A DNA stretch of 64,000 nucleotides from Pirellulales bacterium. GTDB taxonomy: Bacteria > Planctomycetota > Planctomycetia > Pirellulales > JAEUIK01. Numbering within the stretch: the first letter of the stretch is position 1; each line of letters starts with the position of its first letter. The DNA lies in the NCBI GenBank assembly GCA_019636335.1, contig JAHBXR010000001.1, positions 1-64,000 of the forward strand, given 5' to 3'. Below the pieces are notes generated by a model. That model had not been told where the DNA came from, ran no database searches, and saw nothing but the letters and a program-made list of their open reading frames with translations. The position numbers and the translations under genes were made by a program. Below are positions 1 through 64,000 of the stretch, piece after piece.

Positions 1-26
1 CCACGAAGGCATTTTTCAACAGGCTG

Positions 27-986
27 TTAGACGGAAACTTCCGACGGCAGCGCGGTCTGCTCGCGAATGCGCGGCTCTTCTTCCAGGCAGGCCAGCAGGT
101 TCTCTTGGATCGTGATGCAGATGTCGTTGAGCGGCAGGTGGCTGAGTCGCTTCGTCGAGAAGGGGTTCTGCAATTCGACACCGATCTGATCGAGGGACAA
201 GAGCGGATAGGCCACCATCATGACGATGATCGGCGTCATCATGCCCGCCTTGTCGAAGATACCGAACGGCAGGGCCACCAGGTACAGGAACAAGAAGCGG
301 CGAATCTTGACCGAAAAGGCCTTGGCCAGCGGCGTCTTCAAGATGCGTTCGCAGGCGCCGATGTGATCGATGAGCAGATCTCGTTGCTGTTCGGCCTGCA
401 TGAAGGCGAAGCGGTCGAGTTGTTCGCTGTCGAGCGCCTGACGCAAAAGTTGTGCAATCCGTCCGGCCACGTACACCGGCATGTGCTGCGCGGCGACCAA
501 TTCCTCGGTCTCGCGCTTGCCGATCAGTTGCTGCATGTCGTCGATGTTGAACTCGCCTCGCAGGCTATGGCGGCAAGCGTGCGAAAAGGCGGCCGTCCAG
601 CGGACAACACGGTTGCGCCATTCGTTGTCGCGGGGACCGTAGGCGAGGGAGATCTGCGCCAAGTTACGCGATTGATTGACGATACCACCCCACAGCTTGC
701 GACCCTCGTACCAGCGATCGTACCCCGAGTTCGTGCGCAGCACGAGCAGCAAGGCCAGGACCACACCGATCAGCTCGTACGGCGCGACTCCCGAGGTGGG
801 AATCCACGTCGAATTGGCGCCGATCACCCAGACCAAGGTGGCAAACAGGCCGAACACCGCCAGCCGCCCCTTGATCTCGGGCGTTACCGAGTTGTGGATG
901 GTGAAAACTTCGGACCAGAATTCTCTGCGTTCGCGTTTTGTCACAAATTGCCTCGATTGTTTCTCTGTGATTCGATGATCGCTCAT
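27..986 (-). CDS. Bestrophin-family (UPF0187/RFP-TM) membrane protein
   Basis: This 319-residue protein belongs to the bacterial bestrophin family, which are pentameric anion or cation channels of the inner membrane. The sequence shows an early hydrophobic segment near residue 45, the conserved stretch with NSGYDRWYEGRKLWG near residues 86-100, a second pair of hydrophobic segments near residues 230-265, and the family's C-terminal NPF followed by LPLNDIC near residues 275-290. The length matches the family. Its ATG directly follows the stop codon of the universal stress protein gene upstream, with no spacer, so the two are probably co-transcribed and may be translationally coupled. Which ion it conducts cannot be told from the sequence. 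Confidence 0.85.
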   Translation of the reverse strand: MSDHRITEKQSRQFVTKRERREFWSEVFTIHNSVTPEIKGRLAVFGLFATLVWVIGANSTWIPTSGVAPYELIGVVLALLLVLRTNSGYDRWYEGRKLWGGIVNQSRNLAQISLAYGPRDNEWRNRVVRWTAAFSHACRHSLRGEFNIDDMQQLIGKRETEELVAAQHMPVYVAGRIAQLLRQALDSEQLDRFAFMQAEQQRDLLIDHIGACERILKTPLAKAFSVKIRRFLFLYLVALPFGIFDKAGMMTPIIVMMVAYPLLSLDQIGVELQNPFSTKRLSHLPLNDICITIQENLLACLEEEPRIREQTALPSEVSV

Positions 987-1811
987 TTAGGCGGCGACAT
1001 AGGCCGCGCATCTTTGTCGATCTAGCAAGTCGAGTGCCGTGTCGCCGATGAGTCGGTACATCAAACGATGGCTCTGCGCCGCGCCCATCACGACCAGATC
1101 GGCCTGCCACTTCTGGGCATAGGGGGGCACGACGTGTCGCACCTTGCCGCAGGCAAATCCGGTTTCGAGAACGGGACGCCGCGCCAGGCAGTAATCGGCC
1201 ATCTCGCGCAACGACCGTTTCGCCTCTCCCTCGTCTTTGCCAATGGCCAGCAGACGATGATCGGCGGCGCCGAAGGCGCCCTGATTGACGAAAGAACGGA
1301 TCGCACGTCCCGAGGCTTCGCTTCCCTCGTAAATCATCAGTACCCGTTCGATTTTGGCGAGCTCGGGATGTACGGCCAGTAAGGGATAGACTCCCCGTCG
1401 CAACAGGTCGATCAGGTCCGTGCGGCTGAGATGGTCGTCGCTCTGTTCGGCGGCTGTCGAGCATCGGGGCGAGGTAACCAACACATCATGAAACCGCGAC
1501 TCGCGAGCCAGCACCTGCAACGGATTGCCCTCCGCGCGGCGCACGTCGAAGTCCAGCCCCGCCCCGAGACACGCTTGCGTCATTCGCGCCCGGGCGACTT
1601 CGTGTTGCAGTTCCACGGTCGCGCGACGGTTCTGCTCCAGGGCGGCGTAGACGGCCGATTCTCCCTGGTTGGCTGCCTCGGCCCGACGAGTGTCGTACAG
1701 CGTGACGGCGCGTAGCCGGGCGTCGCACTCTTGCGCCAGCGCAACGCCCAGGCGGATCACTGCCTCGGCCTTGCTCGTTCCGGCGAGATGGAGCAGGACG
1801 CTGTTGAGCAT
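987..1811 (-). CDS. Universal stress protein, two tandem Usp domains
   Basis: This 274-residue cytoplasmic protein has two Usp-like halves. The first opens with NSVLLHLAGTSKAEAVIRLG and ends with the segment LVTSPR. The second opens near residue 150 with RVLMIYEGSEASGRAIRSF and ends with LVVMGAAQSH. Usp proteins bind ATP or act in stress protection, but the GxxG-9x-G-S/T nucleotide signature is only partly visible here (GAAQ, then GDTA about ten residues later), so ATP binding is uncertain. The bestrophin gene follows at zero distance. Upstream lies a 342-base divergent gap with an operator-like palindrome shared with the LysR gene. Confidence 0.85.
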   Translation of the reverse strand: MLNSVLLHLAGTSKAEAVIRLGVALAQECDARLRAVTLYDTRRAEAANQGESAVYAALEQNRRATVELQHEVARARMTQACLGAGLDFDVRRAEGNPLQVLARESRFHDVLVTSPRCSTAAEQSDDHLSRTDLIDLLRRGVYPLLAVHPELAKIERVLMIYEGSEASGRAIRSFVNQGAFGAADHRLLAIGKDEGEAKRSLREMADYCLARRPVLETGFACGKVRHVVPPYAQKWQADLVVMGAAQSHRLMYRLIGDTALDLLDRQRCAAYVAA

Positions 1812-2153
1812 GATTCGACCGTCGCGGTGGGGAAAAAGCCGGGAATTGCCGACCCTATTGCTGTGGTCAAATGACGCTTCCTGGCTACACTCTAAAAATC
1901 CCGGTTGTTGACAACAATTCGGCTTCTATGGACTGGGAGATCAAAAATGTCGAAGTCGTGTGTGTTTTCTATGGATCGGTTCGAAAATCGGGCTGTTTTG
2001 GCGGCTCGAGCGATCCAACGAAAGGTTTGATACGTAAACAAGAAGTTACGAAGACACCCAGGCGCCTCGGTGGTTGCTAGCGACCCCGAGCTCGTTCGGT
2101 CGGGAACGAGAGTGCCAAGCGGTCCCCCTATTCATGAAATAGGTAGCAATACC
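1812..2153. other. Divergent intergenic region between Usp and LysR genes
   Basis: This 342-base gap separates two divergent genes and should hold both promoters. The only clear element is the palindrome at 1905-1917, described separately. No convincing -35/-10 pair was found. Short open frames here look random. Confidence 0.5.
1905..1917. promoter_or_regulatory. LysR-type operator candidate (T-N11-A dyad)
   Basis: The sequence TTGTTGACAACAA is a perfect dyad around a central A. It matches the T-N11-A form of LysR-family binding sites. It lies in the divergent gap upstream of the LysR-type gene and about 95 bases upstream of the universal stress protein gene. That is the usual place for an autoregulatory and target site. 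The link to this regulator is inferred. Confidence 0.5.
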
Positions 2154-3140
2154 ATGCGCCCAGCCGACCCTGCGCTCGAAGTCTGCGCGCCCAATGGCTC
2201 GCCTCTCTCTCCGCGGCTCCTCGAGAATCTGCAAGAGCTGAATTTCTCGCATCTGCTCTATTTCTGGACGGTGGCGCGCGATGGCAGCATTGCCAGTGCC
2301 TGCCATCGTCTCCAATTGAGCCAGCCCACGATCAGTATGCAGATTCGCAAGCTCGAGCGGTCGTTGGGGCATCGCTTGTTCGACCGTTCCGGGCGGAATC
2401 TCGTCCTGACCGACGTGGGACGCACCGTGTTCGACTATGCGGACGAGATGTTCTCCCTCGGTCGCGAACTGCTCAGCACGATGCGCGGATTGCCCGGCAA
2501 ACGCTCGGGCCGGCTACACGTGGGTATTCCTACCCACCTGCCGAAGATCATCACCTATCGCTTGCTCGACCCGACGTTGCGGCTGCCGGACAAGGTGCAA
2601 TTGATCTGCCACGAGGCCGAGTTGAGCGAGCTGGTCAACGGACTCACGCGGCACCGTTTCGACGTCATCCTGACCGATACGCCGATCCACTCGTCGACGA
2701 GCGTGCGTTGCTTCAGCCATCCGCTGGGCGAATGCGACATCGCGATCTGCGGCGTGCCGTCGATGGCCGCCAAGTATCGCGGTCGATTTCCCGAATCGCT
2801 CGATGGGGCGCCCTTCCTGTTGCCGACCTCGGCGACCGATCTGCGCCGTACGCTCGACCGCTGGTTCGATAGCCGCTCGTATCGACCGAATATCGTGGCC
2901 GAGTTCGACGACAGCGCGCTGATGAAAGAATTCGGCGGTGGCGGCGAAGGACTCTTCCCGATGCCCACGGCGGTGGCGCCCGATGTCGAACGCCAATACG
3001 GCGTCGAAATGATCGGTCGCTTGCCCGACTCACGCGTGCGGTACTTTGCCGTGACGACCGAGCGCAAGCTGACGCACCCGGCCACGGTGGTTATTGCCCA
3101 AACGGCACGATCCGGCTTGTTGAGCGAGCCGGAAGAGTAA
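2154..3140 (+). CDS. LysR-family transcriptional regulator, NhaR-like
   Basis: The product has an N-terminal winged helix-turn-helix (LNFSHLLYFWTVARDGSIA, then LSQPTISMQIRKLERSLGHRLFDRSGR) followed by a periplasmic-binding-like effector domain. The wording of the HTH and the linker (DEMFSLGRELL) is closest to the NhaR group, which in enterobacteria controls a Na+/H+ antiporter; no antiporter gene is present here. I place the start at the ATG at 2154, about 22 residues before the HTH. The frame stays open to a GTG at 2070, which would add 28 residues of no recognisable kind. Its effector is unknown. It converges with dnaA. Confidence 0.85.
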   Translation: MRPADPALEVCAPNGSPLSPRLLENLQELNFSHLLYFWTVARDGSIASACHRLQLSQPTISMQIRKLERSLGHRLFDRSGRNLVLTDVGRTVFDYADEMFSLGRELLSTMRGLPGKRSGRLHVGIPTHLPKIITYRLLDPTLRLPDKVQLICHEAELSELVNGLTRHRFDVILTDTPIHSSTSVRCFSHPLGECDIAICGVPSMAAKYRGRFPESLDGAPFLLPTSATDLRRTLDRWFDSRSYRPNIVAEFDDSALMKEFGGGGEGLFPMPTAVAPDVERQYGVEMIGRLPDSRVRYFAVTTERKLTHPATVVIAQTARSGLLSEPEE

Positions 3141-3191
3141 GGCCGGCTCGCGATCAGGCGAGCAGCGCGACGGCAGACGCTAGCGTCAGGC

Positions 3192-4709
3192 TCAACCCGT
3201 GCGCAGCCGGTCTTCCAGCGCTCGCACCGCTTCGTCGGCGTTCCAGGTGCGCTGCGACAAGGTGACCGGGGCACGGTTCGAGACCCAGTCGTTCACCTTT
3301 TGCTGGGCGGAGAGAACCGTCGCGTGGCTGCGGCGACCGAAGTAGGTGCCGATCTCGGCCAGCGCCGCCCGCGTGTGCTTGCGCGCCAGCCACATGGCGA
3401 ACATGCGTGGATAACTCACCTCTTTCGCCTTGCGCGACGATTGCAGGCTGCGCGGCTCGAGACCGAACACCTGGCAGACGGCCCGCTCGATATCGGCCAT
3501 GCGGACCGGACGCGCCGAACGCTGGATCATGTCCCCCAGCGCGTCCTGCGCCAGCGCGAGATCAATCGGACAACCCAGCGCCTGGCTGGTGGCGTGCAGA
3601 CGATGGAGCGCGCCGGCCAGCGCGCGCGGGTGCGAGGTGATCTGCTCGGCCACAAAATCGGCGACGGCGGCCGGTACCTCGAGCTGCATCTGCCGCGCCA
3701 CACGCGTCACGATCCCGCGACGGGTCTCGTACTCGGGCTGCTCGACGCGGCACAGCATGCCCCCTTCGAGCCGGGTGATTAACTCATCTCCCAACTCGGG
3801 GATCTCGTTCGGAGCGCGGTCTGATGCCAGCACGATCTGCCGCCCCATCTCGGCGAGCGTGCCGACCGTATAGAGCAACTCGACCAGCGTTGCTCGTTTG
3901 CCCGCGAAGAATTGCAGGTCGTCGATCAGCAGCAGACCCACGCCACGATATTTGCGCCGAAAGTTGGGGAGCCCGCTGCGGTTCAAGGCTTCGAGAAAGA
4001 AGCTCGTGAATTGCTCGGCAGTGAGGTAGACCGCGCCGCCGGGGAGACGCTTCTGCATCGCCGCCGACCAGATGCCCTCGAGCAGGTGGGTCTTTCCCAC
4101 GCCGGTGGAACCATAGATCACCAGGGGCGAAAGCGTCCCCGGCCGTTCCGTCGACATGACCGCCGAAGTATGGGCCAGGCGATTCGATGCCCCGACCACG
4201 AACTCGTCGAGCCGCGCGAAGCGGCGGCGCGTGGGCACCGTATCGTTCGCTGCCATGGGAAACTTAAGCGTTACCTCTTCCCCCGCCGCGCCGGGGAGGG
4301 CTGGCGCCGGCGGAGAAGCGATGCGCCGTTGGCGAGGAGATCGAGCTGAGGGGGCCCCTGCCGCCGCGCGCAGCGGCTCGGCCGGGGGCACGACTACCTG
4401 CGGAGACGGCCTCTTCGCCGTTTCCTGCGGCACTGGGGCCGTGGCGTCATCCCCCTCGGTCGCCACGCTGGAGACGACAAAGCGGACGCTGGCCGAGGTG
4501 CCGATCACGTCACGGGCACAAGCTTCGATCTTCGTGCGGAAGTTGCGCCGCAGCCAATCGTGGAAGAACTGACTCGTCGCGCGGACCGTGACGATGGTGC
4601 CCGTGACGTCGAAATGCGTGTTGGCGCCGAACCAAAGCTCAAAGCTCTGTTGGCCGAGCGACTCGGCCAATGCGTCACGCAATTGGATTACGACGTCCCT
4701 ATCGTTCAC
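3192..4709 (-). CDS. dnaA: Chromosomal replication initiator DnaA
   Basis: This 505-residue protein has all four DnaA domains. Domain I covers about residues 1-75 (LGQQSFELWFG), followed by a Pro/Ala-rich linker to about 150. The AAA+ domain has Walker A GSTGVGKTHLL near residue 200, Walker B LLLIDDLQFF near 258, sensor I LASDR and box VII ITRLEGGML. Domain IV carries the DnaA signature as GRRSHATVLSAQQKV near residue 462. In E. coli the box-reading motif is RDHTTV; here it is RSHATV, so two positions that contact the DnaA box differ. The neighbours are a LysR gene and an acetyltransferase rather than dnaN, recF or rpmH. Planctomycetes can carry more than one dnaA-like gene, so this need not mark the origin. 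Confidence 0.92.
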   Translation of the reverse strand: MNDRDVVIQLRDALAESLGQQSFELWFGANTHFDVTGTIVTVRATSQFFHDWLRRNFRTKIEACARDVIGTSASVRFVVSSVATEGDDATAPVPQETAKRPSPQVVVPPAEPLRAAAGAPSARSPRQRRIASPPAPALPGAAGEEVTLKFPMAANDTVPTRRRFARLDEFVVGASNRLAHTSAVMSTERPGTLSPLVIYGSTGVGKTHLLEGIWSAAMQKRLPGGAVYLTAEQFTSFFLEALNRSGLPNFRRKYRGVGLLLIDDLQFFAGKRATLVELLYTVGTLAEMGRQIVLASDRAPNEIPELGDELITRLEGGMLCRVEQPEYETRRGIVTRVARQMQLEVPAAVADFVAEQITSHPRALAGALHRLHATSQALGCPIDLALAQDALGDMIQRSARPVRMADIERAVCQVFGLEPRSLQSSRKAKEVSYPRMFAMWLARKHTRAALAEIGTYFGRRSHATVLSAQQKVNDWVSNRAPVTLSQRTWNADEAVRALEDRLRTG

Positions 4710-5253
4710 GCGTATCTTCCCTGACGTCCCCAGCGCGCGGACTTCGCGCAGCGTACCGGCGGAGGCTCATGCATACCGCAGGCGCGCAATCTTAGGTGGC
4801 GAAGTTAGGCAGAGGAATAAACTCTAGAAGTGCATCGCGCGACGAGCCGCGTGGCCCCACCCCCGACGTGGCGAGCGTTCGCGACGCGGCCGGCGATTCC
4901 GCCTGAAAAGCTGCGGCCGCGGACTGTGCGATCGATCGCTGGTGCGTCTGCGTTTGGCGGCGTTGTTTGGCTGGCGTCGTCCCCGCGCGAGTCACGTTTC
5001 CGTGTCACCCGAGCAGCCGATTGTACGCCTGCTAGCTTGGCTGTCAAAGAGAAAAGAACGACGTTCTTCGCGCGCCAAAATCGTCGGCGAAGGGCGTCGA
5101 CATTTCGTGCGGGAATCTGTGAATATCTTCTCGCGCCAAGCCCCCAAAAAATATTTTTCCGCTCGGCGCGACGTCGCGTGCAAAACCTGTTGGCACCGCG
5201 CCACTCGTCGTGACGCAACTCGACGGACGATGTTGCCGAAACGCCGCCCGCCA
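4710..5253. other. Long gap upstream of dnaA, possible regulatory or origin-related region
   Basis: This 544-base stretch lies between the acetyltransferase stop and the dnaA start. It contains a marked A/T block in an otherwise GC-rich setting: the palindrome AAAAATATTTTT at 5147-5158. A second palindrome, CGCGACGTCGCG, lies at 5167-5178. I found no copies of the classical DnaA box TTATCCACA or its near forms on either strand, so I do not call an origin. The hairpin followed by the A/T block could also act as a terminator for the acetyltransferase, which is transcribed toward it. Confidence 0.4.
5147..5178. repeat. A/T-rich palindrome next to GC palindrome
   Basis: AAAAATATTTTT (5147-5158) is followed by CGCGACGTCGCG (5167-5178), with eight bases between them. 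Read on the minus strand, the GC palindrome comes first and the A/T run second, which is the order of an intrinsic terminator for the acetyltransferase gene. It could equally be an unwinding element near dnaA. Confidence 0.4.
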
Positions 5254-6186
5254 CTAACTTTCCAGCAATCGCACGAACACACTGCGCCGATCCCACGCCA
5301 AAAAACCGCAGGCCGAGTACATCTTCAGCGCCGGTTCGTTGGCGGCATCGACGGCGAGGACGAGTTTGCCGCGTGCGGCACAACGCGCGCGCCATTGCGC
5401 GTAACGCGCGACGTCCATCCCTAGTGTACGTCCGCGCACCTCGGGCGCGAGACCCATGTACACGAGTTCCCATTGATCGTGTGCCGGATAATCCGACAGG
5501 AGCAGGCAACCCACGTCCCGATCACCTTTGCGCACGAAGAACCACGGAGCCGCGGCGGCCGTGCCCGTCGGTCGATAACCCTCGATCACGTCGCGCATCT
5601 CTCTCGCGCCGTCGAGTTCGGGGCAATCGCGACTATCGACATAGGTTCGTTCGATGATTTGGGCGAGGCGTGCTTCCTCTCCCGCCTCGACCGGCACGAA
5701 CTCGAGCGGCGTGCTTGGCATGGTATCGGGGAAATGATCGCGCGTGCTGACCAGATAAAGCAGGTCGACCCTGTGCTGAAGCCCAGAGGTCGCGAGCGCG
5801 GTAGCGGCGCATCCTGTATCGGTCTCGAGCAAGGACTGAACAAGCCGCACGTGCTCGCGGCGACAATGCACCAGCGCCGCCGCAATCAAGCGTGGCGCCA
5901 ATTCGTCGTACGACGCGGTATCGGTCGTGCCGGGCGCGTGTAACAACGCCGTGCGCCCAGGCTGTACTTCGACGAGCACCCCCCCCAGCAGCCGGCCACG
6001 ATCGCGGGCCACGAGCAGCTCGGCCTGGGACGGGGAGCCGGAAGAAACTGAATTCAACAAGGCGGCGAGGTGTCGCTCGCGTTCTTCGAGAGGAAGACGC
6101 CGGCAGAGAAGTGCTAGCGCCGCGCGGCGGTCTGCCAGAGCACAGGGTGCGATTACTACAGATGGATCGTCGTCATCGGTCGTCAT
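5254..6186 (-). CDS. GNAT-family N-acetyltransferase, double-domain
   Basis: This 310-residue cytoplasmic protein has two GNAT-like halves. The N-terminal half is weaker, with LLVARDRGRLLGGVLVEVQPG near residue 60-80. The C-terminal half is clear: WFFVRKGDRDVGCLLLSDY, then ELVYMGLAPEVRGRTLGMDV near residue 235-260, which is the acetyl-CoA binding motif A (R-G-x-x-x-G/A), and the terminal NEPALKMYSACGF of motif B. The layout resembles MshD-type tandem acetyltransferases, but mycothiol is not expected in this organism and the substrate is unknown. It is divergent from the PDZ protein gene and lies upstream of dnaA on the same strand. Confidence 0.8.
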   Translation of the reverse strand: MTTDDDDPSVVIAPCALADRRAALALLCRRLPLEERERHLAALLNSVSSGSPSQAELLVARDRGRLLGGVLVEVQPGRTALLHAPGTTDTASYDELAPRLIAAALVHCRREHVRLVQSLLETDTGCAATALATSGLQHRVDLLYLVSTRDHFPDTMPSTPLEFVPVEAGEEARLAQIIERTYVDSRDCPELDGAREMRDVIEGYRPTGTAAAAPWFFVRKGDRDVGCLLLSDYPAHDQWELVYMGLAPEVRGRTLGMDVARYAQWRARCAARGKLVLAVDAANEPALKMYSACGFLAWDRRSVFVRLLES

Positions 6187-6304
6187 GACCGGCAGAATAC
6201 CGCAGAGTGTAGGTTTTCGTCACGCGGGTTGTGCCGAACACACGACGAGTAGGCTATATACTAGGAGGCGGTTCCCCGTGTTCTCTTCGGCAGGAGTCTG
6301 TGCC

Positions 6305-7348
6305 ATGCGGTGCCTGGCCCTCGTAACGCTCTGTACGCTTGCTGGGTGGCTGCCTGGGGGCGTACTGGCCCAAGACCCCGTCGAACGCATGCAACGCGAC
6401 ATTCGCCGCGAGTCGGGCGAGGAGGACGATTCTGCCGCGCGCGAGCCGGGCTATCTCGGCCTGATCGGAGACGCCCCCGAACAAAACGGCTCGGGCGTGC
6501 AGGTGCGCGAGATCTATTCCGGCGGCCCGGCCGATCTGGCGGGCATCAAGCCGGGGGACATCATCCTGCTGGTGGCCGAACGCAATATCGGCGGTGTCGG
6601 CGATCTCGGGGCGATTCTCACGGCCAATCAGCCCGGTAGCAAGTTGATCTTCACCATCCAGCGCGAAGAAAACGAATTCGAGGTGATGGTCACGCTCGGC
6701 CGCCGTCCGAACAGACCCCACTCGGTCGCTATGGCCAAATCGGGCCAGCCCGCTCCGGCCGGCACGACGCCTCCGGCCAGCGGCTCGTTGTTGGGACTGC
6801 GCGCCCTGCCGGTCACCGAATCGGTGGCGCTTTCCCTGGGGCTGCCGCGCGCGGCAGGGGCCTTGGTAACACGCGTCGTGACGGGATCACCGGCGGAGCT
6901 GGCTGGCATACCCGAGGGGGCCGTTATCGTGGCGCTCGATGGCAAGGATGTCGCCGATGCGCAAGACCTGGCCGACCGCGTCCGCGCCCTTGGTCCCGGG
7001 AAGACGATTGACCTGGCCATGTACCTCGACGGCAAGCTGCACACCCGCCAGGTTCGCCTGGGAAGCACGATGCAGAGCGATGCGCCGGCCGGCGTGCCCG
7101 GTCTCCCCCCGGAAGGGAATGTTGCTGCTCCCAACGTCTCGGGTGGTCCACAACTGGGCACACCCTCGAGCAGCGGCGGATCGGTTCAATTGCACGCGCT
7201 CGAGCAAAAGATCGGCCAGCTCGAGGAACGCCTCGCGCGCATCGAGCGTCTGCTGGAACAGATCCTGGTTAAGGAAAGTGTTCCCGCGCCGGTCGGCGAG
7301 ATCGACATCGACACCGTCGAAACGACCGCGGCCCCCCTTCCGCAATAG
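6305..7348 (+). CDS. Exported double-PDZ protein without a protease domain
   Basis: The start is placed at the ATG at 6305 because it begins a clear signal peptide (MRCLALVTLCTLAGW, cleavage near VLA-Q). The mature protein has one PDZ domain near residues 45-115 (GYLGLIGDAPE, GGPADLAGIKPGDIILLV) and a second near 150-245 (GLRALPVTESVALSLGLP, GSPAELAGIPEGAVIVALDGK). A Gly/Ser-rich linker leads to a C-terminal coiled coil (LEERLARIERLLEQIL). There is no trypsin triad, so this is not HtrA itself. It may act as an adaptor or scaffold in the periplasm. The frame continues open upstream of the signal peptide, but that part has no recognisable features. Confidence 0.78.
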   Translation: MRCLALVTLCTLAGWLPGGVLAQDPVERMQRDIRRESGEEDDSAAREPGYLGLIGDAPEQNGSGVQVREIYSGGPADLAGIKPGDIILLVAERNIGGVGDLGAILTANQPGSKLIFTIQREENEFEVMVTLGRRPNRPHSVAMAKSGQPAPAGTTPPASGSLLGLRALPVTESVALSLGLPRAAGALVTRVVTGSPAELAGIPEGAVIVALDGKDVADAQDLADRVRALGPGKTIDLAMYLDGKLHTRQVRLGSTMQSDAPAGVPGLPPEGNVAAPNVSGGPQLGTPSSSGGSVQLHALEQKIGQLEERLARIERLLEQILVKESVPAPVGEIDIDTVETTAAPLPQ

Positions 7349-7384
7349 CGTCGAAAGGGACAGCGGAGCAAACAACGCTGCACT

Positions 7385-8074
7385 TCAATCGTCAGCCGTC
7401 GCGCGGACGAACATCTCGTCGATCAACCGCCGCGGCGCCCCGATATCGAGGACCTCGACGCGACCGGTATATTGCTCGGCGCTGACGGTGAAGAATCCCG
7501 GTTTCGCCGCGACGAACGTGCAGGTGATCCGCGCTTGGATCGTGTGACGCGCGGGCTGCCCCGTGTCGCAATCCAGACCACTGGGCAGATCGACCGCGAG
7601 AATCGGCACGCGCGACGCATTGAGCACGTCGATCACGCGATCGATCGGCGGACGCGGCTCTCCCGTGGCTCCCGTGCCGAGCAGGGCATCGACCCCCCAG
7701 CCAGCCCCTGACAGCGCCGACGAAAGCTTCGCCGTGGGATCGTCGTCGGGGGAGATGATCTCGATCGGCAGCCTGGCACGCGCGATGATCGCGTAGTTGG
7801 CCGCCGCATCGCCCGTGAGCATCGCGGGATCGGACCACAAGAAGACTCGCACCTTGTGGCCGCGCAGATCTAGGTGCCGGGCGATGACGAATCCATCACC
7901 GGCGTTGTTGCCTCGCCCGCAGCAGATCACCACCTCTCCCGAGATCTCTTCACGACAGAGGATGTCGACCACGCCACGGCCCGCGTTCTCCATCAAGACC
8001 AGCCCCGAGAGGCCGTACTCCTCGATGGCCCGCCGGTCGACGTCGCGTACTTGCTGGCGGTTGAGGGTCCGCAT
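7385..8074 (-). CDS. nnrE: NAD(P)H-hydrate epimerase (YjeF N-terminal domain)
   Basis: This 229-residue protein is a stand-alone YjeF_N domain. It interconverts the R and S forms of damaged NAD(P)H hydrate, a metabolite-repair step. Diagnostic motifs are QVRDVDRRAIEEYG at the N-terminus, LMENAGRG near residue 27, the glycine-rich CCGRGNNAGDGFVIARHL near 50-68, GVDALLGTGATGEPR near 126, and AVDLPSGLDCDTG near 158. The ADP-dependent dehydratase domain that is fused to it in many bacteria is absent, so that partner must be encoded elsewhere. It converges with the PDZ gene, 36 bases away. Confidence 0.88.
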   Translation of the reverse strand: MRTLNRQQVRDVDRRAIEEYGLSGLVLMENAGRGVVDILCREEISGEVVICCGRGNNAGDGFVIARHLDLRGHKVRVFLWSDPAMLTGDAAANYAIIARARLPIEIISPDDDPTAKLSSALSGAGWGVDALLGTGATGEPRPPIDRVIDVLNASRVPILAVDLPSGLDCDTGQPARHTIQARITCTFVAAKPGFFTVSAEQYTGRVEVLDIGAPRRLIDEMFVRATADD

Positions 8075-8105
8075 GAGAGATCCGGCCAGTCCAGCAATTC
8101 AAATC

Positions 8106-8131
8106 GGCACTCTGGACAAGCTAGCAGTGCC
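8106..8131. repeat. Dispersed hairpin repeat (GGCACT...AGTGCC)
   Basis: The arms GGCACT (8106-8111) and AGTGCC (8126-8131) enclose a 14-base loop in the short gap between the radical SAM gene and the epimerase gene. A related sequence, GCCAGTAGTGCCAC, occurs near 61114-61127 inside a coding region. It may act as an intercistronic hairpin here. Confidence 0.4.
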
Positions 8132-8163
8132 ACACGAGGTGCGCTAGGCACGAGCTGTAGTTA

Positions 8164-9999
8164 TCAAATCGCATTGGCCATGGCGGTAAGCTGCACCACG
8201 GCCCGTTTTTGCTCTTTCTCGAGGTACTCGCGTCCCTTCTTCACATTCACGTGATCCCAGGGGAGTCGATCGGCCAGTCCGTAGGGCTGGTGCAACGTGG
8301 CCTGTACGTCGATGCCGAGCTCGGCCATCGCGTCCCACCAGAGTTTTGGATTGGCATGCTCGTGCCAGCTATCGAGCCGCGCCCCGCGGCGCCAGGCGAG
8401 CTCGATCACGTCCGCCATGCGGCGATCGCCCCGGCTCAAGGCCCCTTCGAGCAGGCTGGTTTCGACGTTGTGGCACTTGACGCTCACCGCGCGGTTGCGG
8501 ACGCGCCGCTTCATATAGTCGTGCGCCCAGCGGAAATACTCGCGCGTCTGCATGCCGTTCCATTGATAGGGCGTATGCGCCTTGGGAACGAAGTTCGACA
8601 CGCTCGCCGTGACGCGGGCAAAGCGGCCCGTCTCGTCGCGGCCGATTTGCGCAATGTGCTCGGCCATTTCCACGATGCCGTCGAGATCCACCTCGCGCTC
8701 GCCCGGCAAGCCGCAGAGGAAGTAGAGCTTCACCTTCTCGAAGCCGCGGCTGAAGGCGAAGCGGCAACCTTCGTACAGGTCGTCGTTCTTGATCTTCTTG
8801 CGGATCTGCTCGCGCATGTCGTCGCGGGCCACCTCGGGGGCCAACGTGAGGCCCGAGCGGCGATCCGTCGTCAAGAGCGAGGCGATTGTGCGGAGTTGCT
8901 CGTTCACGCGCAGGCTGGGGATGGCGATGTTCACCCCCAGCGGCTGGAACGTCTCCTGCAAGCGCCGCATGAGCTGCTCGAAATGGGGATAGTCGCTCGT
9001 CGAGAGGGAGAGGATCGAGATTTCGTTGTAGCCCGTGTTGCGATAGCTCTCGAGCGCGGCCGAGACGATCGTTTCCACCTCGCGTATGCGCAAGGGACGC
9101 TTGATGACGGTGCTCTGGCAGAAACGGCACTGCCAGGGGCAGCCGCGCATGATCTCGATGGCAATGCGATCGTGAACGCACTCGACGAACGGCACGATCG
9201 GCGCCGTCGGCAATGGGATGCCATCGAGATCGGAGATCACCGACGGCTCGATCGTCTCGGGAATGCCCTCGCGCGTGGGATGCAACTTGACGAACCGGCC
9301 CTCGGCGCCATATTCCGGTTCGTAAAAGCGCGGCACGTAGGCGTAGGGAATTCGCCGGGCCATGTCGGCCAGCACGTCGGCGCGTGCCTCGCGACTGGCG
9401 GCCTCGGTTCGCCAGGGGGCGTCGCCCCGCGCCTCGCGACGCAACTCCAGCCATTCGTCGCAGATCACCGGCAGGCTCGGTTCGCCGTCGCCGGTGATGA
9501 AAATGTCGACGAACGGCGCCAGCGGCTCGGGATTCTGCGCGCACGGTCCCCCCGCGATGATCAGCGGATGCTCGAGCGTGCGTTCTTCAGCCCGCAGCGG
9601 GATGCCCCCCAGATCGAGCATCGTGAGGAGGTTGGTCGCGCAGATTTCATATTGCAGGCTGAATCCCAACACGTCGAAATCGACGAGCGGCGTGAAGGTC
9701 TCGAGGGAATAGAGGGGCGTTCCCGAGTTGCGGAGCGCCGCCTCCATGTCGAGCTCAGGGGTGAAGACCCGTTCGCAGGCCCAATCGTCGCGTTGATTGG
9801 TGAGCGAATAAAGGACCTGCAGGCCGTGATGGCTCATGCCGATCGAGTAGGTATCGGGGAAGGCGAGGCACAGCCGCCCGCGGACCGTGCGATGGTCTTT
9901 GGCGATGACGTTGAGCTCGCCCCCGACGTACTGTGCGGGCGAACGGACGCCCGGCAGCAGGCGACCGACGACGTAATCCTTGAGGCGTTGATTGAGCAT
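8164..9999 (-). CDS. B12-binding-type radical SAM protein (TIGR03960-like)
   Basis: This 611-residue protein begins with a segment like the cobalamin-binding Rossmann region seen in the TIGR03960 family (LCLAFPDTYSIGMSHHGLQVLY, then FDVLGFSLQYE, and IIAGGPCAQNPEPL with IFITGDGE). The radical SAM core follows with IMRGCPWQCRFCQ near residue 285, giving the CxxxCxxC motif that holds the 4Fe-4S cluster, and continues with GLPGERE near 400. The cobalamin-ligand motif DxHxxG is not evident, so B12 binding is uncertain. In many bacteria the family is linked to a TIGR03936 protein, which is not adjacent here. The reaction is unknown. It is upstream of the epimerase gene on the same strand. Confidence 0.85.
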   Translation of the reverse strand: MLNQRLKDYVVGRLLPGVRSPAQYVGGELNVIAKDHRTVRGRLCLAFPDTYSIGMSHHGLQVLYSLTNQRDDWACERVFTPELDMEAALRNSGTPLYSLETFTPLVDFDVLGFSLQYEICATNLLTMLDLGGIPLRAEERTLEHPLIIAGGPCAQNPEPLAPFVDIFITGDGEPSLPVICDEWLELRREARGDAPWRTEAASREARADVLADMARRIPYAYVPRFYEPEYGAEGRFVKLHPTREGIPETIEPSVISDLDGIPLPTAPIVPFVECVHDRIAIEIMRGCPWQCRFCQSTVIKRPLRIREVETIVSAALESYRNTGYNEISILSLSTSDYPHFEQLMRRLQETFQPLGVNIAIPSLRVNEQLRTIASLLTTDRRSGLTLAPEVARDDMREQIRKKIKNDDLYEGCRFAFSRGFEKVKLYFLCGLPGEREVDLDGIVEMAEHIAQIGRDETGRFARVTASVSNFVPKAHTPYQWNGMQTREYFRWAHDYMKRRVRNRAVSVKCHNVETSLLEGALSRGDRRMADVIELAWRRGARLDSWHEHANPKLWWDAMAELGIDVQATLHQPYGLADRLPWDHVNVKKGREYLEKEQKRAVVQLTAMANAI

Positions 10000-10121
10000 T
10001 TTTACAGTTCTAATGGTGCAGCGCCCCGCTCGATCCGGCTGCTCGCGGAAGTGTCCTCAATTATGGCGGATAGGGTGGCTGGAAAACAGGCCAATGGGTG
10101 CGATAATCTCTCGTGGACTCG

Positions 10122-10199
10122 CCCTCGCTGACGCTTTTTGAAGTCGCGCTTTTCGCGAAATCCCAATGCGAAGCGTGAGTTTTGAAGTGGCGCGATTCG
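10122..10199 (+). repeat. Composite repeat, left copy
   Basis: CCCTCGCTGACGCTTT (10122-10137) is the exact reverse complement of 10660-10675. It is followed by TTGAAGTCGCGCTTTTCG (10138-10155) and a diverged second copy, 10168-10199, of the same ACTTCAAAA/ACGCTTCG pattern. All of these have counterparts in opposite orientation near 10589-10619. Confidence 0.65.
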
Positions 10200-10290
10200 A
10201 TCCGGATCTGGCGACGCGCAAAAATCCTCGGCCAGCGCGGTGGCCGAAAATCAACGGCGCAACAAGCCTCGCACCCGTGTACAGTGGTAG

Positions 10291-10311
10291 GTCAGGTACC
10301 CCGTACCTGAC
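10291..10311. repeat. Hairpin repeat GTCAGGTAC/GTACCTGAC, copy 1
   Basis: Perfect 9-base arms GTCAGGTAC and GTACCTGAC enclose CCC. The same arms with a GGGC loop recur at 35236-35257 inside the nuo operon, and both are preceded by TAG. It has no downstream T-run, so it is not a typical terminator. Confidence 0.75.
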
Positions 10312-10363
10312 ACTTGTTCGACTCGGCCACGTCAAAGTGCTCGAGCATGCCATGTGCAAAGTG

Positions 10364-10385
10364 GCACGGGCTGTCTAGCCTGTGC
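10364..10385. repeat. Hairpin repeat GCACGGGCT/AGCCTGTGC
   Basis: Nine-base arms with a single G-T wobble enclose the tetraloop GTCT. The hairpin lies inside the repeat island and is directly followed by the first GTGGTGCGCG repeat. Confidence 0.6.
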
Positions 10386-10396
10386 AGACGCTACGA

Positions 10397-10415
10397 GTGG
10401 TGCGCGATGGTGCGC
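10397..10415 (+). repeat. Direct repeat GTGGTGCGCGATGGTGCGC, copy 1
   Basis: This 19-base sequence recurs exactly at 10543-10561. Internally it is built from a GGTGCGC unit. Both copies are followed within a few bases by ACCAACAC. Confidence 0.7.
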
Positions 10416-10542
10416 GTACCAACACCTCCTACGAGGCCACCAATACCCGGTTGAGAAGCACGAGCGCCCAGCCTGATCCTCGATACGCAAGTGCCCACCA
10501 CCGCACCGCTTGCAACGAATCCGCTGCTCCTGGGGCGACCGA

Positions 10543-10561
10543 GTGGTGCGCGATGGTGCGC
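10543..10561 (+). repeat. Direct repeat GTGGTGCGCGATGGTGCGC, copy 2
   Basis: Exact match to 10397-10415. A further ATGGTGCGC unit is appended at 10562-10570 before ACCAACAC, so this copy is expanded by one unit. Confidence 0.7.
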
Positions 10562-10588
10562 ATGGTGCGCGAACCAACACAATTCGCT

Positions 10589-10675
10589 CGAAAAGCGCAA
10601 CTTCAAAACGGACGCTTCGGGTTGTGCTCTTGGCTCCACGCCGCACTACATCACAATCCAAAGCGTCAGCGAGGG
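10589..10675 (-). repeat. Composite repeat, right inverted copy
   Basis: CGAAAAGCGCAACTTCAAAA starts at 10589 and leads into ACGCTTCG (to 10619). AAAGCGTCAGCGAGGG at 10660-10675 completes the element. It mirrors 10122-10199, so about 390 bases lie between oppositely oriented copies. Confidence 0.65.
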
Positions 10676-10719
10676 AACTCACCGGGCGACAGTCCGCGGC
10701 GATTTCGATTCGGACGGCC

Positions 10720-11445
10720 TCAACCGGCGACACGCGCCGCGCACAATGCCGCGAAGCAGCCGAAGAGTTTCTCCGCAAGCTGGTGCATCGCGGGCAGTCG
10801 CGCGGGAGTCTCGGCACGGATTCGCGCCGGATCGATATAGTCAAGCTCCGCCAGTTCCTGGCGGCCGGCCGGTTCGCTGAGCCAGTGCTCGATGATCTCG
10901 TGCGTTACCTCGGCGTGGAACTGCACGCCATAGGCGGTCTCGCCATAGCGGAACGCTTGTTGCACGCACGACTCGCCACGGCAGAGTTGCACGGCGCCGT
11001 CGGGCAACTCGAACGTGTCGCCGTGCCATTGGAAGACCCTCTCGCGCGGAGCGAAGTGTGCGAAGAGAGGGTCGCCCGCCGCCTCGGCTGTCGGTGCGAG
11101 GTCGTACCAGCCGATTTCCTTGACGGGATTGCGATCCACGCGCGCTCCCAACGACCTGGCCAGCAACTGCGCGCCCAGGCAAATGCCAAGAACAGGTACC
11201 TGGTGATCGACTGCCGCGCGAATCCAGTCCATCTCGGGCAAAAGAAACGGATGCTGCTCGGTCTCGTCCGTGTTCATCGCGCCCCCGAGCACGATGAGTC
11301 CCGCCAGTTGTTGCGGATCGAACGCGCGTAGCGATTCGCGCGACAGATCGAGATACGAGTAAACGAGCCCCGCCTGTCGCAAGGCCAACTCGGCGACGCC
11401 CAGAGACTCCTCGGCCGTATGGCGAAACACGAGCACAGGTCGCAT
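10720..11445 (-). CDS. Class I glutamine amidotransferase-like protein
   Basis: This 241-residue protein has the class I GATase fold found in GMP synthase-type amidotransferases. The nucleophile elbow is LGICLGAQ, with Cys near residue 85. The catalytic His/Glu pair is in QFHAE near residue 173, and the oxyanion segment is LIVLGGAMN near 50-58. I set the start at 11445, which begins MRPVLVFRHTAEE and leaves eight bases after the stop of the enolase-superfamily gene. The frame is open further upstream but that part is a shadow of the neighbour. The acceptor substrate is not known; stand-alone members often act on amino-acid conjugates. Confidence 0.85.
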   Translation of the reverse strand: MRPVLVFRHTAEESLGVAELALRQAGLVYSYLDLSRESLRAFDPQQLAGLIVLGGAMNTDETEQHPFLLPEMDWIRAAVDHQVPVLGICLGAQLLARSLGARVDRNPVKEIGWYDLAPTAEAAGDPLFAHFAPRERVFQWHGDTFELPDGAVQLCRGESCVQQAFRYGETAYGVQFHAEVTHEIIEHWLSEPAGRQELAELDYIDPARIRAETPARLPAMHQLAEKLFGCFAALCAARVAG

Positions 11446-11453
11446 GACGGCAC

Positions 11454-12572
11454 CTATTTGCCCGCGAATCGAGCCAGCGCCTCGCGATTCAATTCGATGC
11501 CCAGCCCGGGCTTCTCCGGAATCGCCAGCATTCCCTCGGCATCGAGGCGGAATGGCTCGGTAATGATCTGTTCGATGTACGGCGCCGGGGTCAGGTACTC
11601 GACAAACCGCGCCACTGGCATGGCAGCGGCCAATTGCAGATCGGCCGCCACGCCCACGGCGGTGTTCCAGCCGTGACTGACCATTTGAATGTTGTGGTCG
11701 TACGCCATCCAGGCGATGCGCCGCGCCTCGCTCAGGCCGCCACATTTCGTGGCGTCGGGTTGCACGATGTCGAACGCGCCGCGTTCAATCCAGGTTTGAA
11801 ACGTCTGCCGCCGCGTGAGGACTTCGCCCCCGGCAATCGGTACCGGCGCGTGACGCCGCAGTTGCACGAAGCCCTCGATATCGTCGGGGGGGAGGGGTTC
11901 TTCGAACCAGCCGATGTTGTACTGCGCGAGCATCTGGGCCGTGCGCAGGGCCCACTTGTAGCCGTGCGGCCAGAACTGTTCGCTCCCCCCCGCGTCGACC
12001 AGGAGCTCGACGCCGTCCCCCACGGTGTCGCGGGCCGTGCGGACAAGCAACTCGTCGTAGCGCGAGTCGCGGCGGCCGAAGGGACGCCAGCCCAACTTGA
12101 TGGCGCGAAAGCCGCGCGACGTGGTCGCCTGTAACTTGTCGCGCAGCTTGGCCGGCTCGTCGAACAAGATCGATCCATACGGCTTGATCTTCGTGCGATA
12201 GCAACCCCCCAGCAGACGTGAGACCGGCTGGTTGCAGAGCTTGCCGAAGAGATCCCACAGCGCGATATCGATGCCGGAGATGACGTGCTCGACCGTGCCG
12301 CCACGCCCCTGCCAGAAGCTCGATTGCCGCAGCTTTTCGCTGACGCGCTCGGGCTCGACGGCCGACTCGTGCAGCCATTGCGGCCGGAGAAACTCGACGC
12401 CGGCCTCGACCAGTTGCGAGCTGGTAAAGACGCTGCCGACGCCGGTGGGGCCCTCGTCGGTGATGACCTCGACCAGGGCGTGCAGATCGTCTTCGGCCTC
12501 GTGGGCGTCGGGCCAGCCACCGTCGACGGTGCCGCCCAGCAGGCGATGGACGCGAATATCGGTGATTTTCAT
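11454..12572 (-). CDS. Enolase-superfamily enzyme, mandelate racemase/muconate lactonizing type
   Basis: This 372-residue protein has the capping domain (MKITDIRVHRLLGG at the start, GVGSVFTSSQLVEAG) and the barrel with the expected catalytic set: Lys in FRAIKLGW, metal ligands Asp in LLVDAGG, Glu in GWFEEPLPPDD and Glu in PIAGGEVL, then Asp in VQPDATKCGG and His in MVSHGWNT. This His/Asp pairing is typical of acid-sugar dehydratases and racemases of the mandelate racemase subgroup; only one Lys of the usual KxK pair is seen. The exact sugar acid cannot be told. The start at 12572 is the Met that begins the capping domain. It is upstream of the amidotransferase on the same strand. Confidence 0.87.
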   Translation of the reverse strand: MKITDIRVHRLLGGTVDGGWPDAHEAEDDLHALVEVITDEGPTGVGSVFTSSQLVEAGVEFLRPQWLHESAVEPERVSEKLRQSSFWQGRGGTVEHVISGIDIALWDLFGKLCNQPVSRLLGGCYRTKIKPYGSILFDEPAKLRDKLQATTSRGFRAIKLGWRPFGRRDSRYDELLVRTARDTVGDGVELLVDAGGSEQFWPHGYKWALRTAQMLAQYNIGWFEEPLPPDDIEGFVQLRRHAPVPIAGGEVLTRRQTFQTWIERGAFDIVQPDATKCGGLSEARRIAWMAYDHNIQMVSHGWNTAVGVAADLQLAAAMPVARFVEYLTPAPYIEQIITEPFRLDAEGMLAIPEKPGLGIELNREALARFAGK

Positions 12573-12747
12573 GCCGCACAGCTTACCGGCCGCGGCGAGC
12601 GCGGGCAAAGGGGCGACCGCGCTGGCGACAACCGCGACGGGCTCCCTGGACGTTCGTCGCTTTGCCTGCCTTCGGCCGCTTCGTACACTCAAGGATAGGA
12701 ACAGCACTTCCGAGCGACTTCTCATCCCGCAACGGCACTCGCCCACG

Positions 12748-15375
12748 ATGCCCGATCCGACGCCCATTTTGTCGACGTCTTGCTCGCCCGGACACGCGGC
12801 GCGCCATGGCGGCCGAAGACGACACACGCTGGCCGTGTGGCTGTTGTGCCTTCCTGGATTGCTCCTCGTGGCCGGTTGCGGTGGTTGTGGCGAATCGAGT
12901 CCGACGGAGTTGAGCGAGAAGGAGAAGCAGGAGCAGGCCAAGAGGGAACAAGAACAGGCCGAATTCCTGCTCGGCACGTTGCGGACCGAGCCGAACGGAC
13001 TCGATAAACGGGACGCCTCGACGCCGACGATTCCCTACAAGCCGGGGCATTGGACCAGTGCGACGCTCGTCGCGCAGGCGAGCCGAGAGAATCTGGACGG
13101 AAGAATCGAGACCGTGCCGCTCGCGCTGCCAGGCACACCTTATCGCTTAGGGGCAGAGCGCAACGCGGTTCTCGCCAAAGGAGAGGCTCGCCAGTTCGAG
13201 TTTATTTTCTTTCCCCCCGCGGGCCAACAGGATGCCGACGGTCGCGAGCGATCGTCGTTGGAGTCCGAATTGACGACGGCCTCGGGGCGCATGCTGGTGA
13301 ACCGCCACGACGTGTTGTCTCCGATGCCCGCCTACCAGTATTTCTTCGTGGTGTTGGCGGCGGAGCCGGATCGATATTCTTTCTTCCGGCGGCTCGACTC
13401 GGTGCGTGCTCCTTCGGAGGGGCTCGACTCCGAATTCGACATGCACTATCGGGTGCTGTTGCCCAACGTGAAGATGCACGTGCCTCTCCCGTCGAGCTCG
13501 CTCTGTTGGACGTCGACGGCCTTCCTGCTGTGGGATCGCTTCGATCCGGCGCGACTCACCCCCGACCAGAAAACGGCGCTCGTCGATTGGTTGCACTGGG
13601 GTGGGCAACTCATCGTCAGTGGGCCCGATACGCTCGACGTGCTGGCCGCGGGTTTTCTCAAGCCCTACGTGCCGGCCGATCCAGGCGGTACGGTCTTGTG
13701 GACGGCTGGCGATCTGTCGCGACTCACCGTCGATGACTGGGAGATGGAGGGGCCCAAGTTGACCGATGATCGTGAATGGACCGGCGTCGAATTGCAGCCT
13801 CGAACGGAGGGCGTCACGCTGGTCACGAGTGGTGACCGTCCGATGATCGTCGAGCGGCGCGTGGGACGCGGTCGTATCGTCGCCACGGCTTTTAGCCTCA
13901 CCGAACCGGAACTGCGAGCCTGGCCCAAGTTCGACACGCTGTTCAATGCTGCCCTGCTGCGCCGCCCGGCCCGGCGATTCGTACTCGTCAAAGGAATGGA
14001 TGTCGCGACCGATCTGCTCGAGGAAGTACAGGGAGCGAACGACGCGGAGAAGGCGAAGGATGAATTCGAGCAGGATACGTTTCTAGTCGAATGGGCCGAT
14101 GGCCACCCGCGCGACGACGCGGCGCGCACGTCGCGCGTGCGAATCTTTTCGCGAGATTCTTCCGCGCGAGCGCCGCTCGATGGTTCGGCCGAGGTACAGC
14201 ACGGCGTCGAGGCGCCGCTCACGTCGGGCATGCCAGGCTACGCCCCGCCGGCGACGCGCTACGGCTCCGGTGTGGCGGGCTGGAATTCCCGATCGAGCCT
14301 GACGAATAGCGTGGCGCAGGTCCTCACCGATGCGGCCGGCATCACCATTCCCGAGGCCACCTTCGTGGTCAAGGTGATGGCGCTCTACCTCGCCGTGCTC
14401 GTGCCGTTGAACTGGCTCGTGTTTCGAGTGCTGGGTCGCGTCGAGTGGGCCTGGGTCGCGATGCCGCTGCTGTCGATCGCCTTCACGGTGCTGGTCGTGC
14501 GTTGGGCGCAGTTGGATATCGGCTTTGTTCGCTCCGAGACGGACGTGGCCGTCGTCGAACTGTACGACGGCTACGATCGGGCGCACGTCACGCATTACTC
14601 GGTGCTCTACACGTCGCTGGCCACGCGCTTTGCCGCGGTTTTCGAGGGGACTGCCGTGGTGCAGCCACTGCCGCGCGAGAAAGGGGCCTTCGACGGGCTC
14701 GGCAGCGACGATCTCGTCCTGGCACAGGGGACGACCACGCGGCTCACGGGATTCACCGTCGCGTCGAACTCGACCGGCATGCTGCATGGCGAGCAGATGC
14801 AGAACGTGGGGGGAGCGCTGCGTGTGGGCCGTGCTGCGGCGGGGGGCTGGCAGGTGACGAACGAAACCAGTCTCACCATTCGCGGGGCCGGTGTGCTATC
14901 GGCAGAGGGTGCCGCCTGGATCGGCGAGCTCGCCCCCGGCGCCGGCGCGGTCTTGAAGTTCGCCCCCTTCGATCCAGCCACGCTCTGGCAAGCAGAACTC
15001 GACGGGTCGCCAGAGACCGATGAATCCGCGGCGCCGGGATCGCTGAACGTGCGGCGACTGTACCGTATGAATGCGGATGATTTCGCCCAAACCTTTGCCG
15101 GCATGCGATTGATCGGCTGGACCGACGCCGGCCCGAGCGGCATGTCGATCGAACCGGCCGTTTCGCAACAAAGAAAGATGGCTTTCGTGGTGGCGCATTT
15201 GCAGACGCCGGAATTGAGCCGCCCGGCCGACGATATTGGCACGCCCCATCTACCGATCGACGACCAGGCGGAACCAGAGATGGACCCCAGCGAGAACCCG
15301 GCCTCGGCATCGTCCCCCCCCGCGGCCAACGCTGCCACGCAATCCACCGCAGCAAGTGCCGGGGGCATGCCATGA
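12748..15375 (+). CDS. Large lipoprotein heading an ABC export operon
   Basis: This protein is 875 residues long. A long basic N-region is followed by a hydrophobic core and the lipobox LVAGC, so it is probably a lipoprotein. Next comes a charged Glu/Lys/Gln helix (EKEKQEQAKREQEQ). The middle part contains a glutamine amidotransferase-like or Rossmann segment (LVDWLHWGGQLIVSGPDTLDVL, then GRIVATAFSL) as in DUF4350/GldG-type ABC accessory proteins. Two membrane spans lie near residues 545-590 (LYLAVLVPLNWLVFRVLG, MPLLSIAFTVLVV). The tail is Pro/Ala-rich. Its last four bases (ATGA) overlap the start of the ABC ATPase gene, which shows a coupled operon. The role in export is inferred from context; no substrate is evident. 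Confidence 0.7.
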   Translation: MPDPTPILSTSCSPGHAARHGGRRRHTLAVWLLCLPGLLLVAGCGGCGESSPTELSEKEKQEQAKREQEQAEFLLGTLRTEPNGLDKRDASTPTIPYKPGHWTSATLVAQASRENLDGRIETVPLALPGTPYRLGAERNAVLAKGEARQFEFIFFPPAGQQDADGRERSSLESELTTASGRMLVNRHDVLSPMPAYQYFFVVLAAEPDRYSFFRRLDSVRAPSEGLDSEFDMHYRVLLPNVKMHVPLPSSSLCWTSTAFLLWDRFDPARLTPDQKTALVDWLHWGGQLIVSGPDTLDVLAAGFLKPYVPADPGGTVLWTAGDLSRLTVDDWEMEGPKLTDDREWTGVELQPRTEGVTLVTSGDRPMIVERRVGRGRIVATAFSLTEPELRAWPKFDTLFNAALLRRPARRFVLVKGMDVATDLLEEVQGANDAEKAKDEFEQDTFLVEWADGHPRDDAARTSRVRIFSRDSSARAPLDGSAEVQHGVEAPLTSGMPGYAPPATRYGSGVAGWNSRSSLTNSVAQVLTDAAGITIPEATFVVKVMALYLAVLVPLNWLVFRVLGRVEWAWVAMPLLSIAFTVLVVRWAQLDIGFVRSETDVAVVELYDGYDRAHVTHYSVLYTSLATRFAAVFEGTAVVQPLPREKGAFDGLGSDDLVLAQGTTTRLTGFTVASNSTGMLHGEQMQNVGGALRVGRAAAGGWQVTNETSLTIRGAGVLSAEGAAWIGELAPGAGAVLKFAPFDPATLWQAELDGSPETDESAAPGSLNVRRLYRMNADDFAQTFAGMRLIGWTDAGPSGMSIEPAVSQQRKMAFVVAHLQTPELSRPADDIGTPHLPIDDQAEPEMDPSENPASASSPPAANAATQSTAASAGGMP

Positions 15376-16298
15376 TCGAGTTGATCGACTTCGGCAAGGA
15401 TTATGGCGACTTCACGGCCGTCGAATGCCTGAACCTGAAAATCGAGGCGGGGGAATTATTCGGCTTCATCGGTCCCAATGGCGCCGGCAAGAGTACCACG
15501 ATTCGCTTCCTGGCCACGTTGCTCAAGGCTAGCCGCGGCGATGGACGCGTGAACGGGCATAGCGTGGCCCGCGATCCCATGTCGGTGCGGCGCAGCATCG
15601 GCTATATGCCCGACAATTTCGGCGTCTACGACGGCATGCGCGTCTGGGAGTTCTTGGATTTCTTTGCCGTCGCCTACCAGATTCCGCGCGCGCGTCGCAA
15701 GCAGGTGATCAGCGACGTGCTCGAACTGCTTGATCTGGCGCACAAGCGCGACGACTTCGTGAACGGCCTTTCGCGCGGGATGAAGCAGCGGCTCTGCTTG
15801 GCGAAGACGCTCGTTCACGATCCGCCGGTGTTGATTCTCGACGAGCCTTCGAGCGGTCTCGATCCGCGCGCTCGCCTCGAGGTGAAGGCCCTGCTCAAGG
15901 AACTGTGCCGGATGGGAAAGACGATTCTCATCTCGAGCCACATTCTTACCGAGTTGGCCGACTGTTGTACGTCGATTGGTATCATCGAGCGCGGCCAGAT
16001 GCTCATGCACGGACCGATCGATGACGTCTATCGTCGCATTCGGCGCAATCGCGTGATCGATATCCGCGTGAACGATCGGGTCGACGTGGCCCTCTCGGTG
16101 GTGCGCAGCCGGCCCGAGACGTTGAACGTCGAGAGTATCGATCACGCGATTCAAGCCGAACTGGCGACCGACGACGATGGTGTCGCGTTGCTGTTGCAGC
16201 AGTTGCTGGCCGCCGGGGTGGCCGTGCGTTCCTTTGCCGAGAAGGAGCCCACGCTCGAGGACGTGTTCATGCTGGTCACGAAAGGATTGGTCACCTAG
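15372..16298 (+). CDS. ABC transporter ATP-binding protein
   Basis: This 308-residue ATPase energises an ABC-2 type exporter. Walker A is GPNGAGKSTT near residue 37, the signature is LSRGMKQRLCLAKTL near 135, Walker B is LILDEPSSGLDP near 155, and the switch His is in ISSHILTEL near 190. The C-terminal 80 residues form the extra domain common in CcmA-type subunits. It overlaps the lipoprotein gene by four bases, and 14 bases separate it from the permease gene, so all three are one transcription unit. Confidence 0.93.
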   Translation: MIELIDFGKDYGDFTAVECLNLKIEAGELFGFIGPNGAGKSTTIRFLATLLKASRGDGRVNGHSVARDPMSVRRSIGYMPDNFGVYDGMRVWEFLDFFAVAYQIPRARRKQVISDVLELLDLAHKRDDFVNGLSRGMKQRLCLAKTLVHDPPVLILDEPSSGLDPRARLEVKALLKELCRMGKTILISSHILTELADCCTSIGIIERGQMLMHGPIDDVYRRIRRNRVIDIRVNDRVDVALSVVRSRPETLNVESIDHAIQAELATDDDGVALLLQQLLAAGVAVRSFAEKEPTLEDVFMLVTKGLVT

Positions 16299-16312
16299 GA
16301 CCAGCGGCAACC

Positions 16313-17959
16313 ATGTACCTCCGCGAAAATAGCGTTCTCCAGCGCGAGCTGCTGCTCAATCTGCGGCGCAAGCGGGCCTTTCTGTTGCTGCTGGGCTACC
16401 TGGCCGTGTTGGGGGCGGTCGTGTACGTCGCCTGGCCGCAAGAGAAGCAGATCGACCTGATGACATCGGCCGCGTCGCAGCCGCTGGTGAATCTCTTCTT
16501 CGCCGCGCAGTTCCTGCTCGTCTCGCTGCTGGCGCCGAGTTTCGCCGCCGGCGCGATCACCGGAGAGAAGGAACGTCAGACCTACGAGATGCTGCTGGCC
16601 AGCCCCTTGCGCCCCGCCGCGATTCTGTTGGGCAAGTGGCTCGCCTCGCTCGTGCCGCTGGTGGTGTTGATCTTCGCCTCGCTGCCGATCGTCATGCTCT
16701 GCCTGCCGCTGGGGGGCACTTCATTTTACGAAGTGCTGGCGGCCTACGCGGCTTTGATCCTAGCCATCGTGGCCTTTGGGTTGGTGAGCCTTGCCTGCAG
16801 CAGCTATTTCCAGCGCAGCGTGGCGGCGCACGTCGTGTCGTACCTGTTGATCCTGCCCGCCGCGCTGGCGCTGGCCGCTTTCTGGCAGACGACCTCCGGC
16901 ATGTTTCGCCTGGTGACGTTCGCGACCGTGCTGCCGCTGGCAACCCTGGCGATCTGCGTGCCGCTCTTCCGGCGCACCGCGCAGCGTCTGCTGCATCCGC
17001 CCGATCTCGGCGCCGAGGGGCGCGAAGTGGTGGACGAAGATCGCGAGCGGCGCGAGGCGGTCTTCCTGGTGATTCATCGCGGGCAGTTTCCCGACAACCT
17101 CTTCGCGCCCGCCAAACGGGACGATCTGCTCGAGGACGGCGCGAATCCGGTCCTCGACAAGGAGATGCGGAGCGAGGTCTTCAGTCAGGGAACGCTGATG
17201 ATGCGCGTCGTCATCCAGATCTCGATGGCGCTGGCCATCCCGTTGATGTTCTATAGCTTTTATTACGATGATCCCGGCCGGGCCCCCTGGTACGTGAACT
17301 ACGTTGTGCTGTTCAACCTGCTCGTGGGGCCCGTCTTCTCTGCCGGGGCGATGACGAGCGAGCGCGAGCGGCAAACGCTGGAGTTGCTGCTGACGACCGC
17401 CCTATCGCCGTGGCAGATCTTGTGGGCGAAGCTGATCTCGGGCTGGCGCGTGTCGGCCGTGTTGACGAGCTTTCTGCTGTGGCCGTTGTTGCTCGCGTGT
17501 GTGCTCGTGCCCGACTATTGGAACAACCTGCCGGCGATGGCGTGGTACGTGGTCATCGTCTTGTTGGCCAGTGTCGTCACGACGACCGTGGCGCTGGCCA
17601 TGTCGGTCGTGTGCCGCACGTCGATGATCAGTCTGGCGATGAGCTACCTGGTGTTGCTCGTGTTGTTCGCGGTTCCTCCGGCGGTGCAGTATTTTTCGGA
17701 AGAGTTTCTGCCCGACTCGCCGTGGACCGCACGCATGCCCGCGGCATCGATCACCAGTCCCTTCTCGGCTGCGCTGAGCGTGCCGCTGGAGATCGAACAA
17801 TCGCCCTTCCGCCGGAATGCGACGACGATGACCTTCGACACGGCCGAGTATCGTGCGTGGCCCGTTTATCGGTTTTTCACGGCGTTTTACGTCGTGACGA
17901 TTCCGCTGCTCGTCGCCGGCATGACGTGGTTTTTTCGGCGATGCTGGCGCGTGGTGTAA
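16313..17959 (+). CDS. ABC-2 type permease, duplicated
   Basis: This 548-residue inner-membrane protein holds two copies of an ABC-2 permease unit. The first has the LLAPSFAAGAITGEKERQTYEMLLASPLRPAA-type motif near residues 65-100 (key words GAITGEKERQT and LLLASPL-like). The second repeats it near 340-370 as GAMTSERERQTLELLLTTALS. About twelve hydrophobic segments are visible. Between the halves is a soluble loop (residues about 225-285). Its partners are the ATPase and lipoprotein directly upstream. Substrate is unknown; such modules act in surface polysaccharide, gliding or antibiotic export. Confidence 0.9.
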   Translation: MYLRENSVLQRELLLNLRRKRAFLLLLGYLAVLGAVVYVAWPQEKQIDLMTSAASQPLVNLFFAAQFLLVSLLAPSFAAGAITGEKERQTYEMLLASPLRPAAILLGKWLASLVPLVVLIFASLPIVMLCLPLGGTSFYEVLAAYAALILAIVAFGLVSLACSSYFQRSVAAHVVSYLLILPAALALAAFWQTTSGMFRLVTFATVLPLATLAICVPLFRRTAQRLLHPPDLGAEGREVVDEDRERREAVFLVIHRGQFPDNLFAPAKRDDLLEDGANPVLDKEMRSEVFSQGTLMMRVVIQISMALAIPLMFYSFYYDDPGRAPWYVNYVVLFNLLVGPVFSAGAMTSERERQTLELLLTTALSPWQILWAKLISGWRVSAVLTSFLLWPLLLACVLVPDYWNNLPAMAWYVVIVLLASVVTTTVALAMSVVCRTSMISLAMSYLVLLVLFAVPPAVQYFSEEFLPDSPWTARMPAASITSPFSAALSVPLEIEQSPFRRNATTMTFDTAEYRAWPVYRFFTAFYVVTIPLLVAGMTWFFRRCWRVV

Positions 17960-17981
17960 ACACCAAAACCGTCACTGGGTG

Positions 17982-18272
17982 TCACTGCGGTGGCGAATGG
18001 ATCAACTGCGAGGCATTGAGTTCGTCTCGGTTCAGAGAGAACGAAATGCGCGTAGCAGTGATCTGCTGAATCGTCCTTCCGGCACGAGTGACCGTGATGG
18101 TCGCGGGTCGTTTGGCATCTCCTCTCAGAAGCAGCGTACCGGTCGCTTCGTCGTAGGATTGCCGTGGCGCGGACCAGGTGACCGTAGGAATGGCACTCGC
18201 TAACTCAATCGAGTTCGGTCCTTGCTCCGCCGCGATAGAAAACAGGGCTGCCAGCAGCATGGACTCCAACAT
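17982..18272 (-). CDS. Small exported protein of unknown function
   Basis: This is a 96-residue reading frame. The start at 18272 is supported by GGAGG eight bases upstream on the minus strand. The first 17 residues (MLESMLLAALFSIAAEQ) resemble a weak signal peptide, and the rest is beta-rich (GTLLLRGDAKRPATITVTR). An upstream ATG at 18317 would lack a ribosome site. It converges with the ABC permease gene. I do not recognise a family. Confidence 0.5.
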   Translation of the reverse strand: MLESMLLAALFSIAAEQGPNSIELASAIPTVTWSAPRQSYDEATGTLLLRGDAKRPATITVTRAGRTIQQITATRISFSLNRDELNASQLIHSPPQ

Positions 18273-18473
18273 GGGCGATCCTCCGTGAGAAAACGAGCCA
18301 GATATCACGAAAGCCACGAGTGCAACAGATCGTAGCAGCCTTCGGTCTAAGAGCCCAAGGGCGTTTTCCGTCTGGCCGACGGCACGAAGCGGAATTGACC
18401 CAGTTTTGTCGGTCGACGTAGAATCCCGCCTCGCGGTGGTTCATCCAAGCCACCGGCACTTTGGGAGCTGGCC

Positions 18474-20549
18474 ATGGATGGCCTCGTCCGGCAGGAAATC
18501 GAGACGGCAATCGCGGGCTCCGCACCGAGCATACCTGGTCGCTCGACCGCGCGGTTGATCGTCGCGCTCGCGGTGGGGTTGGCTCTCCCCGTAATGGCAG
18601 CGAAACTGGTGCTGCTCCCCTTCCCGGTGACCACTCCGCTCGAATTCGTGCGGTGGCTGCTGCGACTGGGCATCGTGGCCGCGGCGGATTTGTCTTTCAT
18701 CATCTATCTTGCCGTGCTGTGCTCGCTGGTGGCGCTCGTCGGAGCGAATTTACCGTGGTTGCGAGGCAACGGTTGGCGTCGCACCGGTCACTTCTGCCTC
18801 GTGGTGACATTTCTCTTAGCGGGGGTATATGCCGTCGCCAGTGTGCCGATGTTTCGGCTGGCAATGGTCCCGCTGACCGTGGAACTCCTGTCGTTCAGCG
18901 GAGGGCCGTCGCTGATGGCCTCGTCGTTGTCGGGTTTCTTGCAGATCGGGACCGTCCTGGCGCTTATCGCGGTGCCTTGCACATTGTACGCCTGTGTGTC
19001 GATCGCTCGTCGCGTCCCGTCCTTCGGGCGTGGCGAAGTAGCGGTCGCGCGGCAGATCGCTCTACTTGTCGCTATGGCGCTCGCGGCCTTTCTGCTGAGC
19101 CACGGCAGCCGCATGTATATCGAGCGAAACTGGACCGATCCTAACCGCTGGGAACGACGCATCGCCGCTTGCCCTCATACCGTCTTCCTGAGTTCGTGCG
19201 TCGACGAACTCTTCAAAGCAGACCGGCTGACGCTGTCGTTCGATCCGGCGGAGGTCGACACATCCGATTTCGAGCCAAGCTTAGCCCGGGCAGGTGTCCA
19301 AGAGCAGCAGGTCAGAGCAGCATCTGCCGTGCGACCTGCGAGCGCAGTAGAGGCGTCAACCGTCGTGCCGGTCACGGCGATTTCCAAGCGCGACGTGCTA
19401 CCACTCCAGGGCCGCCCACAAAACCTGATCGTGATTGTGCTCGAATCGGTCGGGGCGAACTATCTCGGCCTGTACGGCGCCCCGTACGACAACACGCCTT
19501 ACCTGGAAGCGCGCGCGGCGCGCGGCGGACTCGTGCTCGAGCACGTTTATGCCCACGCCGCCTCGAGCCCGAAATCGCTGGTCGCGCTCACCGCCAGCGT
19601 TATTCCACGCGTCGACTGGAAGCTGATTACGCGCGATTCGCCGAACTTCGACGTGCCCCTCTTGCCGCAGGTGCTGCACGCGCGCGGCTATCGCACGTGC
19701 TATCTCCACTCGGGCTATTGGGGGTGGAAGAAGCGCGACAGCTTCTTACATCGTCGCGGAGTGGAGACGATCCTCGATGCCACGAATCTGCCGGCGCCGG
19801 AGTTGTTCTCTTGGGGCATCTCGGACGATGCGCTGTTCCAGGCCGCCTTGCGCTGGATCGACGAGGATCGCACGCGCCCCTTTCATGCCCTGTTGTGGAC
19901 GATCGAGACACATCACCCTTACATCGCGGGGGACGATCCGCGCGACTTCGGCGTTGAGGATGAGGAATTGAATCGCTACCTGAACGCCATCCGCAACGTC
20001 GATCGCCGCATCGAACGGTTGATGCAGGAACTCGAACGGCGCGGGCTGGCCGACGATACCGTGGTCGCCATTACGGGCGATCACGGCGAAGTCTTCGGCC
20101 AGCACGGCCAGCGCGTGCATAGCTTTGGCATCTATCAGGAGAACGTTCGTGTTCCGGCCGTGCTGCTGCACCCGTCGTTGGCCCGTGGCCCTCGGCACCA
20201 TGAGTCGGTAGTGCAACAGATCGATCTGCCGGCCACGCTGCTAGGCCTGCTCGATGTGCCGGCGCCCAATAGTTGGCAGGGGCGAGATATTCTTCACGAC
20301 CGTCCGCTGCCACGAGCATATTTCTTCTCGACCGGCAACGAGGTGCTCCTTGGCCTGCGCGAAGGAGACTTGAAATACCACTATCACGTCAGCGGCGGAT
20401 ACGAAGAACTGTTCGATCTGGCGCGCGATCCGCAAGAGCTAACGAACGTCGCGGAGCAATTCCCGGGCAAGTGCGCGGAATTCCGCCGCCGAGTTGGCGG
20501 GCTCGTGCGCGCCCAGCGCGGGTTTCTCGCCGCGCATGGCTCACCCTAA
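18474..20549 (+). CDS. Membrane-anchored sulfatase-superfamily protein (LTA synthase-like)
   Basis: This 691-residue protein has five hydrophobic segments within residues 1-210 and an extracytoplasmic alkaline phosphatase-type domain from about residue 320. The domain opens with NLIVIVLESVGANYLGLYG, with the metal-binding Glu, and holds AITGDHGEVFGQHG near 535 and HSFGIYQENVRVPAVL near 553. The usual sulfatase nucleophile motif C/SxPxR is not met; the position reads SSPKS near 363-367. A Ser or Thr nucleophile would fit phosphoglycerol or phosphoethanolamine transferases better than sulfatases. GGGAG-type ribosome site GGGAG lies seven bases before the ATG. A strong hairpin follows the stop codon. 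Confidence 0.82.
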   Translation: MDGLVRQEIETAIAGSAPSIPGRSTARLIVALAVGLALPVMAAKLVLLPFPVTTPLEFVRWLLRLGIVAAADLSFIIYLAVLCSLVALVGANLPWLRGNGWRRTGHFCLVVTFLLAGVYAVASVPMFRLAMVPLTVELLSFSGGPSLMASSLSGFLQIGTVLALIAVPCTLYACVSIARRVPSFGRGEVAVARQIALLVAMALAAFLLSHGSRMYIERNWTDPNRWERRIAACPHTVFLSSCVDELFKADRLTLSFDPAEVDTSDFEPSLARAGVQEQQVRAASAVRPASAVEASTVVPVTAISKRDVLPLQGRPQNLIVIVLESVGANYLGLYGAPYDNTPYLEARAARGGLVLEHVYAHAASSPKSLVALTASVIPRVDWKLITRDSPNFDVPLLPQVLHARGYRTCYLHSGYWGWKKRDSFLHRRGVETILDATNLPAPELFSWGISDDALFQAALRWIDEDRTRPFHALLWTIETHHPYIAGDDPRDFGVEDEELNRYLNAIRNVDRRIERLMQELERRGLADDTVVAITGDHGEVFGQHGQRVHSFGIYQENVRVPAVLLHPSLARGPRHHESVVQQIDLPATLLGLLDVPAPNSWQGRDILHDRPLPRAYFFSTGNEVLLGLREGDLKYHYHVSGGYEELFDLARDPQELTNVAEQFPGKCAEFRRRVGGLVRAQRGFLAAHGSP

Positions 20550-20564
20550 GGTCCCCAAACGCAA

Positions 20565-20594
20565 CATGCCTAGACTCGTTCGAGCCTAGGCATG
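20565..20594. terminator. Bidirectional hairpin between convergent genes
   Basis: CATGCCTAG (20565-20573) pairs with CTAGGCATG (20586-20594), and the inner CTCG/CGAG extends the stem. Only one A-C mismatch interrupts it. It sits 15 bases after the sulfatase-like stop and 50 bases from the stop of the convergent gene, as expected for a shared terminator, but no T-run follows. Confidence 0.55.
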
Positions 20595-20644
20595 CGGCAA
20601 ATTCATTCTGTCGTCGCAACCCGGTGGTTGCGGCGCGAAGCGGA

Positions 20645-21052
20645 CTACCAGGCGGCCCGCAGCACGTTGCGCACCGGCTGACCGGGCACAAACACGCGCG
20701 GTCGCACCACGACCGGACGACCGACGAAGACCGGAGCAGGCGACACCACGACCGGCGCCGGGCGGAAGACCATCGTCGGCGCCGGCGACATCACCGTGAC
20801 CGGCTGAGGCGGCAGGAACGTGACGGTCGGCTGCGGCGCGAAGAAGGTGGTGGTCGGCACCACGACCGGCGATTGAACGACGGTCGGCTGAACGAAGGTC
20901 TGCTCGACGACGCCCGGCTGCCAGACCGGCACCGGAGTGACCGTCTCGACCACGGGCGAGAAGACCTGATACGGCACCACGACCTGGGCCTGGGCCGAAG
21001 CCGCCCAACCCAAAGCCAATGCCACGCACGCTACGGCAGTGATACCTCTCAT
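20645..21052 (-). CDS. Secreted Pro/Val-rich low-complexity protein
   Basis: The product is 135 residues with a clear signal peptide (MRGITAVACVALALGWAASA, then QAQ). The mature part is almost wholly built from Val, Pro, Thr, Phe and Gln, with recurring units such as VVPT, PQPTVTF, PAPVVVSPAPVF and RPRVFVPGQPVRN. I chose the ATG at 21052 because AAAGGA lies eight bases upstream; the earlier ATG at 21061 overlaps that ribosome site. Proteins of this make-up are common in planctomycetes and may belong to the envelope. Function is unknown. Confidence 0.75.
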   Translation of the reverse strand: MRGITAVACVALALGWAASAQAQVVVPYQVFSPVVETVTPVPVWQPGVVEQTFVQPTVVQSPVVVPTTTFFAPQPTVTFLPPQPVTVMSPAPTMVFRPAPVVVSPAPVFVGRPVVVRPRVFVPGQPVRNVLRAAW

Positions 21053-21402
21053 CGCGCACATCCTTTCCTATTCCAAGTTGCTCGTGGGTGACAGCCGCAT
21101 GCGACACGCCGTCGCGATGCAGCCGGAAGCGAACCCAACGCAATCACCGTTGCTTATGGACCTGAATAGAAATCTAGCCCGCGCAATCACTACGGGCAAG
21201 CAACTCGACGATTTCGTCACAGCTTCGCGAACGCAGCTCGCAGCAAGCATGCGGTTTGCCTGCTAGCATGCGTAAACTGCGGTGACTTTTCGTCTTGGCG
21301 GCGTCACGCCGGCAACTGACAACATCCCTATAACCGGTACGAGGCGCCATGCGTTGGGATCGTGCAGGCTCGAGGCCGGACACTCCGCCGGCTGCCAACG
21401 AG
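21053..21402. other. Intergenic region, nothing recognised
   Basis: This 350-base stretch lies upstream of the secreted protein gene and downstream of the regulator gene on the same strand. It should hold the promoter for the former. I see no coding region, clear hairpin or repeat apart from two GCATGCG words near 21248 and 21266. Confidence 0.4.
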
Positions 21403-22770
21403 CTACGCGGATGGCGCGGAATCGCCGAGCCCGAGTTGCTCCATCCGGCGATAGAGCCGGGGACGGGTCAGCCCCAGCAAGCGGGCGGCCCGGGCTTTGT
21501 TTCCCTTGGCCATGCGCAGGGCACGCGAGACGACTTCCTTCTCGATCTCGGTCATGAATCGGTCGAGCACGATCGGTTCTGTTTCGCGCCGGCGCGCCAC
21601 GTGCCCCAAGCGCACGCGGTCGTCGAGATCGCGCGACGTGACGACGGCGCCTTCCGCTTGCTCGTGGGCACGTGCGACGAGCTCGCTCAGCTCGGCGTAG
21701 CCCCCCGGCCAGGCGTAGGCCGATAGCAGATCGAGCGCCTCGGGACTAAAACCGGTGTGTTGCCGCGTGGCGCGGCCGTTCAGTTCTTCGAGCAGCGCCT
21801 GGGCCAGCAGGGGAATATCCTCGCGACGCTCGCCGAGCGCGACGAGTGGGATCTCAATCGTCGAAAGCGCGTGCGCCAACTCGACGTGATACTGTCCGGC
21901 ACGTGCCGTCTCGACGAGCGATTGCCGCGCGGTCGCCAGGATGCGCGCCGTCGCCCCACTGCCGCGTAGCCAGCGCCAGAACTCTCCCTGCAATTCCGCT
22001 GGCAACCTATCGATGTCGCTTACAAGGAAGGTGGGGCGACTTGTCGCCGAATCTGCCGGTGTCGTCCGAGTGAAGCTGCTGAGGGCCGCATTCCAGGTGT
22101 CTGGGGTGGCAGAGGGAGCGTCGAGCACCGGCAAGGGACCACGTTGTTGTCCGTCGCGTCCCATCGAAATCGCGCGCGCCAGACCGCGACGGCCGCTCCC
22201 CTCGCTTCCCAGGATAATCGCATGCGCCGAGCTGGACGTGGCCACGTCCAATTGAGCTCTCAAGCGTCGCGCCGCGGGGCTATGGCCCACGGTCAGGTCG
22301 AGCCGATAGCGGCCCTGGTGGCGGGCGCGAAAGCGCAGGAGCTCGGCGTGTAGATCTGCTTCCGCATTCGTAGCGTTCTCGGCAGTCTCTCCCGCATCGA
22401 CGGCGTGCAGCACGACGAGCAAGGCGCTCCCCTCGGCGACATTCTCACCCAAGCGTAGAAATGTGGCCCGGTAGCTCGTGCTCGTCTCGGAGCCCGTGGG
22501 CCGCACGATCGGGCGTGCGATCGTCTGATGGCTGCCGAGATCGGGAGGCGGCGCCAACGAGGCCGCGACGAGCTGGGCACGGGTGGCCTCGAGCGGGACA
22601 TGGAATTGGCAGGGGGTGCCGAGGAGTTGCTCGGCCGGACAGCCGCACCAGGCCTCGAACGCGGGATTGACGTAGGCCAGTCTTGACTCGTCATCGAGGA
22701 GACAAACCGGCAGCGTAGTGGCCTGGAACAGCCGGCTGGGATCGAGCGGTTTGAGTCGCTGAGCAGACAT
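21403..22770 (-). CDS. PAS / degenerate AAA+ / Fis-type regulator
   Basis: The protein has the layout of a sigma-54 activator: an N-terminal PAS domain (LDDESRLAYVNPAFEAWCG near residues 25-45), a central AAA+-like region (residues about 155-385) and a C-terminal Fis-type HTH (KGNKARAARLLGLTRPRLYRR near 430). The centre is degenerate. The Walker A position reads GSEGSGRRGLAR, without the Lys-Ser/Thr, and the GAFTGA loop that contacts sigma-54 is missing. The Walker B region reads TFLVSDIDRL and the lid WPGGYAELSEL resembles the usual WPGNVREL. It therefore probably binds DNA without ATP-driven activation. A start at 22806 would add 12 residues. No ribosome site is clear for either. Confidence 0.75.
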   Translation of the reverse strand: MSAQRLKPLDPSRLFQATTLPVCLLDDESRLAYVNPAFEAWCGCPAEQLLGTPCQFHVPLEATRAQLVAASLAPPPDLGSHQTIARPIVRPTGSETSTSYRATFLRLGENVAEGSALLVVLHAVDAGETAENATNAEADLHAELLRFRARHQGRYRLDLTVGHSPAARRLRAQLDVATSSSAHAIILGSEGSGRRGLARAISMGRDGQQRGPLPVLDAPSATPDTWNAALSSFTRTTPADSATSRPTFLVSDIDRLPAELQGEFWRWLRGSGATARILATARQSLVETARAGQYHVELAHALSTIEIPLVALGERREDIPLLAQALLEELNGRATRQHTGFSPEALDLLSAYAWPGGYAELSELVARAHEQAEGAVVTSRDLDDRVRLGHVARRRETEPIVLDRFMTEIEKEVVSRALRMAKGNKARAARLLGLTRPRLYRRMEQLGLGDSAPSA

Positions 22771-22940
22771 CGGCCGTAATTTAGCGTGACAGTCGTGCGG
22801 CCACAACAGTTTGTGTCATAGAGACTTGAGACGCACGGAGCCCATTCGTGGAGTGCTAAAAGGGGCAGCAGTGGCGGGCCGCAGGGGTGGGGGGCGAGCG
22901 GATTTCGGTCGGAGATTTCCTGGCACAAGTTCGTTTACCT

Positions 22941-22958
22941 GTGACAGCTAGTTGTCAC
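22941..22958. promoter_or_regulatory. Palindromic operator candidate upstream of ncRNA
   Basis: GTGACA and TGTCAC are perfect inverted half-sites separated by GCTAGT. The dyad ends eleven bases before the TATAAA box at 22969-22974, where it would cover the -35 region. It therefore looks like a regulator site that controls the RNA downstream. Confidence 0.5.
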
Positions 22959-22968
22959 CCCCCACGTG

Positions 22969-22974
22969 TATAAA
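22969..22974 (+). promoter_or_regulatory. -10 box (TATAAA) for the candidate ncRNA
   Basis: TATAAA stands out in GC-rich surroundings and places a start near 22981, which is where the paired region of the RNA begins. No good -35 hexamer is found at the right distance, so activator dependence through the palindrome is possible. Confidence 0.5.
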
Positions 22975-22980
22975 CCACCA

Positions 22981-23187
22981 AAGTTGCGCGTCCCGGCGGG
23001 GCAGTTGGGAGACGTGCCTGAGATCGAGGCTTTCTCCAGCGGTTTAACTGTTGGAGAAGGCTTGCCCCTAGCATTCGATCCGGGCACTACGCACCTCGGA
23101 GTGCTGTGCGAGAGCAGGCACTCTGTCGCGGGACTTACCAACCAAACGCCGCCGGCAACCCAGTGCGTGCCGGCGGCGTTGTTTTTT
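22981..23187 (+). ncRNA. Candidate structured non-coding RNA
   Basis: The stretch has no open frame of note but folds well by eye. Nested pairings are GTCCCG 22990-22995 with CGGGAC 23129-23134; GTGCCTG 23014-23020 with CAGGCAC 23115-23121; GATCGA 23022-23027 with TCGATC 23075-23080; a 12-pair hairpin 23029-23040 / 23050-23061; and GCACT 23084-23088 with AGTGC 23100-23104. The 12-pair stem uses G-U pairs that would be A-C mismatches on the other strand, so the + strand is the likely transcript. A TATAAA box precedes it and an intrinsic terminator ends it. The size and long-stem layout recall 6S RNA, but I cannot match a known family. Confidence 0.6.
23145..23187 (+). terminator. Rho-independent terminator
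   Basis: AACGCCGCCGGCA (23145-23157) pairs perfectly with TGCCGGCGGCGTT (23168-23180) around a ten-base loop and is followed by G and six T residues (23182-23187). The T-run gives it + strand polarity, so it ends the candidate RNA. It may also serve the nuo operon, whose last stop codon is 150 bases away on the other strand, although the minus-strand T-run is poor. Confidence 0.85.
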
Positions 23188-23336
23188 GGCGCCACGGCCG
23201 CCGCCCCGCTTGATCGCCAGGCCAGAAATTTGCGCGAGTTGGCGACCGATGTATAATTCGAGCTTACGGCACAATCTACCCGTGCGCGTCGAACAACGCC
23301 GGTTCTTGATGTCTGCCGGCCTATTCGACTGAATCG

Positions 23337-24935
23337 CTATGGATGGGCTGATTGGTCGACGGCGAGCGCGGGCATGTCCGGCGATTGTTGTGCCGTGGTG
23401 GCGGCTGGGGAAGAGGATTTCAACACCGCGCGTCCGGCCGAATCGGAACCGGTCGTGACGGCTCCCGGTGCGAGCCCAATGGTCACCACGAGCAGGGCAG
23501 CGAGAATGCCGGCCGCCAGGGCACCGATGCCCCCCTCGGCCGCCAACACGCCGCGCGGCTGACGGAAGTACACCGCGCTGATGATGCGCAGGTAATAGGC
23601 CGCCGCGATGGCGGCGTTGACGACACCCAGCACGGCGATGCCGATGAACCAGAGTCGAAGATCGACCGCCTCGCCCGGCACAGCTTCGATGCCGATCGCC
23701 CCGCGAAAGAGAGCCAGCTTGCCCCAGAAGCCCGCCATGGGCGGAATACCCGCCAGGCTGAACATGAAGATCGCCAGGGCGAGCCCCGCGAAGGGATGCG
23801 TCTGTCCGAGCCCGGCGAGATCGTCGACCGAATCGACCTGGCGCTGGCGCTCGCCCAGATAGGCAAGCACGGCGAACGTGCCCGCGGTGGCAATCGCGTA
23901 GACCGCCAGATACAGCAGCGCCGCGCCGAAGCCTTGGATTTTGTCTGCTTCGACCGCGGCGCCACCGGCAAAGGCCACGGCCAGGCCGATCAACATGTAA
24001 CCGGCGTGTGCGATTGACGAGTAGGCCAGCATGCGGCGGACGTTGTCTTGCCACAGGGCCACGACGTTGCCCAACGTCATCGTCATGGCCGAGAGCACCA
24101 GGGCCAGTTGCCAGCCCAGCTCCGACAGCCCCGGCATCGCCATGGCGGCGATGCGCACGAGCGCCACGATGCCCGCGATCTTCGGCACGACCGAAAGCAG
24201 GCCGGCGTTGGCGCTGGTGGTCCCTTGGTAGACATCCGGGGCGTAGAAATGGAACGGCACGGCGGCGATCTTGAAGCCCAGCCCCGCAAAGACCAGCACC
24301 AACCCCAGGCCGGCCAGCCGGGCAAAGCCCACCAGCTCGGGCTGCGGATTGGCCAGCGTGGCGGCAATCTCCGGCATGCGGGTCGAGCCCCCCACGCCGT
24401 ACAAGAAGCTGAATCCATACAGCATCAGGGCCGAGGCCAGAATGCTGAGGAAGAAATACTTCACCGAGGCCTCGCGAGCGCCGTCGTCGCCACGTCCCAG
24501 GTAAAGCAGCAGGTAAGTGGGAATGGAGACCAGCTCGAGCCCGACGAACAGCAGCACCAGTTCGCGCGTGCCAGCCACGAGCATCATGCCGACGAGCGTC
24601 ATGAGGGTCGAACCGATACGTTCGGCGGCGTGCTCGTCATCATCGCCACCCGACATGAGCAACACGAAGAGCAGGCCGACAACCAACACCAGCCAACGCA
24701 CGTAGTTCGAGAACGCATCGGAATAGAGGGGGCCGACGTCGACGGCGCCCCCCTTGGCGCCCCACAGGGCTGCGGCCGTGGCGAGCAAACCACCCGCGGC
24801 CACCCAGCTCCACACCGCCGTGCCACGCACGATCGAACCGCCGATGTAGATCAGCGTGGCGACCGCCAGCAGCGTGATCTCCGGCAGGAGATAGAGGATC
24901 GTGGCGTTCGAAAGATAAGCCGGTTCAGTGGGCAC
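23337..24935 (-). CDS. nuoN: NADH-quinone oxidoreductase subunit N
   Basis: This 532-residue membrane subunit is one of three antiporter-like proton channels of complex I. The channel Glu is in LLLFVGLELVSIPTYLL near residue 130, and the Lys-bearing segments follow (REASVKYFFLSILASA; GLGFKIAAVPFHFYAPDVY). I place the start at a GTG at 24935 because GGAGG lies six bases upstream. It overlaps the end of nuoM by eleven bases, which indicates coupled translation. The Ser/Ala/Thr-rich last 40 residues are probably non-structural. It is the last gene of the operon. Confidence 0.93.
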   Translation of the reverse strand: MPTEPAYLSNATILYLLPEITLLAVATLIYIGGSIVRGTAVWSWVAAGGLLATAAALWGAKGGAVDVGPLYSDAFSNYVRWLVLVVGLLFVLLMSGGDDDEHAAERIGSTLMTLVGMMLVAGTRELVLLFVGLELVSIPTYLLLYLGRGDDGAREASVKYFFLSILASALMLYGFSFLYGVGGSTRMPEIAATLANPQPELVGFARLAGLGLVLVFAGLGFKIAAVPFHFYAPDVYQGTTSANAGLLSVVPKIAGIVALVRIAAMAMPGLSELGWQLALVLSAMTMTLGNVVALWQDNVRRMLAYSSIAHAGYMLIGLAVAFAGGAAVEADKIQGFGAALLYLAVYAIATAGTFAVLAYLGERQRQVDSVDDLAGLGQTHPFAGLALAIFMFSLAGIPPMAGFWGKLALFRGAIGIEAVPGEAVDLRLWFIGIAVLGVVNAAIAAAYYLRIISAVYFRQPRGVLAAEGGIGALAAGILAALLVVTIGLAPGAVTTGSDSAGRAVLKSSSPAATTAQQSPDMPALAVDQSAHP

Positions 24936-26571
24936 GGGCGACCTCCTCTCGCACACTTTCGCGTCGAGCTGGTGTCTCTGCCACCGGCAGGGGATCCTCG
25001 GCACGCATGGCACGCTGTGCCGGCGCCGCGAGATCGTCGAGCGTCGTAGCCATCGGATCGAGGAAGAACTTCGGATAGAGACCAATCCAGAAGACGAACA
25101 GGGCCAACGGCGCGAGCGCCGCGATTTCGTGCAGCGACATGTCGCGGATGGGCCCCTGATGCGAGCCGTGGTGGCCCCCTTCGTGCAAGGGACCGAAGAA
25201 GACACGTTTCACCAGCCAGAGCATGTACCACGCCCCCAGCACGACGCCCGTCAACGCGAGGACCGACATCAGCTTGAGGTGGAATTCGATCTGCACGGGA
25301 GCGTCGGTCCAGGCCCGCTGGAACATGCCGATCAACAGCAGAAACTCGCCGGCAAAGCCGTTCAGGCCCGGCAGTCCGATGCTCGACATCGTGAACAACA
25401 CCATGAAGAAGGCCAGCAGCGGCGTGCGCCGCGCGAGGCCCCCCAGGTCGCTGATCTGGCGGGTATGGTAGCGCTCGTAGAGCATGCCCACGATGGCGAA
25501 CAAGCCGCCGGTCGAAATGCCGTGGCTCACGAGCTGCAAGACTCCCCCCTGCACGCCCAGCCGATTGAGCGAAAAGAGCCCCAGCATGCAGAAGCCCAGG
25601 TGGCTGACGCTGCTGTAGGCAATCAACTTCTTCATGTCGGTCTGGACCAGAGCGACGAGTGCCCCATAGATGACGCCCGCGACGGAGAGCCACATGATCC
25701 AGGGCATCGCCACGGCGGCGGCGTTGGGCAGCATCGGCAGACTGAAGCGGAAGAAACCGTAGGCGCCGATCTTCAGCAACACGCCCGCCAACTCGACGCT
25801 GCCGGCCGTCGGCGCCTGCACGTGCGCCAGCGGCAGCCACGTGTGGAGCGGGAACAACGGCACCTTGATCGCGAATCCGGCGAACAACGCCAGGAAGATC
25901 CAGAACTGCGTATCAGGATCGATCGGGTGCTGCGCCAGTTGCGACGTCAGCTCGGGTATCGAGAAGGTCATCAGGCGCGGCTCGCTGTGGTAGTAGACCC
26001 ACATCACGATTGCCAGCAGTCCGAGGAACGAGATGACGCTGCCGAAGAGCGTATAGAGGAAGAACTTGATCGCGGCGAAGCGGCGATCCTCGTGCCCCCA
26101 GACACCGATCAGGAAGAAGATCGGAATCAGCGTGAATTCGAAGAAGATGTAGAACAGGATGATGTCCTGCGCGGCGAAGACCCCCATGCTGCCCGTCTCG
26201 AGCAGGAGCATCAGCGCGTAGAACGCGCCCGCGCGATCGTTGATGGCGTCCCAGCTCACGAGCACGGCGGGCAGCATCAAGAGCGCCGTCAGCCCGAAGA
26301 GCCATACGCTCAGCCCGTCGAGCCCCACGGCAAAGCGAATATCGAGGCCCGATTGTGACGTGCCGAGCCAGTTCCAGCCCAGGCCATAGTCGACGGTGCC
26401 GCCGCCGGCCGCGAGATACTCGGAGATGCAGAAGCCGGCCAACGCGAGCGTGATGAGGCTCGAGACGAGGGCCGTCGCGCGCACGACCTTGACCCCCGCT
26501 TCGGACAGCGCCCAGCAGGCCGCCGCGCCGACGACAGGCGAAAAGATCGTGATGACGAGCAGTGTGGCCAT
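24925..26571 (-). CDS. nuoM: NADH-quinone oxidoreductase subunit M
   Basis: This 548-residue antiporter-like subunit of complex I has the proton-channel Glu in IFFEFTLIPIFFLIGVWG near residue 145 and the Lys segment RRFAAIKFFLYTLFGSV directly after. The conserved HTWLPLAHVQAPTAGSVELAG loop is near 240 and the broken-helix Lys is in DMKKLIAYSSVSHLGF. The A of its ATG is the last base of the nuoL stop codon (TAATG). The C-terminal 40 residues are hydrophilic and Arg/Glu-rich. In this operon it lies between nuoL and nuoN, as is usual. Confidence 0.95.
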   Translation of the reverse strand: MATLLVITIFSPVVGAAACWALSEAGVKVVRATALVSSLITLALAGFCISEYLAAGGGTVDYGLGWNWLGTSQSGLDIRFAVGLDGLSVWLFGLTALLMLPAVLVSWDAINDRAGAFYALMLLLETGSMGVFAAQDIILFYIFFEFTLIPIFFLIGVWGHEDRRFAAIKFFLYTLFGSVISFLGLLAIVMWVYYHSEPRLMTFSIPELTSQLAQHPIDPDTQFWIFLALFAGFAIKVPLFPLHTWLPLAHVQAPTAGSVELAGVLLKIGAYGFFRFSLPMLPNAAAVAMPWIMWLSVAGVIYGALVALVQTDMKKLIAYSSVSHLGFCMLGLFSLNRLGVQGGVLQLVSHGISTGGLFAIVGMLYERYHTRQISDLGGLARRTPLLAFFMVLFTMSSIGLPGLNGFAGEFLLLIGMFQRAWTDAPVQIEFHLKLMSVLALTGVVLGAWYMLWLVKRVFFGPLHEGGHHGSHQGPIRDMSLHEIAALAPLALFVFWIGLYPKFFLDPMATTLDDLAAPAQRAMRAEDPLPVAETPARRESVREEVARAH

Positions 26572-28694
26572 TATCGAAGCAGGGTTCCCAAGAGGACGAG
26601 CAGCCCCAAGACCATCGCCAGGGCGTAAAACTGCACGAGACCGGTCTGCAGCGAGCGGAAACCTGCCCCGATGGCAAGCGGAATCCGCGCCGACGAATCG
26701 ACGATGCCGTCGATGATGCGCCGGTCGACCACCACGCTCAGCAGCGTGGCAATTGCCTTCAGCGGCCAGACGAACAGCACGTTATAGATCTCGTCGAGAT
26801 AAAACTTGTGGTAGGAGAGTTGGTACAAGCCCAGGCGTCGCATGAGTACGGCCACGACCGAGGCCTCGGTCGTGCGTCCCAGGTACAGGAACGCGGCAAT
26901 GCCCACCCCCGATACGGCAACCAGCGTGCTGACCAGCGCGATGTCGAAGTGGAATTCGCCGGCGGGACCGGTCGCTCGTAGCGGGGCATAAGCCAGCGAG
27001 GGGGTCATACCCAGCAAGTGGACGAAACCGTGCGTCCACTCGAAGTACCAACCCACGCCAAAGGCAAACACCGCCAGAATCGCTAGCGGCGCCCACATCA
27101 CGGGGGGCGATTCATGCGCGTGATGGCCCGCCTCTTCCGGCACCTCGAGCGGACCGAAGAAGGTCAGGAAGTACGCGCGGAACGTGTAGAGCGCGGTCAT
27201 GAAGGCGGTGGCCAGGGCGGCCCAGTAGAGCCAGCCGTAGAGCCAGGCGTAGTTCGCGCTGTGATGGGCCTGCTCGTGCGTGGCGGCAATGATCGCGTCC
27301 TTGCTCCAGAAGCCGGCAAAGGGGATGACACCCGCCAGGGCCAACCCGCCGACGAGGAACGTCCAATGGGTCCAGGGCATGAGTCGCCGCAGGCCGCTGA
27401 AGCGGCGCATGTCGATCACGCCCCCCATGGCATGCATGACGCTGCCGGCCCCGAGGAACAAGAGCGCCTTGAAGAAGGCGTGCGTGAACAAGTGGAACAT
27501 GCCTGCCGTGATGCCGGCCAGCGTGCCCGTGCCGAGCCCGAGGAACATGTAGCCCAACTGGCTCACGGTCGAATAGGCGAGCACGCGCTTGAGATCGGTT
27601 TGCGTCAGGGCGATGATGCCCCCCAGCGTCAGGGTGATGCCGCCGATGAGGGCGACGATCGCCTGCGCCTCGGGCGCGGCCAGGAACAAGGGCGAGCAGC
27701 GCGTCACCATGTACACGCCGGCGGTGACCATCGTCGCCGCGTGAATCAAGGCGCTTACGGGGGTGGGGCCTTCCATGGCGTCGGGCAGCCACACGTGCAA
27801 GGGAAACTGCGCACTCTTGCCGCAGGCACCGAGCAGCAGGAACAGGCAGATGGCCAGGCCGATCGTGCCGCCGACAAAATTGCCCTCGGCCAGGCGCGAC
27901 TGCCCCAGCACGCCCGCGGTTTGCACGACGCCATCGACCGTCACGTCGTGGAAGTTGAGCGTGCCGTAGGTGGTCCAGATGAGAAACACGCCCAGGGCGA
28001 ACCCGAAGTCGCCGACGCGGTTGACGAGAAAGGCCTTCATGCCGGCCGCGGCGGCGGCGGGTTTTTCATACCAGAAACCGACGAGCAAGTAGCTGCACAC
28101 CCCCACGGCTTCCCAGAAGACATACAGCAGCAGGAAGTTGCTCGACGAGACGAGCATCGTCATCGAGAAGACGAACAGAGGCACGTAGGTAAAGAATCGC
28201 CAGTAGCCGGGATCGTCGTGCATGTAGCCGATCGAGTAGATCACGACCAGCGAGGCGATGAAGGTGACCGTCGCCAGCATGATCGACGTGAGCGGATCGG
28301 CCCGCAGCGCGACCGTAATGTCGAAATTGAGCGGTTTTTCCGGGCGTGGGACGGGCAGGTTGGGATCGGCCTGGGCCGCCGCGGCTTGGGCGGAGTCTTC
28401 GAGAGCTTCGGCCGGAATGCCCCCGCCATCGTATGCGCCGACCACGTCGGCCCAGGTCCAGAGGACGTGGACTTCTTCGTAGCCGATGCCGACGTGCGCC
28501 TGTTCGGCCTCGTGGGCGGCGTGCGAGACGTGCCACAGCAGCATCAAGCTGAGCACGCAGGAGGTGGGCACGGCCAACAGCGCCGGCCAGTGGCTGCGCG
28601 AACCGAGCACGGGGCGGCCCAGCAGGGCCGTCAGGATCGCGGCTGCCAAAGGAAGCGCCGGAATCAACGTGAGCAGCGTGGCGGCGTCAAACAT
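26571..28694 (-). CDS. nuoL: NADH-quinone oxidoreductase subunit L
   Basis: This is the largest antiporter-like subunit of complex I, with 707 residues. The channel Glu is in LLYVFWEAVGVCSYLLVGFW near residue 190, followed by KAFLVNRVGDFGF, HVWLPDAMEGPTPVSALIHAATMVTAG (key words HVWLPDAMEGPTPVSAL) and DLKRVLAYSTVSQLGYM. The C-terminal lateral helix region is present. An insert of about 40 residues, rich in Ala, Gln and Pro (near residues 75-115), lies before the FDITVALRADPLTSIM segment, and it makes the protein longer than E. coli NuoL. The start overlaps the nuoK stop by eight bases. Confidence 0.95.
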   Translation of the reverse strand: MFDAATLLTLIPALPLAAAILTALLGRPVLGSRSHWPALLAVPTSCVLSLMLLWHVSHAAHEAEQAHVGIGYEEVHVLWTWADVVGAYDGGGIPAEALEDSAQAAAAQADPNLPVPRPEKPLNFDITVALRADPLTSIMLATVTFIASLVVIYSIGYMHDDPGYWRFFTYVPLFVFSMTMLVSSSNFLLLYVFWEAVGVCSYLLVGFWYEKPAAAAAGMKAFLVNRVGDFGFALGVFLIWTTYGTLNFHDVTVDGVVQTAGVLGQSRLAEGNFVGGTIGLAICLFLLLGACGKSAQFPLHVWLPDAMEGPTPVSALIHAATMVTAGVYMVTRCSPLFLAAPEAQAIVALIGGITLTLGGIIALTQTDLKRVLAYSTVSQLGYMFLGLGTGTLAGITAGMFHLFTHAFFKALLFLGAGSVMHAMGGVIDMRRFSGLRRLMPWTHWTFLVGGLALAGVIPFAGFWSKDAIIAATHEQAHHSANYAWLYGWLYWAALATAFMTALYTFRAYFLTFFGPLEVPEEAGHHAHESPPVMWAPLAILAVFAFGVGWYFEWTHGFVHLLGMTPSLAYAPLRATGPAGEFHFDIALVSTLVAVSGVGIAAFLYLGRTTEASVVAVLMRRLGLYQLSYHKFYLDEIYNVLFVWPLKAIATLLSVVVDRRIIDGIVDSSARIPLAIGAGFRSLQTGLVQFYALAMVLGLLVLLGTLLR

Positions 28695-29133
28695 GGGTGC
28701 GGTGGTACTCGTCCCGTTCGCTGTGTTGCGGCTCGACGCCCGCGGGCGTGAGCTTGGGCCAGTGTTTTTCGTCTGCTTCGAGCTCTTCCGGAATCTCGTG
28801 GTCGACGTATGCCGGCAACGACGATTCGCGCAGGTTCTGCCACACGACGATGTCGAGCTTGCCGCTGCGGCGATAGAGCGTGAGCACCAGGGCCAGCGCG
28901 ATGGCGGCCTCGCAGGCGGCGACCGTGAGGATGAAGATGGTGAGGATCTGGCCTCCCCAGTTGTTGTGGAAGCGTCCCCAGGCCACCAGGCTCACCGAGA
29001 TGGCCTGCAGCATCATCTCGGCCGAGAGAAACATGACGATCATGTTGCGGCGGCTGAGGAATCCGACGAGGCCCAGGCCAAACAAGATGGCCCCGACCGC
29101 CAGATAGCCGCGCAGGAGTGCGGTTTCATCCAT
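28687..29133 (-). CDS. nuoK: NADH-quinone oxidoreductase subunit K
   Basis: The product has three membrane helices, with the conserved Glu residues in MFLSAEMMLQAISVSL near residue 35 and in AACEAAIALALVLTLYR near 72. These Glu residues are part of the proton path of complex I. I chose the ATG at 29133, which overlaps the end of nuoJ by eight bases; the frame is open further upstream but lacks helices. At 148 residues it is about 45 longer than typical NuoK. The extra part is a hydrophilic C-terminal tail (AYVDHEIPEELEADEKHW) of unknown role. Confidence 0.93.
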   Translation of the reverse strand: MDETALLRGYLAVGAILFGLGLVGFLSRRNMIVMFLSAEMMLQAISVSLVAWGRFHNNWGGQILTIFILTVAACEAAIALALVLTLYRRSGKLDIVVWQNLRESSLPAYVDHEIPEELEADEKHWPKLTPAGVEPQHSERDEYHRTHV

Positions 29134-29923
29134 GGAAGTCGTGAGCCCTTTCCGCGCGACGCGACGACTCGTCGAGTCCGACAATCGATACGGCCGCCAC
29201 GAGCGCGACGAGCAGCAGCGTGCCGGCCACCTCGATGGCGATCAGATATTCGCTGAACAAGTGAGCTCCGAGATGAGCCACGTGCTCGGTGTTGAGAATG
29301 TCCTTTTCGAGTGCCTCGGCCGACGGCGGCTGCAGCTTCGGCGCGTCGGGCGACGTGGTGAAGGCCTTCATCAGCGTGATCGACAAGATGCCGACCATCA
29401 CGGCCCCGGCCGTCGCCGAGAGGAACGCCTCCCAGCTCACGCGGTCGTAGTAGGCGTGTCCCTTGGGATTCGCCAGCATGAGCACGAACAGGAAGGTCAC
29501 CAAAATCGCGCCGGCATAGACCACCACGGTGGCCAAGGCCAGGAACTGCGCCCCCTGGAACAGGAACAGCGCCGCCGTGCCCAGCAAGGTCAGCGCGAAC
29601 CAGATGGCCGAATAGACGGGATTGCGGAACGTGATCGTGCAGGCGGCGGAAATCACCGTCACGGCGGCGAGGATCAGGAAGACCGCTTCCGAGAACCACT
29701 CGTCGCTCCCCACCGGCACCAGTTGCGACCCGTAGACCACGCCGGCGAGGGCCGCCAACAAGGCGCCCAGGCGGCGTCCGCCGGCGTTGCCACGCGGCAA
29801 CATGAGCCACATGCCGAGGCCCCCCAGCACCGTGGCCAGCAGCAACGTCGCCTGGGGGCCGTGCGAGACGATCCATGCGCCCGGCGCACCGAGCGAGCCA
29901 AGCTTGTCGGTCAACCAGTTCAC
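29126..29923 (-). CDS. nuoJ: NADH-quinone oxidoreductase subunit J
   Basis: This 265-residue membrane subunit has the NuoJ core from about residue 85 (AVFLILAAVTVISAACTITFRNPVYSAIW-type segment, with FRNPVYSAIWF, then QFLALATVVVYAGAILVTFLFVLML). The start is a GTG at 29923 that shares GTGA with the nuoI stop and has GGAGGA seven bases upstream. Before the core are about 80 residues with two added hydrophobic segments (ATLLLATVLGGLGMWLML; LGALLAALAGVVYG), which E. coli NuoJ lacks. The C-terminal part ends with another helix (SEYLIAIEVAGTLLLVALVA). Confidence 0.92.
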   Translation of the reverse strand: MNWLTDKLGSLGAPGAWIVSHGPQATLLLATVLGGLGMWLMLPRGNAGGRRLGALLAALAGVVYGSQLVPVGSDEWFSEAVFLILAAVTVISAACTITFRNPVYSAIWFALTLLGTAALFLFQGAQFLALATVVVYAGAILVTFLFVLMLANPKGHAYYDRVSWEAFLSATAGAVMVGILSITLMKAFTTSPDAPKLQPPSAEALEKDILNTEHVAHLGAHLFSEYLIAIEVAGTLLLVALVAAVSIVGLDESSRRAERAHDFHG

Positions 29924-30453
29924 GGAGTCGTTCCTCCGCGATGGCTGGGCATCGGTTCGGCGTCTTTGGTCTGATCGTAGACGCTCAACAGCTTTTCCTT
30001 GTCGAAGACCATCTCTTCGCGGCTGCGGCCCGTCAGGTCGAAGAGACTGGTCAACTCGATCGCTTCGACCGGGCAGGCCTCTTCGCACATGCCGCAGAAG
30101 ATACACCGCAGCTCGTCGATGACGAAGCTCTCGGGATACTTCTCGCGATCGGGCCAGGGGCTGGGCGCGGCGATGATGTCGATGCAGTGCGCCGGGCAGG
30201 CCGTGGCGCACAGGAAGCACGCCACGCACTTCACGCGGCCGGCGTCATCCTTGTTCAGGCGATGCACGCCGCGATAGATGAGGGGATTGCCGATCTTGGG
30301 ACGCTCTTCCGGAAAGCTCACCGTCTGCTTCGGGCTGACCAGATGGCGCGTCGTGGTGGTCAGCCCCTGCACGACGAGGGGCAGGTACATGCGGCCCGTC
30401 AGCCCCAGGCGAGGCTCTTCGATCCAGCGGATATTGGGGTCGGTTGGTTTCAT
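29920..30453 (-). CDS. nuoI: NADH-quinone oxidoreductase subunit I
   Basis: This 177-residue ferredoxin-like subunit carries the two 4Fe-4S clusters N6a and N6b that pass electrons toward NuoB. The motifs are CVACFLCATACP near residue 61 and CIFCGMCEEACP near 102, each CxxCxxCxxxCP. The C-terminal helix region is short. The gene follows nuoH after 36 bases and shares GTGA with nuoJ. It acts on the cytoplasmic arm of complex I. Confidence 0.95.
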   Translation of the reverse strand: MKPTDPNIRWIEEPRLGLTGRMYLPLVVQGLTTTTRHLVSPKQTVSFPEERPKIGNPLIYRGVHRLNKDDAGRVKCVACFLCATACPAHCIDIIAAPSPWPDREKYPESFVIDELRCIFCGMCEEACPVEAIELTSLFDLTGRSREEMVFDKEKLLSVYDQTKDAEPMPSHRGGTTP

Positions 30454-30489
30454 GAAACGTCGTGGTGTGACCGGGGCGAAAAAATGCGT

Positions 30490-31692
30490 TTAGGCGGCGT
30501 CCATGCGCGGTCGGTTGTCCCCCGACAGGGGCGCGATCCAGGCGGCCGCCAGGCAGGCAAGCAGCGTAGCGATCCACATGCCGGCAATCAGGAAGGCGCG
30601 TCCCCACGTGGCGGTGATGTCTTCGCCATACTCGACGAGAGAGGCCATGAGAACGAGATTCACCATGCCCAACGGCAGCATCACCTTCCAGGCGAGCGCC
30701 ATGAGTTGATCGAAGCGGAAGCGGGGCCAACTCCAACGCACCATCATCATGAAGACGATCGTGGCGAGCACCTTGACCACCAGCACGACGACGCGCAAGA
30801 TCGCGGTCCCCCATCCGATCTCGTCGCTCGAGCCGGTCAGGCCCCAGAAGTGCCAGCCGCCAAAGAAGAGGATCACGATCAAGAAGGCCGCCGTCACCAT
30901 GTGCAGGAACTCGGCGATGAGGTACAGCAACAGCGGCATGCCCGAATACTCGGTGTGATAGCCGCCGATCAATTCCTGCTCGGCCTCGGGCAGGTCGAAC
31001 GGCAGGCGGGCGCTTTCGGCGAAGGCCGCGATCAGAAACACCAGAAAGCCGAGCGGTTGCACGAGGACGTTCCACAGACCGCTCGTGGCCTGCGAGGTGA
31101 TGATCGTGTCGAGCCGCAACGAGCCGGCCGCCAGCACCACGCCCAGGATGCCCAGGCCGAGCGGAATCTCGTAGGCGATCAATTGCGCGCTCGAGCGCAG
31201 GCCGCCGAGAAAGCTGTACTTGTTGTTGCTGGCCCAGCCTCCCAGGATCACGCCATACACGGCGAGACTCGACAGGGCAAAGACGTAGATCATGCCCACG
31301 TCGATACCGGGCGCGACGACCAGGCGAATCGGTCCGCCATCAGGTTGCGGGAACCCCAGGTCCGAAGGGAGCACGCTGCCGAAGGGAATGACGGCGAACG
31401 TGGCCAGCGCCGCCGCGAGAATCGAAATCGGCGCGACGATATACAGCACCTTGTCGACGTGCGAAGGCGTGTAGACTTCTTTGAAGATGAATTTCAGACC
31501 GTCGGCCAGCGGCTGTCCGAGGCCGAACATCTTGATCTTGGTCAGCGGGATGCCGACTCGGTTTGGACCGAGACGGTCTTGCACCCAGGCGGCGATCCAG
31601 CGCTCGAGCAGCACGAGATACGCCGCGGCGGTCATGAGCGCGAAGCACAGCAGGACGATCTTTACCAGTGCTTCAACGACGATGGCAGTCAT
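30490..31692 (-). CDS. nuoH: NADH-quinone oxidoreductase subunit H
   Basis: This 400-residue membrane subunit forms the quinone chamber together with NuoB and NuoD. Conserved features are GPNRVGIPLTKIKMFGLGQPLADGLK-type segment near residue 42 (GPNRVG, QPLADGLK), IAYEIPLGLGILGVVL near 185, the acidic loop LPFDLPEAEQELIGGYHTEYSG near 240-262 (key words PEAEQEL, GYHTEYSG) and a C-terminal run of helices. The start at 31692 lies 30 bases after the nuoG stop. Confidence 0.95.
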   Translation of the reverse strand: MTAIVVEALVKIVLLCFALMTAAAYLVLLERWIAAWVQDRLGPNRVGIPLTKIKMFGLGQPLADGLKFIFKEVYTPSHVDKVLYIVAPISILAAALATFAVIPFGSVLPSDLGFPQPDGGPIRLVVAPGIDVGMIYVFALSSLAVYGVILGGWASNNKYSFLGGLRSSAQLIAYEIPLGLGILGVVLAAGSLRLDTIITSQATSGLWNVLVQPLGFLVFLIAAFAESARLPFDLPEAEQELIGGYHTEYSGMPLLLYLIAEFLHMVTAAFLIVILFFGGWHFWGLTGSSDEIGWGTAILRVVVLVVKVLATIVFMMMVRWSWPRFRFDQLMALAWKVMLPLGMVNLVLMASLVEYGEDITATWGRAFLIAGMWIATLLACLAAAWIAPLSGDNRPRMDAA

Positions 31693-31722
31693 GGGGGGTA
31701 GCTCAATCCTTGGGCTGGCCGA

Positions 31723-33342
31723 TCACGTAGTCGTGGTCGCCGGGGTCGTCTCGCTCAGGGCCACCCCTTGGGGCGACACCGGGCCGGCGGCCAGGGCGAA
31801 GTAGGGAATCGTCGCGGCGATTTCATCCAGCACGGTGCGCGACCGGTACAGGCCTGCGCGCCCGAGCAAACGCCACAACACCGAGCCATCGGTGCGCACG
31901 CCCGCGGGCGAACGAATGGCCCAGGGGACCGATTGCAAGCGGTCGGCGCAATTCACGTAGGAGCCTTCGCGTTCGGGAAAGGCAGGGCCGGGCAGTTGAT
32001 AATCAGCCACCTCCGTTACCGGCGAGGCGAACAAGTCCTGCACGACCAGCAGCTTGCCCGACGAGAGCGCCTGCGCCGCGGCCGCGTCGAACGTGTCGGT
32101 CTTGTAACCGCCGCTGACCCAGACGCCGCCGATCAATCCGGCAGCGACGTCGCTCTGCACGGCCTCGTAAACTTCCGACTCGCAGCCGAAGTGCTTGACG
32201 ATTTCTTCCACGCCGCGGCGATTCGGACACTTCTCGGCGCGGATCGTGAAACCGTTGGGGAACGTCTCGTCCGTACCTTCGACGGGCACGGGACCGACGA
32301 CCAGCCGCGCGGCGGGATCGATCTGGCGGATATACGTGGCGAGCAGATACGCTTCTTCCACCGTGAGGTGGGGCGAAATCACCGCCGCCAGCGGACCAGC
32401 CCCCTGCAAACGCGCAGGCAATTCGCTGAAGACCTGTTCCCACTCGATCGCGGTGGCGCCGCTGGCATCGCGCCGCACGGCGCCGACCAGGCGCTTCGTG
32501 CTGTGGACGTGGTGGTAGCCGTAGCGTCCCTCGTCGCACATCCACCACTGGTTGATGCGGGGATTCTCGCGCGGCTTCAAGCGGTAGACCGTGTCCTGAT
32601 TCTCCTCGACCGAGATCGAGCACCCCGTGGAGCAGCCGGTGCAGACGCCGTCGTGCTTCTCCATGAACCAGACGCGTTGCTCGTAGAGGAAATCTTTATC
32701 CCCCAGCGCGCCGACCGGGCACAAATCCACGACGTTGCCCGACATGCGGTTATCGAGCGGATGTCCTGGGAAGACGTCAATTTCGTCGTGGCTGCCGCGG
32801 TCGATGACCATCAACTCCGACGTGCCGGTGATCTCGCGGGTGAAGCGGACGCAACGGGTACACATGACGCAACGATCAGCAAACAGCGTGACCGTGGGGC
32901 CGACGTCGCGCTTCTTGCTGGTGAAGGGGCGGATATCGGCGCGGCGTTGGGCCTGTCCGTGCTCGAAGAAGTAGTCCTGCAGGTGGCACTCCCCCGCCTT
33001 GTCGCAGATGGGGCAGTCGATGGGGTGATCCATCAACAGCGCCTCTTCGACAAAGGCCCGGCTGTGCTTCACGCGGTCGGAGTTCGTCACGAAGACGGTG
33101 TTGTCTTTGGCGGGGGTCTGGCAGGCGGGAACGAGCTTCGGCACGACCGTGATTTCGCCCGTGTCGGGATTGCGCGTGCCACTTTCGACCAGGCACATGC
33201 GGCAACTGGCCACGACCGAGAGGCCCGCGTGCCAGCAATAGTGCGGAATCTCGATGCCGGCGCGGCGCGCGACCTCAATGCCGTTGAGGTGTTCGTCGTC
33301 GCCGATCGCGACCTCGATCCCGTCTACGATTACCGTGCCCAT
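31723..33342 (-). CDS. nuoG: NADH-quinone oxidoreductase subunit G, short form with N7 cluster motif
   Basis: The 539-residue product carries the complex I iron-sulfur set. N1b is HYCWHAG with ASCRMC near residue 45. N5 is HPIDCPICDKAGEC near 106, with its His ligand. N4 is CVMCTRC near 155 with a distal VDLCPVG. A fourth motif, CTGCSTGC followed by 27 residues and WMC, matches the C-x2-C-x3-C-x27-C spacing of cluster N7, known from E. coli and Thermus. The molybdopterin-like domain is much shorter than in E. coli NuoG (about 900 residues). I set the start at 33342 (MGTVIVDGIEVAIG); the open frame upstream is a shadow of nuoF. Confidence 0.93.
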   Translation of the reverse strand: MGTVIVDGIEVAIGDDEHLNGIEVARRAGIEIPHYCWHAGLSVVASCRMCLVESGTRNPDTGEITVVPKLVPACQTPAKDNTVFVTNSDRVKHSRAFVEEALLMDHPIDCPICDKAGECHLQDYFFEHGQAQRRADIRPFTSKKRDVGPTVTLFADRCVMCTRCVRFTREITGTSELMVIDRGSHDEIDVFPGHPLDNRMSGNVVDLCPVGALGDKDFLYEQRVWFMEKHDGVCTGCSTGCSISVEENQDTVYRLKPRENPRINQWWMCDEGRYGYHHVHSTKRLVGAVRRDASGATAIEWEQVFSELPARLQGAGPLAAVISPHLTVEEAYLLATYIRQIDPAARLVVGPVPVEGTDETFPNGFTIRAEKCPNRRGVEEIVKHFGCESEVYEAVQSDVAAGLIGGVWVSGGYKTDTFDAAAAQALSSGKLLVVQDLFASPVTEVADYQLPGPAFPEREGSYVNCADRLQSVPWAIRSPAGVRTDGSVLWRLLGRAGLYRSRTVLDEIAATIPYFALAAGPVSPQGVALSETTPATTTT

Positions 33343-33368
33343 GTCGTGCCGTCTTTCGGACGGTTTCC

Positions 33369-34724
33369 TTAGTGCAAACTGACCACCTGGAGCGCCGGGA
33401 CCGGATCGGTCACCAGGTAGCCGGTGGGATTCGTACGCTTGATATAGTCTTCGAACTCGTCGCGGAACTTGCGAATGGCATTCTTGATCGGCCAGGCGGC
33501 GCCGTCGGCGAGGCCGCAGATCGTCGTGCCGGGGATGATGCCGATCGTGTCGCCGATTTCGAGCAACAGATCGAGATCGCGCAAGCGCCCCTTGCCCGCC
33601 TTGATCCGCGCTAGCATGCGCACGCTCCACTCCGTGCCTTCGCGGCAGGGGGTGCATTGTCCGCAACTCTCGTGGGCGAAGAAGCGGCAACTGTTGTAGA
33701 GGAAGTCGACCATGCTGACCGTCTCGTCCATGACGACGACGGCGGCCGTGCCGAGCCCCAGGCAGCCGACCTTGCCCGGTCCGGCAAAATCGAGGGGTGT
33801 GTCGAGTTCGGCCTCGGTCAACAGCCCCATGCTGATGCCGCCGGGGATGGCGGCCTTCGCGCGGCGTCCCTTCCAGACGCCGCCGCCGTACTCGTCGATC
33901 AATTGGCGGCAGGTGATGCCCAGCGGCGCCTCGTAGCAGCCGGGGCGTTCGACGTGACCGCTCAGGCAGTAGAGCTTCGGCCCGTAGCTGCCGGGATCGC
34001 GCGAGTTCTTCGGATCGGCCGGCACGCCGATCGACTTGAACCAGTCGACGCCGCGCTGGGCGATCTGCTTCACGCAGCAGACCGTCTCGATATTGTTCAC
34101 CACCGTCGGCTTGCGGAAGACCCCTTCGACCGCCGGGAAAGGCGGCTTGATGCGCGGCCAGGCCCGCTTGCCCTCGAGGCTTTCGATCAGCCCGGTCTCT
34201 TCGCCGCAGATATAGGCGGCCGCCCCACGGTGCAGATAGATATCGAGGGAGAAGTCGGAGCCTTGGATGTTTTTGCCGAGATAGCCGGCGGCGTAGGCCT
34301 CGTCGATCGCCCCCTGCAGACGTTCGTACGACAGCGGGTACTCGTACCGCAGATAGATATAGGCGGTCGTGGCGCGCGTGGCGAACGAACTGAGAATGAT
34401 GCCTTCGATCACCTGATGGGGGTCTTCTTCCATCAGCACGCGATTGTTGAACGTGCCCGGCTCGCTCTCGTCGGCGTTGATGCACATGTAGATCGGGCCG
34501 GGGTGTCCCTTCGGCAGGAAGGTCCACTTGAGCCCGGTGGGGAAACCGGCGCCGCCGCGCCCGCGCAGATTGCTCGACTTCACCAGTTCGGTGAAGGCCA
34601 CAGGGTCCATCTCGGCCAGCACGCGGCGCAGCGCCTGATAGCCGCCGGTCGATTCGTAGACCGACAGCCGATGGCTGTTCTCGCGATCGATGTTCGCCAG
34701 CAGTACTGGCTCGAAGCGTGCCAC
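33369..34724 (-). CDS. nuoF: NADH-quinone oxidoreductase subunit F
   Basis: This 451-residue flavoprotein oxidises NADH. The NADH/FMN-binding segments are LRGRGGAGFPTGLKW near residue 54-68 and YICGEETGLIESLEG near 175. The cluster N3 motif is SCGQCTPCREG near 350, with a distal Cys in IIPGTTICGLADGAAW near 395. It follows nuoE after six bases and precedes nuoG by 26. It is part of the cytoplasmic dehydrogenase module with NuoE and NuoG. Confidence 0.96.
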   Translation of the reverse strand: MARFEPVLLANIDRENSHRLSVYESTGGYQALRRVLAEMDPVAFTELVKSSNLRGRGGAGFPTGLKWTFLPKGHPGPIYMCINADESEPGTFNNRVLMEEDPHQVIEGIILSSFATRATTAYIYLRYEYPLSYERLQGAIDEAYAAGYLGKNIQGSDFSLDIYLHRGAAAYICGEETGLIESLEGKRAWPRIKPPFPAVEGVFRKPTVVNNIETVCCVKQIAQRGVDWFKSIGVPADPKNSRDPGSYGPKLYCLSGHVERPGCYEAPLGITCRQLIDEYGGGVWKGRRAKAAIPGGISMGLLTEAELDTPLDFAGPGKVGCLGLGTAAVVVMDETVSMVDFLYNSCRFFAHESCGQCTPCREGTEWSVRMLARIKAGKGRLRDLDLLLEIGDTIGIIPGTTICGLADGAAWPIKNAIRKFRDEFEDYIKRTNPTGYLVTDPVPALQVVSLH

Positions 34725-34730
34725 GCGCGA

Positions 34731-35216
34731 TTACTCCAACGCCGCGAGAAACTCGTCGGCCGATTCCGGGGTGAGATTCTTGTGCAACGTGCGACCGGCG
34801 AGCATGCAGGGAGCAAACTCGCAGGCGCCCAGGCATTCGCCAAACTCGAGCGTCAGCTTGCCGTCGGCCGTGGTTTGGCCCGGCTGCACCCCCGCCTGAT
34901 GGCAAAGATGTTCGAGGATCTCCTCGCCGCCACGCAGCGCACAACTGATCGAGCGACAGACCCAGGCCCGCGTCCGACCGTGCGGCTGGTCTTGCTTGAA
35001 GAAGCCGTAGAACGTCAGCGTGTCCTGCACCTCGGCCGGGGCGAGGCCGAGCAGTTCGGCCACTTCTTCCACCGCCCGTAGCGGCACGTAGCGCAAGTGC
35101 TCGTTCACGATGTGCAACGCCGGCAGGGTCACTGCCCGCCGCGTCGGATAGCGCGGGAAGTACGCCTTGATCTCGGCGATCATCTCATCGGTCAGGATGC
35201 GGGATTCGTTCGGCAT
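34731..35216 (-). CDS. nuoE: NADH-quinone oxidoreductase subunit E
   Basis: This 161-residue thioredoxin-like subunit carries the 2Fe-2S cluster N1a through CRSISC near residue 87 and ECLGACEFAPC near 127 (CxxxxC and CxxxC). The N-terminal helical part (ALHIVNEHLRYVPLRAVEEVAELLG) contacts NuoF. The length is typical. A repeat hairpin lies in the 68-base gap between it and nuoD, the only large gap within the operon. Confidence 0.95.
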   Translation of the reverse strand: MPNESRILTDEMIAEIKAYFPRYPTRRAVTLPALHIVNEHLRYVPLRAVEEVAELLGLAPAEVQDTLTFYGFFKQDQPHGRTRAWVCRSISCALRGGEEILEHLCHQAGVQPGQTTADGKLTLEFGECLGACEFAPCMLAGRTLHKNLTPESADEFLAALE

Positions 35217-35235
35217 CGGTTACGGACTCTTGTAG

Positions 35236-35257
35236 GTCAGGTACGGGCGTACCTGAC
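35236..35257. repeat. Hairpin repeat GTCAGGTAC/GTACCTGAC, copy 2, inside nuo operon
   Basis: Perfect 9-base arms at 35236-35244 and 35249-35257 enclose GGGC. It is the same element as 10291-10311. It sits in the nuoD-nuoE gap and will form a hairpin in the nuo mRNA, where it could affect processing or relative expression. Confidence 0.75.
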
Positions 35258-35284
35258 AACCTTCGATACAAGCCTGTTCTTGGT

Positions 35285-36511
35285 CTATCGATCCAACTCG
35301 GCGGCAATGATGTTCAAGCTGCCCAACACGGCGACCACATCCGACAGGGTGTGACCGCGGATCAGATGCGGGAACACGGCGAAGTGGATGTAAGAAGGGG
35401 GGCGGCAACGGGCGCGGTAGGCGATATCGCGGCCATCCCCCACGACGTAGAAGCCCAACTCGCCGTTCGGGCTCTCGATCGCCGCGTACGATTCTTCGTG
35501 GGGCGTCTCGAAGCCGCGATTGCTCATCTTCAACTCGAAGTGCGAGATCAACCCTTCGATAGTCGAATAGACCATGCGCTTGTCGGGAATGATCGTGCGC
35601 TGCTCGTTCCCCACATTGATCGGACCGGCCGGCAGATTCTCGATCGCCTGCTCGACGATCTTCAAACTCTCGCGCATCTCGGCCATGCGCACGAGATAAC
35701 GGGCAAAGCAATCTCCCGTCGTCGCGGCGCACACCTGGAAGTCGAAATCCGGGTAGGCCAGATAGGGCTCGTCCTTGCGCAGGTCGCGAGCCACGCCGCT
35801 CGCTCGCAAAATGGGGCCCGTGCAACTGCGCGAGAGGGCCTCCTCTTTCGTCAGGATACCCACCCCCTTCGTACGATCGACGAAGATGCGATTGCGATTG
35901 AGCAGTCGCTCCATGTCGTCGAGCGTGCGAGGAAACTCGCGCACGAAGCGCCGCACTTGTTCGATGAACAGCGGCGTGGCATCGTGCAGCAAGCCGCCGA
36001 CGCGGGTGTAGCTCGTCGTGAAGCGGGCTCCGCACAGCGTCTCGAACGCCTCGTAGAGCGTCTCGCGCTGGTTGAACGCGTAGAGGAAGAACGTGAACGC
36101 GCCGGTATCGAGTCCCACGGCCCCGTTGCACAACAGGTGGTCGCTGATACGGGCCAACTCGGCGATGATCGTGCGAATATACTTGCAGCGTGGCGTGATC
36201 TCGAGCCCCAGCAGCTTCTCGACCGCATGATGCCAGGCCACGTTGTTGGCCAGCGGCGAGATGTAATTCATGCGATCGGTCACCGCGACGTATTGGTTGT
36301 AGTCGAGGTGCTCGCCGATCTTCTCGAAGCCCGAGTGCAGGTAGCCGATATCGGGAATCGCGTCGACGACGCGCTCGCCGTCGAGTTTCAGCACGATGCG
36401 CAACGTCGTGTGGGTCGCCGGATGTTGCGGGCCGAAGTTCAACGTCCAGAGATAGTCCTGCTCGGACGTGTGGCCAGACGTTTCGATGGCTTCTTCGAAA
36501 GTATGCGCCAC
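35285..36511 (-). CDS. nuoD: NADH-quinone oxidoreductase subunit D
   Basis: This is the 49-kDa-type subunit that binds quinone with NuoB. Conserved motifs are NFGPQHPATHTTLRIVLKLDGE near residue 25-46 (key words GPQHPATH and LDGE), YVAVTDRMNYISPLANN near 75, a region of EGLISHFELKMS, and the C-terminal DVVAVLGSLNIIAAELDR. I prefer the GTG at 36511, two bases after the nuoC stop with GGAGAG just upstream, giving 408 residues. An ATG at 36559 would add 16 residues and overlap nuoC. Confidence 0.93.
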   Translation of the reverse strand: MAHTFEEAIETSGHTSEQDYLWTLNFGPQHPATHTTLRIVLKLDGERVVDAIPDIGYLHSGFEKIGEHLDYNQYVAVTDRMNYISPLANNVAWHHAVEKLLGLEITPRCKYIRTIIAELARISDHLLCNGAVGLDTGAFTFFLYAFNQRETLYEAFETLCGARFTTSYTRVGGLLHDATPLFIEQVRRFVREFPRTLDDMERLLNRNRIFVDRTKGVGILTKEEALSRSCTGPILRASGVARDLRKDEPYLAYPDFDFQVCAATTGDCFARYLVRMAEMRESLKIVEQAIENLPAGPINVGNEQRTIIPDKRMVYSTIEGLISHFELKMSNRGFETPHEESYAAIESPNGELGFYVVGDGRDIAYRARCRPPSYIHFAVFPHLIRGHTLSDVVAVLGSLNIIAAELDR

Positions 36512-36512
36512 G

Positions 36513-37010
36513 TCAGCTCTCCGCTCGCGTGAGAACGGGGAAGTTGTGACGCTCGCCACGACCCTGCAGCGGGTAGTCTTTCCGCAAGGGGAAGGGGACG
36601 AACTCTTCCGGCATGAGAATGCGCCGCAAGTCGGGATGCCCCTCGAACTGGATGCCGAACATGTCGTACACCTCGCGCTCGAGCCAGTTGGCTCCTTCCC
36701 ACAGCGGCACCGCCGAGGGGACCGTCAGGTCGACTTCTCCCACGTAGCATCGCAACGTGATCCGCTCGTTCGTCTCGCTCTGCGCCAGCAGATAGACGAG
36801 TCCGAAGCGATCGGGTGCGTTGCGGTATTGCAGGTAGTCGACGCAGGTAACGTCGACCAGCAGGTCGAAGTGCCGCGCATCGCGCAACCACTGGAACAGG
36901 GCAAGGAGTTGATCGCGAGGGACGACGACTCGCGTCTCGCCGCGGAACTCGCTCGTGGCGAGGCCCGGGTAGGCGTGCGTCAGGGCGTCGATCGTTTCGG
37001 GCGTGGCCAT
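36513..37010 (-). CDS. nuoC: NADH-quinone oxidoreductase subunit C
   Basis: This 165-residue subunit belongs to the 30-kDa family and bridges the peripheral and membrane arms. The signature region is LEREVYDMFGIQFEGHPDLRRIL near 110-132 (key words EREVYDMFG, HPDLRRIL), followed by FPLRKDYPLQGRGER. It is separate from nuoD, not fused as in E. coli. It begins 59 bases after nuoB. Confidence 0.94.
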   Translation of the reverse strand: MATPETIDALTHAYPGLATSEFRGETRVVVPRDQLLALFQWLRDARHFDLLVDVTCVDYLQYRNAPDRFGLVYLLAQSETNERITLRCYVGEVDLTVPSAVPLWEGANWLEREVYDMFGIQFEGHPDLRRILMPEEFVPFPLRKDYPLQGRGERHNFPVLTRAES

Positions 37011-37069
37011 GCGGGGCGGTGGGCTAAGGCTGGCGGTTGCTTGCTCGCGATAAACTTAATCGTGCGCGC

Positions 37070-37645
37070 TCAGAGTCGATTCGTTTGCGGTTGCGAAGGG
37101 GTGCCGAGCGCCGCGTACGGCGGCAACTCGACCAGGGCGCGTTTCGGCTGCTGGCGCTGACGCAGGCGGAATTCCTCGCCGCCGATCGTCCCTTCGCGCT
37201 GGATCTTGTCCTGCAGGTCGATGATCGCCTGAATCAGTTGCTCGGGACGAGGCGGGCAGCCGGGGACATACATGTCGACCGGAATGAACCGGTCGATCCC
37301 CTGCACCACGGCGTAGGTATCGAAGATGCCCCCCGTCGAGGCACAAGCCCCCATCGAGATGCACCACTTCGGCTCATGCATCTGCTGCCAGATGCGCTGC
37401 AGCACGGGCAACATCTTCATCACCACCCGGCCGGCCACGATCATCAGATCGCACTGGCGAGGCGAAAAGCGAAACACCTCGGCGCCGAAGCGGGCCAGAT
37501 CGTGCTTGCTGGCCCCGGTGGCCATCAACTCGATACCGCAGCAGGCCGTGGCGAAAGGCATCGGCCACAGGCTGTTCTTGCGGCACCAACTGGCCAGCTC
37601 GTCGAGCTTGGTGACGACGACGTTTTCCGGGACCTCTATCGCCAT
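37070..37645 (-). CDS. nuoB: NADH-quinone oxidoreductase subunit B
   Basis: This 191-residue subunit carries the terminal 4Fe-4S cluster N2, which reduces quinone. Ligands are the tandem Cys in [12 protein letters not shown] near residue 35, Cys in [10 protein letters not shown] near 95, and Cys in [10 protein letters not shown] near 130. I chose the ATG at 37645 because AGGGAG lies eight bases upstream; a further in-frame ATG at 37666 would add seven residues. It overlaps the end of nuoA by about ten bases. The last 25 residues are Gln/Arg/Pro-rich. Confidence 0.95.
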
Positions 37646-38040
37646 TGGAAAACTCCCTTCCGCCACGCGTAGACAAAGCCCGCCGCCAGCAGGGCGATAA
37701 AGATCATCACTTCGCCGAAGACGAGACCCCGGCTGACGACCAGCCCTTCGGCGACCGCGGCATCGAGCCCAGCCGGATTCCGCGCGGCCACGGCCCAGGG
37801 GTAAAGGAACAACAATTCGACGTCGAAGACCAGGAAGGCGATCGCCACCAGGTGAAAGCGGACGTCGAAACGCCGCCGGGCGTCATGGATCGGGTCCATG
37901 CCGCTCTCGTAGGGCATTTGCTTGACCCGGCCGTCCCGTTTGGGGCCCAGCACCTTGGCGGCGACGAGCATACCGACCGCCAGCAGCGTCCCGGCCAGGA
38001 CGAAGAGCAGGATCGGTACGGCAGCCAGTTTTGTGATCAT
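37636..38040 (-). CDS. nuoA: NADH-quinone oxidoreductase subunit A
   Basis: This 134-residue membrane subunit has three helices and the conserved loop [20 protein letters not shown] near residues 43-62, which lies at the quinone site. The helix with [15 protein letters not shown] follows. It is the first gene of the fourteen-gene operon. A perfect CRP/FNR-type dyad lies about 65 bases upstream of its ATG. Confidence 0.95.
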
Positions 38041-38087
38041 CGCTTGATCGGCCTCGACGCGATCGCATCCTTGCTAAGGCGTCCCTC

Positions 38088-38123
38088 CGGCCTACTTTGT
38101 GAATCGTTTCACAAAGGGGGCCG
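38088..38123. promoter_or_regulatory. CRP/FNR-type operator upstream of the nuo operon
   Basis: TTTGTGAA (38096-38103) and TTCACAAA (38108-38115) form a perfect dyad, which reads as TGTGA-N6-TCACA, the consensus form of CRP-family sites. CGGCC and GGCCG flank it and extend the symmetry. The centre lies 65 bases upstream of the nuoA ATG. No clear -10 box is visible between the dyad and nuoA. A regulator of the CRP/FNR superfamily is implied but is not encoded in this window. Confidence 0.65.
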
Positions 38124-38227
38124 AAAAGAAGGCCCGACGCCAAGTCGAGCCGCGACGGCATCTTAGCGGGGTGATAGCGAAATGGTCAAGGGTCGCCATT
38201 ATCCCGGAATTGGACGTTTGGCGAGGG

Positions 38228-38322
38228 GGGAGTGGCAAGTGGGCAGTGGTCAGGGGTTAGTGGCCAGTGGTCAGGATTTGGGCGTGGAAGGTGGGCGGTC
38301 GTCAACTGCCCCCTACCCACTA
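38228..38322. repeat. GTGGTCAG-type repeat element downstream of the TPR gene
   Basis: Units of AGTGGTCAG / AGTGGCCAG (38231-38275) are followed by a partly complementary run (AACTGCCCCCTACCCACTAC, 38304-38323), so the element can fold back. It reaches into the stop codon of the TPR gene. A longer element of the same kind fills 62124-62223. Confidence 0.6.
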
Positions 38323-40074
38323 CTCCACCAGCCAGGCCTCGAGCAGCGCTTGCTCGGGCGGGTGGGGACTTTCGCTCGTCTTCAGGCCATAGCGCATCGT
38401 CTCAATCGCGCCGGCTTTGTCTCCATTTTGGTGCAGCACGCGAGCCATATTGAACCAGGCGGTCGAATATTTCGGATCGACTTCGGTCGCACGCCGGAAG
38501 GCGGTCAGGGCCTCCGACCTACGACCTCTTGCCAGTAGCGTCGCGCCCCGGCCATTGTGGGCGGCTGCCAGCCGGGGATCGAGTTCCAGGGCGAGACTGT
38601 ATTCCTGCAACGCTTCGTCGAAGTTGCCCGTCGAGTAAAAGAGCATGCCCAGGGCCGTGTGCGGCTTGGCGGGCTCGTGCGAGTGGGGGATCGACTGGCG
38701 AAACTCTGCAATCGCTCCCGGGAGATCGGGCGGGTCGGCATGCCACAACTCATAGGCGAGCATGGCCCGCACGATATAGGTGCGAGGATTTACCTCGACC
38801 GTGCGGCGGAACAATTCCGTATCGGTCCGCCAATAGGAGGCCTGCCAGGTGCTCAGACCGGCGAGCATCAGCGCGAGTACGCCGAAAGCCCCATACAGAA
38901 GTGCGTGCGAGTGCCGCGCGAGAATCCACGCCACGGCCAGGGAGGGCCCCAGCATCGACACATAATAGACGTAGCGATCGGCCACGGTCGAGTTGCCCTG
39001 ATACGAAAACGGCACGAATCCCAGCACCGGCAGCATGCCGATCACGAAGATTGCCAACGCGCCCAGGTAAACGCGGCGTGCGCGCAGCGCGGCGAGCACG
39101 CCTGCCAAGACGACGGGAAGCAGCCAAGAGACATAGGCGATGCCCGACTCCAGCACGTGGGTCGGGGTACGGCTGTAGCTGATGGCCAAATTCACGGGCA
39201 GCACGAGCTTCCAGAGGTAGAACGCGATCGCGTCTCCCGCGATGAAGGGGCGTTGCCAGACCGGGGGAGGGGTGAAAGGGACTTCGTCCCCCGACTGGAT
39301 CCAGGAGGTCGAGGCGATGGCGATTGCCGCGATCGCCAACCAGGGCCAGAGCACCAACAGCGATTGCCGCCCAGCGCGACCTCGAAAGCAAATATCCAGG
39401 ACCCAGGCGATGCCAGGAAAGACTACCGCCGAGGGTTTCGCCAGCAACGCGATCGCCAGCAGACACGTCGTCGCGAGTTGCAATCGTACGAGCGGCCCTT
39501 TCTCGAGCGCGGGATCTTCCGTCTCGCGCGTATAGAGCCAGATCGCGAGCCAGCCGAACGTGGCGCTAAGCAGTCCTTTGGTCTCCGTCACCCAGGCGAC
39601 CGACTCGACCTGCAAGGGATGCACCGCATAGAGCAGCGCGCCGCACAGAGCCGGGAGATCGGCGCGGATGGTGCGCCGTAAGATGCTCCACACGAGCGCG
39701 ACATTCGCCGCATGGAGCAGCAGGTTGCCGGCATGAAAAACCCCGGGGTGGATCGTGGCAGCATTGCTCTCGTCCGAGGTGGTGGCCAGCCACGATTCCA
39801 AACCCCAGAACGTGTAGGTCACCGGGATGTAGAGCGCGCCGTAGGGTTTGCGCCAGTGATTCCATATACCCTGCCACGAAATGGGATGTAGATTTTTATT
39901 GCCCGGGATATTGAACTCATCGTCCCAGGCAGAAAAATCGTGCCTGAGCGTCTGGCCATACACGAGCGCGACGGCGGCGAGCAGTATCGCCAGGCAGGTG
40001 ACCGAACGACGCAGCGACCGACGCTCTTCCACAAAACGCTCGCCAAGAAAATTCGAAGTCGGGGATGACGGCAC
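38320..40074 (-). CDS. TMTC-like polytopic membrane protein with C-terminal TPR repeats
   Basis: This 584-residue protein has about eleven hydrophobic segments in residues 25-420 and three TPR-like repeats in residues 450-560 (AKPHTALGMLFYSTGNFDEAL; AAAHNGRGATLLARGRRSEAL; STAWFNMARVLHQNGDKAGAI). The extracytoplasmic loop after the first helix has FSAWDDEFNIPGN, an acidic motif as in GT-C glycosyltransferases. The overall layout matches the TMTC and related O-mannosyltransferase-like families. A role in protein glycosylation is a guess from the fold. It lies upstream of the nuo operon on the same strand, but the repeat element and CRP-type site separate them. Confidence 0.75.
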   Translation of the reverse strand: MPSSPTSNFLGERFVEERRSLRRSVTCLAILLAAVALVYGQTLRHDFSAWDDEFNIPGNKNLHPISWQGIWNHWRKPYGALYIPVTYTFWGLESWLATTSDESNAATIHPGVFHAGNLLLHAANVALVWSILRRTIRADLPALCGALLYAVHPLQVESVAWVTETKGLLSATFGWLAIWLYTRETEDPALEKGPLVRLQLATTCLLAIALLAKPSAVVFPGIAWVLDICFRGRAGRQSLLVLWPWLAIAAIAIASTSWIQSGDEVPFTPPPVWQRPFIAGDAIAFYLWKLVLPVNLAISYSRTPTHVLESGIAYVSWLLPVVLAGVLAALRARRVYLGALAIFVIGMLPVLGFVPFSYQGNSTVADRYVYYVSMLGPSLAVAWILARHSHALLYGAFGVLALMLAGLSTWQASYWRTDTELFRRTVEVNPRTYIVRAMLAYELWHADPPDLPGAIAEFRQSIPHSHEPAKPHTALGMLFYSTGNFDEALQEYSLALELDPRLAAAHNGRGATLLARGRRSEALTAFRRATEVDPKYSTAWFNMARVLHQNGDKAGAIETMRYGLKTSESPHPPEQALLEAWLVE

Positions 40075-40193
40075 GATCCACGCGCACGTGGACTCGCGAC
40101 AAAGGGTCGCTGCCTGATATGATACGCCACGCCTGCCGTTCGATGTCTCCCGGCTTGTCTGCTTTCCGAGGATAGCCTACCCGCGAGTGACCC

Positions 40194-40937
40194 GTGCCAG
40201 AGCTGCGTATCTTCGATTCCGTTTCCGACTTCGATCACGCGGCCGCCGAATTGTTCGTCGCGGCGGCCGATGAGGCGATCCGTTTGCGTGGGCGATTCCT
40301 GGTGGCCCTCTCCGGAGGTTCGACGCCCCGCTCGATGTACGCCTTGCTGGCGGCCGAGCAAGCGAGCCATCGGTCGCGCATCGCCTGGCAGAACGTGCAG
40401 GTGTTTTGGGGGGACGAGCGGCATGTCGGTCCGGAAGACCCGCAGAGCAATTATCGCATGACGCGCGAAGCGTTGCTCGATCAGGTGCCCATTCCGCCCG
40501 AGAACATCCACCGGGTGCGGGCCGAAAATCCCGACGCCGCGGCGGCCGCCGCTGATTACGAGGCCGATATTCGCCGCGTCTTCGAGTTGGCGGCGGGCGG
40601 GTTCCCGACGTTCGATCTGGTACTGCTCGGCATGGGGCCCGATGCGCACACGGCGTCGCTGTTTCCAGGCACCGACGTGATTCATGAGTCGGTGAAGCTG
40701 GTTGCGGCCCCTTGGGTCGAGAAGTTCAAGTCGTTTCGCATCACACTGACCCCGCCGGTATTGAACGGGGCGCGGCAGGTGACGTTCATGATTCGAGGCG
40801 AGGACAAGGCCGAGGCGCTGCAGGCCGTGCGGCGCAGCTTGTTCGATCCCGATCGTTATCCCGCGCAGATCATTCGTCCCGCGCAAGGCAAACTCACCTG
40901 GTTGCTCGATCGCGCCGCGGCGCGCTTGATCGACTGA
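40194..40937 (+). CDS. pgl: 6-phosphogluconolactonase
   Basis: This 247-residue enzyme hydrolyses 6-phosphogluconolactone in the oxidative pentose phosphate pathway. It has FLVALSGGSTPRSMYALLA near residue 35-52, the family region VFWGDERHVGPEDPQSNYRMTREALL (key words GDERHVGPEDPQSNY) near 75-90, and LLGMGPDAHTASLFPG near 145-160. The length fits the DevB/SOL family. It starts with GTG and stands alone; no glucose-6-phosphate dehydrogenase gene is next to it. It is divergent from the TPR protein gene. Confidence 0.93.
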   Translation: MPELRIFDSVSDFDHAAAELFVAAADEAIRLRGRFLVALSGGSTPRSMYALLAAEQASHRSRIAWQNVQVFWGDERHVGPEDPQSNYRMTREALLDQVPIPPENIHRVRAENPDAAAAAADYEADIRRVFELAAGGFPTFDLVLLGMGPDAHTASLFPGTDVIHESVKLVAAPWVEKFKSFRITLTPPVLNGARQVTFMIRGEDKAEALQAVRRSLFDPDRYPAQIIRPAQGKLTWLLDRAAARLID

Positions 40938-41051
40938 CGTTCGGTACCCGACAAAAAGTGCCGGGAAAAACTGGACAGCGGCCCCTCGACTGGCCTAGGA
41001 TCAGCGGCTGTTGATCTCGTTCGTTCGATCCACCTAAGGGGGGCACCTTCG

Positions 41052-42797
41052 ATGGGGCTTAGGTATCTGTGGGGCGCGCGCCGCCGCGCCGCGATGGCGA
41101 TCGTTGTCTTGCTCTGCTTCGTCGTCGCTTCCTCGGTGCGGGCCGAGCCTCGCATGTGGCGCGATCCCGCGGGCAAATTCCGCTTCAAGGCCGAGCTCAT
41201 CGAGTTGGGCGACGGCTTCGTACGGCTGAAGAAGACCGACGGCAGCGTGGTGCGTTTGACGTTGGATGAGCTCAGCACGTCGGATCGCGTTTACCTGGCC
41301 AAGAATGCCGACGCGGTCGACACGCCTCCCCCGACGAACACTCCTCGGCGATCGGACAAGGCCGCACCCCAGGAGTCGCCGTCACCGGCGCCGGTGACGG
41401 CATCGGTTCCCCCGCCGGCCCCCACGTCGAGCCAACCGGTGCAGGCCTTGCCCGAGTTGGTGGAACGGGTGGAGCAAAGCGTGGTGCGAATCTACGGCAA
41501 GCTCAAGGATGGCCTATCCCTGGGGAGCGGAGTGCTGATCGACGAGTCGGGGCACATCGTGACGAACCATCACGTCATCGAAGGCACGTCGAAGATCGAA
41601 GTGGAATTCCGCGATGGTACGAAGCTGCCCATGCTGGGATGCTGCCGCTGGGACGAGTCGCGAGACGTGGCCATCCTGCTCGTCGATCACGCCCGGGTGA
41701 AGGTCAAGCCGTTGCCGCTGCTCGATGCGCTGCCGCGCAAGGGAGAGCACGTGCTGACGATCGGCGCCCCGTTGCGATTCGACTTCACCGTTTCCGAGGG
41801 GAACGTCAGTGCCGTGCGCAAGGGGAGCGAACTGGCCAAGATCGAGCCCAGCCTGAAGGCCTACGCGGCCGACGCCTACTGGATACAAACGACGGCCCCC
41901 ATCTCCTCGGGCAACAGCGGCGGGCCGTTGATCGACATGCAAGGGCGCGTCGTGGGGCTGAATACCTGGACGATGGTGCGTGGCCAGAACATGAATTTCG
42001 CGATCAGCTCGCTCGATGTGTTGGCCGAGTTCAAAAAGCTGAATGGCGAATTCGTGCCACTCCCCAACGCGCCGGCAGAGACTATCGCCGGAGAAGGCCA
42101 TTCTGGTGAGCCGGTGATCCTTTTGCCGTCGGGCACGTTGGTACACATCGGCGCGATCTTTCTCGAGGGGGTGAACGATTTCAACGCCATGTTTCCCCCG
42201 CGGGTGCCGGTCCATGTACTCACGTTCAACAGCGGCCGGCCCTGGGCCTTGGTTTCGCACCGCCAGGGACGCTTTCACGGCTGCGTGGCTGCCCTGTACG
42301 AAACCGGTGTAATCGCCACGATCGCCAATTACGACGACGCCCAACGCCACGGAAACCTGTTGACCTGGACCACCACCGGCGAACGATCCGTTTTTGCACA
42401 ATATGCCAGAGGAAAGCTGCACGGCATCCTTTGCCGATTCCGTGACGACAATCTATCGTTGGTACAGGAATACAAGGCCGGACAATTGGTCTCCTCGCAC
42501 CTTGTCGAAGGGGGCGAGATCGTCAAGAACTACGTTACGGCCGACATGCCGCCGGTGCTCGACGAAGATCTGGCCAAGGCTCACGCCGATCTGGAAGAGA
42601 GGCTGGCAGGTTTGGCCGACAACGAAGCGACGTTCCGCAAGTCGGTGATGAGGCTCGAACAGCAGAATCGACGGCTGGTGGCCGCGGCCCGCTCGGTTAA
42701 TTCACGGTCCAAGATTCAATCGCGTGAGGATGGTCGACGTGCGGCGTTCGGAGGAGCGATTGCCGATCTGCAAACGCGCATGGGGATGCGTCCCTAG
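41052..42797 (+). CDS. Exported SHD1 / trypsin-like serine protease with MORN-like tail
   Basis: This 581-residue protein begins with a signal peptide (core MAIVVLLCFVVASSVRA). Residues 35-85 form an SHD1-like domain (RMWRDPAGKFRFKAELIEL, LKKTDGSVVRLTLDEL), a planctomycete hallmark. A Pro-rich linker leads to a DegP-type chymotrypsin fold: His in IVTNHHVIEG near 173, Asp in ESRDVAILL near 203, Ser in SSGNSGGPLID near 289. There is no PDZ domain. The C-terminal 230 residues hold a region resembling MORN/YwqK repeats (GRFHGCVAALYETGVIATI; GKLHGILCRFRDDNLSLVQEY) and a coiled end. AAGGGGGG is a ribosome site upstream. Confidence 0.82.
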   Translation: MGLRYLWGARRRAAMAIVVLLCFVVASSVRAEPRMWRDPAGKFRFKAELIELGDGFVRLKKTDGSVVRLTLDELSTSDRVYLAKNADAVDTPPPTNTPRRSDKAAPQESPSPAPVTASVPPPAPTSSQPVQALPELVERVEQSVVRIYGKLKDGLSLGSGVLIDESGHIVTNHHVIEGTSKIEVEFRDGTKLPMLGCCRWDESRDVAILLVDHARVKVKPLPLLDALPRKGEHVLTIGAPLRFDFTVSEGNVSAVRKGSELAKIEPSLKAYAADAYWIQTTAPISSGNSGGPLIDMQGRVVGLNTWTMVRGQNMNFAISSLDVLAEFKKLNGEFVPLPNAPAETIAGEGHSGEPVILLPSGTLVHIGAIFLEGVNDFNAMFPPRVPVHVLTFNSGRPWALVSHRQGRFHGCVAALYETGVIATIANYDDAQRHGNLLTWTTTGERSVFAQYARGKLHGILCRFRDDNLSLVQEYKAGQLVSSHLVEGGEIVKNYVTADMPPVLDEDLAKAHADLEERLAGLADNEATFRKSVMRLEQQNRRLVAAARSVNSRSKIQSREDGRRAAFGGAIADLQTRMGMRP

Positions 42798-42862
42798 TCG
42801 GGCTGGCGCGACCCGAGCGGGCTGGATGCTGGGAGACTCGTCGTGGCCATCGCTACGGCGCA

Positions 42863-44563
42863 GTGTCGCAAGCCAAGAGAAGTAGAAGCCCCTTGGTCAC
42901 GATCAAGATCACGACGATTCCGCAGCTCTACCGCAACCTGAACCGGTGGCGCGAGATCCTGTCCGTCTTGAGCAAGTACGGGCTGGCCGATTGGATCAGC
43001 CGGCTCGATCTCGAGTTCGCCAAGGGGATCTTCAAAGATCGCAGTGGCGAGATGCTCGCCCGGCACACGACGCAGGCGCGCATCCGACTGGCCCTGACTG
43101 AGCTGGGGCCCACCTTCATCAAGCTGGGGCAGATTCTCAGCACGCGTCCCGATGTCGTCGGACGCGAGCTGGCCGACGAGCTCGAGCACCTGCAGTCCGA
43201 TACGCCGGCCGACGATTACGCCGTGGTCCGCGATACGATTCGCTCGGAACTGGGGCAAGAGATCGAGGATCTCTTTGCCGAGTTCGAGCCGCAGGCACTC
43301 GCCTCGGCCTCGATCGGGCAGGTCCACCGCGCGCGGCTGCGCTCGGGTGAGCCGGTCGCCGTCAAGGTGCAGCACGCCGGCATCCAGGAACGCGTGCGGA
43401 TCGACCTCGACATTCTCTCCGGGCTGGCACTGCTGGCCGAGCGGATTCCCGAGTTCGCCAACTACCGGCCGCACGCCACGGCGGCCGAGTTCCAGCGCAT
43501 CCTGATTCGGGAGCTCGATTTCGGCCGCGAAGAGCGGCACATGCAGGAGTTCGCGCACGAGTTCGAGACCGATGCCACGATCCACGTGCCGCGGTCCTTT
43601 CCCGAGCTGTCGACGGGGCGCGTGCTCACGATGGAGCTGCTCGAAGGCATCAAGCTGGCCGAGACGACGCGGCTGGTCGGGGCGGGCTACGATCTGCAAG
43701 AGGTGGCCCGGCGCGGCGCCGAGGCCTATCTGGAGATGATCTTCACGCACGGCTTCTATCACGCCGATCCGCACCCGGGCAACATTCTGATTCTCGAAGG
43801 GAATGTGATCGGTCTGCTCGATTATGGCATGGTCGGGCGCATCGACGAGCAATTGCGCGAGGATATCGAGGAAATGCTGCTGGCGATTGCGAATCGCGAT
43901 GCCATGCTGCTCACCACGATCATCACGCGACTGGGCGAAGTGCCGCCGCAGCTCGATCACGCGGCGCTGTCGGTCGACGTGGCCGACTTCGTTTCGCATT
44001 ACACGACGCAGCCGCTCGATTCGTTCGATCTGAGCGGCGCGCTCACCGAGATCACCGACATGATCCGCCGCTACCAGATCATGTTGCCCACGCGTGTGGC
44101 GATGCTGATCAAGGTGCTCGTGATGCTGGAGGGGACGTCGCGGCTGCTCAATCCGCACTTTAACCTGGTGGATGTCATGCGTCCCTATCAGAAGCAACTG
44201 ATCTGGCGCCGACTCTCGCCGGCCCGTCACGTGCGGAAGCTGCGCCGTTTTTACAGCGAGATGCAGCACCTGCTCGACATCCTGCCGCGTGGCTTGATGG
44301 ACATCATGCAGCAGGTGCAGAGCGGCAAGTTCGACGTCCACCTCGACCACCGCGGGCTCGAGCCGTCGGTGAACAGGCTGGTCATGGGGCTACTGACCAG
44401 CGCGCTCTTCGTGGGCTCGTCGTTGCTGATGAGCCGCGAGGTCGGCCCCTCGATTCAAGGGATTTCGATCCTCGGGGGGCTGGGCGCGGTGATTAGTTTC
44501 GTGATGGGATTGCGGCTTTTCCGCGCCATCAACAAGTCGGGTCATCTCGACCGGCGCGAATAG
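42863..44563 (+). CDS. ABC1/UbiB atypical kinase-like protein
   Basis: This 566-residue protein is an ABC1-family member related to UbiB, which supports quinone biosynthesis or lipid handling. Motifs are the family KxGQ element GPTFIKLGQILSTRPD near residue 83, the Ala-rich loop LASASIGQVHRARL near 148, VAVKVQHAGI near 168, the catalytic HADPHPGNIL near 300, and the metal-binding LLDYGMVGRI near 317. The last 80 residues have two hydrophobic helices (LVMGLLTSALFVGSSLLMS; GISILGGLGAVISFVMGL), so it is membrane-anchored. The start is a GTG; a TTG near 42893 is an alternative. Co-occurrence with complex I in the window fits a quinone role but is not proof. Confidence 0.88.
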   Translation: MSQAKRSRSPLVTIKITTIPQLYRNLNRWREILSVLSKYGLADWISRLDLEFAKGIFKDRSGEMLARHTTQARIRLALTELGPTFIKLGQILSTRPDVVGRELADELEHLQSDTPADDYAVVRDTIRSELGQEIEDLFAEFEPQALASASIGQVHRARLRSGEPVAVKVQHAGIQERVRIDLDILSGLALLAERIPEFANYRPHATAAEFQRILIRELDFGREERHMQEFAHEFETDATIHVPRSFPELSTGRVLTMELLEGIKLAETTRLVGAGYDLQEVARRGAEAYLEMIFTHGFYHADPHPGNILILEGNVIGLLDYGMVGRIDEQLREDIEEMLLAIANRDAMLLTTIITRLGEVPPQLDHAALSVDVADFVSHYTTQPLDSFDLSGALTEITDMIRRYQIMLPTRVAMLIKVLVMLEGTSRLLNPHFNLVDVMRPYQKQLIWRRLSPARHVRKLRRFYSEMQHLLDILPRGLMDIMQQVQSGKFDVHLDHRGLEPSVNRLVMGLLTSALFVGSSLLMSREVGPSIQGISILGGLGAVISFVMGLRLFRAINKSGHLDRRE

Positions 44564-44614
44564 CCGCGCCGCGAGCCCATGCTTGCCACGCAGCCCGGCC
44601 GCGCCTGAGGGCGC

Positions 44615-44776
44615 TTATTTCGAGCGGGCGGCCTCGTTGGCGGCACGTTGCCGCAAAACTTCGGCCAGCGTCTTTTCGACGCGCAGATCGAGCGCTTCGA
44701 TTTGTCGCAGCAACTCGGCCTGGCGGAGTTCGAGATCGAGCAACGGAGGGAGGGTCTCGCAGTGAGAGTCTGACAT
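44615..44776 (-). CDS. Small predicted coiled-coil protein
   Basis: This is a 53-residue frame starting at 44776 (MSDSHCETLPPLLDLELRQ). Most of it is one amphipathic helix (RQAELLRQIEALDLRVEKTLAEVLRQ). GAGG lies about nine bases upstream. It converges with the ABC1 gene. The regular heptad-like pattern suggests it is real, but I do not recognise a family. Confidence 0.45.
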   Translation of the reverse strand: MSDSHCETLPPLLDLELRQAELLRQIEALDLRVEKTLAEVLRQRAANEAARSK

Positions 44777-44941
44777 CGATGGCCGCCTCGGGTGGGATCG
44801 GATCGTGCCACGCGTGGGCACGCATACCCGCATCGGCTGGAAAAGTACGGTCAGTTGATCGTGACCGTCACGGCCGTCGAGGTCTGCCCGGCTTGCCCCG
44901 TCGGCGGTAAGCCGTACCGGTTCGACAAACCGCGTTGCTAG

Positions 44942-47900
44942 CTAAGCGGCTGCTGGCGCGGACATCGCCCGGCGCTCGCTACGGCGATACACCAGGCGAT
45001 ACGCCACGGGAATGACAATCAGCGTCAGCACCGCCGAAACGATCAGGCCGAAGATGATCGCCCCGACGAGCGGCTGCCAAAACTCGCCCCCCCCCGAAAG
45101 ATTGAAGAAGGTGGGGAGCATGCCCCCCACCGAGGTGAGCATGGTGAGAAGCACGGCCCGCGAACGCTTGGTTCCCGCCTCGACGAGCGCTTCGTCGAGC
45201 GACATGCCGCGGCGGCGCGCATCGTTGGCGAAGTCGACGAGCACGATGGCGTCGTTCACCACCACGCCCGTCAGGCTGATCAGACCGATGAACGAGGCCA
45301 GGCTGAAATGGAAATCGCACAGCCACATGCCGAGCACGACCCCCACGAAGCTCAGCGGCACGGTGGCCATGACGACCATCGTCTGGCGCAGGCTGTTGAA
45401 CTCGATAATCAAGATCACGATGATCAGGATGAAACCGATGATCATCGAACGGAGCAGGCCATAGAAGCCCTTGTCGCGTTCCTCGTTCTCGCCCGTGAAC
45501 GCCGCGCGGAGTCCTTCCGAGGCGGTGCTGCCCTGGCCCAGAAACGCCATGCGATTGCCCACGGCGGGACGGAAGCCGAACTCCGGTAGAATCTCTTTCC
45601 GTATTTTCTCGAAGATGTGATCGGGAATCACGTCCATGTCTTTGCGCACGTCGCACATGACCGTCACGGCGCGGTCGTGATCGCGGCGGTTGACGCTGAA
45701 CAGGCCGTTCTCGCGGCGCACATCGGCCAACTCGTCGACCGTGGCGAAGCGCCCCGAGCTACTGACCAGCATCAGGTTCTTCATGTCGGTGCGATTGCGC
45801 TGGAACTCCGGCTTCGCCTGCAGACGCAGCGTGATGTCTTCGTCGTCGATCGGTAATTGGATCGCGGTGTCGCCGAGAATGGCGGTCTGAATCGAGCGGG
45901 CGACGTCGGCTTCCGTCATCTGGTACAAGCCGACGACGTCGGGGCGCGGCTCGATCACGATGCCCGGGTTGTCGGGGCGATAATCGGTGCGGGCTTCGAC
46001 CGTGCCGGGCACCTTTTTCAGCATCTCGACCATTTGTTTGGCCATCGTGCCGAGCCGGTCGAGATCGCGACCCGTCAATCGCACGGCGACGTCGGCGCCC
46101 CCCGGCGGTCCCTCTTCGATCTGGTCGATGTGGAATTCCATGCCGGGGATCGGCCGGATCTTGGACCGCACTTCCTCGACGATCTCGTTCTGGTGACGTT
46201 TCCGCGCCGAGGGATGCACCAACTCGACCATCACGCGGCCGAACTCGGGTCCCATCGCCGGATCGTTCTCGAGCCGCGAGGCCAGACCGGCCGAGGAGCC
46301 GACGGCCGTGACGAAGTGGACCAACTCGCCCGTTTCTTGCAGGTCGGCCAACGGCAGCGCGACGGCGTCGGCCGCGGCGGCCGTTTGCTCGATGCTCGAG
46401 CCGAGGGGCATGTTGAAGCTGATCTCGAACTGCCCCCGATCGCTCGGCGGGAAGAAGGTGAAGCCGATGAATCCAAAGTAGAGCATCGCGCTGGCCCAGG
46501 CCACGGCGATGGCGCACGTCGACATGACGTACCAGGGGCGCGCGAGCGACCAGCGCAAGATACGCTCGTAGCCATGATAGAAGGGGCCCCACATGCCCCC
46601 GGCTTCTCCGCCATCCTCGGCGGTGCGAATGGTCGGCGGAACGTAATTGCGGAAGGCCCAGGCCGCCACGACCGGCACGAGAAAATGGTCCACGATCAGC
46701 GAGCCCGCCAGCGACATGGCGACCACGATCGGCAAGACGCCCAGAAAATCGCCCATGATGCCCGGTACGAGGACCATCGGCAGGAAGGCCGCCACGGTGA
46801 CGACGTCGGCGGCGAAGACCGGCACGGCGACTTCGCGGACGCCCTTCTTGGCGGCTTCGCGCGGATGCTCGCCCATCTCGAGATGGCGATAGATCGCGTC
46901 GGCGACGATGATCGCGCCGTCGATCACCATGCCCCCCGAGACGATGTAGGCGAAGATCACCATGTTCGAGATGGCGAATCCGAACAGGTAGAGGAACACC
47001 AGCGAGACGGCGGCCGCGAACGGGATGGCCATGATGACCAGTAGCGCCGTCCGCAGCCCCATCGTCCAGGCCAGCACGATCAGCACCACCAGCGAACCGA
47101 AGATGGCGTCGGAGCCGAGGGACTGAAACATATAGGCGATTTCCTGCGAGACGTCGCGCGTGCAGGAAAAGTGAATGTGCGGATACTCGAGCGCCAGCTC
47201 CGCCACGCGCGCCTTGATCGCGTTGGCCGTGGCCAGCGAGTTGATATCCGATTCCTTGTTGACGATGATCGTGGCGCTATTCAGCCCATCGAGCTGCGCG
47301 ACGTTCGTCAAGCGCTGATACGTGTCGCTCACGTCGGCCACGTCGGCGACGGTGATGAGCCGGCCTTCTTTTTCGCGAATCACCGCCGTGCGAATGTCGT
47401 TCACGTTGCGGAACTTGGTTTCGCTGCGGACGTTCAGATCGAAGTCCTTGGCGTTGAGCGAGCCGCCGGGCATCGGGGCATGAAAGCCCTGCAGCGTGCG
47501 CCGCAACTCATCGATCGAGAGCCCGTACTGCACGAGCAGGTCGGGATCGAAGTTCACGTGCAGCTCGCGCTGGCGGCCGCCGAAAAGCTGCGTGTTCGCC
47601 ACGCCGTGGATGGTTTTGAGATTATCTTGCACCTCTTCCGCGATCTGCTTCAGGCTGCGCTCGTCGAAACCATCGGCCGCGGTGAGGTTAACGAGCATGA
47701 TCGGCATGCTCTCGAAGTCGATCACGTTGACCGACGGCTGTACCTCGCGTCCCAGTGGCAGCTCGCGGCGCACTTCGTTGATCAGGTGCTCGACGTCGTT
47801 GCGCGCCTTGTCGGAGTCGACCCCGTCGAGGAACACGATCTGTGTCACGCTCGAACCACGCATGCTCGTCGAGACGACGAAATCGACGTTGTTCAGTCGC

Positions 47901-48115
47901 TCGAGTGCCCGTTCGATCTTGCGGGTGATTTGTTCTTCGACCTCGATCGGCTGTGCGCCCGGATAAGGCACGGCCACCATCACGATGGCCGTGTGAATGG
48001 CCGGCGTGCGCTGAATGGGAATCAACATGGCCGACATCACCGCGCATAGCATCACGAGCGCGGTGAGAGCCAGGACGATACGAGGATGATCGACGGCCTG
48101 ATCGCTGAGCTTCAT
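44942..48115 (-). CDS. RND-family efflux permease
   Basis: This 1057-residue inner-membrane protein has the AcrB/MdtB layout: helix 1 (IVLALTALVMLCAVMSAML), a large periplasmic loop, helices 2-6, then a second copy. The TM4 proton-relay segment reads SGGMVIDGAIIVADAIYRHLE; it keeps the first Asp, but the second Asp of the usual DD pair is Gly. TM10 reads GVVVNDAIVLVDFANDARRRG. The start at 48115 precedes helix 1 by about 13 residues; the longer frame has no support. No membrane-fusion protein or outer-membrane factor is adjacent on either side, which is unusual. Substrate is unknown. Confidence 0.88.
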   Translation of the reverse strand: MKLSDQAVDHPRIVLALTALVMLCAVMSAMLIPIQRTPAIHTAIVMVAVPYPGAQPIEVEEQITRKIERALERLNNVDFVVSTSMRGSSVTQIVFLDGVDSDKARNDVEHLINEVRRELPLGREVQPSVNVIDFESMPIMLVNLTAADGFDERSLKQIAEEVQDNLKTIHGVANTQLFGGRQRELHVNFDPDLLVQYGLSIDELRRTLQGFHAPMPGGSLNAKDFDLNVRSETKFRNVNDIRTAVIREKEGRLITVADVADVSDTYQRLTNVAQLDGLNSATIIVNKESDINSLATANAIKARVAELALEYPHIHFSCTRDVSQEIAYMFQSLGSDAIFGSLVVLIVLAWTMGLRTALLVIMAIPFAAAVSLVFLYLFGFAISNMVIFAYIVSGGMVIDGAIIVADAIYRHLEMGEHPREAAKKGVREVAVPVFAADVVTVAAFLPMVLVPGIMGDFLGVLPIVVAMSLAGSLIVDHFLVPVVAAWAFRNYVPPTIRTAEDGGEAGGMWGPFYHGYERILRWSLARPWYVMSTCAIAVAWASAMLYFGFIGFTFFPPSDRGQFEISFNMPLGSSIEQTAAAADAVALPLADLQETGELVHFVTAVGSSAGLASRLENDPAMGPEFGRVMVELVHPSARKRHQNEIVEEVRSKIRPIPGMEFHIDQIEEGPPGGADVAVRLTGRDLDRLGTMAKQMVEMLKKVPGTVEARTDYRPDNPGIVIEPRPDVVGLYQMTEADVARSIQTAILGDTAIQLPIDDEDITLRLQAKPEFQRNRTDMKNLMLVSSSGRFATVDELADVRRENGLFSVNRRDHDRAVTVMCDVRKDMDVIPDHIFEKIRKEILPEFGFRPAVGNRMAFLGQGSTASEGLRAAFTGENEERDKGFYGLLRSMIIGFILIIVILIIEFNSLRQTMVVMATVPLSFVGVVLGMWLCDFHFSLASFIGLISLTGVVVNDAIVLVDFANDARRRGMSLDEALVEAGTKRSRAVLLTMLTSVGGMLPTFFNLSGGGEFWQPLVGAIIFGLIVSAVLTLIVIPVAYRLVYRRSERRAMSAPAAA

Positions 48116-48460
48116 CGACGAACCGGCAAGGGATGAATTTCGGGGGCGTTCGCGGGGGGAGAAAGCAAACAGGATCGAAACGTGCCGGCGTGGCCCCTGT
48201 CGACACGTAACGGCTGCTTCCAAGCCATCAGTTTAGACAGGACGCGCGTTCCGCACAGCGCCCGAGTGGGAACCGGCCGAAGAGCACGCCGCAACGGGAC
48301 TTGGGAGAATACCCGCTCGCCCGTTCCAGGTTTTCATCGCCGACCGCCGAATTGCCGCCACAGCCCGGCCGCGAAGCCAATACGGGTTTGCCCCGCTTAC
48401 CCTTCTCGCCGCGGAATGGATCCCTCTTTGCGGCGTGACGGCGCGGGGCAGGGGGGCGAT
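48116..48460. other. Intergenic region, nothing recognised
   Basis: This 345-base gap separates the P-II gene from the RND permease gene on the same strand. I see no gene, strong hairpin or repeat. It presumably holds the RND promoter. Confidence 0.4.
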
Positions 48461-48778
48461 CTAAAGGTCGAACTCGGTTTCGGCGGCCAGCACCGGCAGG
48501 ACCATGATCTTGCCGTCCCCCATGCGACCCGTGCGGGCGATGGAGACGATCTTGCGGACCACTTCTTCGACACGGGTGTCGGCGACCCAGAGGGTAATCT
48601 CGACCTTGGGCAGGAAGGCGAGCGAATATTCGCTGCCGCCGTACTGGTCGAGGTAGCTCTTTTGGCGACCGAAGCCTTTGACCTCGCGGATTGTGCAGGC
48701 CTCGATCGGAGCGCGTTTCAGCCCGTCGAGCACCTTTTCGACGAGAAACGGTTTGACGACGGCGATGACTTGCTTCAC
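48461..48778 (-). CDS. glnB: P-II family signal protein
   Basis: This 105-residue protein has the P-II fold, which in other bacteria senses 2-oxoglutarate and ATP/ADP and regulates nitrogen metabolism. The T-loop region reads GFGRQKSYLDQYGGSEYSLAFLPKVEI-type (key words GFGRQKS, DQYGGSEY, FLPKVE), which keeps a Tyr at the uridylylation position. The B-loop is TGRMGDGKI. The C-terminus ends early: the usual RIRTGE stretch is replaced by AETEFDL, so the C-loop is altered. No amt or glnA lies next to it. Confidence 0.85.
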   Translation of the reverse strand: MKQVIAVVKPFLVEKVLDGLKRAPIEACTIREVKGFGRQKSYLDQYGGSEYSLAFLPKVEITLWVADTRVEEVVRKIVSIARTGRMGDGKIMVLPVLAAETEFDL

Positions 48779-48932
48779 GCGAGACCGCTACGGGAAAGGA
48801 GATGCTCAGGGCGTTCGCGGGTCCGCCGGCAGGGCCCGAACGCGTTTGACACTCTTCGCGACTCGTTCGACAATGGCAGGGCCGTCAAATTCGACGACGC
48901 GAATGGTGCCACGATTATCGAAGGATCACGCC

Positions 48933-49256
48933 ATGTTGGCAACTGCCCGCGTACGCGGCAAGTCGTATGTACAAATCACCGCCTGGTCGTCACTTGCACT
49001 GTTGCTGGCGGTGTCGGGTTGTGGGACGTCGGCGTATGAAGAGCGGCTCGAAGCGACGGTCGGCGCGCTGCGGGCGGGTCCTCCCGCGGCCCGGTCGGGC
49101 GAGGCTGCCGAGCCACCAGCAGCCCCCGCTGGTCTGCCAGTCGATGATCCCGTCCCGGGGCAAGAGGCCGTTGAAGCGGCCGGTGCGGCGAATGCCGCCG
49201 GGCAGGGGGGCGTCGTCGGACGTACGATTCTCGCCCCGACCGATGTCTTGCCCTAA
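48933..49256 (+). CDS. Small Ala/Pro-rich lipoprotein
   Basis: This 107-residue protein has a lipoprotein signal (SLALLLAVSGC near residue 20-30), with Cys as the likely lipid anchor. The mature part is Ala, Gly, Pro and Glu-rich and lacks a recognisable fold. AAGGA lies seven bases upstream of the ATG at 48933; the frame extends further upstream without sense. It is divergent from the P-II gene. Confidence 0.65.
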   Translation: MLATARVRGKSYVQITAWSSLALLLAVSGCGTSAYEERLEATVGALRAGPPAARSGEAAEPPAAPAGLPVDDPVPGQEAVEAAGAANAAGQGGVVGRTILAPTDVLP

Positions 49257-49313
49257 GCGCGCGGCGACAGCCAAGACGCGTACGAAACCAAGGTTTCAGC
49301 AGGCCAGGCGAGC

Positions 49314-49661
49314 CTAGCTGAAGAAGTTCTCGCCGTAGAGGTTCATCGGCGGCGTCGTGACGACGTCGATGTCCCCCTCGACCTTTGTCTGGCACGAGAG
49401 CCGCATCGTCTCTTCGTTGCCGATGTAGGCGAACGAGAGGGCCAGGCGAGCTTTCTCGAACATGCCCTTGTCCGACGTGTTCTCCATGCCCTTGGTGACG
49501 AGCACGCGGCAGCTCCCGCACTGGGCGAAGCCGTGGCAATTCAGATAGTTGTGCGGAAACGGGTAGAGCTGAACGCCCGCGTCCAGAGCGGCGCGACGCA
49601 GGTTCGTCCCTTCGGGCACCTCGATCTGCTTCTTCTCGTTCACAAAGTTGATGACCGGCAT
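49314..49661 (-). CDS. 2Fe-2S ferredoxin
   Basis: This 115-residue electron carrier has the plant-type 2Fe-2S motif NCHGFAQCGSC near residue 42-51, with a fourth Cys in RLSCQTKVEGD near 90. The N-terminus (MPVINFVNEKKQIEVPEGTNLRRAALDAG) is typical for this fold. The partner is unknown; no reductase is adjacent. It converges with the small lipoprotein gene. Confidence 0.9.
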   Translation of the reverse strand: MPVINFVNEKKQIEVPEGTNLRRAALDAGVQLYPFPHNYLNCHGFAQCGSCRVLVTKGMENTSDKGMFEKARLALSFAYIGNEETMRLSCQTKVEGDIDVVTTPPMNLYGENFFS

Positions 49662-49945
49662 CGAAGTCCCTGCAATGGCTGGAGTTCGGTCGAATGGCCA
49701 CGGGCGATACGTTCAGGGCTGTATCGGCCGCCGCAACGCAAATCTCAACGTTCAGCCGCGAATTCTAGCCAGACCCGACAGCATCGTCTACCCTGACCAC
49801 CGGCGGCGCAGGTCGTGACGCGGTCGCAAGTTGCGTAGCGTGGCGCGGGCCCTCTAACGTCGCACCGGTCTCGGCGACGAAATAGATTACACGGCATCGC
49901 CGAGGCACTTTCCAACCGCACACGTACCCGAGAAGACAACCACCG

Positions 49946-50209
49946 ATGGTCGAGCGAACGAAGTACCAGCAGCAGATCATCAAGAACTACTACAAGAACC
50001 AGGACAACATCCTGCTTTCGCGACTCAGCGATCTGGTCGGCGAGCTCTATCTGGCCGAAGGCAAGGCGAAAGAACGCCATTGGAAGGCCGCCGCCGAGTG
50101 CATGACGAAGCTCAAGCTGCCGGCTGCCCGCGTCGAGCATCTCGTCAAGCTCGGCAATCCGGCCCTCATCGCCAAGGTGGTCGAAGAGTTGCACGCCAAG
50201 TCCGCGTAG
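49946..50209 (+). CDS. Conserved-looking small helical protein
   Basis: This 87-residue protein is probably all-helical and charged (KYQQQIIKNYYKNQDNILL; AAAECMTKLKLPAARVEHL). It has no signal peptide or membrane segment. The composition and regular spacing of hydrophobic residues argue for a real gene. I do not recognise a named family. It converges with dprA, 61 bases away. Confidence 0.7.
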   Translation: MVERTKYQQQIIKNYYKNQDNILLSRLSDLVGELYLAEGKAKERHWKAAAECMTKLKLPAARVEHLVKLGNPALIAKVVEELHAKSA

Positions 50210-50270
50210 TCTTGCGGCATTCGCAAGTGAGGATGTCATGGGGTGGTGAGTCCGTCCGCGCGTAGCGCCG

Positions 50271-51467
50271 TCACACGCGCCGCACCGCGTTGCCGCTGAC
50301 GCGGCGAATCAATCGCCGCACCTCGAGGGCGCTGATCGTGGCCAGCACGCGTGAGACTTCGAGACCGCTCGTTTCGACCACGGCGTCGATCGTGGTGACC
50401 TCGGAACGGATCGCGGCCAAGACCTGTTGCTCGATCTCGTTGAGCAGCAGTTCGGCGGGGTGACGCAGCTCCTCTCCGTTCGGGCCTTCGGTAGCGGCGA
50501 CGAGGGGCCCCAACTCTTCCAGCACGTCGTCGACTGTTTCGACCAGTTTGGCGCCGTCGCGGATCAGGCGATGGCAGCCCTGCGACATGCGATTGTCGAC
50601 TCGTCCCGGCACGGCGAATACGTCGCGTCCCTGCTCGGCGGCATGGCGGGCTGTGATGAGCGCCCCGCTGCGCTGCGACGCCTCGACGACGATGATGCCC
50701 ATCGACAGCCCGCTGATGAGGCGGTTACGTTGTGGAAACGTGCCGGCGAGCGGTTTCGTTCGCAAGGGGAGCTCGCTGAGGACCGCCCCCTGGCGGCGAA
50801 TCTTTTCCGCCAGCCCGAGGTGTTCGGGCGGATAGAGCTCGAGTAGTCCGCTACCGAGCACGGCAATGGTGCGTCCCCCTGCCTCGAGTGCTGCACGGTG
50901 TGCCGCGCCATCGATGCCGCGCGCCATGCCGCTGACGACGGTCACGCCGGCGCGTGCGAGACTGGCCGCCAGTCGTTCGGCCTGCTCGAGGCCGTAGTGC
51001 GTGGCATGCCGCGAGCCAACGATCGCGACGGCCAATGCATCGCAGGAACGGATCTCGCCCGCGGCGTAGAGCAGTCCGGGCGGGTCGTGGATCTCGGCGA
51101 GCGCACGGGGGTAACCGGGTCGGGACGAGAGGAGCAACTCGACACCGTGCCGGCGGCACAAGGCAAGTTCCTCGCGCGCGGCGCCATCGTCGGTGGCGGC
51201 GCTGAGGGCGCGCGTCAACTTGGGGCCAATCCCCTCGACCGCACGCAGTTGATCGGGAGCGGCGGCAAAGATGGCCGAGGCCGATCCAAAGCGGTCGATG
51301 AGCGCCTGTCGAAGGCGGGGGCCAATGCCCGGAACGAGCGCGAGGCGGATCTCGGCGAGTGCCTCGGTATCAGGCTCCGAGTCGATCGATTGCCCCGGCG
51401 CCGTGCGTTCATCGGCCGGTAGCGCCGAGAGTTGTGTCGTCCGTCGCATGCGGCCTGCCCCTGCCAC
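50271..51467 (-). CDS. dprA: DNA-processing protein DprA
   Basis: This 398-residue protein loads RecA on incoming single-stranded DNA during natural transformation. An N-terminal helix-hairpin-helix (VPGIGPRLRQALIDRFG; VEGIGPKL) precedes the Rossmann-like core with VAIVGSRHATHYG near residue 150, SGMARGIDGAAHRAAL near 180, FPQRNRLISGLS near 245 and GALITARHAAEQGRDVFAVPG near 270-290. A winged-helix C-terminal domain follows (LAAIRSEVTTIDAVVETSGLE). An ATG at 51449 is an alternative start. Other competence genes are not visible. Confidence 0.93.
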   Translation of the reverse strand: MAGAGRMRRTTQLSALPADERTAPGQSIDSEPDTEALAEIRLALVPGIGPRLRQALIDRFGSASAIFAAAPDQLRAVEGIGPKLTRALSAATDDGAAREELALCRRHGVELLLSSRPGYPRALAEIHDPPGLLYAAGEIRSCDALAVAIVGSRHATHYGLEQAERLAASLARAGVTVVSGMARGIDGAAHRAALEAGGRTIAVLGSGLLELYPPEHLGLAEKIRRQGAVLSELPLRTKPLAGTFPQRNRLISGLSMGIIVVEASQRSGALITARHAAEQGRDVFAVPGRVDNRMSQGCHRLIRDGAKLVETVDDVLEELGPLVAATEGPNGEELRHPAELLLNEIEQQVLAAIRSEVTTIDAVVETSGLEVSRVLATISALEVRRLIRRVSGNAVRRV

Positions 51468-51717
51468 CCAAACGAAGTAATTACCAGGTCAATATAGCGG
51501 TGAAACGTCGCCGTCGCGCTAGTTTCCTGCGGCGAATTGCGGGCGAGCTCGTGCATTCGCCCCATCAAGTTAGTAAGCTATCGAAACGATGTCGCCGATG
51601 GCTGAGTAAATGGAACACGTTTGTGTGGTCCCGGTTCGACCATCTGCCGGCAATAGGGGCGTGGAGCATATTGCTGGGGGCTTGTCGATTTCCTCGTTAT
51701 CGCGAAAGGTGCGTAGT

Positions 51718-53496
51718 ATGCGCAAGCTGGGTCTGGCCATCCTGGGCGTCTTGATGCTCGCTCTTCCGTTGGGTGCGCGCACGGCAGTGGTCGCCGCCGA
51801 ACAGAATATTGGCACGAAGATCGATGGTTTTACTCTGCCCGACTTTCACGGCCAGGACCGCAGCCTAGGCGAAATGGCCGACGTGAAGCTCGTCGTGGTC
51901 GCCTTTCTCGGCACCGAGTGCCCGCTGGTTCGGCTCTATGCGCCTCGCCTGGCGGAGCTTTCGCAGCGATTTGCCGATCGTGGCGTGAAGTTCATCGGCA
52001 TCAATGCCAATCGTCACGACACGGTGGTCGAGATGGCGGACTTTGCGCACAGCTACGGAGTTCCTTTCCCGCTGCTCAAGGATCGTACGGGTGACGTGGC
52101 CGATCAGTTTGGCGCCCTGCGCACGCCGGAGGTGTTCCTGCTCGACGGCGATCGCGTGGTACGCTATCGCGGCCGCATCGACGATCAATACGCCGTGGGG
52201 ATCGCGAAGGAGGAAGCGGGCGAGGAGCACCTGGTCCGCGCCATCGAGGAATTGCTGGCCGGCAAGGAAGTCAGCGTGCCGGCCACCGAGGCCCCGGGCT
52301 GCATCATCGCCCGCGTGCCCAAGGTCGAGCCTCATGGCGAGGTGACCTATGCGAATCAGATCTCGCGGATCATGAATAAGCGTTGTGTCGAGTGCCATCG
52401 CGAAGGGGAATTGGCGCCGTTCGCGCTGACGAGTTACGAAGAGGTTGCCGGCTGGGGGGAGACGATTCGCGAAGTCGTCAAGGAGGGCCGCATGCCCCCC
52501 TGGTTTGCCGACGAGCGCTACGGCCACTTCGTCAACGACGCGAGCATGTCGGACGAAGAGAAGAAGCTGATCGACGAGTGGGTAGCGAACGGCACCCCCG
52601 AAGGCGATCTCTCGCAATTACCCGCAGCGCCTCACTTCGCCAACGGTTGGAGAATCGGCGAGCCGGATCTGATCATCAAGATGCCCGAAGCCTTTAACGT
52701 GCCGGCGGAAGGGGTGCTCGACTATCAGGATATTCGCGTCGATCCGGGATTCACCGAGGACGTGTGGATCACGGCGGCCGAGGGGCGGCCGGGCAATCCC
52801 TCGGTGGTGCATCACATCGTGCTCTTTGCGGTTCCGAAAGGGGAGCGGGGCCGGACCGATACGCAAGGCTTCGGCCAGATGGTGGCCATCTATGCTCCTG
52901 GCATGCCGGCATGGGTTTATCCGACAGGCACCGCCATGTGCATTCGCAAGGACATGGATCTGGTGTTCCAGATGCACTACACGCCCAACGGCCGTGCCCA
53001 GACCGATCAGAGCAGCGTCGGCCTGAAGTTCACCACCAAGGACAAGGTCAAGCAGAAGATTCGCTACGGCATGGCGCTGAACATGGCCTTCGAGATTCCG
53101 CCCCACGCCGACGATCACGAGGTCCAGTCGAAGATCACCTTCCGGCGCGATTCGCTGCTATTGAATCTCTTCCCGCACATGCACTACCGTGGGAAGTCGT
53201 TCAAGTTCGAAGCGCTCTACCCGGATGGCACCCAGGAGGTGCTCCTCGACGTGCCCAAATATGACTTCAACTGGCAATTGCGTTACGACTTTACCGAGCC
53301 GAAGTTCATGCCCAAGGGGACGAAGATGGTCTGCACGGGCCACTTCGACAACTCGGCCGACAACCCGCGCAACCCGAACCCGGAAGAGAAGGTCACCTTC
53401 GGTCTGCAATCGTGGGAAGAAATGATGGTGGGTTATTACACCACCGTCCCCGTCGGCGAGGATCTGGCCTCGGATGATGAGGGAGACGCCAAGTAA
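51718..53496 (+). CDS. Redoxin / cytochrome c / copper type II monooxygenase-like fusion
   Basis: This 592-residue exported protein has a signal peptide (LGLAILGVLMLALPLGA). A peroxiredoxin/TlpA-like domain covers residues 35-185 with GTECPLVRLYA near 66. A single haem-c site CVECH lies near 223, with MPPW near 260. From about residue 320 the fold is that of peptidylglycine hydroxylating monooxygenase. All six copper ligands seem present: HH in HHIVLFAV (near 364), His in QMHYTPNG (418), HxH in HMHYRG (486) and Met in EMMVGYYT. The start at 51718 has AAAGG nine bases upstream; the longer frame has no sense. The substrate is unknown, and this architecture recurs in planctomycetes. Confidence 0.85.
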   Translation: MRKLGLAILGVLMLALPLGARTAVVAAEQNIGTKIDGFTLPDFHGQDRSLGEMADVKLVVVAFLGTECPLVRLYAPRLAELSQRFADRGVKFIGINANRHDTVVEMADFAHSYGVPFPLLKDRTGDVADQFGALRTPEVFLLDGDRVVRYRGRIDDQYAVGIAKEEAGEEHLVRAIEELLAGKEVSVPATEAPGCIIARVPKVEPHGEVTYANQISRIMNKRCVECHREGELAPFALTSYEEVAGWGETIREVVKEGRMPPWFADERYGHFVNDASMSDEEKKLIDEWVANGTPEGDLSQLPAAPHFANGWRIGEPDLIIKMPEAFNVPAEGVLDYQDIRVDPGFTEDVWITAAEGRPGNPSVVHHIVLFAVPKGERGRTDTQGFGQMVAIYAPGMPAWVYPTGTAMCIRKDMDLVFQMHYTPNGRAQTDQSSVGLKFTTKDKVKQKIRYGMALNMAFEIPPHADDHEVQSKITFRRDSLLLNLFPHMHYRGKSFKFEALYPDGTQEVLLDVPKYDFNWQLRYDFTEPKFMPKGTKMVCTGHFDNSADNPRNPNPEEKVTFGLQSWEEMMVGYYTTVPVGEDLASDDEGDAK

Positions 53497-53542
53497 GCGC
53501 CGTACTTGAAAAAGCAGACGCCCTGCCCATCGATTCGACGCA

Positions 53543-53563
53543 GCACGCTCACTTACAGCGTGC
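53543..53563. terminator. Hairpin across the batE stop codon
   Basis: GCACGCT (53543-53549) and AGCGTGC (53557-53563) enclose a seven-base loop that contains the batE stop codon. It lies between convergent genes. No T-run follows, so a terminator role is only likely from position. Confidence 0.4.
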
Positions 53564-54461
53564 CGCGGTCGATCACCTGCGCTTCGGTCGAGGGAATCCA
53601 GCCGCTGCGACCGTCGTTGAGCTGGATTTCGAGCCAGTCGGCACGACGATCGACGACGCTGAATTCCGTACCGGCGATGAGCGGCTTCTCGAACCGTGGG
53701 GCGAAGGCGATGCCTCCCGCCTCGCGGATGATGGCCTCGTTGCCCGTCACGACGCCGTGTGGCGCGTGATCGTGCGAAGCGGCTTCGAGCACGATGCCCG
53801 TGCCGCAGCCGGCAACCAGCAAGGCAGCCGGAGCGACCACATAGCGCCAGCGGAATTGGTTGAAGAACCTGGCCGCGATCAGCGACGACCACAGTACGAA
53901 CCAGGCGCACGCGGTAATGGCCACGAGCAGCCGGCGATAGGCGCCGGCGAACCGCAAGATCTCGATCCAGAGCGGTTGCTGCGGGCGAGGGGGCATCGCT
54001 CCGGCCAGCGTGCGGGCGTGTTCGAGATTGACCGCGACCTGTCGATCGCCAGGGGCCAATGATTCGGCTTGCAGATAGCTGGCGATCGCCGCCGGTACGC
54101 GGCCACTCTGCAATTCGGCATTCCCGAGATTGAAATAGAGCCGGCTATTGTGGGCGCCATGTTCGGTTAGCAGGCGATACTTCGCTGCCGCCGTGGCGAA
54201 CTCGCTCTGGGCGACGGCAGGATCGCTGCCGGCCAGATCTTGGCCGCGACTGTAGGCCGCTTCTGCCTCGCCGAGCAGCGTAGCGAGTTGCTCGCGCGTC
54301 AGAGTGGTGTCACTCATGCGTACGTTCGTGCCCAGCGCGGCGAGACCGGGTGCGGGGAGCGCCCTCTCGGTCGGTGAGCTACCGAGCCACCAGGCCAGAC
54401 CACAGGCCACGGCAAGCGACATCGTGCCCGCGAGGGCGATCGTCCAGTTTCGCGGAGTCAT
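53553..54461 (-). CDS. batE: BatE-like protein: TPR and SH3 domains
   Basis: This 302-residue membrane protein has an N-terminal helix, TPR-like repeats (NSRLYFNLGNAELQSGRVPAAI near 105-128), two more helices near 180-225 (LLVAITACAWFVLWSSL; YVVAPAALLVAGCG) and a C-terminal bacterial SH3 domain (DWLEIQLNDGRSGWIPSTEAQVI). This arrangement is that of BatE of the Bacteroides aerotolerance operon. Its ATG directly follows the batD stop. It is the last gene of the operon. Function in the complex is not established. Confidence 0.8.
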   Translation of the reverse strand: MTPRNWTIALAGTMSLAVACGLAWWLGSSPTERALPAPGLAALGTNVRMSDTTLTREQLATLLGEAEAAYSRGQDLAGSDPAVAQSEFATAAAKYRLLTEHGAHNSRLYFNLGNAELQSGRVPAAIASYLQAESLAPGDRQVAVNLEHARTLAGAMPPRPQQPLWIEILRFAGAYRRLLVAITACAWFVLWSSLIAARFFNQFRWRYVVAPAALLVAGCGTGIVLEAASHDHAPHGVVTGNEAIIREAGGIAFAPRFEKPLIAGTEFSVVDRRADWLEIQLNDGRSGWIPSTEAQVIDRGTL

Positions 54462-56303
54462 TCAACGGTCCTTTCCGCTGGCGCACTCTTGTTCCAGGTG
54501 ACTCAGGCACTGCCGCGCTTCGGCGACCAGGCGATTCGTATCCTCGACCGGAGCTCCCGCGAACCGGGCCGATTCGCACTCGGAGAGCACACGGTCGAAT
54601 TCGTGTACGGCCGCGACGTGCGGCATCCGTTCGTCGAGCAGGAACACGGCCTCGCGGCGCGTCAGCCCCCCGACGGGCACCGTACAGCGATCGGCCACGT
54701 AGCTCAGCAGGGCCGCCGCGACTCCATCCGGAGTCGCCTGGCGATCGAGCCTGGCCAAGGCATGCTGCGCGGCCAGCTTGGCGCGGCGGCGCGGCGAGAC
54801 GGTCCAGCCGTCGTTCCAACGCTGCCACACCACCGTGCCGGCAAAGGCCACCGGCGGCAGCAACAGGGCGGCCAACCAGGGCCAAGGTTGGGCCGGTGGA
54901 TCCCAGGCCAGCACCGAGGGGCCCGTGTAGTTGGCAAAGTTCAACACTGGACGAGCCGCGTCGCGATCGGCCGGGGATGAATCGTCCGTCGCACGCGACG
55001 ACGGATGTCCGCCGACGATCGAATCGAGCGCCAACTCGTCGGCCGGTTGCACATCGATCGCGATCGGTTCGCTCGTCACCGTGTGGAACGTGCCGGTCGA
55101 AGGATCGAAGTACGATAGCGAAATCGCGGGAATCTCGGTCACGCCCGCCTTGCGCGGACGAACCGTGGTGATGAAATGCTTCACATTGTCGCGGACGACA
55201 CCGGCCAGGGGCTCGTCGGCAACCTTGAAGTTTTCCGTAAGCTGCGATAACTCGGCCAAGGGTGGAGCCGGCAGCAGGTCGAGCCGCGGACCGCCGCTGA
55301 CGGTGATTCGCAGCGTGATGGGATCGCCCGCCTTTAGCTCATGTGTCGAGGCCTCGGTGGCGATTTCAAATTGCCCCACGGCGCCGCGGAAGTCGGCCGG
55401 TCGGCCGGTGGTGGGGAGCGGCTTGATCTCGGTCGAAGCAAGCTGAGCGTCGGCCACGACGATCTGGTTGCTCGAAATCGCCAGTCGTCCGAACGAGAGC
55501 AGGCCGCCGGCCCGCTCGAGCCCGGTGGGATACGCCACGACGACCTGCACGTTGCCGCCGGGCACGGTGCCCGCGGCTTGGGGCTGCACGGTCGATTGCA
55601 GTTCGTAGAGGTAATAGCTGCGTTCGACGCCGTCGCGATCCGCGCGGCGAACCTGGCGGAAGGGAGGCAGCTCGCGCTGGCTGGTCAGCCTGGCCAACGA
55701 TTCTTGGAAGGGCCCCCACTGGCTGCGGTCTGCCAGCACAAGATTCCAAGTGTCTTCCGGCGAGAGGGTCACGTCGTAGGGAGCGTTGTGATACACCTCG
55801 ATCCAGAGCCGCAACGTCACCTTCAGCGGCTCGCCGACGTAGACCGACGGGCGGTCTCCCATGATCTCGGCGATCACGTGATCGCTCGGCTCAATGGCAT
55901 GGGCCTCGAACGAGAGCGCGGGGGTCGTGAAGCGATGTCCATCGACGTCGAGCGTCTGTGCGGGGACTTCATGCTGTCCTGGCTTGCGCGGCGTCAATTC
56001 CCAGGCGTAGGTGATGGATGAAGATTGCGAGAGCCGTCCATTGATGATCGTGGTTTGCGAGCTGCGGCTGGGGGCCCCGAGCGAGCGGACCTCGACGTCG
56101 GGCAATTTCGGCGCGGCGGGCTCGCTGGGCTGACTGACGTTCTTCACGGTGACGTAAAGCGTGACGGGAAAACCGACCGTCGTCTCGCGACTCGAAAGCT
56201 CCGCCGCGACATCGGCGGCTCGGGCAGTCGCGCCCGTCGCGAAGACCAGCGCGGCCACGGCGAGTGCCGAGGTGACGATTCTTTTTGTCGAGCGTGCGTT
56301 CAT
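54462..56303 (-). CDS. batD: BatD-like membrane protein (oxygen-tolerance family)
   Basis: This 613-residue protein has a signal peptide (MNARSTKRIVTSALAVAALVF), a series of periplasmic Ig-like beta domains (VTLYVTVKNVSQPSEPAAPKLPDV; PGQHEVPAQTLDVDGHRF; AGDPITLRITVSGGPRLDLLP), then a membrane helix near residue 470 (WPWLAALLLPPVAFAGTVVW) and a cytoplasmic helical tail. The domain order fits BatD. The start at 56303 begins the signal peptide; 24 residues further upstream in frame make no sense. It lies between batC and batE. Confidence 0.85.
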   Translation of the reverse strand: MNARSTKRIVTSALAVAALVFATGATARAADVAAELSSRETTVGFPVTLYVTVKNVSQPSEPAAPKLPDVEVRSLGAPSRSSQTTIINGRLSQSSSITYAWELTPRKPGQHEVPAQTLDVDGHRFTTPALSFEAHAIEPSDHVIAEIMGDRPSVYVGEPLKVTLRLWIEVYHNAPYDVTLSPEDTWNLVLADRSQWGPFQESLARLTSQRELPPFRQVRRADRDGVERSYYLYELQSTVQPQAAGTVPGGNVQVVVAYPTGLERAGGLLSFGRLAISSNQIVVADAQLASTEIKPLPTTGRPADFRGAVGQFEIATEASTHELKAGDPITLRITVSGGPRLDLLPAPPLAELSQLTENFKVADEPLAGVVRDNVKHFITTVRPRKAGVTEIPAISLSYFDPSTGTFHTVTSEPIAIDVQPADELALDSIVGGHPSSRATDDSSPADRDAARPVLNFANYTGPSVLAWDPPAQPWPWLAALLLPPVAFAGTVVWQRWNDGWTVSPRRRAKLAAQHALARLDRQATPDGVAAALLSYVADRCTVPVGGLTRREAVFLLDERMPHVAAVHEFDRVLSECESARFAGAPVEDTNRLVAEARQCLSHLEQECASGKDR

Positions 56304-56397
56304 GGTTTGCCTTTCGACTTCTCCGCCCACGAAACCGTTGCGAACGAGCGTTTCTCTTTCCCCCACCGGCCGCACGCGGCGGCCCGGCTACGAGCCC

Positions 56398-57882
56398 TTA
56401 CCAGTCGCGATCGACGGGGCGTTGCCGTGCTTGTTCGCGACGCAGTTGCTCGTAGCGGCGGAGCAGGTCGCGGTCGCGGACGGCTTGGAGGAGCTTTTGG
56501 GCTTCCTGCTTGGACATTTCGCCGTCCGCTTCCGCGGTACCTTCTACCTGTTCATTACGAGCCTCGGCGGTATCGCGGTTCGCCGACTGGCCGGCGGCCG
56601 AAAGTTTGCCCTCGGGGAGCTTCTGGTCCTGCGGTTTCTGCTCATCCCCCGGCTCGGCGGGATCGGCCTTGCTAGCGTCCTCTTCGCCCGTTTCCGAGCG
56701 GGGAGGTGCCGTTTGGCTCGTCCCGGACGGGGATTGCTGCTGCTTTTGCTGGTCTTGCTCGTGTTCCCGCGGTTGATCGGCCGAGGCCTGGTCCGCTGGC
56801 CGAGGTTGATGTTCGGGCTGATCCTGTTCGTCCTGACCCGCGGAGTCCGCCAACTGATGCTTTTGCTCGTCTTGCGGCTCTTGCCGAGCTTGCTCATTTT
56901 GTTGACCGGATGAGGGAGAGTGGTCCGGCGACTGTTCACCCTTGGGTTGCTCGGATCCCGAACCCTGTTGCTGTTGATCCTGGGGCTCTTTCTCTTCCTG
57001 GCCGGCGGATTGCTGCTGCGAGTTCGATTCCTGTTGCTCTTGCTGCTGCCGATCGGCCGACTGCTGCTGATCCTGGTTGCTCGAATCGTTCGGCTGCTGC
57101 TGATCGGCCGATTGCTGGTCTTGTTGCGACTGTTGCTCGTTCGGTGACTGCTTTTGCTGCGACTGATTCTGCTGTTGTTCGTTTTGTTCTTGTTGCTGCT
57201 GATCCTGTTGCTGCGGATCTTTGGACGAGTCGCTTTGCTGGTCTTGCTGTTGGTCTTGCTGTTGGTCTTGCTGTTGGTCTTGCTGTTGGTCTTGCTGCGA
57301 CTGGTCGTTTTGTTGCTGCTGTTGATCCTGCCGCTGTTCTTGTTTTTGTTGCTCTTGCTGCTGGCGGAGTTGCTCTTTCAGACGCAGCGCCAGTTCGAGG
57401 TTCGCCCGGGCGTCGGCGTCAGCAGGAGCCGCGGTAAGGGCATCGCGGTAGTGCGCGACAGCGGTGTCGAGTTGCTGGATCGCGCGCTCCGGGGCTTGCT
57501 GGGCCATTTCTACCGCGTCGGCATACGAACAGTTGCCCAGGTTGAAGCGTGCCCGGGCTTCGACGTTTTGCGGCGCGCGAGCGACCACGCGCGCCCACAA
57601 CTCGGCAGCCTGGGCACGATCTCCCTGGCGGTACAACTCGACCGCGTGGTTGTAGATTTGCTCGGGCGAGGCGGTCGCGACGTTAAAGGCCGCCGCTTCG
57701 GCCAGCGGTTCGACCTGGGGATCCTGCCCCTTTTCGCTAACGCGTGCGGTGCTGGGCGGTGTGGACCTGGCCGCAGGCTTCGCGTCTGCCAGTGCCACCG
57801 GCGAAGACACCGCCAGCACGCCACCGGCGAGCACGACGCTCGACCACCAACGTCGTGGATGGATGCGGAAAAGATGTCTCAT
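56398..57882 (-). CDS. batC: BatC-like TPR protein with long Gln/Asp/Glu-rich tail
   Basis: This 494-residue exported protein begins with a signal peptide (WWSSVVLAGGVLAVSSPVALA). Residues 70-160 form TPR-like repeats (EQIYNHAVELYRQGDRAQAAEL; NVEARARFNLGNCSYADAV; DADARANLELALRLKEQL). From about residue 170 to 420 the protein is a low-complexity run of Gln, Asp, Glu and Ser. The core of the run is QQQD repeated, encoded by a 12-base tandem repeat. The end is a basic helix (LRRYEQLRREQARQR). The start shares ATGA with the stop of the upstream VWA gene. BatC proteins usually have a shorter tail. Confidence 0.82.
   Translation of the reverse strand: MRHLFRIHPRRWWSSVVLAGGVLAVSSPVALADAKPAARSTPPSTARVSEKGQDPQVEPLAEAAAFNVATASPEQIYNHAVELYRQGDRAQAAELWARVVARAPQNVEARARFNLGNCSYADAVEMAQQAPERAIQQLDTAVAHYRDALTAAPADADARANLELALRLKEQLRQQQEQQKQEQRQDQQQQQNDQSQQDQQQDQQQDQQQDQQQDQQSDSSKDPQQQDQQQQEQNEQQQNQSQQKQSPNEQQSQQDQQSADQQQPNDSSNQDQQQSADRQQQEQQESNSQQQSAGQEEKEPQDQQQQGSGSEQPKGEQSPDHSPSSGQQNEQARQEPQDEQKHQLADSAGQDEQDQPEHQPRPADQASADQPREHEQDQQKQQQSPSGTSQTAPPRSETGEEDASKADPAEPGDEQKPQDQKLPEGKLSAAGQSANRDTAEARNEQVEGTAEADGEMSKQEAQKLLQAVRDRDLLRRYEQLRREQARQRPVDRDW
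57239..57298 (-). repeat. 12-base tandem repeat inside batC
   Basis: GGTCTTGCTGTT is repeated about four to five times in this stretch and encodes QQDQ units on the minus strand. Such an array can change copy number by slippage without shifting the frame, because the unit is a multiple of three. Confidence 0.8.
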
Positions 57883-58919
57883 CGGGAGACCGGCTCCTTT
57901 CGCGGCAGGGTCTTGCGCCGCTCGCTGATAAATGGCTCGAGCGCGGCACACGCCAACGCCAGTCCGATGAACCACTGGTAGCGCGGGATGTAGGCGTTCA
58001 CGCGGGCGTCGGCGAACGATTTCTCTTCGACCGACGTGAGGTAGCGGTGATAGACCGCTCCCATGTTCACCTGCTTCGTGCCGGCGGGCACGAAGGCGCC
58101 CCCCGCCTCGACCGCCACTTTTTCGAGCAACTCGGGATTGGCCTTGGTCCACACATCCTGTCCTTCGTACTGGAGCCAGGCGTTGCTGCCGCGGGCGGTG
58201 CGAATCGGAATGCGAGCCCCCTGGTTCGAGTCGCCGATGGCCACGGTAAAGACGCGGATGCCTTGATCCTGGTAGACCTCTCTGGCCGCGTTGGTGGGAT
58301 CGTGTCCCTGATCTTCGCCATCGGTCAGGACCACGATCGCGCGGTGATTGCCGCTGCGATCGAGGAACGAGCTGGCGGCAAGATGCAGCGCCTCGGACAA
58401 GTCCGATCCGCCGCGCGTCACGCTGTGCGGTCCGACTTCGTCGAGCGTCTGACGGAACTCGCGATAGTTGGTCGTCAGTGGAGCCTTGCGCGAGGCCGTG
58501 CCCGCGAAGGTGACCAGGCCGACCCGGTCCCCCTCCATTTCGTCGACCATGTCGCCGATGTATTGCTTGGCCCGTTCGAGCCGATTGGGGGCCGCATCTT
58601 GAGCCAGCATCGAGTGCGACACATCGAGCAGGAAGACGACATCCATCCCGCGCTGGGGAACTTCGCGCCACGACTTGCCCCAGCGCACGTCGAGCAGGGC
58701 CAGGGCCACGGCGGCGAGCGAGGCGATGACCAAAGCGGTCTTGAGCCAGCGGCGACGAGGATTCCACTGCGGAGCGACGGCCCCGTGCAGATTGCTCGTA
58801 GCGAACGTGGCCATCGCCCGGCGACCGCGAAACGCCGCGTAGATCAACAGCGCGCCGGCCGCCAGCACGATCCACAACAGGTGGAAGTAGGCCGGGTTGC
58901 CGATCAAATAGTCGTACAT
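57879..58919 (-). CDS. batB: BatB-like VWA membrane protein
   Basis: This 346-residue protein has helices at the N-terminus (AYFHLLWIVLAAGALLIYAAF; TALVIASLAAVALALL), a von Willebrand A domain from about residue 90, and a C-terminal helix (WFIGLALACAALEPF). The metal-ion-dependent adhesion site is DVSHSM near 97, with TNYREF and VLTDGEDQGHDP near 190. The start at 58919 has GAGG nine bases upstream. It pairs with the VWA protein BatA upstream (44 bases apart) and overlaps batC by four bases. Confidence 0.88.
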   Translation of the reverse strand: MYDYLIGNPAYFHLLWIVLAAGALLIYAAFRGRRAMATFATSNLHGAVAPQWNPRRRWLKTALVIASLAAVALALLDVRWGKSWREVPQRGMDVVFLLDVSHSMLAQDAAPNRLERAKQYIGDMVDEMEGDRVGLVTFAGTASRKAPLTTNYREFRQTLDEVGPHSVTRGGSDLSEALHLAASSFLDRSGNHRAIVVLTDGEDQGHDPTNAAREVYQDQGIRVFTVAIGDSNQGARIPIRTARGSNAWLQYEGQDVWTKANPELLEKVAVEAGGAFVPAGTKQVNMGAVYHRYLTSVEEKSFADARVNAYIPRYQWFIGLALACAALEPFISERRKTLPRKEPVSR

Positions 58920-58963
58920 GTTCTCGATCCTCACGCTCCGTGTGCGGTTGTTCTTGCCGGTTA

Positions 58964-60052
58964 CTACGGAAACCGTCGCAACAGGGTCGCGCTCAGGGCA
59001 CATTCGCCCGCCAGCAGGCCGAACGCCGCGAAGAGCAGGGGGGGAAAGCTCCAGCCACGCTCTTGGAACGGCTGAACGGCCAGTTCGCGGTAGTCGGTGA
59101 ACCGTTGTTCTTCGACCTTCGATTTTTCCAACCGGTCGATCTCGGCGTAGATGCGCTCGAGAGAGTCGGTGTCGGTGGCGCGGAAGTACTGGCCGCCGGT
59201 TTCCTCGGCCAGCTTGGTGAGCGTCTCTTCGTCGATGCTCACCTGCACCCAACGCATGACCATTTCGCCCGAGAAGGGATCTTCGACTGGAACGGGGGCT
59301 TCGCCTCGCGTGCCGACGCCGATCGTGTAGATCTTGACGCCCAGGGTCTTGGCCACGGTGGCGGCCGCCAGTGGATCGAGATCCCCCGCGTTGTTCTCGC
59401 CGTCGGTCAGCAGCACGATTACCTTGCTCTTGACCGGCGCCGCGCCGTCGCGGCGGCTATCTTCGAGTCCTTGCAGCCGTTCGACGGCCAGGCCCAGGGC
59501 ATCGCCGATCGCGGTGCCGTCCTCACGTTCGTCGCTCACGATCTGCGACGTTCGCAAGGCGTCGACCGTATAGCCGTGATCGAGCGTCAGCGGGCATGTG
59601 GCGTCGGCAAAGCGGGCGAACGTGATCAGTCCGACCAGGTCATTCGTGCGGCCGGTCAGCCCCTCGCCGCCGGAGATGAAATCGGCCGCGACGCGCTTGA
59701 GCGCCGTCAGTCGATCGACCGGCTGGCCATCGAGCTCGAAGTCGTGGGCTCGCATGCTGCCCGAGCGGTCGACGACCATCTGAATGGCGATGCCTTCGGC
59801 GTCCGTGGTGGTGAGCGTCTTGCCCCACTGCGGGCGAGCCAGGGCCACGACCAGCACCACCAGCGCGGCGACTCGCAACGCGGCGGGCAACCAGGCGAGT
59901 CGCGTACGCCAGGTCGAGCCTGTGGCCCGGGCCACGTCGAGCGAGCTGAACTTTACCGCCGACCAAGGCCGCTTGACGAACAAACGCCAGGCCACCAGCG
60001 GGACGAGCAAGAGCAACAGCGCAAACCAGATCGAAGGGGAATGGAACGTCAT
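58964..60052 (-). CDS. batA: BatA-like VWA membrane protein
   Basis: This 362-residue protein shares the layout of BatB: an N-terminal helix (IWFALLLLLVPLVAWRLF), a second helix (ALRVAALVVLVVALARPQW), a VWA domain and a C-terminal helix. The adhesion site is DRSGSM near residue 96, with TAIGDALG near 175 and LLTDGENNAGDLDP near 205. The start shares ATGA with the stop of the upstream gene. VWA proteins of this group are thought to work with MoxR ATPases on envelope protein complexes. Confidence 0.9.
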   Translation of the reverse strand: MTFHSPSIWFALLLLLVPLVAWRLFVKRPWSAVKFSSLDVARATGSTWRTRLAWLPAALRVAALVVLVVALARPQWGKTLTTTDAEGIAIQMVVDRSGSMRAHDFELDGQPVDRLTALKRVAADFISGGEGLTGRTNDLVGLITFARFADATCPLTLDHGYTVDALRTSQIVSDEREDGTAIGDALGLAVERLQGLEDSRRDGAAPVKSKVIVLLTDGENNAGDLDPLAAATVAKTLGVKIYTIGVGTRGEAPVPVEDPFSGEMVMRWVQVSIDEETLTKLAEETGGQYFRATDTDSLERIYAEIDRLEKSKVEEQRFTDYRELAVQPFQERGWSFPPLLFAAFGLLAGECALSATLLRRFP

Positions 60053-61245
60053 GTCGTAACCTCTTGGGGTTCACGCGACGGGCGAGCGGTAGTCGTCGTG
60101 CCAGCGCTGGCGTTCGCCGGGTGGTCTGGCTGGGTCTCTTCCGCGGTGCCGCGGACAAACGTTTCGGCCGCCCCACGCGCGGCATACACGTCGTCGCTGG
60201 CCGGCGAGAAGCAGGCGAACTTCACCAGGTCAGCCGCTTCGAGAAACCGGGTCAGGAGTCGCTTGTGCTCGGTGGCGAAGTTCGCGTTGTGCGTCAGGCC
60301 GGCAAGGAACTCGGGGGTCGTCTGGCGCGGTGCTCGCAGGGCGAATCGCCGCTCGATGTAGCTACGCACGATATCAGTCATGACCACATACAGGTCCTGC
60401 ATCCGGCCGCGAGCGAGATATTCGTCCACCTCGACCCGGGCCAACTCGGCGAGCGCCCATTCGGCCGCGGTGAGCGGACGACGGTCTCGGCGGTACCACC
60501 ACACACCGGCCGCCGTGGCAATCGCGGCTGCTCCGCTGGCATACCACCACCACCACAGGGGCGTCGTCAGAGGCGGTGCGATTTCCACTTCCCCCTTGAT
60601 GTCGTGAAACTTCAACGGGTCGGCATCGGCCGGCAGCGTCGAAGCGATCTCGATCGACAGCGTGGGCGAAGTCAGCTCGCCCGTTGTTTGAACGCCCGCC
60701 TTGTTCGTCTTGTAGGCGATGGTGACACCGGGCACCTCGACCGGGCCGGCCGCGAGCGATTCGACCACTTGCATGCGGGTCCAGGTGCGTCCGTTGTCGC
60801 TGGGCACGTCGAAGGCGTCACGCGTCTCGCGGACAGTGAGCGAACCGAGCGTTTGTTCGTCGGCAGGGAAGGTGACGAGAGTTCCGGTAGGGGCCTCGAC
60901 GCGGAAGCGGATCGTCACGGGATCGGCCACCTGCGCCGTCGCGCGATCGGCGGTCACGGTGAAGTGGACGCCATCTTTCTCGGTGGATTGCGTGACAGAA
61001 GCTGTTGCATTCGCGGTTGTTTGATCCGTTGCAATAGCTGGAGTTGCCGTAGCGAGCAGTGCCAACAACAGGATCGCACTGCTGCGACCAACGGCTCGCG
61101 CCGTCCGTGCCCTGCCAGTAGTGCCACGCCAGCGACGACTCGAATTGGTCGAGTCGGCACTAGCACATCGCACCTTCGTGTTCTTTGCGCCTTCGCGGTG
61201 CAATTTCTTCACAGCGTTGCGTTGAAATAAGTCGTCGAGTGTCAT
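60049..61245 (-). CDS. Bat-operon membrane protein, BatD/DUF4381-like, with repeat-derived N-terminus
   Basis: This 398-residue protein has a positively charged N-terminus of about 55 residues, a hydrophobic segment (SSAILLLALLATATPAIA), an Ig-like beta domain (DPVTIRFRVEAPTGTLVTF; VEVPGVTIAYKTNKAG), a membrane helix near 235 (WWWWYASGAAAIATAAGVWW) and a cytoplasmic helical domain (AEWALAELARVEVDEYLARG). Its ATG overlaps the upstream DUF58 stop by four bases, which fixes the start. The early codons include a common dispersed repeat (61171-61200). It is transcribed just before batA; the family assignment is tentative. Confidence 0.75.
   Translation of the reverse strand: MTLDDLFQRNAVKKLHREGAKNTKVRCASADSTNSSRRWRGTTGRARTARAVGRSSAILLLALLATATPAIATDQTTANATASVTQSTEKDGVHFTVTADRATAQVADPVTIRFRVEAPTGTLVTFPADEQTLGSLTVRETRDAFDVPSDNGRTWTRMQVVESLAAGPVEVPGVTIAYKTNKAGVQTTGELTSPTLSIEIASTLPADADPLKFHDIKGEVEIAPPLTTPLWWWWYASGAAAIATAAGVWWYRRDRRPLTAAEWALAELARVEVDEYLARGRMQDLYVVMTDIVRSYIERRFALRAPRQTTPEFLAGLTHNANFATEHKRLLTRFLEAADLVKFACFSPASDDVYAARGAAETFVRGTAEETQPDHPANASAGTTTTARPSREPQEVTT
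61171..61200. repeat. Dispersed repeat inside a coding region
   Basis: CACCTTCGTGTTCTTTGCGC followed by CTTCGCGGTG is a sequence of the type commonly scattered between genes in planctomycetes. Here it is translated on the minus strand as HREGAKNTKV within the first 30 residues of the gene above. Confidence 0.5.
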
Positions 61246-62123
61246 CGTGCTCTCCGGGCTCCGCGTTTGTGGAACAGTCGGCGGAGCGGCTCGACGAAAT
61301 CTTCACCGGTCGCCAGCGTGACGGGATCCATTTTCAGTCGTCGCAGGAGCTGCTTGCGCGTTTGATGCTCCGCCTCGGCACGTGCCTTGTATTCCGCTCG
61401 CCAGGCGGGGCTCGAGGTGTCGACGAGCATCATTTCGCCCGTTTCGGCATCGGCTAACTCGACGAGGCCCACGTTCGGCAGTTCCTGTTCGCGGCGGTCG
61501 CCGATCATGATCGGGATGATGTCGTGGCGGCGGCGCGCGACGCGCAAGGCTCGTTCGTAGCCCCGGTCCTGAAAGTCGCTGATCAGAAAGACCACCGAGC
61601 GGCGATCGACCGTCTTGTTCAAGTGGTCGAGCGCGGCGGTGATGTTCGTCCCGCTGCCGATCGGTTGACAGTAGAGCAGCTCGCGAATGACCCGCAGCAC
61701 GTGCTTCGAGCGTTTGCCGGGGGGGACCACCTTCTCGATCTGATCGGTGAAGAGGATCAGCCCGACCTTGTCGTCGCTCTTGATGGCCGAGAAGGCGAGC
61801 GTGGCGCCCAGTTCGGCCACCAGCTCGCGCTTGAGCTGATGCTGAGTGCCGACGTCTTGCGAGGCGCTCAGATCGACGAGCAGATAGACGGTGAGTTCGC
61901 GTTCTTCGCGAAACTGCTTGATATAAGGATCGCCTGCCCGGGCGGTGACGTTCCAGTCGATGGCGCGAACGTCGTCACCTTCAAAGTAGGGACGCACCTC
62001 TTCGAACTCGATCCCGCGCCCCTTGAAGGCGGAACGATACTGCCCGCTCATCAAGGAGTCGACGATGTGCGTCGTGTGAATCTCGACACGACGGATCTTC
62101 TTGAGCATGTCCTTGGGAATCAT
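61242..62123 (-). CDS. DUF58 domain protein
   Basis: This 293-residue protein is a DUF58 member, a VWA-related family always found with MoxR ATPases. The signature is GIEFEEVRPYFEGDDVRAIDWN near residue 37-58 (key words RPYFEGDDVRAIDW), then FREERELTVYLLVDLSAS and FLISDFQDRGYE near 180. It has no membrane helix. It lies between moxR and the BatD-like gene, and the gap to moxR is filled by a repeat element. The ATG at 62123 is preceded by the repeat and lacks a ribosome site; a second ATG lies at 62108. Confidence 0.92.
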   Translation of the reverse strand: MIPKDMLKKIRRVEIHTTHIVDSLMSGQYRSAFKGRGIEFEEVRPYFEGDDVRAIDWNVTARAGDPYIKQFREERELTVYLLVDLSASQDVGTQHQLKRELVAELGATLAFSAIKSDDKVGLILFTDQIEKVVPPGKRSKHVLRVIRELLYCQPIGSGTNITAALDHLNKTVDRRSVVFLISDFQDRGYERALRVARRRHDIIPIMIGDRREQELPNVGLVELADAETGEMMLVDTSSPAWRAEYKARAEAEHQTRKQLLRRLKMDPVTLATGEDFVEPLRRLFHKRGARRAR

Positions 62124-62223
62124 GAGTGGTCAGTGGTCAGTGGTCAGGGGGCAGGGGTCAGGGGGCAGGGGTCAGTGGGCAGTGAGTGGCTGACCACTAG
62201 CCACCGACCACTGTCCACTCTGC
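62124..62223. repeat. GTGGTCAG-type repeat filling the moxR-DUF58 gap
   Basis: AGTGGTCAG units at 62126-62147 are followed by GGGGGCAGGGGTCA units, and then by a complementary run (CTGACCACTAG at 62190-62200 and CCGACCACTG at 62204-62213). The element can fold into a long hairpin and lies exactly between the stop codon of moxR and the start of the next gene. It is the same type as 38228-38322. Confidence 0.7.
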
Positions 62224-63240
62224 TTAAGGTACGGCGACGTGATCGAGCACCATGCGGACGATGTCGGCCGAGGTCTTCTCCTCGGCTTCCGCTTCGTACG
62301 TGACGATGACGCGGTGACGCAGCACGTCGGGGGCCATGTCTTTCACGTCTTGCGGCACGACGTAGCCACGACCGCGGAGGAAAGCGCTCGCCTTGGCGGC
62401 CAAGGTCAGATTGATCGTCGCGCGCGGCGAGGCGCCGAATTGCACCAACTCGGCCAGCCCGGGCAGACCCGACTTCGACGGTTCACGCGTCGCCATGATG
62501 AGATCCACCACGTAATCCTCGATCCGCGGATCGACATAGATCTCGTCGACCAGTTCGCGTGCCGACACGATATGCGCCGGCGTCAGCACCGAGCTTACGG
62601 CAAAGGTCGGACGGGTGCGGGCCATGCGGCGGAGAATCTCACGTTCCTCCTCCCGGTTCGGATAGCCCACGATGACCTTGAGCATGAAGCGGTCGACCTG
62701 AGCTTCGGGCAGCGGGTAGGTCCCTTCCTGCTCGATCGGGTTTTGCGTGGCCATCACGAGGAACGGATTGTCGAGCGGGAACGTCTCGCCGCCGATCGTG
62801 ACCTGGCGTTCTTGCATCGCTTCGAGTAGGGCGCTCTGTACCTTGGCCGGCGCACGATTGATTTCGTCGGCCAGGATCAGGTTGGCGAAGATCGGACCCT
62901 TCCGCACGACGAACTCTTGCGTCTGCGGACGATAGATCTGCGTACCGACGAGATCGGCCGGCAGCAAGTCGGGGGTGAACTGAATGCGGCTGAAGGTGGT
63001 CGAGATGCCGCGCGACAGCGAGGCGACGGCGGTCGTCTTGGCCAGACCGGGCACACCTTCGATCAGCAAGTGGCCGTTGCCCAGCAGGCCCACCAGCATC
63101 TGGTGAATGAGCCGGTCCTGGCCGACGAGCACGCGGCCGATTTCGTCGACGAGCTGGCGGAAGGGTTGGCTGCGCTGCTTGATTTCTTCGCCCAGTTCGG
63201 CGATACGTCGGTGCGCGGAATCAGCGTGGACGGTGGCCAT
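62224..63240 (-). CDS. MoxR-family AAA+ ATPase
   Basis: This 338-residue ATPase has Walker A GVPGLAKTT near residue 62, Walker B LILADEINR near 122, sensor 1 VMATQNP near 163 and the arginine-finger region EAQVDRFMLKV near 182. It belongs to the MoxR group that acts as a chaperone with VWA proteins. I set the start at 63240 because AGGAG lies eight bases upstream; the longer frame is without support. It is the first gene of the Bat operon. Confidence 0.94.
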   Translation of the reverse strand: MATVHADSAHRRIAELGEEIKQRSQPFRQLVDEIGRVLVGQDRLIHQMLVGLLGNGHLLIEGVPGLAKTTAVASLSRGISTTFSRIQFTPDLLPADLVGTQIYRPQTQEFVVRKGPIFANLILADEINRAPAKVQSALLEAMQERQVTIGGETFPLDNPFLVMATQNPIEQEGTYPLPEAQVDRFMLKVIVGYPNREEEREILRRMARTRPTFAVSSVLTPAHIVSARELVDEIYVDPRIEDYVVDLIMATREPSKSGLPGLAELVQFGASPRATINLTLAAKASAFLRGRGYVVPQDVKDMAPDVLRHRVIVTYEAEAEEKTSADIVRMVLDHVAVP

Positions 63241-63656
63241 GCGTGGCACTCCTGTCGGGTCGTGCTGGGGTGGCGGGCGTGATTTCGCCGGCCGATAAGA
63301 TGTTGGGCGTGTTGCCGCCATTCCTACGGCGACCCCGAAAAAATGGTTCGCCAGCGGCAAAAAGACTTGGCCTAGACGGGGGCGTACGACCGGACGAGCC
63401 GGCGAAACCCCACTCACCGGCCGATTGAGAACGCCTCATGCGAGGAGGCAGACGCGAGCCCGATCAATCGATGAGCAGAAGGGTGCCCAAAGGTTGACCG
63501 GGGTGGCACAGTATTAACCTGGCGCGGCACGTCATGCACGTCCGAACTCGCACCGACTTGCTCCCTCTGCCCCTGTCGGTGCGCCTCGCTGACGGGGGCA
63601 TCCTGAAAAAACCGTCAGGTTCGCAGCATGCCGCTCTCCGGCGAGCGGAGTTTGCG
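63241..63656. other. Intergenic region with one hairpin
   Basis: This 416-base gap lies upstream of moxR and downstream of the ceramidase-like gene. TGCCCCTGTC (about 63567-63576) pairs with GACGGGGGCA (about 63593-63602), with one G-T wobble and a loop that contains CCTCGCTGA, similar to the repeat at 10122. No gene is seen. Confidence 0.45.
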
Positions 63657-64000
63657 CTACTTCACGTCCTTGAGCCCGGTGGCGGCCGGAGCGAAGCGGC
63701 CCGTCATGATGTAGATGTTGACGAGCGCCCGGTTCATCATTTCTTCGCCCGCCCCGAGTTGCACGGGAGACATGGTCGGGTCGGCGCCGTAGCCGCCTTC
63801 GGACGCGGCCTCGATCGTCGGGAAGTACAACTGGTGCCCGTTGGCATAGCCGAAGAAGAGCGTGTGATCGAGATACGAACGCTCCTTGAGACGGTTCGAG
63901 TGGTTCGAGAAGAACTCGCCCGAGCCGCTCACGATCGCCAGGTTGCCGTTGAGCACGATGGTGTTCATCTCCGGCTTGAGGCCGTCGCCGTACTCCTCCA
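63657..64000 (-). CDS. C-terminal part of a neutral/alkaline ceramidase-like protein
   Basis: The visible part is the end of a longer gene whose 5' portion is outside the window. Reading through the edge gives EEYGDGLKPEMNTIVLNG, so the ATG at 63968 is internal. The text NLAIVSGSGEFFSNHSNRLK, LFFGYANGHQLYFPTIEAA and EGGYGADP is characteristic of neutral ceramidase-like proteins of planctomycetes. The family hydrolyses ceramide N-acyl bonds, but many bacterial members have no tested activity. It is the last gene on this side. Confidence 0.7.
   Translation of the reverse strand, partial: EEYGDGLKPEMNTIVLNGNLAIVSGSGEFFSNHSNRLKERSYLDHTLFFGYANGHQLYFPTIEAASEGGYGADPTMSPVQLGAGEEMMNRALVNIYIMTGRFAPAATGLKDVK

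Follow-up and report, generated by a model that had tools for sequence, protein, structure and literature searches.

What is encoded in the gap between a minus-strand regulator gene and the converging end of nuoN (positions 22780-23340) in a 64,000-nucleotide stretch of a Pirellulales genome (the window; genome G000, 6.4 Mb), and how might it be controlled and act? A preliminary description had proposed a structured, possibly 6S-like RNA on the plus strand, equipped with an operator, a promoter and a terminator. We assigned the following features, numbered within the window:

21403-22770, minus strand: divergent regulator, with Pfam matches to PAS_4, Sigma54_activ_2, AAA_lid_14 and HTH_8 and an alignment of its orthologues
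22940-22958, no strand: predicted operator, a 19-bp palindrome, TGTGACAGCTAGTTGTCAC, of a type found 5′ of 15 orthologous regulators
22969-22974, plus strand: predicted -10 box TATAAA, 10 bases past the TGTCAC of the operator, with no -35 hexamer
22981-23187, plus strand: predicted small RNA of 207 nt, its start predicted and its end set at the U run; fold z -6.3; syntenic operator, RNA and terminator in G003, G005 and others
22991-23010, plus strand: 5′ hairpin UCCCGGC-GGGGCA-GUUGGGA; the GGGGCA loop, with an unpaired probability of 99%, is the proposed active site
23014-23087, plus strand: long arm with GUGCCUG/CGGGCAC, GAUCGA/UCGAUC and a 16-pair apical hairpin
23097-23125, plus strand: third hairpin of the minimum-energy fold, CGGAGUGCU...GGCACUCUG
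23145-23187, plus strand: intrinsic terminator, a perfect 13-pair stem (23145-23157 with 23168-23180), then GTTTTTT

Most elements of the preliminary description were borne out: TATAAA lies at an appropriate distance from the predicted start at 22981, the palindrome stands 5′ of the RNA, the perfect 13-pair terminator stem is followed by G and six T, and no plus-strand gene lies downstream, where nuoN converges on the RNA. The notion of a stand-alone structured RNA gene gains strong support from conserved synteny and from the operator/-10 layout conserved in other genera, and 22981-23187 is very probably a small RNA gene with an operator and promoter of its own. Judging from these sequence features and their conservation, it resembles base-pairing sRNAs in being a free-standing gene with its own promoter and terminator.

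The plus-strand RNA folded to -111.9 kcal/mol, compared with -81.9 ± 4.75 kcal/mol for dinucleotide shuffles (z -6.3, with none of 200 shuffles as good), whereas the minus strand of the same interval reached -91.1 kcal/mol; when the two strands were compared by shuffling, z was -6.8 for the plus and -3.1 for the minus strand. The weaker fold of the minus strand indicates that the plus-strand polarity assigned earlier is correct. The minimum-energy fold is multibranched, consisting of a basal stem, the 5′ hairpin with its GGGGCA loop, the long arm, the third hairpin and the terminator. The five nested pairings proposed earlier do not hold together as one structure: GATCGA/TCGATC is kept in the best fold, whereas GTCCCG/CGGGAC gives way to the 5′ hairpin and GUGCCUG pairs with CGGGCAC instead of CAGGCAC. 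Forcing the two lost pairings gave -97.2 kcal/mol, a penalty of about 15 kcal/mol. Blastn against 58 relatives and within the family returned no sequence aligning over the predicted long stems of the window RNA; the one element with demonstrated covariation is the terminator hairpin with GGGGCAG at related loci (see below). UGCCCC at 23063-23068 in the long arm could pair with the GGGGCA loop; such an internal pseudoknot is possible, and no conservation of it was seen.

We then considered whether the locus might be something other than a new RNA gene. At gathering score, no Rfam 15 family matched the window or 13 related loci, and at E values up to 10 the window gave chance matches only, mostly to terminator-like hairpins and none to 6S; the cmscan check suggested earlier therefore recognized no family in the window RNA or in these relatives. 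The RNA does resemble 6S RNA (RF00013) in its length of about 200 nt, its long stems and its abundance of paired bases. Nevertheless, it has no covariance-model match, its short relatives are just 64-96 nt long and consist of a single hairpin and leader, and a full-length candidate sits elsewhere in the same genome (G000:C6:86620-86838, L003; 45.3 bits against an Rfam cut-off of 46.4), where it is the only 6S-like match and probably the genuine 6S RNA. We therefore reject the 6S identity, even a divergent 6S RNA being most improbable. There is also little to recommend the region as a mere bidirectional terminator and structured 3′ UTR of the nuo operon with no function of its own. The hairpin is indeed T-rich on the minus strand too and nuoN converges there, but the fold favours the plus strand, the operator and -10 box are conserved upstream on that strand, and the unit persists in G134, where the neighbour is not nuoN. 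A small protein can hardly be credited at all, although frames exist on the plus strand (GTG start, 22966-23256, 96 aa) and the minus strand (22935-23195, 86 aa): the former starts 5′ of the predicted transcription start and overruns the terminator, and no sequence conservation was found among relatives.

Related loci were sought in a comparison set of about 300-400 Pirellulales genomes. In the blastn search of the 58 relatives with the window RNA, the operator alone aligned, in G003, and within the family, with E values as high as 10, the other matches were short and mostly terminator-like. In G003 the operator stands between the same regulator and nuoN, and after it comes an RNA-like stretch that differs from that of the window and again has a terminator; G005 shows the same arrangement (regulator, operator, RNA with terminator, nuoN). 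In G004, which also has the regulator, the operator and nuoN, no clear terminator appears until about 620 bases downstream. In G134 the gene beyond the RNA encodes an M20-type peptidase instead of nuoN, which shows that the linkage there is to the regulator. In G021 a frame read as antisense nuoN adjoins the operator and RNA, and the regulator is elsewhere in the genome. Across loci the RNA sequence has diverged and the operator/-10 layout is kept. G004 apart, the related RNAs measure 64 to about 220 nt, in long (about 180-220 nt) and short (64-96 nt) forms; among the long forms, those of G000, G005, G063 and G032 are predicted to fold strongly (z about -6), though the opposite strand of some does so too. 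Conservation of a unit of operator, -10 box, RNA and terminator beside this regulator is well supported by these comparisons.

To define the promoter, we read the sequence 5′ of the regulator at about 110 loci. An operator of the type RTGACA-N6-TGTCAY occurs in the regulator gap at 15 of them, followed by exactly 10 bases, a -10 box, and then an RNA with a terminator; at most orthologues (about 95 of about 110) no adjacent operator is present. The 15 sites (TGACA-N6/7-TGTCA, three with a mismatch, in G039, G023 and G032) were picked by palindrome alone, independently of the -10 box. All 15 carry a -10-like hexamer exactly 11 bases past TGTCA (10 past TGTCAC), and the mean match to TATAAT at that offset is 4.27/6, while no other offset exceeds 2.67. 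None of the 15 loci has a -35 hexamer 16-18 bases from the -10 box (best match 0-3/6), and a sigma-70 -35 hexamer is absent from the window promoter. The combined operator and -10 pattern gave 26 sites in 39 genomes and none for a reversed-pattern control; a strict version gave 25 sites in 297 genomes against one for the control. Strict sites track the regulator, occurring in 16 of 100 genomes that have it and 4 of 197 that do not (p = 1.5e-5, phylogeny not corrected for). No strict site occurs in 84 of the 100 regulator-bearing genomes; as the strict pattern misses the site in the window itself, the number of these genomes with a site is a lower bound.

The same promoter directly precedes genes for LuxR-type response regulators (L264, L266, L270, L271, L273, L278), and the operator is also found 5′ of subtilisin-like protease genes in genus g25 (L265, L296); a small protein of about 100 aa has such a site only a few bases 5′ of its ATG. 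At several sites elsewhere, including several of the LuxR-type loci, an ATG follows the -10 box by about 7-10 bases, as in leaderless mRNAs, which fits a real -10 element. Comparison across genomes gives good support to the operator and promoter of the window RNA.

Four further sites resemble parts of this arrangement. A second, imperfect operator in G000, TGTGACAAGTAGTTGTCAT (G000:C8:122183, L016), lies about 200 bases 5′ of a gene with a Tat-export-like start (SRRSALGTAG). L295 (G090) combines the operator with a terminator-like RNA of 66 nt; no regulator ortholog was detected in G090. In L254 (G331), an RNA with GGGGCAG in its terminator loop lies between nuoN and the regulator and a different palindrome, GACCGTTCC...GGAACGGTC, stands beside the -10 box; the HTH of the G331 regulator differs as well (SRARVIRR). 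Operator-like repeats at L032 (G018), beside a gene resembling REP-associated transposases, are probably REP elements rather than operators.

The regulator combines a PAS domain, a degenerate sigma54-type AAA domain and a Fis-type HTH (Pfam), and orthologues are present in 100 of 297 Pirellulales genomes, one each except for one genome with two. Its recognition helix, TRPRLYRR, is largely conserved in the orthologue alignment. On the basis of co-occurrence, this neighbouring protein is the likely factor that binds the operator. Its Walker A motif has arginine in place of lysine. Inspection of the orthologue alignment by eye revealed no GAFTGA, and the predicted -10 box is of sigma70 type; the regulator may be unable to work with sigma54. 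E. coli TyrR has no GAFTGA loop and is independent of sigma54, and its box reads TGTAAA-N6-TTTACA. TyrR-like regulators have an N-terminal sensory domain, an AAA domain and a Fis-type HTH and use palindromic operators, some of them in their own divergent promoter region (PMC6375630). The A. brasilense TyrR is reported with GAFTGA, so the absence of this motif is not universal in TyrR (PMC6375630). The window regulator shares the sensory-AAA-Fis domain order and a palindromic operator in the divergent promoter region; in contrast, its operator sequence is different, its Walker A has arginine rather than lysine and it apparently controls a small RNA.

Would this regulator switch the RNA on or off? 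The fixed operator/-10 spacing together with the missing -35 hexamer favours activation, which we consider rather probable. Pho boxes stand about 10 bases from the -10 box. In PhoB-activated promoters the activator site overlaps the -35 region (PMC3348028). The window operator likewise overlaps this region and lies about 10 bases from the -10 box, whereas Pho boxes are direct repeats served by a winged-helix response regulator and the window has an inverted repeat and a Fis-HTH regulator. Repression by the regulator is a serious rival, though we put it well below an even chance. In the form in which the regulator or some other factor sits as a repressor on a TyrR-box-like operator over the -35 region, with the RNA made upon derepression, it appears unlikely: the palindrome is centred near -31, where it would block RNA polymerase, its 6-6-6 arrangement is like that of the E. 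coli TyrR box and TyrR has this domain type, but a repressor would not need the exact -10 spacing that is kept in 15 of 15 loci, and none of the 15 has a -35 hexamer that would permit strong unaided transcription.

We next asked which part of the RNA might act. Of 18 RNAs, 14 contain GGGGCA in the sense orientation (antisense, 1; about 2.3 expected from shuffles), a figure that overstates the strength of the signal, since the loci do not all come from different genera and the motif was spotted before counting. The four RNAs without it are those of G003, G032, G063 and G090, with GGGCAAG in its place in G063. The motif is often found in the loop of a hairpin, which in nine genomes is the terminator, and its probability of being unpaired is 0.99 in the window and 0.17-1.0 at the other loci. 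In the GGGGCAG terminator hairpin of these nine genomes, 96.6% of cells are paired and covariation is 0.417 versus 0.222 when shuffled (0 of 500 shuffles as high). That GGGGCAG recurs in the sense orientation is well supported by the comparison of loci. As the window RNA carries its motif in the 5′ hairpin and the short relatives carry it in the terminator loop, the two may be functionally rather than positionally homologous. A covariance model of the short hairpin (R1), run on 397 genomes, gave strong matches only at the loci used to build it, the match in G384 being the same locus as L154. Weak matches in G331 and G021 also contain GGGGCAG; those of the remaining matches that were inspected were ordinary terminators.

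Taken together, we give a probability of about 0.5 to the reading that the window carries a free-standing regulatory sRNA gene, activated by the regulator and acting by base pairing through its G-rich loop without Hfq. The divergent PAS/AAA-like/Fis regulator would bind the palindrome 10 bases 5′ of the -10 box and would probably recruit RNA polymerase to a -35-less promoter, arranged like those activated by PhoB. The predicted 207-nt transcript would end at the 13-pair terminator and display GGGGCA(G) in the loop of a hairpin; this loop would probably pair, Hfq-free, with C-rich CUGCCCC sites of putative target mRNAs. For the mode of action by itself, we lean towards base pairing of the G-rich loop. 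Many enterobacterial base-pairing sRNAs depend on Hfq, which is not required in several phyla; for the group of the window RNA no such dependence is indicated, no Hfq having been detected in nine genomes of this set, while five control genomes score. It is doubtful that an RNA under the same regulation instead sequesters a protein with its GGGGCA loops, as CsrB and RsmZ do with CsrA. The same motif in loops of otherwise unrelated folds, sometimes in more than one copy, would suit a protein-recognition element; however, there are usually one or two copies per RNA compared with many in known sponge RNAs, and GGGGCA differs from the CsrA motif, ANGGA. For base pairing, the closest parallel is RepG of Helicobacter pylori, a stand-alone sRNA encoded next to an orphan regulator gene, with a low-complexity, C/U-rich terminator loop as its seed (PMC8295292). 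The short Pirellulales forms similarly bear a conserved motif in the terminator loop, and the genomes tested gave no Hfq match, whereas the RepG loop is C/U-rich and directed at G-repeats, the Pirellulales loop is G-rich, the window RNA has its motif in the 5′ hairpin and there is no sequence relation.

We found little on planctomycete small RNAs in the literature searched. On balance we favour a new Pirellulales sRNA family whose long and short forms share the operator, the -10 spacing and the GGGGCAG loop, and which would be switched on by the PAS/pseudo-AAA/Fis regulator through a class of -35-less promoters serving response-regulator and protease genes as well, in planctomycetes where Hfq is not detected. 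If so, the locus supplies a conserved sRNA together with the transcription factor that probably governs it, the operator and a handful of co-regulated genes, making the regulation directly testable, and the promoters hint at an activator-dependent layout used by a Fis-type regulator seemingly unable to work with sigma54.

Complements of the loop motif also occur near the regulator. CTGCCCC at 22862-22868 in the regulator leader is complementary to the GGGGCA of the RNA; it is present in the window and absent from relatives, and for this reason we do not rely on such a pairing. At four other loci, in G102 (L067), G134 (L074), G173 (L085) and G016 (L122), terminator-like hairpins on the opposite strand, 5′ of the regulator, carry CTGCCCC, the complement of GGGGCAG, in their loops; second GGGGCAG hairpins in these four genomes look like opposite-strand terminators and were left out of the set.
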